Virus record (IMG/VR): IMGVR_UViG_3300028131_000026
Location: 1 to 31,059 of that record
Reading direction: 5' to 3' (one strand)
DNA length: 31,059 bases
Origin: a virus
Of the stretch, positions 1-31,059 are shown in pieces. A program made the translations under genes and the position numbers. The notes beneath the pieces are model-generated. The model ran no database searches. It saw only the letters and a list, made by a program, of their open reading frames with translations, and had not been told where the DNA came from. The stretch's first letter is position 1. Each line of letters opens with the position of its first letter.

Positions 1-351
1 CGATCTTTTTACCGAGATCGTGTAACGGGTGAACCCGGAACTCGCGCATATGGATATGTTGATCCAAACGCGGCTGTCACTATGCCTGTTGGCGGCGTTG
101 GTGGTGGAAATCAATATAATAATAGCGACTCCGACTCCACGGCTTACGCTGTAAACTTACACAACAGTCTATTCCCCACTGCTGATTATTCTGGTGGGCC
201 AACTAATTACACTGATAGTTATGGTGTGGTTGGCTCTGATGCACCTGCATTTTCCGGTGGCGGTGCAGATGGCGTGGGCAATTTTGGCGCTGTTGGCGAC
301 TTTTTTGGAGGGATCGGCAATGCGCTCGGTATTACTGACTACAAATTGTGA
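1..351 (+). CDS. 5'-truncated glycine-rich phage protein
   Basis: The reading frame is open from the first base, so the gene begins upstream of the window; the first in-frame ATG (82) is probably internal. The visible 116 residues are rich in Gly, Asn, Ser and Asp, with a Gly-rich stretch around the internal ATG and another Gly/Ala/Phe-rich stretch near the end. No signal peptide or membrane helix is visible in this part. It ends in TGA at 349-351 and the next gene follows 15 bases later on the same strand, so it belongs to the virion operon. Composition suggests the end of a tail or virion structural protein, but I do not recognise the family. Confidence 0.6.
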   Translation, partial: RSFYRDRVTGEPGTRAYGYVDPNAAVTMPVGGVGGGNQYNNSDSDSTAYAVNLHNSLFPTADYSGGPTNYTDSYGVVGSDAPAFSGGGADGVGNFGAVGDFFGGIGNALGITDYKL

Positions 352-366
352 TGAAAGGTTGTTCCA

Positions 367-1323
367 ATGATCGGTTCAAACGTATTTGGGCAAGCCCAGC
401 AGTATCAAACTCAAGCGGGTGATATTTACGGACGCTTGGGAAGTTTTAGCCCAACCAATATGCAATCAGCACAAGTCGGCTCTGCGCAACAAATGCAGGG
501 TGTCGGTGCTGTGCAATCCGCACAAGCTCCCGGCCAGATTGGTGTCAATCAGTTAGCCACAACAAACCTCAACCCATATATGAGCCCTTATACGCAGAAT
601 GTGATTGAGGCGGGTCAGGCCGACATTGAACGGCAACGTCAACTTGCATCAAACCAATTGGGCGCACAGGCACAAGCTGCTGGCGCTTTTGGTGGTTCCC
701 GTCAAGCGGTGCAAGAGGGTGTGCTTGCTGGTGAGGCTTTGCGTCAAGCTGGTCAACTGTCTGCGCAACAACGGCAACAAGCATTTTCTCAAGCACTGCA
801 ATCTGGTCAGTTTGACATTGGCAACGTGCAACAGGCGCGGACACTTGCATCTGGTCAAGAGTTTCAAGCAAGCCAATTTGCACAACAAGCTCGTGAAGCT
901 GCGGCGGCGCGTGAGCAAGCGGCGCGTTCTGGCAATATGCAAGCTGCTAATCAGTTTGCGTTACAACAGGCTCAACTTGAGCAACAAGCAAACCAAGCCA
1001 ATTATCAGGGTCAGTTCCAAGCGGCTAACGTACAATCTGGCGCGGCTGGTGGTTTGCGCGGTCTTGGATCAACTATGTTCGGTCAGGGCATGACTGGCCT
1101 CAGAGAGCAACAAGCGGCAGCGGCTAGAGCGCAAGCTGCACAACAGGCAATGCTAGATGCTGGGCGTCAACAGACACTAGGCAACTTAGGTTATCCCGGT
1201 CAGGCTTTGCAAACTGGCACTGGTACGCTAAGTGCTCTTCCGGGAGCCAAAGTAACGCAACCGGGGCAACCCGGCTTGCTTGGAACTCTAGCAGCTTTCA
1301 GCGGCCTTCCGGGTTTTGGTTAA
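367..1323 (+). CDS. Gln/Ala-rich putative internal virion (ejection) protein
   Basis: This 318-residue protein is extremely rich in Gln, Ala and Gly and should be mostly alpha-helical with coiled-coil character across roughly residues 75-250. A recognisable block around residues 68-112 contains NPYMSPYTQNVIEAG followed by a GAQAQAAGAFGGSRQA stretch, a pattern I associate with structural proteins of marine podoviruses. It has no catalytic motif. It lies directly before a cell-wall hydrolase-containing virion protein and another long helical protein, the usual arrangement of three ejection proteins next to the portal. An ejection or internal virion role is inferred from composition and position; a tail role is possible. 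Confidence 0.6.
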   Translation: MIGSNVFGQAQQYQTQAGDIYGRLGSFSPTNMQSAQVGSAQQMQGVGAVQSAQAPGQIGVNQLATTNLNPYMSPYTQNVIEAGQADIERQRQLASNQLGAQAQAAGAFGGSRQAVQEGVLAGEALRQAGQLSAQQRQQAFSQALQSGQFDIGNVQQARTLASGQEFQASQFAQQAREAAAAREQAARSGNMQAANQFALQQAQLEQQANQANYQGQFQAANVQSGAAGGLRGLGSTMFGQGMTGLREQQAAAARAQAAQQAMLDAGRQQTLGNLGYPGQALQTGTGTLSALPGAKVTQPGQPGLLGTLAAFSGLPGFG

Positions 1324-1327
1324 ATAA

Positions 1328-2926
1328 ATGGAACTAACGCAACGAGACCTACTGGCAAAGACACTGCAAGCCGAGGCTGGAAACCAAGGCTATAATGGCA
1401 TGGTGGCTGTTGGTTCGGTAATTATGAACCGTCTTGGCGGCGGCAGTGATCTTGGCAAAGTCATTTTGCAGCCGGGTCATTTCTCTGCGTGGAACAGTAC
1501 AACTGGTTATGCTGGCGGCGAACAAGGCCAAGACATGGGCTTCACGCCAAGTGCCAAAGCGTATGAAGTCGCTGATGCTTTGCTTGCTGGTGAATATGAA
1601 GACCCGACAGGCGGTGCAACTCATTATTACAACCCGCAGCTTGCCGATCCCAATTGGGGTGCATCTGCTGGTGGTGATTGGCAAACCATCGGGTCGCACA
1701 TTTTTGGAAAAGCAAACGAAGCTGTCCAAAAACCAATATCAAATAATGGTCAATTAAAACCATCTTTAGAAGCCGTAATCTTTGGAGGAGCTTCAGAAAT
1801 GAACGGACAACCTACGGGCCGAGATATGAATCAGCCTAGTGCTATTCAGATGCAGAAAATGCAACAGCAGCAAGGATCGGGCGGTCTTATGGGCTTTCTG
1901 CGCGATCCGCGAACCCGCGAGACATTTGCCTCATTAGACAGGTCTGGAATGTTGGGCGGAGTTCAGCAACGGGCTGCGGCTGATGTTAAGCTAATGCAAG
2001 AACAGGAATTGCTAAATCAAGAAAATCAAAAAAATACGCAAATAAAAAATAGAACAATAGAAGTTTTGTCTCAGAAGGCCAATGCTGGAGATCAAGTTGC
2101 GTCAAAAGTTTTAAGTGCTATTCAGTCTGGCGCTTTAGATGCTCAAACTGGAATGAAATTGTATTTTCAAGAATCTATGAAAGTTCCAAAAGACTCACGG
2201 ACTAGTCAAATAAAAAATTATGAATATTGGATCAGCAAAGGAAAAACGCCAGAGGAAGCGGAGGCTATGGCAAAAACAGGCCAAAATATTAATATTGGCG
2301 GCGCTGCTAGTGCAGAAGATAAATTTTGGGAAGCAAGGTATAAAGCTCTCGGTGAAGAATTTGTTGACATACGAAAGAAATCTGGGCAAGCGGCAGCTAA
2401 TAGCATAACAATACAAGCTCTCAAACAGCTTTATCAAGTTTCTCCTAACGGGCCAATCACTGGTCGTTTCCTTGGATTGTTCCCAGAAGCGACAGACGTT
2501 AGCGCAGCAATTGATTCTCTTAGAACACAACTTGCTCCACAACTTCGCGTTGAAGGTTCTGGTTCAACTTCTGATATTGAATATGCGGGGATGCTTCAAA
2601 GTCTTGGTAGTTTGAAAAACTCACCACAAGCAAACGCGGCGCTGTTAGACTTATACTTAGTCAAAAACGATCTCTTATTAAAAAAAGCTGAGATTGCTAC
2701 AAGAGTTGGTATGCCAGAAGATCAAGGCGGTTTATCTATAAGTCAAGCTGACACGGCTATGCTAGAACTTGATAGAGATATGTGGGACGAAAATTCTATG
2801 ATAGCCAGCATTAAAGATTTAATCCTAAACGCGGGTGGCTCTGTTGCTGAAGGTGGCGGAAAGACTGTCACGACAAGTGGCGGTTTGACTGTTAATTTTG
2901 GTGACGAATCGGAAGAGGTCAACTAA
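1328..2926 (+). CDS. Virion protein with N-terminal SleB/CwlJ-type cell-wall hydrolase domain
   Basis: This 532-residue protein has two parts. Residues 1-135 match the Hydrolase_2 (SleB/CwlJ) fold: an LLAKTLQAEAGNQGYNGMVA start, where the Glu of QAEA is the expected catalytic residue, then SVIMNRL, FSAWN, and GATHYYNP followed by a Trp-containing IGSHIF block. The remaining 400 residues are Gln-rich and helical with no family I can name. This is the layout of a virion-associated peptidoglycan hydrolase, carried in the particle and used to open the wall during DNA entry, rather than an endolysin, which is a separate gene at 11709. ATG 1328 follows the previous stop by four bases, and the stop overlaps the next ATG as TAATG. 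Confidence 0.75.
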   Translation: MELTQRDLLAKTLQAEAGNQGYNGMVAVGSVIMNRLGGGSDLGKVILQPGHFSAWNSTTGYAGGEQGQDMGFTPSAKAYEVADALLAGEYEDPTGGATHYYNPQLADPNWGASAGGDWQTIGSHIFGKANEAVQKPISNNGQLKPSLEAVIFGGASEMNGQPTGRDMNQPSAIQMQKMQQQQGSGGLMGFLRDPRTRETFASLDRSGMLGGVQQRAAADVKLMQEQELLNQENQKNTQIKNRTIEVLSQKANAGDQVASKVLSAIQSGALDAQTGMKLYFQESMKVPKDSRTSQIKNYEYWISKGKTPEEAEAMAKTGQNINIGGAASAEDKFWEARYKALGEEFVDIRKKSGQAAANSITIQALKQLYQVSPNGPITGRFLGLFPEATDVSAAIDSLRTQLAPQLRVEGSGSTSDIEYAGMLQSLGSLKNSPQANAALLDLYLVKNDLLLKKAEIATRVGMPEDQGGLSISQADTAMLELDRDMWDENSMIASIKDLILNAGGSVAEGGGKTVTTSGGLTVNFGDESEEVN

Positions 2927-4953
2927 TGGCTGGCAGAACAGACATAGCAGTTCGAGGTGACAAAATACTTATTGATGGTGTCCCACCGATTACAATTCAA
3001 GATATGGAAAAATGGAATTCTATGTCTTTAATTGAAAAAAGTGATGCAGTTCAAGAAATATTTAACACAGTAAAGCCAAGGCGCGTTGGTCGTGCGGCTC
3101 TGCAAGGTGCAACATTTGGTTTTTCAGATGAAGCTATTGCAGCGGCGTCAAATCCTCGTGCCGCCGTGAGTGCCGCGATAAGTGGTGAAACTGATGCGTC
3201 TGCTCCATATTACGAAGCATTAAAAGCGGAGCGGCAAAAATTATCTCAATTTCGTGAGCAGTACCCAGTTGGCGCTGCACTTTCTGAGTTGTCTGGGGCT
3301 GCTGTTCCAGCGGTAGCTGCTACCCTTTTTTCTGGTGGGACTGCGGCTCCCGCTACTGGAACTAGAATGGCTCAGGCGCTTAAGAGCGGGGGTCAGGCCG
3401 CAAAGGTCGGTGCGGTAGAAGGTGGTTTATATGGGTTTGGTACTGGCGAAGGCGGTATTCAGGACAGATTAACAAGTTCCGCTTCTGGCGCAGCGTTAGG
3501 AGCAGTTTTTTCACCATTAGCTCAGGCGGCAACATATCCAATCGCAGTGTCAGCGAATGCTTTAATAAATACAGCAAAAACTGTATTTGGAGGGCGTGGC
3601 GGTAAGGCCGTTGAGGCCGAGCTTCAAAGATTAGCCGAAGGAACGGGCGATAGTGTTGACGTTATCGCTCAGAAAGTTGCTGACGGTGAAATTATGGCTG
3701 AAAATGAAACTTTGCGCATGACTGTTCGCAGCTTGATGGCTAAAGGTGGTCAAGGCGAGACAATGGTGCGAAGTGTGTTTGATCCTAAGACAGGCCGTCC
3801 TCAACAGACGCGATCTGAAGCTATGGCCGAAATTGAAAGCTATTTGGCCCGTGACCCAGAATTTGCTGGTCAAAATCCCAAAAGAATTCAACAAAATTTT
3901 GACGTTGAAGTTAAGAAAGCGGAAAATGATGCGTATTCACAAGTTCCGGGTTTTAAATCACCAGCAAATTTAGATGTGGCACAAACAATAGAAAACGCGG
4001 CAAATCAATATTCTGAAATTGCGAACGAATTAAACACATTTATCACCGGAACATCTAAGGGAACAAAATTAATAGAAAAGGTAGATGGTAATTGGACACT
4101 TCTTCGCGCACCAACACTTGAAGAAGGTGAAGCAGCCCGTAGATATTTTAGAGAAAAATCAAGAGATACATTTGGCAAGCCAGTTAGCCGACTTTATTCA
4201 GATGTTCGCAATGAGCTTGAGTCACTCCTTAATAAAGAGTCTGAGACTTTAGCGCGTGTTCGCAAAGATGCTGCAAAGGTTCGAAATGCCCGTGACTCTT
4301 ATAAATATGGTTTAAACATATTAAACAGATCATCTGACGATGTTGATTTATTTTTGGCAGATATTATTGATGATGAGGCAGCAATGAAGTCTTTGCGTGC
4401 TGGTAGCTTGGCACATATTCGTCAAAAAATAGAGCAAGCTGGCGGCACAAATTTAATGAATAAATTGCAAGATGAATCAACAAGAGAAGGTAAGGTTTTT
4501 AGAGCAATTTTTCCAAAAGAACAATTTGACGAAACCCTTGCATCAATAGAACGAGCAGCTAGGTCGCAATCTGCGATGGGTGATATAATTAAAGGCCCAA
4601 CAACCGCATTGGCGCAAGAAGCAAGCAAGAGAACTGGCTCAGAAATTAACTTGGAAGATTTAACAAACATTACAAACCCAATGACTGCTATTCGGGTTGG
4701 TAATAAAATTGCAGCGCAATTAGACGAAGGCTTAACGGAAAAGCAAAGAGTTAAAGTTTTAGAAGTTTTGCTTTCTGAAAATCCCGATGTTGTTCGCAGG
4801 GCGCTCTTAGATGATCGTGGTATGCGGGCGTTTAAGGAAGGCGTTTCGAAAACTGCTTCTGCAATACGCGAAGGTTTGCGCCGTGCCGCTACACAGCAAG
4901 GTGTCCAGCGAGTGAATGAACCATTGCAAGGAATGTTTGGCTCAAAGCCATAG
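2926..4953 (+). CDS. Large putative ejection/internal virion protein
   Basis: This 675-residue protein starts at an ATG sharing one base with the previous stop, so translation is probably coupled. An N-terminal domain (residues 1-50) precedes a QGATFGFSDEAIAAAS segment typical of large phage internal virion proteins. Residues 95-215 are rich in Ala and Gly with hydrophobic stretches that could enter a membrane. The rest is charged and helical, with coiled-coil-like runs around residues 400-560. No enzyme motif is visible. As the third long protein in a row before the portal it is most likely an ejection protein. The first third is Ala/Gly-rich while the later part is AT-rich at DNA level, which may reflect a mosaic origin. 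Confidence 0.6.
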   Translation: MAGRTDIAVRGDKILIDGVPPITIQDMEKWNSMSLIEKSDAVQEIFNTVKPRRVGRAALQGATFGFSDEAIAAASNPRAAVSAAISGETDASAPYYEALKAERQKLSQFREQYPVGAALSELSGAAVPAVAATLFSGGTAAPATGTRMAQALKSGGQAAKVGAVEGGLYGFGTGEGGIQDRLTSSASGAALGAVFSPLAQAATYPIAVSANALINTAKTVFGGRGGKAVEAELQRLAEGTGDSVDVIAQKVADGEIMAENETLRMTVRSLMAKGGQGETMVRSVFDPKTGRPQQTRSEAMAEIESYLARDPEFAGQNPKRIQQNFDVEVKKAENDAYSQVPGFKSPANLDVAQTIENAANQYSEIANELNTFITGTSKGTKLIEKVDGNWTLLRAPTLEEGEAARRYFREKSRDTFGKPVSRLYSDVRNELESLLNKESETLARVRKDAAKVRNARDSYKYGLNILNRSSDDVDLFLADIIDDEAAMKSLRAGSLAHIRQKIEQAGGTNLMNKLQDESTREGKVFRAIFPKEQFDETLASIERAARSQSAMGDIIKGPTTALAQEASKRTGSEINLEDLTNITNPMTAIRVGNKIAAQLDEGLTEKQRVKVLEVLLSENPDVVRRALLDDRGMRAFKEGVSKTASAIREGLRRAATQQGVQRVNEPLQGMFGSKP

Positions 4954-4962
4954 GAGAAATAA

Positions 4963-7107
4963 ATGCGTATCGAACCAATGGATAAAGACACGGTTGAAGG
5001 CATCGTCCAAAAGGCGGTGCAAGATGCTGTTGATTTTATCGAGAGCGAAATCTCTGAGCCAAGGGTCAGGGCGCAGCGTTACTTTGATGGCAAGGTGGAT
5101 ATTGGGCATGAGCAGGGCCGATCAAAGGTCGTTGCCACAAAGTGCCGTGATGTTGTTCGTGCAATAAAACCATCTATTCAGCGCGTCTTTCTTAGCACAG
5201 AAAACCCGGTTGAGTTTGTGCCTCGTATGCCAGAGGACGTTGCTATTGCGGAGCAAATGACGAAATACGCTAACTATAAGTTTCAGCAGAACAACGGCTA
5301 TCGTATGCTCAACGATGTGTTCCAAGACGCTATGGTTAAGAACTGCGGCATTGCCAAGGTAATGTATGAGGACAAAACCGAAAGCGAGACATTCACATAT
5401 ACTGGCTTGAACGAAGATGAATTTATGTTCTTGGCAGAAGATGATGACGTTGAAGTTTTAGAGCAAACCATCACGCAAGAAATCGAAATTGACGAAATGG
5501 GCGTTGAGATTGAACGTCCTGTTTATGACGTTAAAATTAGCCGCACAACTTACGATGGCGATATTCTTATAACATCCGTTCCACCGGAAGAGTTTTTTGT
5601 GGATCGGAATGCTCGAAGCATAGACGATTTTTTCGTGGCGGGGCATCGCACCGACATGACCATTGGCGACTTGCTTGCTATGGGTTACGAGGAAGATGAA
5701 ATCCAAGGTTTAACTGGCACTATTTCAACTATGGAGTCTGAAGCTGAGTATGAGCGCCGTGGTTATACCGTTGATGAAGATGATGACGAAAGTGCCGACC
5801 CAACTTCTAAAAAAGTAGTTGTTACAGAAGCCTATATGAAGATTGACGCAGATGGTGTCGGCGTTCCGCAACTTTATCGTTTTGTATTGGCTGGCGCTGG
5901 TTACAAAATGCTTTCATATGATAAGGCAGATGAAGTTCCGTTTGCTGTGTTTGAAGTAGACCCAGAACCACACGCATTTTTTGGTAGATCGCTGGTTCAG
6001 TTGGTTCAGGACGATCAGGATGCGGCAACGGCAATGCTTCGCGGCGTTTTGGATAACGTAGCACTGACAAACAATCCGGGCCTTGAAGTTGTCGACGGCC
6101 AAGTTTCAATAGACGATCTTTTAAATAACGAGATCGGTCGAATTGTTAGGGTAAAGTCACCCGGCGCTATTCGTGAGCAAGTTGTTCCATTTACTGCGGG
6201 CTCTACTCTGCCCGCGCTGCAATATTTTGATATGCTGGTTGATAACAAGACAGGCGTTTCTAAGGCCGCACAGGGGCTTGATCCAGATGTATTGCAGTCA
6301 GCCACCGCGACAGCTGTTGCAGCCACCATGGAGGGCGCTGCGGGGCAGTCAGAGGTTATGGCGCGTAACTTAGCTGAAGGCGGTATGCGTCAACTGTTTA
6401 GATTGATTGCTTCGGCAATAATTAAAAACTCAGACAAAGAAGAAATTATCCGTCTGAATAATCAGTTCGTCGCCGTCGATCCGCGCGTATGGAACGCCGA
6501 CATGGATATTGTAGTTAATGTCGGGTTGGGTACTGGCCGCGAAAATGAAAAAGCTGCGGTGCTGCGCGAGACCGTTCAGATGCAGATGAGCATTTGGCAG
6601 CAATACGGTCCGAATAATGGCATGGTCACGATGACTAATATTCGCAACACTCTTGGCGATATGTTGTCTGCGGTTGGTCTTAAAAATTCAGACCGTTACT
6701 ACCAGCCAGTTACGCCAGAAAGCGAACAGCAGCTAATTGCTCAAAAGCAGCAAGAGGCAATGATGGCGCAACAACAACAGCAGCAAGGTGGCGCTCCAGC
6801 ATCTGATCCAAACCAAGCGTTTTTAATGGCAGAGCAAATGAAAGCGCAAAGCAAAGTTCAAGTCGATATGGCGAAGTTGCAATTGGATGCACAAAAAGCA
6901 TCTGCCGATCAGCAATTTAAAATGCACGAACTTGCTATGAAGGACGATTTGAAGCGTGATGAGATGGTTCAAGACCTTGCCGTTGAAGTCGCGAAGATTT
7001 TGGGCCAGTATAACGCAACTGTGAATGTTGCTTCTGTCAAAGCAGAACAGGACGCGACACGCGCACACAACGAACAAATGATGGGCGGTTATGGATTACA
7101 AGGTTAG
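4963..7107 (+). CDS. Portal (head-tail connector) protein
   Basis: At 714 residues this has the length of P22/SU10-type podovirus portals, which form the twelve-subunit ring at the packaging vertex. The N-terminal part carries features typical of this portal group: RVRAQRYFDG, then SKVVATKCRDVVRAIKPSIQR, a DVFQDAMVKNCGIAKVMYED segment, and a later PEEFFVDRNARSIDDFFVAG block. The mid-section (FFGRSLVQLVQDDQDAATAM, then GVLDNVALTNNPGLEV) matches the stem and clip region. Residues about 590-700 are a long Gln-rich helical tail with coiled-coil character, like the barrel of P22-type portals. ATG 4963 follows a good AGGAG ribosome site. It sits among capsid genes and overlaps the next gene by 17 bases. 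Confidence 0.9.
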   Translation: MRIEPMDKDTVEGIVQKAVQDAVDFIESEISEPRVRAQRYFDGKVDIGHEQGRSKVVATKCRDVVRAIKPSIQRVFLSTENPVEFVPRMPEDVAIAEQMTKYANYKFQQNNGYRMLNDVFQDAMVKNCGIAKVMYEDKTESETFTYTGLNEDEFMFLAEDDDVEVLEQTITQEIEIDEMGVEIERPVYDVKISRTTYDGDILITSVPPEEFFVDRNARSIDDFFVAGHRTDMTIGDLLAMGYEEDEIQGLTGTISTMESEAEYERRGYTVDEDDDESADPTSKKVVVTEAYMKIDADGVGVPQLYRFVLAGAGYKMLSYDKADEVPFAVFEVDPEPHAFFGRSLVQLVQDDQDAATAMLRGVLDNVALTNNPGLEVVDGQVSIDDLLNNEIGRIVRVKSPGAIREQVVPFTAGSTLPALQYFDMLVDNKTGVSKAAQGLDPDVLQSATATAVAATMEGAAGQSEVMARNLAEGGMRQLFRLIASAIIKNSDKEEIIRLNNQFVAVDPRVWNADMDIVVNVGLGTGRENEKAAVLRETVQMQMSIWQQYGPNNGMVTMTNIRNTLGDMLSAVGLKNSDRYYQPVTPESEQQLIAQKQQEAMMAQQQQQQGGAPASDPNQAFLMAEQMKAQSKVQVDMAKLQLDAQKASADQQFKMHELAMKDDLKRDEMVQDLAVEVAKILGQYNATVNVASVKAEQDATRAHNEQMMGGYGLQG

Positions 7108-7339
7108 GGCAGCACGATCTCGGTCGTTAATGCAAAACGAACATTTCCAGCTAATCATGAAGGATTTGCGAGACCAGCAACTTGAGGGTTTTGCGAATAG
7201 TAGCGCCGACGAAGTGGAAAAACGTGAAGACGCTCACGCCATTTTGAGAGCATTAAACCAGATTGAGTATATTCTCCAAGCGGACGTAAACGCTGAGATG
7301 CTCATAGAAAAGAAGGGTAAGCACCGCAATGCCGACTGA
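7091..7339 (+). CDS. Small helical protein between portal and scaffold
   Basis: An 82-residue charged protein whose start overlaps the portal end by 17 bases and whose end overlaps the scaffold start by 11 bases. It is predicted helical, with a central DEVEKREDAHAILRALNQIE segment. Small proteins with a similar Glu-Arg-Ala-His-Ile-Arg-Ala-Leu pattern occur next to portals in many podovirus-like genomes, but I know of no established function. The double overlap argues that it is a real coupled gene of the head operon. A role in head assembly is a guess from position. Confidence 0.7.
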   Translation: MDYKVRAARSRSLMQNEHFQLIMKDLRDQQLEGFANSSADEVEKREDAHAILRALNQIEYILQADVNAEMLIEKKGKHRNAD

Positions 7340-8336
7340 TCCTAACGATGGAAGCATAGCTTCTGTAACTGAAATGCTGATGGAAACCCCGCAGCAAGAT
7401 AATTCAAGCGAGGCTGTTGAGGCTTCCGAGGAGGTAACTGAGGGCGCTCAGACTGAACCGGAAGAGGTAATGGCTGAGAGCGAGGATGACACTAGCTACG
7501 ATAGTGATGATGAGGTTGTAGAGCCTGATTATGAAAATGTAGATGAGGATGAATACACCGACGAGCCAGCCGCTCCTGTGGAGCTTTCTGACGATCTTGA
7601 ACTTGAAATAAAGTCAGATGGTCAACTAAAGAAAGTGACCCTGCAAGAGCTAAAGCGTGGCTACGCTGGGCAAGATTACGTCCAAAAGGGTATGGAACAG
7701 AATGCTAATTCTCGTAAAGAGTTGGAGCAACTGAACCAAACCATGCAACAAGAACGTGAACAGTTTTTGCAACGCATTAACCAACTCGAAAATGGTGAAC
7801 TTTCACAAATGCCTCAGAAGCCACCAAAGGAGCTGCAAAACAGCGACCCTTTAGGCTATTTGGAGCAAATGGAAGAATACCGCGAAAATGCTGCAAAATT
7901 TGAAAGCCTTAAACAAGAGGCTGAACAAGTTAGGCAGCAGCAACAGGCACAACAGGCGCAAGCCAATAATGCCTATATTGCTCAACAAGCTGAAATTCTG
8001 AAACAAGAAATTCCAGAGCTGCGCGATCCAGAAAAGGGCAAAAAACTCTTATCTGATATTCACGCAACGGCCACTGGTTATTATGGCGTTCCAGAAGAAA
8101 TCGTTAGCTCGTTGACACACGGATGGGAATTCAAAATCATGCGTGACGCGGTAGCTTATCAGAAGCTCAAGGGAACAAAGGACAAGGTCGCAGAAAAGTC
8201 AAAAACTGCGCGTCCTATGGTTAAACCGGGGGCAAAGCGAACAGAGGATGGTCAAGCGAAACGGCGACAACAAGTGCGTTCTCGGATGAAGAAAAGCGGT
8301 GACATAAAAAGTGTCACTTCGTTCTTATTGTCATAG
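7329..8336 (+). CDS. Capsid scaffolding protein
   Basis: This 335-residue protein lies directly before the major capsid gene. Residues about 15-95 are strongly acidic (Glu, Asp, with Ser), followed by a folded-looking segment (LSDDLELEIKSDGQLKKVTL, then LKRGYAGQDYVQKG) and a long Gln/Glu-rich coiled coil over roughly residues 125-240. The C-terminus from about residue 275 is basic (KDKVAEKSKTARP, KRRQQVRSRMKK), the charge pattern expected of a scaffold that binds capsid subunits through its C-terminus. Length, composition and position agree with phage scaffolds, which direct procapsid assembly and then leave. There is no protease motif. Confidence 0.8.
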   Translation: MPTDPNDGSIASVTEMLMETPQQDNSSEAVEASEEVTEGAQTEPEEVMAESEDDTSYDSDDEVVEPDYENVDEDEYTDEPAAPVELSDDLELEIKSDGQLKKVTLQELKRGYAGQDYVQKGMEQNANSRKELEQLNQTMQQEREQFLQRINQLENGELSQMPQKPPKELQNSDPLGYLEQMEEYRENAAKFESLKQEAEQVRQQQQAQQAQANNAYIAQQAEILKQEIPELRDPEKGKKLLSDIHATATGYYGVPEEIVSSLTHGWEFKIMRDAVAYQKLKGTKDKVAEKSKTARPMVKPGAKRTEDGQAKRRQQVRSRMKKSGDIKSVTSFLLS

Positions 8337-8351
8337 CGAAAGGAAAACACA

Positions 8352-9320
8352 ATGGGTGTTCTAGCTAATACAAACGAAACATATGACGTCACAACTATCC
8401 GCGAGGATATTCAAGATGCTTTGATTTCGATCACGCCAACTGAGACAATTTTCATGTCTACAATTGGCACACGCAACGTCGAAAACACTTACTATGAGTG
8501 GGGCGAAGTTGATCTTGCGGCAGTCGCAACTGACAACCGCGTAATTGAAGGCGAGTCTGCTCCCGGTAACGACTCACCAACCAATGCGGTTCGCAAAGGG
8601 AACTACACACAGATTTCAGATAAAGTTGTCGATGTGTCTTCTACTGCAAACCAAGTCAACGGTGTTGGCGATGCGCAAACAGTTGCAGAGCAAGTTGCTT
8701 ACAAACTGAAGGAACTGAAACGCGATATGGAAGCCATGTTGCTTTCTAATACTGCCGCGTCTGCTGGTTCTTCTGGTACAGCCCGTGCAACCGCTGGTTT
8801 GCCAGCCTTTATCACCACAAACACTGCGTTTGGTACTGGTGGTTCTGCTGGTACAACATCCGGTACAGGTGAAGCTGGCTTCCCTAACGCCGCTGCAACA
8901 GATGGCACAAAGCGCGATCTGACAGAGGATATTCTGAAAACTGTTATCGCATCTTGCTGGGATAATGGTGCAGAACCTTCTGTTGTTCTGTGTGGTTCTT
9001 TCAACAAGCAAAAAATGTCTGCCTTTACAGGTAACGCTACGCGCTACAAAGAAGCGGAAGACAGCAAGTTGAACGCTGCAATCGACGTTTATGTGTCCGA
9101 TTTTGGTGAATTGCAAATTGTACCATCGCGTCACATTCGTCCTCGTGATGTGTTCGTACTTGACCCAAGCTATGCTTCGGTTGCTTACTTGCAGACTGCA
9201 AAGCAAGAGCCATTAGCGAAAACAGGCCACTCTGAGCGTCGACTTATCTCGGTCGAATATGGCCTTCAGGTTGGTTCGCAAAAAGCTCACGGCTTTATTG
9301 CTGACTGCTCCACTTCTTAA
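8352..9320 (+). CDS. Major capsid protein, SU10-like (DUF5309 type)
   Basis: This 322-residue protein begins with the pattern typical of the SU10 major head protein family: YDVTTIREDIQDALISITPT, then ETIFMSTIGTRNVENTYYEW, with GNYTQISDKVVDVSSTANQV and LKRDMEAMLLSN downstream. It should adopt the HK97 fold. A Gly/Ser/Thr-rich stretch near residues 135-180 probably forms a surface loop. The C-terminus (SVEYGLQVGSQKAHGFIADC) is also characteristic. A clear AGGA ribosome site precedes the ATG, fitting high expression. It follows the scaffold and is followed by a GC-rich hairpin. SU10 and phiEco32 relatives have elongated heads; whether that applies here cannot be seen. Confidence 0.92.
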   Translation: MGVLANTNETYDVTTIREDIQDALISITPTETIFMSTIGTRNVENTYYEWGEVDLAAVATDNRVIEGESAPGNDSPTNAVRKGNYTQISDKVVDVSSTANQVNGVGDAQTVAEQVAYKLKELKRDMEAMLLSNTAASAGSSGTARATAGLPAFITTNTAFGTGGSAGTTSGTGEAGFPNAAATDGTKRDLTEDILKTVIASCWDNGAEPSVVLCGSFNKQKMSAFTGNATRYKEAEDSKLNAAIDVYVSDFGELQIVPSRHIRPRDVFVLDPSYASVAYLQTAKQEPLAKTGHSERRLISVEYGLQVGSQKAHGFIADCSTS

Positions 9321-9327
9321 TTCGATT

Positions 9328-9358
9328 GGGGGCTGTAATGGCCCCCTTTCCCCTTTTG
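9328..9358 (+). terminator. Terminator- or attenuator-like hairpin after the capsid gene
   Basis: A perfect six-base GC stem (GGGGGC at 9328-9333 with GCCCCC at 9341-9346) encloses a seven-base loop, eight bases after the capsid stop. The following tract is TTTC then CCCTTTTG, a weak U-run, so termination is probably partial. It would lower expression of the downstream small genes relative to the capsid, or protect the capsid mRNA 3' end. Confidence 0.55.
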
Positions 9359-9368
9359 GAGTTTTAAA

Positions 9369-9608
9369 ATGCCTAAAGTAAAAATCACGACAGATAAAAC
9401 ATGGGTTGGTGGCTCTCGCGCGATAGAAAGTCAAACTTATGAAGTCACCTCAGAAGAGGCGAAAGTTTTAATTGCAAACGGCTTTGCAGAAGCTGTGGAA
9501 GTTAAGCGCGCACGGAATAAAAAAGGTCAGTTGAAGTCGGATGATCCCAGCACTCCTGATGTAAATGAAGCATGGGTTGGCGGTAAAAAGCCAAAAAAGA
9601 AAAAATGA
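9369..9608 (+). CDS. Small post-capsid protein with basic tail
   Basis: A 79-residue protein preceded by a GGAG ribosome site. The N-terminal half (VKITTDKTWVGG, then YEVTSEEAKVLIANGFAEAV) resembles small proteins often found just downstream of major capsid genes, in which a short beta-domain is followed by an EEAxxLIAxGxA helix. The last 30 residues are basic and probably disordered, ending in KKPKKKK. WVGG occurs twice, at about residues 12-15 and near the C-terminus. Its stop overlaps the next start as ATGA. Function is unknown; a capsid accessory or head-completion role is suggested by position only. Confidence 0.65.
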   Translation: MPKVKITTDKTWVGGSRAIESQTYEVTSEEAKVLIANGFAEAVEVKRARNKKGQLKSDDPSTPDVNEAWVGGKKPKKKK

Positions 9609-9886
9609 TAGAACAATTGCAAACAAAAATTAAGGAAGAGGATAACAAGGTTGTTATCTCACGCACACAAGATGTGCAGTCGATCCTTGATTATAACAAA
9701 GAAAAACAAATTGCTGGAACGGTTGCGCGTAGTGATATGCGCCATGTGGGCCAAATCCCGTTTGTTGTTGTCGAAACATGGATGTCCGAGTCTGGTTTAA
9801 AACTAGGGTCGAAAGAGTTTGCAGAATATGTTAAGAAGAAACTGTTGAGCGGTGATTACGCGAAACTACTGGTTCACGGCTACTGA
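9605..9886 (+). CDS. Conserved-type small virion-operon protein
   Basis: A 93-residue protein whose ATG overlaps the previous stop by four bases. It is predicted mixed alpha/beta; the segment IPFVVVETWMSESGL followed by a C-terminal EYVKKKLLSGDYAKL helix resembles small hypothetical proteins seen downstream of capsid genes in several podovirus groups. There is no membrane segment or catalytic motif. Head completion or connector function would fit the position but is not shown by the sequence. Confidence 0.65.
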   Translation: MIEQLQTKIKEEDNKVVISRTQDVQSILDYNKEKQIAGTVARSDMRHVGQIPFVVVETWMSESGLKLGSKEFAEYVKKKLLSGDYAKLLVHGY

Positions 9887-9896
9887 GGGCGTAAAT

Positions 9897-10094
9897 ATGA
9901 ATACTAGAAACACAGTTGCATCTGCGCATGACCGGATTGATGTCATTGAGCCGCGTATCACAAAGCTAGAAACCACTGTTCATTTGCAGTTCAAAGAGGT
10001 GTTTGCTCGAGTAAAGCGCCTAGAAGCAATTTTAATTGCTACTGCCGGAACTACCATCGCAATGCTTTTTGCAGTGCTTACCAAGATGGGCTGA
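9897..10094 (+). CDS. XhlA/hemolysin-like small membrane protein, lysis-associated
   Basis: This 65-residue protein has an N-terminal helical coiled-coil half (AHDRIDVIEPRITKLETTVH, then EVFARVKRLEAIL) and one C-terminal membrane helix (ILIATAGTTIAMLFAVL, about residues 43-60). That order is the layout of XhlA-type proteins, which sit in the membrane and assist holins. I chose ATG 9897 rather than the in-frame ATG at 9852 because 9852 lies inside the previous gene, while 9897 has GAGGG about five bases upstream. It opens the lysis cassette and overlaps the next start in a TGATG junction. Confidence 0.7.
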   Translation: MNTRNTVASAHDRIDVIEPRITKLETTVHLQFKEVFARVKRLEAILIATAGTTIAMLFAVLTKMG

Positions 10095-10267
10095 TGATCT
10101 GTGTTCTTGCCTTTGTGTCATTCAACCATGCTTGGACGCAGGGCGGGAACCAGCTGTTTCAATACTGCTACTATGATTGTGGTCTTCAAAAGAATGGCTT
10201 GTGGTACGATAAGGTTTACCGTGTCAGCTATCTCTTCGTTTGCCCATCGAGGTTCGTTGAAACATGA
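10094..10267 (+). CDS. Small Cys/aromatic-rich protein with hydrophobic N-terminus
   Basis: A 57-codon gene whose ATG overlaps the preceding stop by one base and whose stop overlaps the next start as ATGA, so it fills the space between two coupled genes exactly. The N-terminus MICVLAFVSFNHAW is hydrophobic and short, like a weak signal or anchor. The body is rich in Tyr, Phe and Trp and has four Cys (residues 3, 25, 29, 50), with a QLFQYCYYDCGL motif. These features suggest an exported small protein of the lysis cassette. I do not recognise the family. Confidence 0.55.
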   Translation: MICVLAFVSFNHAWTQGGNQLFQYCYYDCGLQKNGLWYDKVYRVSYLFVCPSRFVET

Positions 10268-10737
10268 TTGAAGTTTTAGCTCTCGCGAGTGCGGTTAGCA
10301 CAATATCTGGAAGCATTAGCTCTGCGGTGCAGGCTGGGAAAGACGTTGGTTCAATACTCCCTCAGTTTGGCAAACTGGCAAAGCTGGAAGCTGATATAAA
10401 CTTAGCAGAAAAGGGCCGACATAAAGGCCCGCTGGGTAGGCTTACCTCTACGGAGGAAGAGGGCTTTGCAATTGCAAACGCAAAAATGAAGCATAAAGAG
10501 GCTATGGATACTCTGCGATCTCATTGCCGCTTGTATGGGCCTCCCGGCATGTGGGAGTCAGTTCAACGCGAAATGGGCGCAGCCAGAGCGAGACAAAAGA
10601 AAGCTCTTGAGGAGCAGGCGGCAAAACGCGACCGCATATTTTACTTTATTACTGTTGCTGTTGCATTCGCCGTGTTCGCTATTGGTAGCGGCGGGTTGTT
10701 ATGGTTCGCAGCGTTTCTAGCGGATGAGGCTCGGTGA
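10264..10737 (+). CDS. Helical protein with one C-terminal membrane segment, lysis cassette
   Basis: This 157-residue protein has a weakly hydrophobic N-terminal region (about residues 3-22), a charged helical middle (LEADINLAEKGRHKG, then GFAIANAKMKHKEAMDTL), a GPPGMWESVQREMGAARARQ segment, and a clear C-terminal membrane helix at about residues 127-152. It overlaps the genes on both sides by 4 and 1 bases. A coiled-coil body with a terminal anchor could be spanin-like, but it lacks an obvious lipoprotein partner and has the anchor at the wrong end for a classical i-spanin. Unknown membrane-associated protein within the lysis operon. Confidence 0.6.
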   Translation: MIEVLALASAVSTISGSISSAVQAGKDVGSILPQFGKLAKLEADINLAEKGRHKGPLGRLTSTEEEGFAIANAKMKHKEAMDTLRSHCRLYGPPGMWESVQREMGAARARQKKALEEQAAKRDRIFYFITVAVAFAVFAIGSGGLLWFAAFLADEAR

Positions 10738-10895
10738 TGTGGCTGTTGCTCTGGTTCCAGCTTGAAACTAACGTCAACCACTTTGAGGTGGGCCAGTACA
10801 GCAGCGAAAAGGATTGTACTGATGAGCTGCGCCGAGCATCTATTTTGGTAACAAAGAACAACGAATATCTACAATGCTTCAAGGTAAATCTATGA
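10737..10895 (+). CDS. 52-residue exported-looking small protein
   Basis: Start and stop overlap both neighbours (GTGATG upstream, TATGA downstream). The protein begins MWLLLWFQLETNVNHF, a short hydrophobic start that could be a signal or anchor, followed by QYSSEKDCTDELRRASILV and ending in YLQCFKVNL. It has two Cys, at residues 27 and 47-48, that could form a disulfide outside the cytoplasm. The C-terminal part looks like an alpha/beta mini-domain. It was recognised from the exact coupling to its neighbours. No known function. Confidence 0.55.
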   Translation: MWLLLWFQLETNVNHFEVGQYSSEKDCTDELRRASILVTKNNEYLQCFKVNL

Positions 10896-11029
10896 AAGAC
10901 GCAGAGATCATACGTCTGTTCGATCAGAATGTTGAGCTTGTAATTCAAGGCTTGGCTGCGCGGTCGGGTCGAGATTTTTCTGAAGTTTTAGCACTTTTGC
11001 GAGATAGAGGAATAAAATATGCCAAATGA
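10892..11029 (+). CDS. 45-residue helical protein in lysis cassette
   Basis: This small ORF begins four bases before the previous stop (ATGA) and overlaps the EF-hand gene start by 11 bases. The product, MKDAEIIRLFDQNVELVIQG followed by LAARSGRDFSEVLALL, is predicted as two amphipathic helices with no membrane segment and no Cys. Gene-to-gene coupling is the main evidence that it is translated. It may only serve to carry ribosomes into the downstream membrane-protein gene; no function is recognised. Confidence 0.45.
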   Translation: MKDAEIIRLFDQNVELVIQGLAARSGRDFSEVLALLRDRGIKYAK

Positions 11030-11348
11030 ATTTGATCTAAACGGTAATGGAGAGATTGATCCGATAGAGCATGAGATCATGTTGGAAGACCGCCGCCGCC
11101 GCATGGAGGACTCAGACGCTAAGAGAGACGCACAGAGGCGCATGACATGGTTTTCCTTATCAGGGATGGTTTTATACCCTTTCGTCATTCTAGCGGCCTC
11201 TCTGTGGGGCTTAGAGACCGCTGCAAGTTTATTGGCTGACATAGCGGCGGTTTATGTTATCGGGGCGTCTGGTATCGCTGCTGCTTATTTTGGTTTTAAC
11301 GCAATGGAGAGTAAAAATGCTTCAAGCACTGATAGGGCCAGTAGCTGA
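11019..11348 (+). CDS. EF-hand-bearing membrane protein, holin-like
   Basis: This 109-residue protein opens with a canonical calcium-binding loop, DLNGNGEIDPIE at residues 6-17, with liganding residues at loop positions 1, 3, 5, 9 and 12, Gly at 6 and Ile at 8. A charged helix rich in Arg, Glu and Asp follows (about 18-42), then two membrane segments, WFSLSGMVLYPFVILAASLW (about 44-64) and LADIAAVYVIGASGIAAAYF (about 72-92). Phage proteins of this layout occur in marine phages beside holins. It overlaps the 3TM holin gene by 32 bases. A calcium-sensitive holin or antiholin role is inference. Confidence 0.7.
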   Translation: MPNEFDLNGNGEIDPIEHEIMLEDRRRRMEDSDAKRDAQRRMTWFSLSGMVLYPFVILAASLWGLETAASLLADIAAVYVIGASGIAAAYFGFNAMESKNASSTDRASS

Positions 11349-11712
11349 GTTAGCTGGCGGCTGGCTTAAAGGTAAAGCAAGCGCACAGGCTGCGTCAGCA
11401 AATCTAAAGTTGGTTGAGGCGGAAGCCAAGGCAACCATAATGAAGTCGGCTGCTACCTCTGAAGCGGATTGGGAAAAGATTATGGCCCAAGGTACGCAAA
11501 ACAGCTGGAAGGACGAGTATTTAGTTCTGCTTTTCTCCATTCCCTTGATACTGAGCTTCCTGCCTTTTGATTGGGCCAAGCAAGCGGTCACGGACGGTTT
11601 CGCTGCATTGGATACAATGCCTGATTGGTACAGCTACACTTTAGGGGTAATCGTTGCGAGTAGCTTCGCCGTGCGATCAGCAACTAAATTTTTCGGAGGA
11701 AAAAAATCATGA
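11317..11712 (+). CDS. Holin, GTA_holin_3TM type
   Basis: This 131-residue protein matches the three-transmembrane holin family of gene transfer agents and related phages. It has an amphipathic, Ala-rich N-terminal region (residues 1-60), the signature NSWKDEYLVLLFSIPLILSF, and MPDWYSYTLGVIVASSFAVR near the C-terminus. Hydrophobic segments lie at about 69-87 and 107-124; the third may be the N-terminal LQALIGPVAELAGGWL. I start it at 11317, where GGAGAG stands seven bases upstream, rather than at the in-frame ATG 11254 inside the preceding gene. It forms membrane pores that release the endolysin encoded immediately downstream with ATGA overlap. Confidence 0.82.
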   Translation: MLQALIGPVAELAGGWLKGKASAQAASANLKLVEAEAKATIMKSAATSEADWEKIMAQGTQNSWKDEYLVLLFSIPLILSFLPFDWAKQAVTDGFAALDTMPDWYSYTLGVIVASSFAVRSATKFFGGKKS

Positions 11713-12344
11713 GCGATGCAATGCGTGAACTGCAATCCAAATGCGGCGTTGCGGCCGATGGTCAATTTGGCCCGAATACTGCCAGAGCGATTGCTAAGTT
11801 TTATCAACTATCGCCTGAAGCCGCGTCACATTTTTTGGGACAGTGCCACCATGAGAGCGGTGGGTTTAGACGTAAGCCAGAAGAAAACCTAAACTATTCC
11901 GCAAAAGGTTTGCGATCAACCTTTGGACGTTATTTCAAAACCGACGAACAGGCGGAAGAATATGCCCGTAATCCTCAAAAAATTGCGAATTATGTATATA
12001 TGGACGAGAACCGAAAATACCCGCTTGGCAATACGAAAGACAATGACGGGTGGTTATTTCGCGGGCGAGGGTTCATCCAATGCACCGGGCGCTTTAATTA
12101 CAGAGCATTTGCAAGCGAAATGCGTTTGCCAGATGTGATGGACAATCCAGATTTAGTTGCAACCGAATACGCTATGGAGAGTGCTATTTGGTATTTCGAC
12201 AAAAACAACATTTGGGTTCATTGTAAACACGTTACCGATGACACTATTAAAACCGTGACGAAGGCTGTAAATGGCGGAACGCACGGTTTGGAAGATCGTA
12301 TGAAACAGACTTACAAAATTCACAAATGGCTTGTGTCAGATTAA
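11709..12344 (+). CDS. Endolysin, glycoside hydrolase family 19
   Basis: This 211-residue protein matches phage GH19 lysozymes, which cut the glycan strands of peptidoglycan. Catalytic Glu49 lies in CHHESGGF, a second acidic pair (58-59) lies in KPEENLNYS, and the characteristic substrate-groove segment WLFRGRGFIQCTGRFNY is present, with NPDLVATEYAMESAIWYF and KAVNGG downstream. The first 35 residues (LQSKCGVAADGQFGPNTARA) look like a short peptidoglycan-binding-type helix unit. There is no signal peptide, so export depends on the holin encoded just before it. It is the last plus-strand gene of the lysis operon and overlaps the holin by four bases. Confidence 0.9.
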   Translation: MSDAMRELQSKCGVAADGQFGPNTARAIAKFYQLSPEAASHFLGQCHHESGGFRRKPEENLNYSAKGLRSTFGRYFKTDEQAEEYARNPQKIANYVYMDENRKYPLGNTKDNDGWLFRGRGFIQCTGRFNYRAFASEMRLPDVMDNPDLVATEYAMESAIWYFDKNNIWVHCKHVTDDTIKTVTKAVNGGTHGLEDRMKQTYKIHKWLVSD

Positions 12345-12365
12345 CTTGGATTGTATAAATCTCTA

Positions 12366-12477
12366 GTGGGTGGCTATCATCACAACATAAATTGCCCTTT
12401 TCCAATCGGGGCGGTTGTTTACCTCGGTGACGTTGCTACCAAAAAGCGCCAACTTTTAAATATCAACGGCCACCCAC
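12366..12477. repeat. Nine-base inverted repeat closing the convergent gap
   Basis: GTGGGTGGC at 12366-12374 is exactly complementary to GCCACCCAC at 12469-12477, with 94 bases between. Transcripts from either strand could form a closed stem around this gap, the meeting point of the plus-strand lysis operon and the minus-strand regulatory operon. No U-run follows on either strand, so it is not a standard terminator. Confidence 0.45.
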
Positions 12478-12497
12478 ACGACTTCAAAATATTATAG
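12366..12497 (+). CDS. Possible 43-residue GTG-start ORF in the convergent gap
   Basis: The gap between the endolysin stop and the minus-strand gene end holds an open frame starting at GTG 12366 (a TTG at 12351 is an alternative), ending in TAG at 12495-12497. The product runs GGYHHNINCPFPIGAVVYLG, then DVATKKRQLLNINGHPHDF, and its codons look like those of neighbouring genes. However, no ribosome site is visible, the start is non-ATG, and its 3' end overlaps the minus-strand micropeptide gene by 14 bases. It may be a small gene, a gene remnant, or chance. Confidence 0.25.
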   Translation: MGGYHHNINCPFPIGAVVYLGDVATKKRQLLNINGHPHDFKIL

Positions 12498-12594
12498 CGA
12501 CTAGCGCCATTAGGCTAACGCCGCTGATGAAGCCAATAATAGCTCCGATCAGGCCGGCTGCGTTAATCATGCGTTCCATTTCCTTTTCATCCAT
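12484..12594 (-). CDS. 36-residue single-pass membrane micropeptide
   Basis: On the minus strand an ATG at 12594 preceded by GGAG opens a 36-codon frame. The product starts with a charged helix, MDEKEMERMINAAG, and continues as one membrane segment, LIGAIIGFISGVSLMALVAI, ending at TGA 12486-12484. The start overlaps the stop of an even smaller upstream ORF (TAATG). Composition, ribosome site and coupling make it a credible gene and the last of the minus-strand operon. Such peptides may modulate membrane complexes or act as antiholins; nothing in the sequence decides this. Confidence 0.55.
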   Translation of the reverse strand: MDEKEMERMINAAGLIGAIIGFISGVSLMALVAIIF

Positions 12595-12662
12595 TACGTT
12601 TTATCTCCAAACACTTTGCGAAACGCATCGTCCAAAATCTTTTCAATATCTCCTTTAGTCAT
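12594..12662 (-). CDS. 22-residue helical micro-ORF
   Basis: A 22-codon frame on the minus strand begins at ATG 12662, overlapping the end of the HTH gene by eight bases, with GAAGGAG some 10 bases upstream, and ends TAATG at the start of the membrane micropeptide. The peptide (MTKGDIEKILDDAFRKVFGD) is an amphipathic helix. It may be a genuine micropeptide or a coupling ORF that delivers ribosomes to the next gene. Confidence 0.35.
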   Translation of the reverse strand: MTKGDIEKILDDAFRKVFGDKT

Positions 12663-13413
12663 GAGTGCGCTCCTTCGGTGTTTGATTGGGCAAGTAATAC
12701 AACCAGTAATCTGGTTTGTTTTTTTGATATTCCAATCGGTATTTTTTCAACCTACCCATTTGCACAAGGCCATTCATCAATCCGCTAATAACAGAAGCAT
12801 TCATGCCCATGTTATCGTCGCCCATCATGTTTTTAAGTTCTGGCACCGTGTAGTCTTTGCCGATTTCAAAGAAGCTAATAATGTGGTGCCTGCGATCTTC
12901 GGATATTTTAAGCAATCGAGCTTTTTCTTTTTGCATTTGCTGTTTGTTGGGTGTTTTTATTTGCATCGGAAGCTCTGGGCGCTTTCCCATCTTTGCCATT
13001 TCAATCTCAAACTCTAAAACATTCCAAGCATAAGCAATTTCTTTAATTACCTCTGGTCGCGTTTCTTTTTGAATTGCGGCTATTGCGAGTTCTTTTCGAT
13101 GTTTCTTTTTATCAACTGCCCAAGCGCGAGGATTTCTTCTAATTGCTGCGTCAAGTTTTGTCTGCTTTGTTTTTTGGACTTCTCTATCATCAACTTTAGC
13201 AGTCTCTGCTGTCTTGCACACGCAACCGTCAACTCCGCATTTGTCACAAGTCTTATCCTTTACAGTTTTAAATTTTATTCCAAACCGCCTTGCGTTGCGG
13301 CTGATTGTTGCTGGGGAAACATTTAATACATCTGCCGTTTGGTTTTGATCTAAACCATTTTCGGCGCATCTTATCATGATCCCAATATCGCTTTCTTTGA
13401 GCTTTACGTTCAT
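12655..13413 (-). CDS. HTH DNA-binding protein with Cys cluster
   Basis: This protein has 252 residues from ATG 13413. That start lies one base after the upstream stop and has a GGGG tract nearby; an in-frame ATG at 13443 would overlap the upstream gene by 29 bases. The first 35 residues form a helix-turn-helix (MIRCAENGLDQNQTADVLNV, then SPATISRNARRFGI) resembling phage or resolvase HTHs. Residues about 54-64 carry CDKCGVDGCVC, a possible zinc site. A basic helical middle follows, and the C-terminal third (IGKDYTVPELKNMMGDDNMG, then SGLMNGLVQMGRLKKYRLEY) looks like a winged-helix. It is probably a transcriptional regulator; no family is certain. Confidence 0.7.
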   Translation of the reverse strand: MNVKLKESDIGIMIRCAENGLDQNQTADVLNVSPATISRNARRFGIKFKTVKDKTCDKCGVDGCVCKTAETAKVDDREVQKTKQTKLDAAIRRNPRAWAVDKKKHRKELAIAAIQKETRPEVIKEIAYAWNVLEFEIEMAKMGKRPELPMQIKTPNKQQMQKEKARLLKISEDRRHHIISFFEIGKDYTVPELKNMMGDDNMGMNASVISGLMNGLVQMGRLKKYRLEYQKNKPDYWLYYLPNQTPKERTHD

Positions 13414-13414
13414 T

Positions 13415-13666
13415 TTAATAACCCCGCTCGGCAAAGTCTTCATCTATGTATTCGATCAGGTTGCAGTTATATAGCTCAAGGATTTTATCACTAAGGCGTT
13501 TAGAAACTGGCTTGGTTTTGCCGGGTTTGCAAATGCTTGTGATTTCTATTTCTACCTCGCCGGGATCATCTGCCCAGCGTATGCCTTTTTCGGCTTCGTA
13601 ATAAACTTCAATGTCTAACTCGATGCCCTTAACTTCTACTGCGGTTTTTATTGAGTAATAATTCAT
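13415..13666 (-). CDS. Small hypothetical protein, regulatory operon
   Basis: An 83-residue acidic protein starting at ATG 13666 with GGAG eight bases upstream. It looks mostly beta-stranded at the N-terminus (YYSIKTAVEVKGIELDIEVY, then EVEIEITSICKPGK) followed by a helix (SKRLSDKILELYN). No family is recognised, although proteins of this beta pattern are common as early phage genes. It ends one base before the downstream HTH gene, so the two are co-transcribed. A promoter-like element lies 29-57 bases upstream of its start. Confidence 0.65.
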   Translation of the reverse strand: MNYYSIKTAVEVKGIELDIEVYYEAEKGIRWADDPGEVEIEITSICKPGKTKPVSKRLSDKILELYNCNLIEYIDEDFAERGY

Positions 13667-13694
13667 GATCTGCTCCTGTTATCTTATACGCACT

Positions 13695-13723
13695 TTTGTA
13701 TTGCGCTATTTACAATGTTGCAA
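13695..13723 (-). promoter_or_regulatory. Promoter/operator-like element upstream of the 83-residue gene
   Basis: On the minus strand TTGCAA (13723-13718), a 17-base spacer and TACAAA (13700-13695) form a plausible sigma-70-like promoter. A transcript would start about 20 bases before the ATG at 13666. A TGTAAA box lies inside the spacer three bases after TTGCAA. The same arrangement occurs at 14392-14420, which is the main reason for calling it. Confidence 0.45.
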
Positions 13724-13731
13724 GCGTTTAT

Positions 13732-13800
13732 TTACAGAAACAGAACCAATGCAAATAAACCCGTGATGAATAAAACTTCTCCAACAATTTCCCAATCCAT
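13732..13800 (-). CDS. 22-residue membrane micropeptide
   Basis: On the minus strand, AAGGAG sits at the end of the HTH_39 gene, followed by two close ATGs. The second (13800) has the better spacing of eight bases and gives a 22-residue product starting MDWEIVGEVLFITGLFALVL, an acidic head plus one membrane helix. Starting at 13806 would add two residues and overlap the upstream stop as TAATG. Strong ribosome site and clean membrane helix support a real product. It ends just before the promoter-like element for the next gene. Confidence 0.5.
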   Translation of the reverse strand: MDWEIVGEVLFITGLFALVLFL

Positions 13801-13805
13801 AACCA

Positions 13806-14012
13806 TTACTCCTTTTCTTTGATTAAGCTGTAGCTGGCAATTTTAGCGCCGCTGTTAGTTGTGATAATTTCAGTGTGAATATCGTGGCCTTCATCCCGCA
13901 GGTTTTTAATGCGCGCCGCGAGTCTAAACGATCCGATATATTGCAGGGCGTCGATTGCGGTTATTGGCTGCGTTCTCATGTATTGCAGAATTTGTTTTGT
14001 CTGGGTTTCCAT
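13806..14012 (-). CDS. HTH_39-type small DNA-binding protein
   Basis: This 68-residue protein matches the small phage helix-turn-helix family HTH_39: TKQILQYMRTQPITAIDALQ, then YIGSFRLAARIKNLRDEGHD, ending in a beta-hairpin wing IASYSLI. The family is one winged-HTH domain and this protein is nothing more than that, so it is probably a local transcriptional regulator. A GGAAAG ribosome site precedes ATG 14012. It lies in the minus-strand block downstream of an 18-base element repeated before the HNH gene. Confidence 0.8.
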   Translation of the reverse strand: METQTKQILQYMRTQPITAIDALQYIGSFRLAARIKNLRDEGHDIHTEIITTNSGAKIASYSLIKEKE

Positions 14013-14032
14013 TTTACTTTCCTTTTACAACT

Positions 14033-14050
14033 GGATTTTTTTCAAGTTTG
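14033..14050 (-). repeat. 18-base repeated element, copy 1
   Basis: GGATTTTTTTCAAGTTTG on the plus strand occurs here and, identically, at 15236-15253. Read on the minus strand it contains TTGAAA, followed 12-15 bases later by a TAAAA tract in both copies. This copy lies 21-38 bases upstream of the HTH_39 gene start and could be a phage promoter or regulator site. Confidence 0.5.
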
Positions 14051-14052
14051 GT

Positions 14053-14070
14053 GGGGAGCCGGAGCTCCCC
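14053..14070. other. GC-rich hairpin between minus-strand genes
   Basis: GGGGAGC (14053-14059), a four-base loop CGGA, and GCTCCCC (14064-14070) form a perfect seven-base stem eight bases past the stop of the 86-residue gene. No U-run follows on the minus strand, so it is more likely an mRNA-end stabiliser or processing site than a terminator. It abuts the repeated element. Confidence 0.45.
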
Positions 14071-14078
14071 GTGTTGCG

Positions 14079-14339
14079 TTAAACAATGGCGCACGGCTTG
14101 TGCAGCTCACCATTGTGCATCACGCGGCGGATCGCGGCGGAGGCGTTACCCATTGACTTCACCCATGCGTGGGCAAGGTCGCCAGCGTGACCGAGGTCGT
14201 CAGCGTCAAGCTCAACGAAACGATCAGCAACATTCATGTCGCTGGATGTTTCAACATGGACAACAAACGCTGGCTTGCGTTCGGCCATGCGACCTTGAGC
14301 GGCCTCTAATGAAAGCAAGAAAGAAAGAGAATGTGCCAT
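14079..14339 (-). CDS. 86-residue hypothetical protein, first gene of minus operon
   Basis: The start is ATG 14339 because GGAGG stands five bases upstream; an in-frame ATG at 14351 overlaps that ribosome site. The product begins MAHSLSFLLSLEAAQGRMAE and continues with an alpha/beta mix including FVVHVETSSD and LAHAWVKSMGNASAAIRRVM. It has one Cys near the end and no membrane helix. The gene looks more GC-rich than its neighbours and may have a separate origin. A TTGCAA/TACATA promoter-like element lies upstream. No family is recognised. Confidence 0.6.
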   Translation of the reverse strand: MAHSLSFLLSLEAAQGRMAERKPAFVVHVETSSDMNVADRFVELDADDLGHAGDLAHAWVKSMGNASAAIRRVMHNGELHKPCAIV

Positions 14340-14391
14340 GGGAACCTCCATATCGGCGTGCGTTGGCGGAATTGCCTCGGCTATATCATTA

Positions 14392-14420
14392 TATGTATAT
14401 TACGTTTTACACTATTGCAA
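14392..14420 (-). promoter_or_regulatory. Promoter/operator-like element for the minus-strand operon
   Basis: Minus-strand TTGCAA (14420-14415), a 17-base spacer and TACATA (14397-14392), with TGTAAA three bases after TTGCAA, repeat the layout seen at 13695-13723. A perfect TATAAT also lies at 14393-14388, so the exact -10 is uncertain. It would drive the 86-residue gene starting at 14339. Confidence 0.45.
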
Positions 14421-14434
14421 GAGGGATTTACAAC
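14406..14434 (+). promoter_or_regulatory. Plus-strand promoter candidate for rusA
   Basis: TTTACA (14406-14411), a 17-base spacer and TACAAC (14429-14434) stand 28 bases before the rusA ATG. It overlaps the minus-strand element face to face, so the two directions could be switched by a single bound regulator. The match to consensus is moderate. TTGCCT/TATATT at 14372-14401 is an alternative. Confidence 0.35.
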
Positions 14435-14461
14435 TTTTTTTAAAAAAACTATCAATGCGCC

Positions 14462-14893
14462 ATGTATCGTGTTGAAATTGAGGTAGAGGGACAACCCCAA
14501 GGCAAGGCCAGACCGCGCATGAGCCGATTTGGTCACGTTTACACGCCTCAGAAGACTAGAGAGTATGAAAAGCGCATAAAGGCCGCTGCGTGGGCCGCTA
14601 TGCAACGAGAACGGCTAGAAGCAACCAACAGGCCAGTTCATATAGATATGGTTGCTTTTATGGACATTCCGAAAAGCTGGTCGAATACTAAAAAGATCGC
14701 CGCTGAGTTTGACGCATTTCGGCACACCACAAAGCCAGACTTAGACAACATATTGAAAGCCGCTTTAGACGGCATATCAGGGCCGCATGGCGTTATATTG
14801 GATGATAAGCAAGTTCACAGCGTAAAAGCTAAAAAGGTGTTCTGTCACCCCGACAGAGGCCCGGTGCTTTATATATCTATCTCTTGGGAATAG
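14462..14893 (+). CDS. rusA: RusA-like Holliday junction resolvase
   Basis: This 143-residue protein matches RusA in length and motifs. An N-terminal strand leads into QPQGKARPRMSRFGHVYTP, the catalytic Asp pair sits in KPDLDNILKAALDGI (Asp93 and Asp95), and a third Asp lies in VILDDKQVHS (114-115). RusA dimers bind four-way junctions and cut them symmetrically, clearing recombination or replication intermediates before packaging. The gene is alone on the plus strand between two minus-strand blocks. Its end overlaps the HNH gene end tail to tail by 25 bases. No strong ribosome site is visible before the ATG. Confidence 0.9.
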   Translation: MYRVEIEVEGQPQGKARPRMSRFGHVYTPQKTREYEKRIKAAAWAAMQRERLEATNRPVHIDMVAFMDIPKSWSNTKKIAAEFDAFRHTTKPDLDNILKAALDGISGPHGVILDDKQVHSVKAKKVFCHPDRGPVLYISISWE

Positions 14894-15183
14894 GAGTAAT
14901 CTGGCCCATAAAGATCGCGCCATTCTTTCGGGCTTTGGTGGATGGCAATTTTACTGTTGTCCCATAATCCCTGATGGTGTCCCTCACATAGTGGGATCGC
15001 CATTCGATCAGCGGTTTTCGATCTACTAAACCTATCGTGAATAACGTGGTGCGCTTGAGTCGGTGACATTTGCGGCAAGTTAAACGCCGTGCAAATACAG
15101 CAATCCTTTTCCCGAAGCATCTGCAAAAACTTCGGGTCTTTCTTGGCCTTGGTGGGCTTTGGGTTAGACCAAACTAATTCCAT
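14869..15183 (-). CDS. HNH-type recombination-associated protein (DUF968/Ref-like)
   Basis: This 104-residue protein contains a compact His-Cys zinc/HNH arrangement: LREKDCCICTAFNLP, then SPTQAHHVIHDRFSRS, and RMAIPLCEGHHQGLWDN. The Cys pair, His pair and final Cys-x2-His-His are as in DUF968 and Ref-type phage nucleases, found in lambda-like nin regions and P1. It likely binds or nicks DNA during recombination. It lies at the downstream end of a minus-strand block with SSB and ERF, which supports a recombination role. The start at 15183 lacks a strong ribosome site. Confidence 0.72.
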   Translation of the reverse strand: MELVWSNPKPTKAKKDPKFLQMLREKDCCICTAFNLPQMSPTQAHHVIHDRFSRSKTADRMAIPLCEGHHQGLWDNSKIAIHQSPKEWRDLYGPDYSYSQEIDI

Positions 15184-15235
15184 TGATTAAAATCATTATC
15201 AGATTTTTGATCTTCTGAAAACCTTGTTTTAGATA

Positions 15236-15253
15236 GGATTTTTTTCAAGTTTG
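15236..15253 (-). repeat. 18-base repeated element, copy 2
   Basis: This is identical to 14033-14050. It lies in the 74-base gap between the DUF1367-like gene and the HNH gene, 53-70 bases upstream of the HNH start. On the minus strand it reads TTGAAA followed by an A-tract and, shortly after, a TAAAA run, as in copy 1. A shared promoter or regulator site is the simplest explanation. Confidence 0.5.
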
Positions 15254-15257
15254 TTAT

Positions 15258-15659
15258 TTACCTACCGTGCAGTGGGTCATAGCCAATTGCCTCCGCTAAT
15301 TTGCTCATAGCAAGTTCAAAATATGTCATAAATTCTGCCTGTGTCATGGCACTAAACTCTGTGCTGTCCACATGGCGCACGATGCTGGACGTAAGCGGCG
15401 ATATGGTGGTCTTGTAATAGCCGCAAACCAATTTCAGTTCATGGTGTAAGTGTTGGGCTGTCGGCCACATACCAGTGCTTTCACACGCGGTTTTCAAGGT
15501 TGACCAATACAGGTTGTGGTGCGGGTTTGATCTTGTCCCGGTCACTGACAGGTTAAAAAGCTGTCCCGATTTGCACTCGCCTAAACGCTCGGAGTCATGT
15601 TGAGAAACAGGCAGTAACTGCCCATCCCTCAACTCAACTTGAATTTTAGGCACTTTCAT
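15258..15659 (-). CDS. DUF1367/NinB-like recombination-associated protein
   Basis: This 133-residue protein has the pattern of DUF1367 and related NinB-like phage proteins: TRSNPHHNLYWSTLKTACES, then MWPTAQHLHHELKLVCGYY, and a C-terminal FMTYFELAMSKLAEAIGYDP helix. NinB-type proteins bind single-stranded DNA and modulate annealing-type recombination. The neighbours here, SSB and an ERF annealing protein, fit that pathway. Its start overlaps the upstream stop as ATGA. The choice between DUF1367 and NinB cannot be made by eye. Confidence 0.7.
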   Translation of the reverse strand: MKVPKIQVELRDGQLLPVSQHDSERLGECKSGQLFNLSVTGTRSNPHHNLYWSTLKTACESTGMWPTAQHLHHELKLVCGYYKTTISPLTSSIVRHVDSTEFSAMTQAEFMTYFELAMSKLAEAIGYDPLHGR

Positions 15660-16198
15660 ATACCACCGGAAAAATAAAGATATTTATCATTGAACGGGTT
15701 AAGATATTGCTGACCGTACTTGTTTCCTTTCCAAACAATTATTCGCGCGGCTTCCATGCTTAAATTGTACTTTTCACCAATTTCCTTATAGGTGCTGCCT
15801 AACGATCTTTCGTGATATATGTTATAATTCCTCTGCACATTTTCTCTTTTAATTCTTTTAAATCTGTCATCGTTCAGTTTGTTAATATATCTGTCATAAC
15901 CAGAATGATCTCCGTAACATTTTTGCCAAGGCCAATGTTTTGTGATGTAGTCTATTAGCTCATCGCGTGAGTTACGACCAAGATTTGGCACTATTAAAAT
16001 GTTCTGTCTTGCAACTCGATCCCGATCACTTGGATCATTTAAATCAACAGACTTGCCAAAATAATATTTAATACCATTCACAAGTCGCTGCGATAGATCG
16101 GTTTCCCAACTTACTGGTTGTTGCTGTTTTTCATAATCTTCAATCGACATTTTTGTGCCATCGTCCAGAACTATGATATGATGCACCTCGTACTTCAT
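15656..16198 (-). CDS. Putative DNA-binding protein with RNA-polymerase-alpha-CTD-like HhH and HTH
   Basis: This protein has 180 residues from ATG 16198, eight bases after GGAG; an ATG at 16204 lies too close to that site. From the upstream ATG, residues 69-88 (ILIVPNLGRNSRDELIDYI) closely resemble the helix-hairpin-helix of the alpha-subunit C-terminal domain, which reads like LPNLGRKSLNEI. Residues about 134-158 (SLGSTYKEIGEKYNLSMEAA) form a sigma region-4-like helix-turn-helix followed by basic and aromatic residues. Both modules bind DNA, so a transcriptional or replication regulator is likely. It sits between SSB and the DUF1367-like gene. No named family is recognised for the whole protein. 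Confidence 0.6.
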   Translation of the reverse strand: MKYEVHHIIVLDDGTKMSIEDYEKQQQPVSWETDLSQRLVNGIKYYFGKSVDLNDPSDRDRVARQNILIVPNLGRNSRDELIDYITKHWPWQKCYGDHSGYDRYINKLNDDRFKRIKRENVQRNYNIYHERSLGSTYKEIGEKYNLSMEAARIIVWKGNKYGQQYLNPFNDKYLYFSGGI

Positions 16199-16210
16199 TG
16201 CCATTACTCC

Positions 16211-16594
16211 TTAAAACGGAATTTCATCGTCCATATCGGAAGATGTGTCATTGGGTGAGTTAACAGGGTTCACATGGTTAACAGGGTCACTAGAGGCGCT
16301 CTTAGAACTTTGAAGCGTCAAATCGTTAACCGTTACGCCCAGATATGTTTTGCCGTTATATTCGCGCCGTGTTAGCTCTCCGCTTACAGTAACTTTGGAA
16401 CCTTTGCTCACATAAGGAACAACGGCTATGCCGCGCTTGCCCCAAAACGTGCAGTCGAAATACATGGTTGATTTGTTTGCACCATAACCATCGTCTACAG
16501 CTAACGAGAACGAACCGAGTCCAGCTTTGTCCATTCCCCCCTCTTTAACTTCACCATCTTTGGTTGCAGTCCCTGCGATTGTAATGACTTTCAT
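16211..16594 (-). CDS. ssb: Single-stranded DNA-binding protein
   Basis: This 127-residue protein has an OB-fold pattern: ITIAGTATKDGEVKEGG, FSLAVDDGYGANKSTMYFDC, FWGKRGIAVVPYVSKGSKVT and VSGELTRREYNGKTYLGVTV. A low-complexity linker with a VNHVNPVN motif leads to the acidic tip MDDEIPF, the standard tail through which SSB recruits repair and replication proteins. It coats single strands during replication and ERF-mediated annealing. ATG 16594 overlaps the ERF stop (ATGA) with GGAG upstream. Confidence 0.93.
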   Translation of the reverse strand: MKVITIAGTATKDGEVKEGGMDKAGLGSFSLAVDDGYGANKSTMYFDCTFWGKRGIAVVPYVSKGSKVTVSGELTRREYNGKTYLGVTVNDLTLQSSKSASSDPVNHVNPVNSPNDTSSDMDDEIPF

Positions 16595-17202
16595 AATTTT
16601 AGCTCCTTTTTGCGATCATCATGTGCTTCAACCATGCGGTTAAAATCTTCCTCTGAAAGACCGACTTGGTTTATTGTTTTGACGTATTTTGGTTCAAACT
16701 TTTCAAAAGCAGCCGCGCTGCAACCGTTACTGTAGAAATCAACAACCGCCTGCACCCGGTCTTCTGGCGCTATGCTCATTGGCGTGTGCTTTGGTGCTAT
16801 TGTTTCGTTCTTGCGTTCAACACCCACCATTTCATTAGCAGACGCATATGTGCCGCCATGCAGTCCCAGCGAAGCCAATGCGCGTCCAATTGCAGATGTT
16901 TCGCAAACTTCCAAGGCTGATGTTTTGGTTATGTAGGATGATCCGCGTATTTCTTCCGCAAGGCCCGATCCAACAATAAAACCATCTTTGTCTTTAATGA
17001 TGGCTCGAACAACAACTGTTTGCTGGTCGTTATATACAAGCTCTGTTTCGATCCCGTAATTGCCGCCAAACGTAATGCGGAAGGCTTCCATGCGTGTGGA
17101 AACCTCTGTGTATGACTTGCCGCCCTTTTGCATCACACCGTGAGATTTATTTAACTCACTAACAAGCTCCATAGCATCGTGGAATTTTTTGGTCTCGGTC
17201 AT
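16591..17202 (-). CDS. erf: ERF-family single-strand annealing protein
   Basis: This 203-residue protein matches the ERF branch of Rad52-like phage recombinases: GKSYTEVSTRMEAFRITFGG, VVVRAIIKDKDGFIVGSGLA, then the diagnostic EEIRGSSYITKTSALEVCET followed by SAIGRALASLGLHGGTYASA. The C-terminal 60 residues are variable and helical. Such rings anneal complementary strands, repairing ends and enabling concatemer formation or genome circularisation. It lies directly upstream of SSB, its functional partner, in one minus-strand operon, with TAATG coupling to the small gene before it and GGGAG as ribosome site. Confidence 0.88.
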   Translation of the reverse strand: MTETKKFHDAMELVSELNKSHGVMQKGGKSYTEVSTRMEAFRITFGGNYGIETELVYNDQQTVVVRAIIKDKDGFIVGSGLAEEIRGSSYITKTSALEVCETSAIGRALASLGLHGGTYASANEMVGVERKNETIAPKHTPMSIAPEDRVQAVVDFYSNGCSAAAFEKFEPKYVKTINQVGLSEEDFNRMVEAHDDRKKELKL

Positions 17203-17390
17203 TATTGGTCTCCCTCAAAGTCTCTTATTGTTTTGCTAATCTTTTCAATTGCACCGACAGGAAAGTTTAGCTTGTTATACTCTTCAAAGCTAATTTCTTT
17301 CTGTTCAAATTTTTTGGAAACGTCCATCCAGTGTTCGGTTAGCAATGTGTACATCTTGCTAATTAACAACTCTTTATCGTTTACGGTCAT
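17202..17390 (-). CDS. Small hypothetical protein upstream of ERF
   Basis: A 62-residue protein starting at ATG 17390, chosen because GGGAG stands eight bases upstream; in-frame ATGs at 17414 and 17405 have no such site. The product (MTVNDKELLISKMYTLLTEH, then FEQKEISFEEYNKL) is charged and helical, without Cys or membrane segment. It is the first gene of the minus-strand recombination operon and shares one base with the ERF start. No family is recognised. Confidence 0.6.
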   Translation of the reverse strand: MTVNDKELLISKMYTLLTEHWMDVSKKFEQKEISFEEYNKLNFPVGAIEKISKTIRDFEGDQ

Positions 17391-17421
17391 TGTTATTTCT
17401 CCCATTGTCTGCATCTTGGGG

Positions 17422-17463
17422 TTTACAATAGATATTTGCGGGTGTAAAGCATAAATTGCAAAT
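17422..17463. promoter_or_regulatory. Operator-like inverted repeats between divergent operons
   Basis: The 90-base gap between the minus-strand recombination operon and the Cro-like gene holds two interleaved inverted repeats: TTTACA (17422-17427) with TGTAAA (17443-17448), and ATTTGC (17434-17439) with GCAAAT (17458-17463). Lying beside a small repressor gene and between divergent transcripts, they are good candidates for its operators. The same TTTACA and TTGCAA words recur at 13709 and 14406. Confidence 0.45.
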
Positions 17464-17480
17464 AATTGATGGAGACTTAA

Positions 17481-17651
17481 ATGCTAACGCCAGACGAAAT
17501 TCGTGAAAAGTTAACTGACGTAAACATGAGCAAGATTGCTAGGGAGACAGGTTTAACGCGCCCGACGATATATAAATTTCTGACCGGGGCTGAAAATATG
17601 CAGTATGATACTGTCAAAAGGGTTTCGGAATACTTTGAAAGGGAAGTCTAA
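17481..17651 (+). CDS. Cro/CI-like small HTH repressor
   Basis: A 56-codon gene preceded by GGAG seven bases upstream of ATG 17481. The protein is one helix-turn-helix domain: MSKIARETGLTRPTIYKFLT forms helices 2 and 3, and ENMQYDTVKRVSEYFE the closing helices, the arrangement of lambda Cro/XRE-type regulators. It stands at the divergent switch between the recombination operon (leftward) and the replication genes (rightward), the classic position for Cro. Its stop overlaps the initiator start as TAATG. With no integrase in view it may regulate timing rather than lysogeny. Confidence 0.8.
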   Translation: MLTPDEIREKLTDVNMSKIARETGLTRPTIYKFLTGAENMQYDTVKRVSEYFEREV

Positions 17652-18343
17652 TGTCTCACCAAATGACAGCACTTGCTATGGAACAGGACTTAGCTCCTGC
17701 CCCAAAGATTGTTCTGTATTGGATTGCTAACCACCATAACGGTGAAACTGGATTGTGCTTTCCGAGTATCAACAGGCTGGCTAAGGTGTGCAGAATGTCC
17801 CGGCGATCTGTGGAGAAGCATATAGCCGATTTGGCAGGGCTTGGTCTTATACAAGTGACTCAAAGGTTTCGTGCTGAAGGTGGTAAGACTTCCAATAGTT
17901 ACCAGTTGTTTCTCAAGAGTTCCCAAGAGTTCCAGACCGATGCGCAAAATCTGCGTATGGGTAGCGCAAAATCTGCGCATGGGGATACGCAAAATCTGCG
18001 CATGAATAACCTTGGAAGAAAGAACCTTGGAATAGAAGATAATATATTGGTCGAAAAGTTTGACGATTTTTATAAATGCTTTCCAAGAAAGACGGCGAAG
18101 GGTTTAGCGAGAAAGGCTTGGGAACTTGCAGTTGCAAAGACCAACCCTGATGTTATTATTTCAAAGGCTGCTTTGTATGCGGCCAGTGTAGAGGGCAAAG
18201 ACAAAAAGTTTATCCCGCATCCCGCTACATGGTTAAATCAAGAACGATGGGATGATGAAGTATTCGCTCAAGCAGACAGCGAACAAGATCAACAAAACTT
18301 AGTGCATAAGATTTTTGCAGAAATGGTGAAACCAAATGCGTGA
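17651..18343 (+). CDS. Replication initiator, HTH_36 type, lambda O-like
   Basis: This 230-residue protein has an N-terminal winged-helix initiator domain (residues 10-90: KIVLYWIANHHNGETGLCFP, then SINRLAKVCRMSRRSVEKHI, and a wing ending NSYQLF). A linker (about 90-130) is encoded by repeated DNA. The C-terminal domain (FDDFYKCFPRKTAKGLARKA, then IPHPATWLNQERWDDE) is a form common in phage replication proteins and probably contacts the helicase loader. As in lambda O, the probable origin lies inside the gene. It is coupled to the Cro-like gene upstream and overlaps the next gene by eight bases. Confidence 0.82.
   Translation: MSHQMTALAMEQDLAPAPKIVLYWIANHHNGETGLCFPSINRLAKVCRMSRRSVEKHIADLAGLGLIQVTQRFRAEGGKTSNSYQLFLKSSQEFQTDAQNLRMGSAKSAHGDTQNLRMNNLGRKNLGIEDNILVEKFDDFYKCFPRKTAKGLARKAWELAVAKTNPDVIISKAALYAASVEGKDKKFIPHPATWLNQERWDDEVFAQADSEQDQQNLVHKIFAEMVKPNA
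17914..18055. other. Probable origin of replication with iterons inside the initiator gene
   Basis: In order: two tandem copies of CAAGAGTTCC (17914-17933); three copies of a 20-base iteron GCGCAAAATCTGCGCATGGG (starting 17942, 17964 and 17987, with one, zero and about three mismatches); two copies of AACCTTGGAA (18008 and 18023); then an AT-rich tract to about 18055. Each iteron holds a dyad GCGCA-N5-TGCGC, with slight decay at the flanks. Copy 2 of the iteron is in a different reading frame from copies 1 and 3, so DNA rather than protein sequence is conserved. The layout parallels the lambda origin inside gene O. Confidence 0.75.
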
Positions 18344-18809
18344 TGAACAGATACAAGAATTAACACTTAAACTTCTAAGCCGATTGAACCCACCAAGGGC
18401 GCTGACCGGGCAAGCACAAGCCATAAAGGATGAAGCCACATTCCTTGCCAAGTGCATAAACAAGGTAGCACCGAGCCAAGGTTTGACAGATTGGTTTAAT
18501 GATTTTGAAGAGGCTGTGCTGGGTAACTTAGAAACCCGCACATGGCCTACAGCCAAAGAGCTTTCCAAAGCGGCGCAGCAAATACGAAAGGCCAAGCCAG
18601 TTTTTGCAGATCATAGCGTTGAAGCTGAATGGCTATTAAACCCGGTAACAATAAACGCAAAGCGCATCCAAGGTGGCCATCCAGTGTGTGAAACATGGTT
18701 AAGCGGTAAGAAGGCGCAGTCGTTGATGGCAACGGGAATGATTAGTGAAAGCGACTTGGCTAAGTACAAAAGAACAGCATCATTGCAAAAAGCAGAGGTT
18801 TATGGTTAA
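18336..18809 (+). CDS. Putative helicase-loader-type replication protein
   Basis: This 157-residue protein overlaps the initiator end by eight bases, the position of lambda P beside O. It is largely helical (EQIQELTLKLLSRLNPP, then DEATFLAKCINKVAPSQGL), with a WFNDFEEAVLGNLETRTWPT segment and a basic C-terminus (SESDLAKYKRTASLQKAEVY). There is no ATPase Walker motif, so it is not DnaC-like by sequence; a lambda P or G39P-like loader role is inferred from size, charge and position. No family is recognised with certainty. Confidence 0.6.
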   Translation: MRDEQIQELTLKLLSRLNPPRALTGQAQAIKDEATFLAKCINKVAPSQGLTDWFNDFEEAVLGNLETRTWPTAKELSKAAQQIRKAKPVFADHSVEAEWLLNPVTINAKRIQGGHPVCETWLSGKKAQSLMATGMISESDLAKYKRTASLQKAEVYG

Positions 18810-18923
18810 ATGCAGATACTGTTCTCACAGACAGTCTGCTCGGTTAGTTTTCTCCCAGAACTAACTCCCCTTTCTGGCAGAGAAGCAAGTTTCCCAATTC
18901 CTTGCTTTTCTGTCAGTTTTTAA
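18810..18923 (+). CDS. Possible 37-residue leader ORF overlapping hairpins
   Basis: ATG 18810 follows directly on the TAA of the previous gene, and the frame runs 37 codons to TAA at 18921-18923, through two small hairpins and a strong terminator stem. The peptide is Ser/Phe/Pro-rich (MQILFSQTVCSVSFLPELTP). Reinitiating ribosomes could translate it. If so, translation would unfold the terminator, which suggests attenuation. It may also be a chance frame in structured RNA; the palindromes fit RNA function better than coding constraint. Confidence 0.25.
   Translation: MQILFSQTVCSVSFLPELTPLSGREASFPIPCFSVSF
18812..18865 (+). ncRNA. Two tandem leader hairpins with matching loops
   Basis: Hairpin 1 pairs 18812-18822 with 18831-18839 (nine pairs, one two-base bulge). 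Hairpin 2 pairs GTTAGTT (18843-18849) with AACTAAC (18859-18865). Their loops carry TCTCACAG (18823-18830) and TCTCCCAG (18851-18858), alike in seven of eight positions and 28 bases apart. Similar loops on different stems suggest binding sites for one protein or RNA. Confidence 0.45.
18874..18921 (+). terminator. Strong intrinsic terminator before the methyltransferase gene
   Basis: A 16-base stem pairs 18874-18889 with 18901-18916, with only two G-U wobbles, around an 11-base loop and is followed by TTTTT (18917-18921) then AAATTT. This has every feature of a Rho-independent terminator. It separates the replication genes from the methyltransferase-terminase operon, which must therefore have its own promoter or depend on read-through. 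Confidence 0.82.
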
Positions 18924-18954
18924 ATTTATACGCACCCTGAGAAGGACGTAACAA

Positions 18955-20187
18955 ATGAACGAACAAAACTGGCCAGCGGACAAAGTAGAACGCAGAAGCA
19001 TAAGCAGCATCATCCCTTATGCCCGAAACAGTCGAACCCACAGCGATGAACAGGTGGCGCAGATAGCCGCCAGCATTAAAGAGTGGGGATTTACGAACCC
19101 GATATTGATCGACATCGATGGCGAAATAATAGCGGGTCATGGCAGACTTCTCGCCGCGCAAAAGCTCGGTTTAAAAGAGGTTCCCTGTATTACCGCTGTT
19201 GGGTGGTCGGATGCTCAAAAGAAAGCCTATGTCATTGCCGACAACAAGCTGGCGCTAAATGCTGGATGGGACAACGATATGCTGGCCATTGAGTTTGGCG
19301 AGCTTAAAGATTTAGATTTTAACTTAGATTTAATCGGTTTTGACTCCGATGAACTTGCCAACATCCTGAAGGAGCCTGAAACTGAAGGTTTGACAGACGA
19401 GGACGCCGTGCCAGAAGCGCCGGAGGTTCCTGTTACAGTTGAAGGCGATGTTTGGTTGCTTGGGTGCCATAGGCTTATGTGTGGAGACAGCACAAGCATT
19501 GATGCAGTTGAGAAGCTGATGGATGAGCAAAAAGCTGACGTCCTTTTTACCGACCCTCCTTATGGAATTGATTTCTCACCACAGCGGGGAACGCATGGCA
19601 AAATATTGAATGATGCACTTGAGGGGGAAGAATTTGACGAGTTTTTAAATGATACCTTCGCCACCGCTATGTCTGCAATGAAACCTGACACATATGCGTT
19701 TATTTGGACGGGTTGGAGTAAGATTGGCGCATTTGAAAAGGCCATAAAAAAGTTTTTTAAAATTCAAGCGATGCACATTTGGGTAAAAAACAATTTTGGT
19801 ATTGGTTATTATTCAAGGCCAAAACATGAGCCGTTCTATTTGTGCCTTAATGGTAAGCCCGTTTATCCATCGACTGCCCCTGCTGATGTTTGGGAAGAAA
19901 AGAGGGTTCACAAGACCATCCACAGTTGCGAAAAGCCAGTGGATTTGATTACAGATATTCTTGACACATATCACAAAAACAGCACGGTGCTTGATTTATT
20001 TGGTGGCAGCGGTTCCACTCTAATTTCTTGCGAAAAGACAGCCCGAGATTGCCGCATGATGGAGTTAGACCCGAAATACTGCGATGTTATCATAAAGCGC
20101 TGGCAGAACTTTTCAGGACAGAAAGCAAAGCTGGAGGCAACTGCGCAAACCTATGATGAATTGAAGCAAGAACGGGTATCGGCATGA
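18955..20187 (+). CDS. ParB-domain DNA methyltransferase (N6-adenine/N4-cytosine, beta class)
   Basis: This 410-residue protein joins two domains. Residues 12-100 are a ParB/Srx-like domain (IPYARNSRTHSDEQVAQIAA, GEIIAGHGRLLAAQKLGL). Residues about 165-400 are an amino-methyltransferase, with DPPY at 200-203 (TDPPYGIDF) and the S-adenosylmethionine site LDLFGGSGSTLISCE near 342-356. DPPY before FGGSG with the target region between them is the beta order. It would methylate adenine or N4-cytosine in phage DNA, protecting against restriction or marking sites; no partner nuclease is nearby. AAGGA precedes the start, and its stop overlaps the small terminase start as ATGA. Confidence 0.9.
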   Translation: MNEQNWPADKVERRSISSIIPYARNSRTHSDEQVAQIAASIKEWGFTNPILIDIDGEIIAGHGRLLAAQKLGLKEVPCITAVGWSDAQKKAYVIADNKLALNAGWDNDMLAIEFGELKDLDFNLDLIGFDSDELANILKEPETEGLTDEDAVPEAPEVPVTVEGDVWLLGCHRLMCGDSTSIDAVEKLMDEQKADVLFTDPPYGIDFSPQRGTHGKILNDALEGEEFDEFLNDTFATAMSAMKPDTYAFIWTGWSKIGAFEKAIKKFFKIQAMHIWVKNNFGIGYYSRPKHEPFYLCLNGKPVYPSTAPADVWEEKRVHKTIHSCEKPVDLITDILDTYHKNSTVLDLFGGSGSTLISCEKTARDCRMMELDPKYCDVIIKRWQNFSGQKAKLEATAQTYDELKQERVSA

Positions 20188-20564
20188 CTGATGAAAAGAA
20201 CAAAGGCGGTAGGCCGCGCAAAGAGCTTACAAAAGATCAAAAGTCAGAAGTTAAAACTTTGGCTGCGGTTTTAAGCACTGACCAAATAGCTGATTATTTT
20301 GGTATAGGTCGGCGCACTTTTTATGACATAATGGAGCGCGATGAAGAAGTTTCCGCACAATATAAAAAGGGAAAAGCGGAGGCTGTTGGCTTCGTTGCGC
20401 AAAATCTAATTCAAAAAGCCCGGTCTGGTGATTTAGGCGCACAAATATTTTATTTAAAAACTCAAGCTGGTTGGAAAGAAACCCAAAGGCTAGAGGGCGC
20501 TGGTAATGATGGCGAGCACGTTCATGCGTACAAATGGTTAAGCGATGAAGACCAAGACGATTAA
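20184..20564 (+). CDS. terS: Terminase small subunit
   Basis: This 126-residue protein lies directly before, and overlaps by 20 bases, the large terminase gene. After a basic start (NKGGRPRKELTKDQK) it has a helix-turn-helix, LAAVLSTDQIADYFGIGRRT followed by FYDIMERDEEVSA, then an oligomerisation helix and the sequence AQIFYLKTQAGWKE that is common in phage small terminases. The acidic C-terminus may contact the large subunit. It would recognise the packaging start site and recruit the motor. Its start overlaps the methyltransferase stop by four bases. Confidence 0.85.
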   Translation: MTDEKNKGGRPRKELTKDQKSEVKTLAAVLSTDQIADYFGIGRRTFYDIMERDEEVSAQYKKGKAEAVGFVAQNLIQKARSGDLGAQIFYLKTQAGWKETQRLEGAGNDGEHVHAYKWLSDEDQDD

Positions 20565-21804
20565 CTATCGCCCCAGAACGCATCTAAGGCCGTATCATGC
20601 GCGAAAGCAACGCTGGGCGGTAATCGTAGCCCACAGGCGCTTTGGTAAGACGGTTGCGGCTATCAACGACCTAATACGAGATGCCCTAACGATACCGCGT
20701 AAAAAAGTGCGGGTTGCTTACATTGCTCCGTACTACCGACAGGCAAAGGCTATCGCTTGGGATTACTTGCTGGAATATACCAAAGACATTGAAGGCGCTG
20801 TTGCCAATGCAAGCGAATTGCGTGTCGATTTCCCGAATGGTTCCCGCATCCGTTTATTCGGCGCTGATAACTACGATGCTATGCGTGGTTTGTATTTTGA
20901 CAGCGTTGTGCTTGATGAACCCGCTGACTTCCCGGCTAATGCTTGGCCTGTTGTTATTCGCCCCAGCCTTGCCGACCGTAAGGGCCGCGCCACGTTTATT
21001 GGAACGCCAAAGGGCAAAAACGATTTCTGGGACATTTACCACCACGCGCAAAGTGACCCTGATTGGTTCTGTGCGATGTATAAAGCTGATGAAACGGGCG
21101 TCCTAGACGATGAGGAACTAGCGGAAGCAGAGCGCACAATGGGCGAGGATCGTTATGCTCAAGAGTTTCTTTGCTCTTTCGAGGCTGCGATCCAAGGCGC
21201 ATATTATGCCACAGAAATGAAAAAGGCCAAAGAAGAAAAGCGCATTTCAAACGTGCCATACGATCCCGGCGTGGGTGTTGTTACCGCATGGGACTTGGGT
21301 ATTGGCGACAGCACGGCTATCTGGTTTGCGCAGTATGTCGGCAAAGAAATCCGCTTAATAGATTACTATGAGAGCAGCGGCGTAGGTTTAGACCATTACG
21401 CAAAGGCTCTAAGTGAGCGTGGCTATCATTACGAGCAGCATATTTTGCCGCACGATGTCAGAGTTAAGGAGCTTGGCACGGGCAAGAGCAGATTGGAAAC
21501 GCTGGACGCGCTGGGCATTAAAGACATAGAAATAGCTCCCCGGCTTGGAATAGAAGATGGCATACAAGCTGCGCGTTCTATGCTTAACCGTTGTTGGTTT
21601 GACGAAAGCAGGTGTGAGCGTGGCGTGGAAGCAATGTTGCAATATCGGCGTGAATTTGACGAGCGGATGAAGTCTTGGCGCGGCAGACCCTTGCACGATT
21701 GGACTTCTCACGGTGCAGATGCGTTTAGATATTTGGCTGTTGGTTATAAGCCAGAGGCCGATTGGGGCGCACCAATCAAGCGCGGATTGCGTGGAATAGC
21801 ATAA
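20545..21804 (+). CDS. terL: Terminase large subunit
   Basis: This 419-residue protein is the packaging ATPase and nuclease. The Walker A-like loop AHRRFGKT is at residues 29-36 and Walker B VVLDEPAD at 121-128 (Asp124, Glu125). FIGTPKGKND, near 151-160, is the coupling motif. The nuclease domain starts at WDLGIGDST (Asp250) and ends at HDWTSHGADAFRYLAVGY, with the closing acidic residues. It powers DNA into the portal and cuts concatemers. The length is on the short side for TerL but all motifs are present. The start overlaps terS. Confidence 0.94.
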   Translation: MKTKTINYRPRTHLRPYHARKQRWAVIVAHRRFGKTVAAINDLIRDALTIPRKKVRVAYIAPYYRQAKAIAWDYLLEYTKDIEGAVANASELRVDFPNGSRIRLFGADNYDAMRGLYFDSVVLDEPADFPANAWPVVIRPSLADRKGRATFIGTPKGKNDFWDIYHHAQSDPDWFCAMYKADETGVLDDEELAEAERTMGEDRYAQEFLCSFEAAIQGAYYATEMKKAKEEKRISNVPYDPGVGVVTAWDLGIGDSTAIWFAQYVGKEIRLIDYYESSGVGLDHYAKALSERGYHYEQHILPHDVRVKELGTGKSRLETLDALGIKDIEIAPRLGIEDGIQAARSMLNRCWFDESRCERGVEAMLQYRREFDERMKSWRGRPLHDWTSHGADAFRYLAVGYKPEADWGAPIKRGLRGIA

Positions 21805-21839
21805 TGTGATACTGTGTGATTGAAAAACACAGGTGCATC

Positions 21840-21989
21840 ATGGCGAAAATGACTAAAGCACAAATTGCGAGAGCTAAGGCTATGTCTAAGCGCAAGGGTT
21901 CTGCGTATCCTAATGCTTGGTCAAATTTAAAAGTTGTCAGGGCCGATGCAAAGAAATCCAACAAAAAACCAGTAAAAAGGAAAGCATGA
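21840..21989 (+). CDS. 49-residue Lys/Arg-rich protein
   Basis: A 49-codon frame follows the large terminase after 35 bases. The product (MAKMTKAQIARAKAMSKRKG, then SAYPNAWSNLKVVRADAKK) is strongly basic, with about a third Lys and Arg. A short helix comes first and a Lys-rich tail last. Its stop overlaps the next start as ATGATG. The block SAYPNAWSNLK has defined aromatic positions, so it is not a random basic run. It might bind DNA or RNA, or be packaged with the genome; no function is known to me. Confidence 0.6.
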   Translation: MAKMTKAQIARAKAMSKRKGSAYPNAWSNLKVVRADAKKSNKKPVKRKA

Positions 21990-22042
21990 TGGGTTATGGC
22001 AAAAAAGGCATGGGTAAGAAAAAGGGCGGCAAAAAGAAATGA
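21986..22042 (+). CDS. 18-residue Gly/Lys micropeptide
   Basis: This tiny frame starts at an ATGATG overlapping the previous stop and ends with ATGA at the next gene. Its product is MMGYGKKGMGKKKGGKKK, half Lys. Peptides of this sort occur in other phages in my experience, but a role is unknown. It may be a translated micropeptide binding nucleic acid, or only a coupling device. Exact overlap on both sides is the main support. Confidence 0.4.
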   Translation: MMGYGKKGMGKKKGGKKK

Positions 22043-22143
22043 AAACTGGTAAGTATTCTACAGCAGCATCCTTCAAACCATGCAAGGGTTGCCCAACACC
22101 AAGCAAATGCGCAATGGCTGGCAAATGTTTAGCAAAAGCGTGA
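22039..22143 (+). CDS. 34-residue four-Cys mini-protein
   Basis: A 34-codon frame coupled to the preceding micro-ORF (ATGA). The product ends SFKPCKGCPTPSKCAMAGKC then LAKA, four Cys in the pattern C-x2-C-x5-C-x5-C. This spacing suits a small zinc-binding knuckle or disulfide mini-protein, and it is basic. Similar CKGCPTPxxC proteins occur in marine phages, to my recollection. It sits among small basic proteins between terminase and tail genes. Function is unknown. Confidence 0.55.
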   Translation: MKTGKYSTAASFKPCKGCPTPSKCAMAGKCLAKA

Positions 22144-22159
22144 GGCTTATTGATTTCTA

Positions 22160-22432
22160 ATGCGTACAAAAGCTGAAAAGATAGCGGCTGCAAAAAAGCG
22201 GCACGGTTTCACGGCGGTAAATAAACCTCGCCGGGGTGGGCCTAAGAAGTTTGAAGTCTTGGCGGTTGAAGGCAACCAAGTTAAAAAGGTTAACTTTGGC
22301 GATCCGAATATGACCATCAAGAAAAGCACCCCAAGTCGAAAAGCATCGTATTGTGCGCGTTCTGGTGGTATTAAGGGTAAGAATAGCAAATTGTCGGCTA
22401 ACTATTGGTCGCGTAAAGCATGGGACTGTTAA
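22160..22432 (+). CDS. Basic small protein with FGDPNM and YWSRKAW motifs (DUF6321-like)
   Basis: A 90-residue basic protein with a Lys/Arg-rich first third (AEKIAAAKKRHGFTAVNKPR) and a conserved-looking core: VNFGDPNMTIKKSTPSRKAS, then CARSGG and KLSANYWSRKAWDC. The DPxM, Ser-Arg-Lys-Ala, Ala-Arg and YWSxKxW pattern matches a family of small phage proteins (I believe DUF6321) lying near terminase or portal genes. Its Cys pair (about 65 and 90) could bind metal. It ends exactly where the adaptor gene starts. Function is unknown. Confidence 0.65.
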   Translation: MRTKAEKIAAAKKRHGFTAVNKPRRGGPKKFEVLAVEGNQVKKVNFGDPNMTIKKSTPSRKASYCARSGGIKGKNSKLSANYWSRKAWDC

Positions 22433-23062
22433 ATGGCAATCACAACTTATTCAGAGCTTCAATCTTCCATTGCCAATTGGCTTAATCGTAATGGTGATAC
22501 ATCGTTACTTTCGGTTATTCCTGATTTCATTGCGCTGGCAGAGGCCGATATAAATCGCAAACTGCGTCATTATAAAATGATTGAGCGTGTTGATGCAGTG
22601 CTTGATAGCCGATATGTGCAAGTGCCTAACAATTGGTTGGAGACGGTTCGGTTTAATATCACCGCATCAACTACGGTCAAATTAGATTTTATTGGCCCAG
22701 AAGATATGCTGGAAAAACGGCAGAACAACAGCGACACTGCTGGCATTTCTCGTTATTATACGCAAATGGGGGAAGCTATAGAGGTGTTCCCAACTCCCGC
22801 TGCGGAATATCCTATGCAGCTTGCTTATTATGCGCAAATCCCAAGTTTGAGCGATAGCGTTACTTTTAATTGGTTGCTGCAAGATCAGCCTGATGTTTAC
22901 CTGTATGGCGCACTAATGCAATCGGCTCCATACTTGCTAGATGATGCGCGAACCCAGACTTGGGCTGGCTTGTATCAAAACGGTTTGGCTTCACTGCAAA
23001 AGTCATCTGATGACACTAGGTTTGGTGGTTCTGGTCGCAGAATTATTATAACTAGTTATTAA
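22433..23062 (+). CDS. Head-tail adaptor protein, SU10-like
   Basis: This 209-residue protein matches the SU10-type adaptor: TYSELQSSIANWLNRNGDTS, then IPDFIALAEADINRKLRHYK, MIERVDAVLDSRYVQVPNNW and ISRYYTQMGEAIEVFPTP, with a C-terminal QDQPDVYLYGALMQSAPYLL. In podoviruses this family forms the ring between portal and tail nozzle, as gp4 does in P22. Its presence supports the SU10/phiEco32 assignment made from the capsid. ATG 22433 follows the previous stop immediately. Confidence 0.82.
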   Translation: MAITTYSELQSSIANWLNRNGDTSLLSVIPDFIALAEADINRKLRHYKMIERVDAVLDSRYVQVPNNWLETVRFNITASTTVKLDFIGPEDMLEKRQNNSDTAGISRYYTQMGEAIEVFPTPAAEYPMQLAYYAQIPSLSDSVTFNWLLQDQPDVYLYGALMQSAPYLLDDARTQTWAGLYQNGLASLQKSSDDTRFGGSGRRIIITSY

Positions 23063-23110
23063 CTGAAAATTGGTGTATGATAGCGCCAGATATATCTAAC
23101 GGAGCATAAC

Positions 23111-23491
23111 ATGAGCTTTTCAAATTACCTAGAAACCGAGGTCTTAGACTTTGCGTTCACAACTGGCACAGCAACCCGCCCAACCGCATGGTATGTTGCC
23201 CTCTACACAGCAGCCCCCGGCGAAGGTGGCGGCGGAACCGAGGTGTCTACAGGCGGCTACGCCCGTCAGTCAGTAACATTTTCCGTTTCTGGAAATACTG
23301 CCTCTAATACTGCCGCTGTTGAGTATCCTACGGCTACGGCGTCTTATGGAACCGTTACTCATGTTGGCATTTTTGATGCGTCTTCTGGTGGTAATTTGTT
23401 GGCATATTCGGCACTAAACGTGTCCAAGTTGATCGACACTGGCGATGTTTTCCGCATTCCAACTGGCGACCTTGATATTACACTAGACTAA
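23111..23491 (+). CDS. Beta-rich tail fibre-type protein (Gp80-like)
   Basis: A 126-residue protein of all-beta appearance: YLETEVLDFAFTTGTATRPT, then WYVALYTAAPGEGGGGTEVS, TGGYARQSVTFS, and a closing THVGIFDASSGGNLLAYSAL. This pattern is shared by a widespread family of small phage tail fibre-like proteins. It probably sits on the tail, possibly as an attachment or decoration unit. GGAG precedes the ATG. A 48-base gap upstream could hold a promoter (TATGAT at about 23077), but no matching -35 is evident. Confidence 0.72.
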   Translation: MSFSNYLETEVLDFAFTTGTATRPTAWYVALYTAAPGEGGGGTEVSTGGYARQSVTFSVSGNTASNTAAVEYPTATASYGTVTHVGIFDASSGGNLLAYSALNVSKLIDTGDVFRIPTGDLDITLD

Positions 23492-23495
23492 ACTG

Positions 23496-24611
23496 ATGGC
23501 TGGATACGGCTCAGGAAACTATGGCGCTCGTTTATTTGGGCTTGATGGCACTGTAAAAGATGCTTCAGCCCAAATAAGCGTGAGCGGTGCGTTTACTTCT
23601 GCCGCCTTCAAAACGGCAGCAGGCTCTTTAAGTGCGCCTGCTGTTTCTAGTGTTTTAGCGTCTGCGGAGCGTATAAAGCAATCAAGCGCTCAAATTTCTG
23701 CAACTGGTCAGATGGCCACTGTTGGCGTAAAAAACGCTTCGGCCACAATATCAGTATCATGCCAGTTAGCCGTTATAACTAGCGGTCAACGTGTCAGGGA
23801 AACCTCCGCAAATGTTTCTGCCGCATCGTCGGCAACTGCCAACGCTGAAAAAGAATTCCAGTTCCAAGCTCAAATCTCAGCTTCAAGCCAACTTGCAGCA
23901 AGCGGATTTAAAACTTCTTTAGTCGGCTCAACTATCTCAGCAACGTCAAGCGCCGCTGCATCTGGGTTTAGAAAAAGAGTTTCTTCCGCCTCGGTAAGCG
24001 TTGTATCATCTGCGACCGCATCAATGGTGCTTGTTAAAGACGCCGAGGCTCTAATTTCTGGGTCTTCGGCTTCGTCTGCGTCTGCTGATATTATTGTTGA
24101 CGGCGCTTCTTTGATCGCGTCCAACTCTGCATCCAATGTGAATTATGAGCGCAAGCGTGAAAATGGCGCAGTGTCTCTTGGTTCGTCTGGCGTATTTACG
24201 GTAGCTGTTAAAACGGCGTCTGCTGTAATTGTCAGCAGCCCGCAGCTAACAGTAGATACAAACAGCACCCGCGTCCGCGAGGCTTCATCTGCGTCAACGT
24301 CTGTTTCAGATGGCGCTTCATCCGGAGTGCTTATCGCCTCTGGTGCAGCGTCTATACCGGCGACTTCATCTATTGCCACTGTTGCCGTGGCTTCCCTTGT
24401 GGGCGCTTCCTCCGGGTTAGTTGCGTCAACTACGTCTGCTAACGGTCAAATAATTGCGGGCGGTAGCGCACTTGCAGCAAGTCGTGCTATAGTAAGCGCA
24501 AGCGCACGTTATAAGTGGCTCGAAGCGGACGATCCGACGACATCATGGACAGAAGCACCAAATCCAAGTAATACTTGGACAGATGCAGATTATTTAGAAA
24601 GGGCCGCGTAA
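23496..24611 (+). CDS. Ala/Ser-rich repeat protein, probable tail fibre shaft
   Basis: This 371-residue protein is built mainly of about sixteen degenerate repeats of 18-22 residues, each close to SAxISASSxxxASxxKxx; examples are SAQISATGQMATVGVKNA and SATISVSCQLAVITSGQRVR. The regular strand-turn pattern suggests a fibrous beta-structure, likely trimeric. The N-terminus (MAGYGSGNYGARLFGLDG) is a short aromatic cap and the C-terminus is a Trp-rich tag, WLEADDPTTSWTEAPNPSNT. It is probably a fibre shaft or spacer linking tail to receptor-binding proteins; neighbours on both sides are tail proteins. A stop-start TAATG joins it to the next gene. Confidence 0.6.
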   Translation: MAGYGSGNYGARLFGLDGTVKDASAQISVSGAFTSAAFKTAAGSLSAPAVSSVLASAERIKQSSAQISATGQMATVGVKNASATISVSCQLAVITSGQRVRETSANVSAASSATANAEKEFQFQAQISASSQLAASGFKTSLVGSTISATSSAAASGFRKRVSSASVSVVSSATASMVLVKDAEALISGSSASSASADIIVDGASLIASNSASNVNYERKRENGAVSLGSSGVFTVAVKTASAVIVSSPQLTVDTNSTRVREASSASTSVSDGASSGVLIASGAASIPATSSIATVAVASLVGASSGLVASTTSANGQIIAGGSALAASRAIVSASARYKWLEADDPTTSWTEAPNPSNTWTDADYLERAA

Positions 24612-24880
24612 TGCCTACGACAACGACAAACTATTCTTGGAATAAGCCAACCGTAGGCGGCGATGAAGACGCTTGGGGTGGTTATCTGAATGGCAACTGG
24701 GACAGCGTTGACACATTGCTTGGCGGCGTAACAAATTCTGAGTTTTCCGTTTTGAGCGGTCTTACAGCGTCCACAACAGAATTAAACTATGTCGATGGTG
24801 TTACCTCGGCTATTCAACCGCAGCTCGATGCAGCTGCAACAACAGGTAAGGCAATCGCAATGGCGATTGTTTTCGGTTAA
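24611..24880 (+). CDS. Stand-alone tail-fibre anchor domain
   Basis: An 89-residue protein starting at ATG 24611, one base into the previous stop. It opens TNYSWNKPTVGGDEDAWGGY, then LNGNWDSVDTLLGGV, the module found at the N-terminus of many marine phage tail fibres, and continues SGLTASTTELNYVDGVTSAI, also a frequent fibre segment. Usually this is fused to a long fibre; here it ends after about 42 further residues with a hydrophobic tip, AIAMAIVFG. It may be an adaptor that binds separate fibre subunits, or the remnant of a split fibre gene. Confidence 0.68.
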   Translation: MPTTTTNYSWNKPTVGGDEDAWGGYLNGNWDSVDTLLGGVTNSEFSVLSGLTASTTELNYVDGVTSAIQPQLDAAATTGKAIAMAIVFG

Positions 24881-24891
24881 GGAGAAGCCAC

Positions 24892-25266
24892 ATGGCCGCA
24901 CCAAACGTAGTAAATGTAGCCACTATCACTGCCAAGTCGGCGTTGGTGGCTTTGTCTTCAACCTCAGCAACAACGCTGGTCAGCAACGCTGCATCTAGTG
25001 GCAAGGTTTTCAAGATCAACATGATCCAGATTGCCAATGTCGATGGCACAAATGCCTGCGACGTTACTGTGGATGTGCACAGCGCCGCTGCTGGCGGTGG
25101 CACAGCTTACTCTCTGGTTGCGACTGCATCTGTCCCTGCTGACTCGTCGCTTATTGCTGTTGATAAGAACACAGCCCTTTACCTTGAGGAAGATCGCTCC
25201 ATCACCGTCACTGCTGGCACAGCAAACGACTTGGAAGTTATCGTAAGCTACGAAGAGATCAGCTAA
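24892..25266 (+). CDS. Beta-sandwich tail/fibre-associated protein
   Basis: A 124-residue protein preceded by AAGGAG. It begins MAAPNVVNVATITAKSALVA and shows alternating beta-strand segments (VFKINMIQIANVDGTNACDV, SLVATASVPADSSLIAVDKN, then SITVTAGTANDLEVIVSYEE), a Greek-key-like sandwich. Small proteins of this form are common beside fibre genes in marine phages and may decorate the virion or the fibre. The stop overlaps the next start as TAATG. No enzyme features. Confidence 0.6.
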   Translation: MAAPNVVNVATITAKSALVALSSTSATTLVSNAASSGKVFKINMIQIANVDGTNACDVTVDVHSAAAGGGTAYSLVATASVPADSSLIAVDKNTALYLEEDRSITVTAGTANDLEVIVSYEEIS

Positions 25267-26669
25267 TGCGCTTTATTGGCAACGCCCCTGTAGATGGTGA
25301 AGTTCGTGCTATCGCCTCTGGTGCGTTAGCCACTGGAGATACTGTTGCTGTGAACCCAGATGGCACTGTGAGTGTTGTGGCCGGTTCTTCTGAAGCATTA
25401 GGCTCCCCCGGATTGTACCGGAGTTCTTCAGTTGCTAACTCAGGCAACGCCGCAGTTTACGACGATAATGCTCAGAAAGTTGTGATTGTCTTTACAGACA
25501 ATTCGTCCCAAAATTTAAAGGCTGTTGTCGGCACTGTAAGTGGGACATCAATTAGTTTTGGCTCTGAGGTGGTGGTTGCTGCTCAAGGATATATTGTAAA
25601 ATTAGCCTATGACGCCAACGCTCAAAAAATTGTTGTAATTTTTGATAATCAGGCCGTCGTTGGAACAGTTAGCGGAACTTCCATTAGCTTTGGAAGCATC
25701 GCAACTTATCATGGTGCTTATGTTAGTGATTACGATATTACATATGATGCCAATGCGCAAAAGGTTGTTATAGCATACCGCAATTCGAGTTTTTACGGTG
25801 TTGCCATCGTCGGCACGATTAGCGGCACCTCTATTAGTTTTGGATCTGAAGCTGTCCACCTTTACAATCAAGCCACTAACAACTCTATTGTTTATGATGC
25901 AAGTGCGCAAAAGGTTGTCATCTTTTATACTGACCAAGGAAACACAACGTATGGCAAGGCTGTTGTAGGCACGGTTAGTGGCACGTCTATCAGCTTTGGC
26001 TCTAGTGTAGTTTTTGAAAGCGCACAGTCAGACTCTATAACCGCCACTTACGATGCGAATGCCCAGAAAACAGTTACAGGTTATCGACTTAGTAACAATG
26101 ACGGCAAGGCTGTTGTAGGCACGGTTAGTGGCACCTCTATTAGTTTTGGAACATCTGTGGTTTACGCATCCAACGCACCCGCAAGGTCATCCGTTTATGA
26201 CCCGACTGCTAAAAAAGTAATTATAACTTATCAAGATTCCGCAGACTCTTCTGCCGGAGACCTTGTTGTTGGCACTGTTAACGGCACTTCTATCAGCTTT
26301 GACTCGCCTGTTGCTTTTGAAAGCGGAGATGCAGATAGACAGAGCGCAACTTATGACGCTAACGCTCAAAAAATAGTTATAGCCTATAAGGATACTAGCA
26401 ACTCTGGGTACGGGACTTATGTTGTTTTTGCGCCAGCCTCCACCAACCTCACCTCCGAGAACTTCGTAGGTTTTGCCAATAGCGGCTACGCTGACGGACA
26501 ATCCGCAGCACTTAACTCGACTTGCTCCGTGGACAAGAACCAATCTGGTTTAACTGCTGGCGAGACTTACTATGTGCAGGGTGACGGCACGTTGGGTACA
26601 ACCCCCGCCGATCCGTCTGTTGTGGCTGGAACGGCCATATCTTCTAACTCTATTATCGTGAAAGGGTAA
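25266..26669 (+). CDS. Seven-repeat beta-propeller fibre protein 1
   Basis: This 467-residue protein has three parts. Residues 1-46 are an N-terminal beta module (EVRAIASGALATGDTVAVNP). Seven repeats of 44-53 residues follow, each with YDANAQKVVIAYRD-like strands and ending in VVGTVSGTSISFG. A C-terminal module ends NQSGLTAGETYYVQGDGTLG then TTPADPSVVAGTAISSNSII. Repeat 7 lacks the VGTVSG strand, as in the sister genes, so it probably closes the ring with strand exchange. Four strands per repeat and seven repeats predict a seven-bladed propeller. It is probably a receptor-binding fibre tip; carbohydrate binding is inference. Confidence 0.68.
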   Translation: MRFIGNAPVDGEVRAIASGALATGDTVAVNPDGTVSVVAGSSEALGSPGLYRSSSVANSGNAAVYDDNAQKVVIVFTDNSSQNLKAVVGTVSGTSISFGSEVVVAAQGYIVKLAYDANAQKIVVIFDNQAVVGTVSGTSISFGSIATYHGAYVSDYDITYDANAQKVVIAYRNSSFYGVAIVGTISGTSISFGSEAVHLYNQATNNSIVYDASAQKVVIFYTDQGNTTYGKAVVGTVSGTSISFGSSVVFESAQSDSITATYDANAQKTVTGYRLSNNDGKAVVGTVSGTSISFGTSVVYASNAPARSSVYDPTAKKVIITYQDSADSSAGDLVVGTVNGTSISFDSPVAFESGDADRQSATYDANAQKIVIAYKDTSNSGYGTYVVFAPASTNLTSENFVGFANSGYADGQSAALNSTCSVDKNQSGLTAGETYYVQGDGTLGTTPADPSVVAGTAISSNSIIVKG

Positions 26670-26674
26670 CTCCC

Positions 26675-26938
26675 ATGAAGACTATCGTTGAAACATCAAG
26701 CGGCTTGAGCAAGTACCTGCTTGCTGATGATGTGACCATCACTGCTACTGCTGATAACATCACAGTGGGTGATCCTGCACAGTTCATCATTGGTGACTTG
26801 AACAGCACCACAGTGACCGTCACTGACAACGTGACAAACGCACCAGACGATTGGACAGGCAACAAGTATTTCTTTGACGGCACTACATGGACATTGAACC
26901 CTGATTGGGTAGACCCGACACTCGACGGCGAGGAATAA
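26675..26938 (+). CDS. Small fibre-associated protein
   Basis: An 87-residue acidic protein between two propeller fibres. The pattern (MKTIVETSSGLSKYLLADDV, QFIIGDLNSTTVTVTDNVTN, and DDWTGNKYFFDGTTWTLNPD) is a family often placed next to fibre genes in marine phages. It could be a fibre assembly chaperone or a small bound subunit. No strong ribosome site is visible six bases after the previous stop, so translation may be coupled. The call rests on pattern memory and position. Confidence 0.6.
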   Translation: MKTIVETSSGLSKYLLADDVTITATADNITVGDPAQFIIGDLNSTTVTVTDNVTNAPDDWTGNKYFFDGTTWTLNPDWVDPTLDGEE

Positions 26939-26943
26939 TCTAA

Positions 26944-28326
26944 ATGCGCATCATTGGTAACGCTGGAAAAGCGAGAGAAGTACAGGCCGTTGCCAGTGGT
27001 GCGTTAGCTTCTGGTGACACTGTTGTTGTGAACTCCGATGGAACTGTGAGTGTTGTTGAGGGGAGTTCCGGGAGTATTGGGTCGGAAGCCGTTTTTTCCA
27101 CAACGTCCATACAGAAGCCGTCTGCGACTTTTGATACGAGCAATAACAAAGTTGCGGTTGCTTACCTCAACAACACTAACTACGCCACTGTTGCTGTTGG
27201 AACCGTAAGCGGAACGTCTATTAGCTTTGGTACGCCAGTTGTTGCAGAAAGTTCTGGTACGGAGGACACCACTGTTGTTTTTGATAGTAGCAATAATAAG
27301 GTTGTTTTAACGTATCGTGCATCAGGCAACGGCAAATCAGTTGTCGGCACGGTTAGTGGAACATCTATCAGTTTTGGTACTAAAGCTAGCTTTCAGTCAA
27401 GCGGGGTGGAGTATGTCCGCTCTGTCTTCGATAGTAACAGCAATAAGGTTGTAGCTATTTGGAGTAATGATAATAGCTCTAAGGCTGGAACGGCTGCTGT
27501 TGGCACAGTAAGCGGCACGTCAATTAGCTTTGGTTCGGCGGCAGTTTTCAAATCGAGCGGCATTTATTCCACGTCTCCTGCGTTTGACAGCACTAACAAT
27601 AAAATTGTTATAGCGTATGGAATTTCAAATATTATAGAAGCCGTAGTCGGCACTGTCAGTGGTACGTCTATTAGTTTTGGGACACCTGTATCATCGAGTG
27701 TTGGCGGCACATATAGAATACTGGCTATGAATGACAGCACTGGACAGGGTGTTATAGGTTATCGGAATAACGTATCGCCGTATGACGGCAAGGCCATATC
27801 CATAACTGTAAGTGGAACTTCGGTTAGCTTTGGCGCAGGCACACAATTTACTACAGATGTTAAAGCTGTTGACAGCGTTGTTTTTGACAGCAGTCGCAAT
27901 AAGTTCTTTATTGTTTACGGGGTAGATATCTACCCTGTAACTTTAAGCGGCACGGATGTTTCTTTTGGAAGCTCTTCTGCGATTTCATCAGAAAACATAG
28001 ATCAAACAGTTGGTGCGTTCGACAACAACGACAAACTTGTTTTGGCGTATCGAAACCTCACAGATTCGCAGCAGGGGCAGTCCTCAGTGTTTTCGCCACC
28101 ATTCACCAATGCAGACAGCTACATCGGCATAGCCGCTACAGGCGCACCTGATGGCCAAGGCGCTAAGATCAACATCAAGGGCGCTGTAGACGAGAACCAA
28201 TCTGGCTTGACCGCAGGTCAGAGTTACTACGTCCAGGCGGACGGCACGTTGGGTACAACACCAGCAGATCCAAGTGTATTCGCTGGCACTGCTGTAGCTG
28301 CAACCAAACTTATCGTGAAGGGCTAA
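26944..28326 (+). CDS. Seven-repeat beta-propeller fibre protein 2
   Basis: This 460-residue protein is a paralogue of the 25266 product: the same N-terminal module (EVQAVASGALASGDTVVVNS), seven repeats and the same C-terminal module (NQSGLTAGQSYYVQADGTLG). Repeat strands read FDSSNNKVVLTYRAS and VGTVSGTSISFG. Repeats 5 and 6 are more divergent (ISITVSGTSVSFG, PVTLSGTDVSFG). Here the A-strand position is mostly FDS rather than YDA, so the two genes have drifted into subfamilies. Probably a second receptor-binding protein or a variant. It is followed three bases later by the third fibre. Confidence 0.66.
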   Translation: MRIIGNAGKAREVQAVASGALASGDTVVVNSDGTVSVVEGSSGSIGSEAVFSTTSIQKPSATFDTSNNKVAVAYLNNTNYATVAVGTVSGTSISFGTPVVAESSGTEDTTVVFDSSNNKVVLTYRASGNGKSVVGTVSGTSISFGTKASFQSSGVEYVRSVFDSNSNKVVAIWSNDNSSKAGTAAVGTVSGTSISFGSAAVFKSSGIYSTSPAFDSTNNKIVIAYGISNIIEAVVGTVSGTSISFGTPVSSSVGGTYRILAMNDSTGQGVIGYRNNVSPYDGKAISITVSGTSVSFGAGTQFTTDVKAVDSVVFDSSRNKFFIVYGVDIYPVTLSGTDVSFGSSSAISSENIDQTVGAFDNNDKLVLAYRNLTDSQQGQSSVFSPPFTNADSYIGIAATGAPDGQGAKINIKGAVDENQSGLTAGQSYYVQADGTLGTTPADPSVFAGTAVAATKLIVKG

Positions 28327-28329
28327 GAC

Positions 28330-30885
28330 ATGGCACTAGATACCATTCCAAAGCAAGAGGGCGGTAAGCTCAAGGCCGTTGCATCTGGTACACTGCCAAG
28401 CGGCCAACCTGTTATTGTGAACAGTGATGGCACTGTAAGTGTTATTGCGAATTCTAGCCAAACATTAGGTACTCAATCTGAGTTTGAGTCGGCAGGTGTC
28501 AACGAGTTTGTAAAGTCAACTTTTGACTCTTCAATCGGAAAAGTTGTAATCATATTTCGAGATAGTGGAAATGCAAATTACGGGAGAGTTGTAGTTGGAA
28601 CGGTTAGTGGCACGTCTATCAGCTTTGGGACGCCCGTAACATTTGTGAGCAGTTCTGTCTCCAGTGCTGACGTTACCTTCGATTCAAATAGCAGCAAAGT
28701 TGTTATTGGCTATAGGCCTGAAAGCCCCAACCAAGGCTATGCAATTGTAGGTACTGTTTCTGGAACCTCTATTAGCTTTGGCACTCCGGTGGTCTTTGAC
28801 TCGTCGGCAAACGTAGACAATATATCAACTGTCTTTGACAGCAGTAATAATAAAGTTGTGATTTCATACAAAGACCCCGGAACTTCTTATTACTCGGTTT
28901 CAATTGTCGGAACCGTAAGCGGCACCTCCATAAGTTTTGGAACGCCCGTTGTGTTTAGAAGTGTAGGCATTGGCCCCATTTCTTCAACATTTGATTCGAC
29001 CAACAATAAGGTTGTTATTGCATGGCCCTACTCCAACAACGCTGAAGCTATTGTTGGGACGGTAAGCGGTACAAGCATTTCCTTCGGTTCTGTTGCGTCT
29101 ATGGACTCAAGTGTTGACAGTATAGGGATCGGGTTTGACTCAACAAATGGCAAAGTAGTTGCAGCGTACCGGAAAAATAGCACTAATAAATCCACTGCGA
29201 TTGTAGGCACTGTAAGCGGCACGTCAATTAGCTTTGGAACGCCTGTTATTTTTGAAGATGTTTCTCCAGTTAGGCCTTCGGTAGCATTTGATTCATCAAC
29301 TAACAAAATTGTCATTGCTTACGTTGCCTCGCAAGCTGTGACCGCTGTCGTCGGAGTCGTTTCTGGGACGTCCATTACCTTTGACCCGTCATTTCAAATT
29401 GACTCGTATGGCCCTTCATATCAATCGGCAGTATTTGATTCGACAAATAACAAAATAGTTATTTCTTACCAAAAAGATAGCGCAAGCGGCAAAGCTAATG
29501 TGCTTCAAAACGCCTCCACCAACCTCACCTCTGAGAACTACATCGGCATGTCTGGTGGGGTGGTTGCGGTGGAGGGTAGCGCAGAGCAGGAGATTGGAAC
29601 CCCTGCGGTTTTTGAAAGTGCCTCTATTGTTAATTTGTCTTCTACATATGATGCCGCTGCAAATAGATTAGTGTTAGCTTACAGAGACCAAGGCAATAGC
29701 AACAGAGGAACCGCAGTTGTAGGCACTGTCAGTGGCACCTCTATCAGCTTTGGCACTCCCGTAGTTTTTGAAACGGGAAACACTTATAGCGTTGCTATTA
29801 CCTACGAAGCAACAGCGGAAAAAGTTGTTGTTGTTTTTAGGGACAACGGTAATTCAGATTATGGCAAGGCTATTGTTGGAACGGTCAGCGGAACGTCAAT
29901 TAGTTTTGGTTCAGCAACTACTTTTGCGAGTGCTACTACATATGACGTTTCGGCAACTTTCGACAGCAGCGCCGACAAAGTTGTTGTTGTTTATAGAGAC
30001 GGTGCAAACTCAAACTATGGGACGGCTATCGTTGGTACAGTAAGTGGTACGTCTATCAGCTTTGGTAGCGAGGTTGTTTTTTCCTCTTCAAGCACCAGTC
30101 TATCCAATACCGCAACTGTATTTGACTCTGTTAACAACAAGGTTGTTATTGCGTACAGAGATGTTGGAGAATCCGACTACGGCAAGGCTATTGTTGGCAC
30201 AGTAAGCGGAACGTCAATTAGTTTTGGTTCAGCAACTACTTTTGCGAGTGCGCAATCTTATTATGTAGGTGCAACGTATGACTCTAGTGCAGGTAAGGTG
30301 GTTGTTGCATACGTTGATGGTGAAAACTCTCTTTACGGCACTGCTGTTGTAGGTGCCGTTAGTGGTACTTCTATTAGCTTTGGGTCAGAGGTTGTTTTTA
30401 ATTCCGCCTCAACTGAGCAAACGCTTGGACCGTCTTATGATGCTACCGCAAATAGAGTTGTTATTGCCTACCCAAATGCTGGGGACTCCAACAAGGGCAG
30501 CGTAGTTGTGGGCGCTGTGTCTGGAAGTTCTATTACATTTGAATCGCCTTCTGTATTTGATACAAGCTCCGTATCCCGTACAACTTCTGTGTATGACTCT
30601 AGTGCAGGAAAAATAATTATAAGTTATAGAGACGGTGGCAACTCCAGCTACGGAACCTCGGTCGTGTTTCAAACAGGATATACAAACGTCACCAGAGCAG
30701 AAGTAGCCGATGGCGACAATGCAACCGTTGACATCGTAGGCACTGTATCCACAAACCAACTAAGCCTCACCGCTGGGCAGCAGTATTACGTCCAGACAGA
30801 TGGCACTCTAAGCGAGACCCCCGCCGACCCAAGCGTCTTGGCGGGAACGGCAATATCTGCTACAAAGCTCATAGTAAAAACATAA
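28330..30885 (+). CDS. Double (7+7 repeat) beta-propeller fibre protein
   Basis: This 851-residue protein holds fourteen repeats of the same type in two sets of seven. The first set, up to about residue 400, resembles the FDSxNNKVVI subfamily. The linker SENYIGMSGGVVAVEGSAEQ joins it to the second set, rich in YDxxAxKVVVVYRDGGNSNY repeats. Both C-terminal repeats lack VGTVSG, as in the single-propeller genes. Only one N-terminal module (LKAVASGTLPSGQPVIVNSD) and one C-terminal module (NQLSLTAGQQYYVQTDGTLS) remain. It looks like a fusion of two single-propeller genes and probably makes a tandem double propeller. Confidence 0.68.
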   Translation: MALDTIPKQEGGKLKAVASGTLPSGQPVIVNSDGTVSVIANSSQTLGTQSEFESAGVNEFVKSTFDSSIGKVVIIFRDSGNANYGRVVVGTVSGTSISFGTPVTFVSSSVSSADVTFDSNSSKVVIGYRPESPNQGYAIVGTVSGTSISFGTPVVFDSSANVDNISTVFDSSNNKVVISYKDPGTSYYSVSIVGTVSGTSISFGTPVVFRSVGIGPISSTFDSTNNKVVIAWPYSNNAEAIVGTVSGTSISFGSVASMDSSVDSIGIGFDSTNGKVVAAYRKNSTNKSTAIVGTVSGTSISFGTPVIFEDVSPVRPSVAFDSSTNKIVIAYVASQAVTAVVGVVSGTSITFDPSFQIDSYGPSYQSAVFDSTNNKIVISYQKDSASGKANVLQNASTNLTSENYIGMSGGVVAVEGSAEQEIGTPAVFESASIVNLSSTYDAAANRLVLAYRDQGNSNRGTAVVGTVSGTSISFGTPVVFETGNTYSVAITYEATAEKVVVVFRDNGNSDYGKAIVGTVSGTSISFGSATTFASATTYDVSATFDSSADKVVVVYRDGANSNYGTAIVGTVSGTSISFGSEVVFSSSSTSLSNTATVFDSVNNKVVIAYRDVGESDYGKAIVGTVSGTSISFGSATTFASAQSYYVGATYDSSAGKVVVAYVDGENSLYGTAVVGAVSGTSISFGSEVVFNSASTEQTLGPSYDATANRVVIAYPNAGDSNKGSVVVGAVSGSSITFESPSVFDTSSVSRTTSVYDSSAGKIIISYRDGGNSSYGTSVVFQTGYTNVTRAEVADGDNATVDIVGTVSTNQLSLTAGQQYYVQTDGTLSETPADPSVLAGTAISATKLIVKT
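29890..30251 (+). repeat. Recent internal duplication in the double-propeller gene
   Basis: A 44-base stretch (29890-29933) is repeated exactly at 30208-30251, 318 bases downstream, equal to two repeats or 106 residues. Flanking sequence on both sides is also similar, for instance GGCAAGGC at 29863 and 30181. This points to a fairly recent duplication of a two-repeat unit. Confidence 0.7.
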
Positions 30886-30894
30886 GGCGAAACC

Positions 30895-31059
30895 ATGCCT
30901 CTAATTCCGCTCAAACTCCCCGCTGGCCAGTATCGCAACGGCACTGACCTTATGTCTCAGGGCCGCTGGCGGGACATTAACCTCGTCCGCTGGCATGAGG
31001 ATGCTCTGCGTCCTGTTGGTGGATGGCGGCAGAGAGCATCTGTTGATCTGAACGGCGTT
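30895..31059 (+). CDS. Phage tail/stabilisation-type protein, 3'-truncated
   Basis: ATG 30895 opens a frame that runs off the window after 55 codons. The visible start, MPLIPLKLPAGQYRNGTDLM then SQGRWRDINLVRWHEDAL and RPVGGWR, is the signature N-terminus of a large phage structural protein common in marine podoviruses, where it lies near terminase and fibre genes and is annotated as a tail or phage-stabilisation protein. The visible part is about a tenth of such proteins. A probable tail-tube or nozzle component; the rest lies outside the window. Confidence 0.72.
   Translation, partial: MPLIPLKLPAGQYRNGTDLMSQGRWRDINLVRWHEDALRPVGGWRQRASVDLNGV

Follow-up and report, generated by a model that had tools for sequence, protein, structure and literature searches.

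Seven-bladed beta-propellers are already known from bacteriophages. As summarised in PMC4901313, the C-terminal domain of PhiKZ gp131 (PDB 4GBF) forms a seven-bladed propeller on the periphery of the baseplate and is suspected of being a receptor-binding domain or an enzyme, and the RBP of Staphylococcus phage phi11 has a beta-propeller with a cavity proposed for GlcNAc; the latter differs from the proteins studied here in having five blades and in being a homotrimer with a stem and a tower. The T7 gp12/SU10 gp17 nozzle is described in PMC6702177 and PMC9509320 as a seven-bladed phage-tail propeller with velcro closure, but it forms the core of the tail channel nozzle and does not belong to a fibre. 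In the accounts cited here, the phage propellers reported for host recognition so far are few and unlike one another. The PLL family lectins (PLL, PLL2-5 and PHL of Photorhabdus) and BP39L/CV39L are also seven-bladed, and saccharide sites between the blades are described for the PLL lectins (PMC6943638). What appears to be new in the locus analysed here is a split carrier domain with exchange of its propeller.

The window, which is the whole 31,059-nucleotide stretch of viral DNA that was analysed (IMG/VR record IMGVR_UViG_3300028131_000026), has three genes on the plus strand, A (467 aa, 25266..26669), B (460 aa, 26944..28326) and C (851 aa, 28330..30885), which are built from units of approximately 52 aa. 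There are seven units in A, starting at window nucleotides 25440, 25590, 25725, 25875, 26031, 26178 and 26334, and seven in B (27112, 27262, 27409, 27565, 27712, 27865 and 28000). Gene C has two sets of seven, the first with starts at 28504, 28660, 28816, 28972, 29116, 29269 and 29416, and the second at 29629, 29785, 29941, 30103, 30259, 30418 and 30574. A unit profile made from the units of A, B and C themselves also returned 7, 7 and 14, and the unit scan and this profile agree with the earlier note on this DNA in both its coordinates and its count of seven in all four sets. The segment VGTVSGTSISF or a variant of it is present in six units of each set and absent from the seventh, as that note had observed for the VGTVSG strand of the last repeat; exact copies number four in A, four in B and nine in C, and the remaining copies are variants. 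A strand-like segment lies directly before unit 1 (IGTPAVFES in the case of the second set of C) and would stand in for the fourth strand that the last unit does not have, giving a 3+1 ring closure. Judging from the sequences and the strand list, closure of the last blade by a strand from the opposite chain end, with a D-like strand ahead of unit 1 and the fourth strand of the last unit missing, is indicated in all four sets; in the AF2 strand list of A the strands relevant to closure are 49-66 and 382-389.

The AF2 model of gene A has a mean pLDDT of 94.5 and a pTM of 0.88, and that of gene C has a mean pLDDT of 81.9 and a pTM of 0.50. In the C model the 10-residue blocks of the propellers are mostly at pLDDT 80-94, with poor values in the linker and at both ends; the model thus predicts two discs and leaves their mutual placement undefined. 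The check proposed in the earlier note, structure prediction followed by a fold search, matched three of the four sets (A, C1 and C2) to solved seven-bladed rings, with 304 to 320 residues superposed at 2.5 to 2.8 A on the best of the matches listed (50 per structure list). The VIA Z values against solved seven-bladed propellers were 32.4 for A and 32.8 and 32.4 for the two parts of C, in alignments spanning residues 40-392 in A and, in C, residues 40-396 and 434-785, with the carrier lying outside the fold comparison. The best structural match listed was the seven-bladed E. coli YncE (Z 32.4 for A and 32.8 for C, with 304 and 305 residues, respectively, aligned at 2.5 A), although this is a bacterial protein with 10 to 13% identity. 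The PLL family lectins and BP39L/CV39L matched with Z 28 to 32 over approximately 300 to 320 residues; they share only 6 to 14% identity with the phage propellers and are bacterial lectins, not phage parts. PhiKZ gp131 was absent from the sequence-profile matches up to E 1 and from the structure matches listed. Gene B has 47% identity to gene A, and this together with its own seven units suggests that its propeller is also seven-bladed. The beta-propeller reading is thus supported by models for A and C and by units and identity for B, and it is near certain that A, B and C encode four predicted closed seven-bladed propellers.

Each propeller is an insert within a small split carrier domain. 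This carrier would be a small beta domain with an N-terminal piece of approximately 40 residues and a C-terminal piece of approximately 71, with the propeller in a loop and, in carrier C, a second propeller in another loop; it would serve as the constant attachment part. In gene A, profile and identity boundaries place the N-terminal piece at 25266..25391, including the box DGTVSVV (25359-25379), and the C-terminal piece at 26442..26666, including the box LTSENFVG (26448-26471), on either side of the propeller (25398..26438). The propeller of gene B, delimited by its units, is at 27076..28098 and is followed by the C-terminal carrier piece (28099..28323). In gene C, propeller 1 is at the usual insertion point (28462..29523; model residues 45-394, Z 32.8 to YncE) and is separated by a carrier stretch, LTSENYIGMSGGVVAVEGSAE (29524..29586; pLDDT 38-67 per block), from propeller 2 in the second carrier loop (29587..30687; model residues 434-785, Z 32.4 to the BP39L lectin). 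The C-terminal piece of carrier C follows at 30688..30882, and pLDDT is below 50 in residues 788-818 and 833-851.

The same organisation was found in relatives. The carrier census covered 299 non-identical complete ORFs, with the window protein excluded, and gave 262 carriers, of which 238 have one propeller-length insert, 19 a double insert, three an insert of another length and two none; 40 of the 299 ORFs were without a usable C-terminal carrier match (partial or split) and one C-terminal match was without an N-terminal one. Insert-free, contiguous carriers are seen in L116:3863-4213 and L133:4442-4822. A scan of the collection seemed to show many empty carriers, but a single match there can bridge two consecutive carriers, from the C-terminal part of the first into the N-terminal part of the second, and empty carriers were therefore counted on ORFs only. 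Searching solved-chain sequences with the empty carrier profile returned nothing better than E 0.21. The carrier would be a small natural scaffold able to accommodate entire propellers in more than one of its loops.

The viral collection contains over 200 relatives of this family, and the scans of it took the best 80 of 92, the best 80 of at least 233 and the best 80 of 224 relatives. Exactly seven units were detected in 221 of the 238 non-identical relatives with one insert (330-430 aa, window excluded), and the periodicity is not due to chance; in the remaining 17, the insert falls in the same length class and 1 to 6 units were detected. In an early profile count, 147 complete ORFs contained 119 sets of seven and nine of fourteen, each of the latter consisting of two neighbouring sevens run together, besides 49 others. 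An improved profile yielded 195 sets, divided into 150 of seven, 12 of eight, eight of six, two of five, four of three, six of two and 13 of one, and in all 12 sets of eight the first match is, by eye, the N-terminal piece of the carrier. Judgement by eye of off-count ORFs was limited to 13 of them: neither L054 nor L063 is a propeller protein, L028:6728 and L065:9043 have diverged too far to be counted in this way, seven fits by length only in L013 (first set) and L079, and a seventh unit is visible in the other seven. One ORF of 2353 aa, in L090, has four seven-unit sets, each then followed by its own carrier end. The invariance of seven that the earlier note claimed for the four sets extends to relatives as near-invariance, with one six-unit array (L133:2924-4204, the only one found) as a real exception.

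The histories of carrier and propeller are largely separate. Within carrier types A, B and C the carriers average 87-88% identity and the propellers 39-43%. With profile borders and 107 proteins (87 non-identical), the correlation between carrier and propeller identity was weak and non-zero (r 0.198, reached by seven of 2000 permutations), and 26 of the 124 carrier pairs at 85% or above also have propellers at 80% or above; an earlier identity test with pattern-based borders had left out 20 of 92 proteins. Along gene A of the window and L009:5001, DNA identity is successively 98, 49-72 and 94-97%, and the opposite pattern is seen between L015:6462 and L061:5001 (48, 98-100 and 61-73%). Two cases were examined, and in both of them carriers of different types contain almost the same propeller and the switch is at two short conserved boxes; mean DNA identity falls at the boxes across 98 pairs of 37 proteins. 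Whole propellers would on this evidence be replaced as cassettes, with the switches at the protein boxes DGTVSVV and LTSENYIG, and recombination at the boxes may be the exchange process. A NinB/Orf-like recombination mediator encoded on the minus strand at 15258..15659 (phrog_319, E 2.5e-11) is a candidate helper of such short-homology exchange. The exact bases shared at the boxes by three carrier pairs number 6 to 8 on the N-side and 11 or 24 on the C-side, and such thin sharing counts against recombination there. It is possible, although less likely than not, that marine phages keep a few gene-specific carriers and acquire complete seven-bladed propellers from a common pool by recombination at the two landing boxes, even across carriers. 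Propellers would then also be lost, leaving the carrier empty, or stacked, with a second propeller or an insert of another repeat type occupying additional loops of the same carrier; the few exact bases in the N-side box make such population-wide exchange slightly less probable.

The propeller would be the host-binding part, in which the D-A and B-C loops vary most, both between blades and between phages; the strands and C-D turns are conserved. Mean loop entropies over 280 units, obtained with a pattern that fixes in part the strand and C-D positions, were 2.59 bits for D-A, 1.71 for B-C, 1.66 for A-B, nearly equal to B-C, and 0.25 for C-D; the C-D values were also low (0.34 to 1.04) without the pattern constraint, in the consensus of 821 units. 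The pN/pS ratio across 59 pairs, from a segment pattern that labelled a minority of codons, was highest in the D-A (0.48) and B-C (0.37) loops. The ratio is below 1 in every class and so gives no support for positive selection on the variable loops. As regards hypermutation by a diversity-generating retroelement, PF00078 (reverse transcriptase) was found in none of 19 chosen related contigs, which are possibly fragments, and no reverse transcriptase name was returned for the window ORFs scanned with PHROGs. In view of their loop variability and their resemblance to the propellers of lectins, the discs may bind ligands, possibly host glycans, as the earlier note suggested. The 47-column consensus of 821 units has no W, and thus no counterpart of the sugar-stacking tryptophan described for PLL-type sites in PMC6943638. 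If the cassette reading is correct, the binding part would be a cassette both physically and genetically, with a constant carrier, the same ring size and sharp borders, and a stretch of sequence, the propeller, could be linked in a testable manner to a host surface in uncultured phages.

The neighbouring genes described next are all on the plus strand. An SU10-type adaptor protein (22433..23062; PF24175, E 2.8e-34; phrog_2941) marks an upstream neck/tail module, and a small tail-fibre-like protein of 89 aa (24611..24880, with an alternative upstream TTG at 24575) ends in TGKAIAMAIVFG. This ending is common to longer ORFs in L054 and L063, the former of which matches a tail fiber PHROG. A protein of 124 aa (24892..25266) directly precedes A, and by eye similar proteins are upstream of carriers in L116, L133 and L135. 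In relatives, the module lies behind a part matching tail fiber phrog_38058 (L020), after ELNYVDGVTSNIQ (L036, L030 and L027, by eye) or after genes for the central tail fibre J (phrog_31) and for tail-fibre assembly (L116). The earlier note had put the propellers on a tail tip; this is upheld to the extent that relatives have the module as the C-terminal part of tail-fibre-like proteins, but A, B and C themselves are without a fibre part. We consider it probable, with good confidence, that the three genes encode structural proteins belonging to the tail-fibre region, with a split carrier and exchangeable receptor-binding propeller cassettes; on this reading they would be located at the fibre in the virion and bind a receptor, and the ligand may be a saccharide.

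The carrier could alternatively be a cement-type head protein, with the propellers studding the capsid for loose surface binding. Gene B scored 26.2 bits against PF09956 (Phage_cement_2; cut-off 24) in one search and 21.4 in another, and the weak resemblance is in its carrier, as the C-terminal piece alone scored 22.9 bits and the joined N- and C-terminal pieces 25.8. The joined pieces of A, however, had no match at E 0.1, those of C reached 18.7 bits, and three natural empty carriers scored 16.2, 13.9 and 13.3. As the module of relatives also lies behind tail-fibre-like parts or beside tail fibre J and fibre assembly genes, capsid decoration is unlikely. That the propellers are glycosidase- or lyase-like enzymes degrading a surface polymer is suggested by Foldseek matches with sialidases and the glycoside hydrolase BT3686 and by VIA matches with virginiamycin B lyase (Z 31.8), yet across 57 aligned relatives invariance is confined to columns of A, G, S, L and Y, and no singular conserved site was seen. 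The charged residues that are 90% conserved are D and K, mostly at the same place in successive blades, which looks structural, and an enzyme is very improbable.

Exchange of cassettes could also be an artefact of assembly, with strains joined at the conserved boxes, given that the relatives are metagenome contigs in which chimeras are possible and that carriers B and C have a 24-base exact match in the C-side box in two of the three pairs measured. The same pairs nevertheless share only 6 to 8 exact bases on the N-side, the flanks outside the boxes are 48-73% identical away from the borders, and one cassette recurs on three contigs (L009, L037 and L050) that represent three carrier clusters, which leaves an artefact quite unlikely. 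The number seven might reflect simple inheritance from one ancestral array, as all relatives are homologous and a six-unit array exists. Arrays of nearly identical units, the length of which should be easily changeable, are still seven long (e.g. L018, L020 and L024), the models match closed seven-bladed rings, and inheritance is therefore a most improbable substitute for a constraint from ring closure.

Searches of sequence families gave no family name for the propeller. PF18050 (Cyclophil_like2) matched A with 29.5 bits against a cut-off of 22.7, but over residues 201-239 only, and was found in 27 of the 57 aligned members at E 0.01; among further scattered Pfam matches, the WD40-type propeller PF24797 was in seven of the 57. 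NCBIfam gave six unrelated names, each in one or two of the 57, and the PHROGs matches of A and C were no better than E 0.0015, with none for B. All of these were regarded as chance hits of a beta repeat. The propeller profile, searched against solved-chain sequences up to E 1, returned only four antibody light chains (E 0.05 to 0.23). Distant homologues with the C-terminal carrier piece are gp49 of Lentibacter phage vB_LenP_ICBM2 (A0A3G2YRE6), which matches the fold of the A model with TM 0.73 at approximately 21% identity, and a protein of marine virus AG-345-O18 (approximately 30% identity); five and seven units were detected in these, respectively, several of them low-scoring. Their annotation is 'hypothetical protein' or none.

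Genes A and B are not directly adjacent, as an ORF of 87 aa (26675..26938, plus strand) lies between the two carriers. Neither this ORF nor the 124-aa protein (24892..25266) had a family match, and a very similar 87-aa ORF is found by eye just ahead of the carrier in L116, L133 and L135. Downstream of C, the start of the next gene (30895..31059, plus strand), which is cut by the contig end, resembles by eye the beginning of L116:5684-7159, which is a virion structural protein of phrog_3287.

The units of the adjacent genes A (25266-26669), B (26944-28326) and C (28330-30885) are 45 to 54 residues long, with the consensus SATYDSNAQKVVIAYRDGGNSNYGTAIVGTVSGTSISFGTPVVFESA, and number seven in A, seven in B and seven plus seven in C, in agreement with the earlier note's count of seven per set. 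The seventh unit lacks the fourth strand in every set (A, B and both sets of C). This strand of the last blade would be supplied by a strand-like segment ahead of unit 1, with which the strand list of the A model agrees, as a strand run at 49-66 lies ahead of blade 1 and the last strand is at 382-389. The structure model of A (alignment of 57 sequences) has a mean pLDDT of 94.5 and a pTM of 0.88. That of C (alignment of 21 sequences; mean pLDDT 81.9, pTM 0.50) has two domains in which most blocks score 80-94, the ends and the linker being poor. The best Foldseek rows with A were PLL-type lectins, a glycoside hydrolase and WD40-like propellers. VIA-align matched A to YncE with Z 32.4 (304 residues), C model residues 45-394 to YncE with Z 32.8 and C model residues 434-785 to the BP39L lectin with Z 32.4; because Z values of 27 to 30 are reached by many unrelated propellers, these matches establish the fold and not the family. 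The same note had proposed beta-propellers, a fold that the predicted models of A and C bear out by matching solved propellers.

The stretches flanking the propeller on both sides behave as one small domain, the carrier, of which types A, B and C are distinguished. It occurs without an insert in two complete natural ORFs, L116:3863-4213 (117 aa) and L133:4442-4822, and in a third that is cut by the contig end (L135:3866-4195). In proteins with two inserts the C-terminal piece of the carrier (71 model positions) is broken at differing points: near 7 in L054:6459 (with only a weak match of the first part), near 28-31 in, for example, L045, L048 and L069, and near 48-52 in L073:4472, L083 and L086. 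The second insert of L048:2874-5123 and L064:4884-7232 lies in an additional loop of the carrier and consists, by eye, of another repeat (NGTKMYxVG-like), perhaps a propeller of a different type. The carrier matches phrog_4368, a family of unknown function, and its resemblance to PF09956 (Phage_cement_2) is weak and inconsistent.

The propeller appears to be a unit of exchange in this split carrier. Across 87 non-identical proteins with a single insert, the identities of carrier and propeller were correlated with an r of 0.198, a value as high being reached in 7 of 2000 permutations. Mean identities of carrier and propeller were 86.9% and 43.1% in the carrier cluster holding A (12 proteins), 88.3% and 42.2% in that holding B (8 proteins), and 87.8% and 39.1% in a C-type cluster (4 proteins), from which C itself is absent because it is double. 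Of the 124 carrier pairs that were at least 85% identical, 90 had propellers at most 55% identical and 26 had propellers at least 80% identical; conversely, 5 of the 13 propeller pairs at 85% or above had carriers at 65% or below, and four propeller clusters stretch across different carrier clusters. In two other carrier clusters (carriers 97 and 98%) the propellers are more alike (84 and 81%), as expected of close relatives.

Compared with L009:5001, the DNA of A is 98% identical at its start, 49-72% across the propeller and 94-97% at its end, and the pattern is reversed between L015:6462 (carrier C) and L061:5001 (carrier B), at 48%, 98-100% and 61-73%. In two cross-carrier cases both identity switches lie inside the conserved border boxes coding DGTVSV and LTSENYIG. 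The mean over 98 pairs from 37 proteins stays at 76-98% through the final five codons of the first box, falls to 39% one codon further on and climbs from 34% to 67-79% at the second box, the low values at the borders being partly due to loss of alignment register. Three pairs of carriers B and C share 24, 11 and 24 exact bases in the C-side box and only 6, 6 and 8 in the N-side region.

Viral-contig scans returned at least 80 related loci with A, and at least 79 and at least 80 in two scans with the carrier. With the window left out, 299 complete non-identical ORFs were counted. Of the 262 carrier domains that could be delimited in them, 238 held an insert of 330-430 aa, 19 an insert of twice that length and three an insert of other length, and two were empty. 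Seven units were detected in 221 of the 238 single inserts and 1 to 6 in the other 17. Two of the three inserts of other length have seven; the third, L133:2924-4204, has six nearly identical units, either a real deletion or an assembly collapse, and L135, a contig similar to L133, carries a longer gene (479 aa) there. A genome-collection search added five loci (L088-L092). L088, L089 and L091 have seven units each (L089 with one further sub-zero hit), and the 2353-aa ORF L090:3891-10949 has four complete seven-unit sets, each with its own carrier end. The latter adjoins an ORF that resembles a tail-fibre J protein; their contig, assigned to Euryarchaeota by binning, is possibly viral. L092:5445-7097 is a Sphingobacteriales protein whose N-terminus is signal-like. 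It contains this repeat seven times and has no carrier match; its C-terminal tail resembles, by eye, a type IX sorting domain.

By convention, one face of a propeller bears the D-A and B-C loops and the opposite face the A-B and C-D loops. Mean entropy over 280 units was 2.59 bits for D-A, 1.71 for B-C, 1.66 for A-B and 0.25 for C-D. Over 59 pairs, pN/pS was 0.48 for D-A and 0.37 for B-C, 0.24 and 0.30 on the opposite face, and 0.15-0.30 in the strands.

For the propellers we infer both a virion location and a ligand. Tail fibre J (phrog_31) is followed in L116 by a gene for fibre assembly, two small proteins, a 120-aa protein related to the one that starts at 24892 in the window, the 87-aa protein, an empty carrier, then a filled one, and phrog_3287, and in the 1154-aa protein L020 residues 261-670 match tail fiber phrog_38058 with units starting near 730; the tail is therefore favoured over the capsid. 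The carriers in the window are without a fibre part. The open literature, as far as our search covered it, yielded no paper recognised as describing this split-carrier propeller family. Propeller lectins are reported on contractile injection system fibres (PMC12923769), and the cobavirus fibre region is described as variable in a paper from which the word propeller is absent (PMC6775973).

The window is an entire virus record of 31,059 bases, perhaps a fragment because it is classed linear, and its genes include portal, scaffold, major head protein, large terminase and SU10-type adaptor. A small fibre-like protein (24611-24880) and the 124-aa protein starting at 24892 precede A, B and C; the gene 3' of them is cut by the contig end and its start resembles, by eye, L116:5684-7159, the phrog_3287 virion structural protein. 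L133 has an ORF (2030-2533), by eye HNH homing endonuclease-like, that separates the fibre gene from the 124-aa gene and is absent from L135. Directly upstream of the fibre genes, 23496-24611 encodes a 371-aa protein rich in Ala/Ser/Val repeats, with no Pfam or PHROG match. An N6/N4 DNA methyltransferase fused to a ParB-like N-terminal domain is encoded at 18955-20187, and a tandem repeat (17939-18004; 22-base unit, 2.9 copies) within the replication-initiator gene (17651-18343) is perhaps the phage origin.
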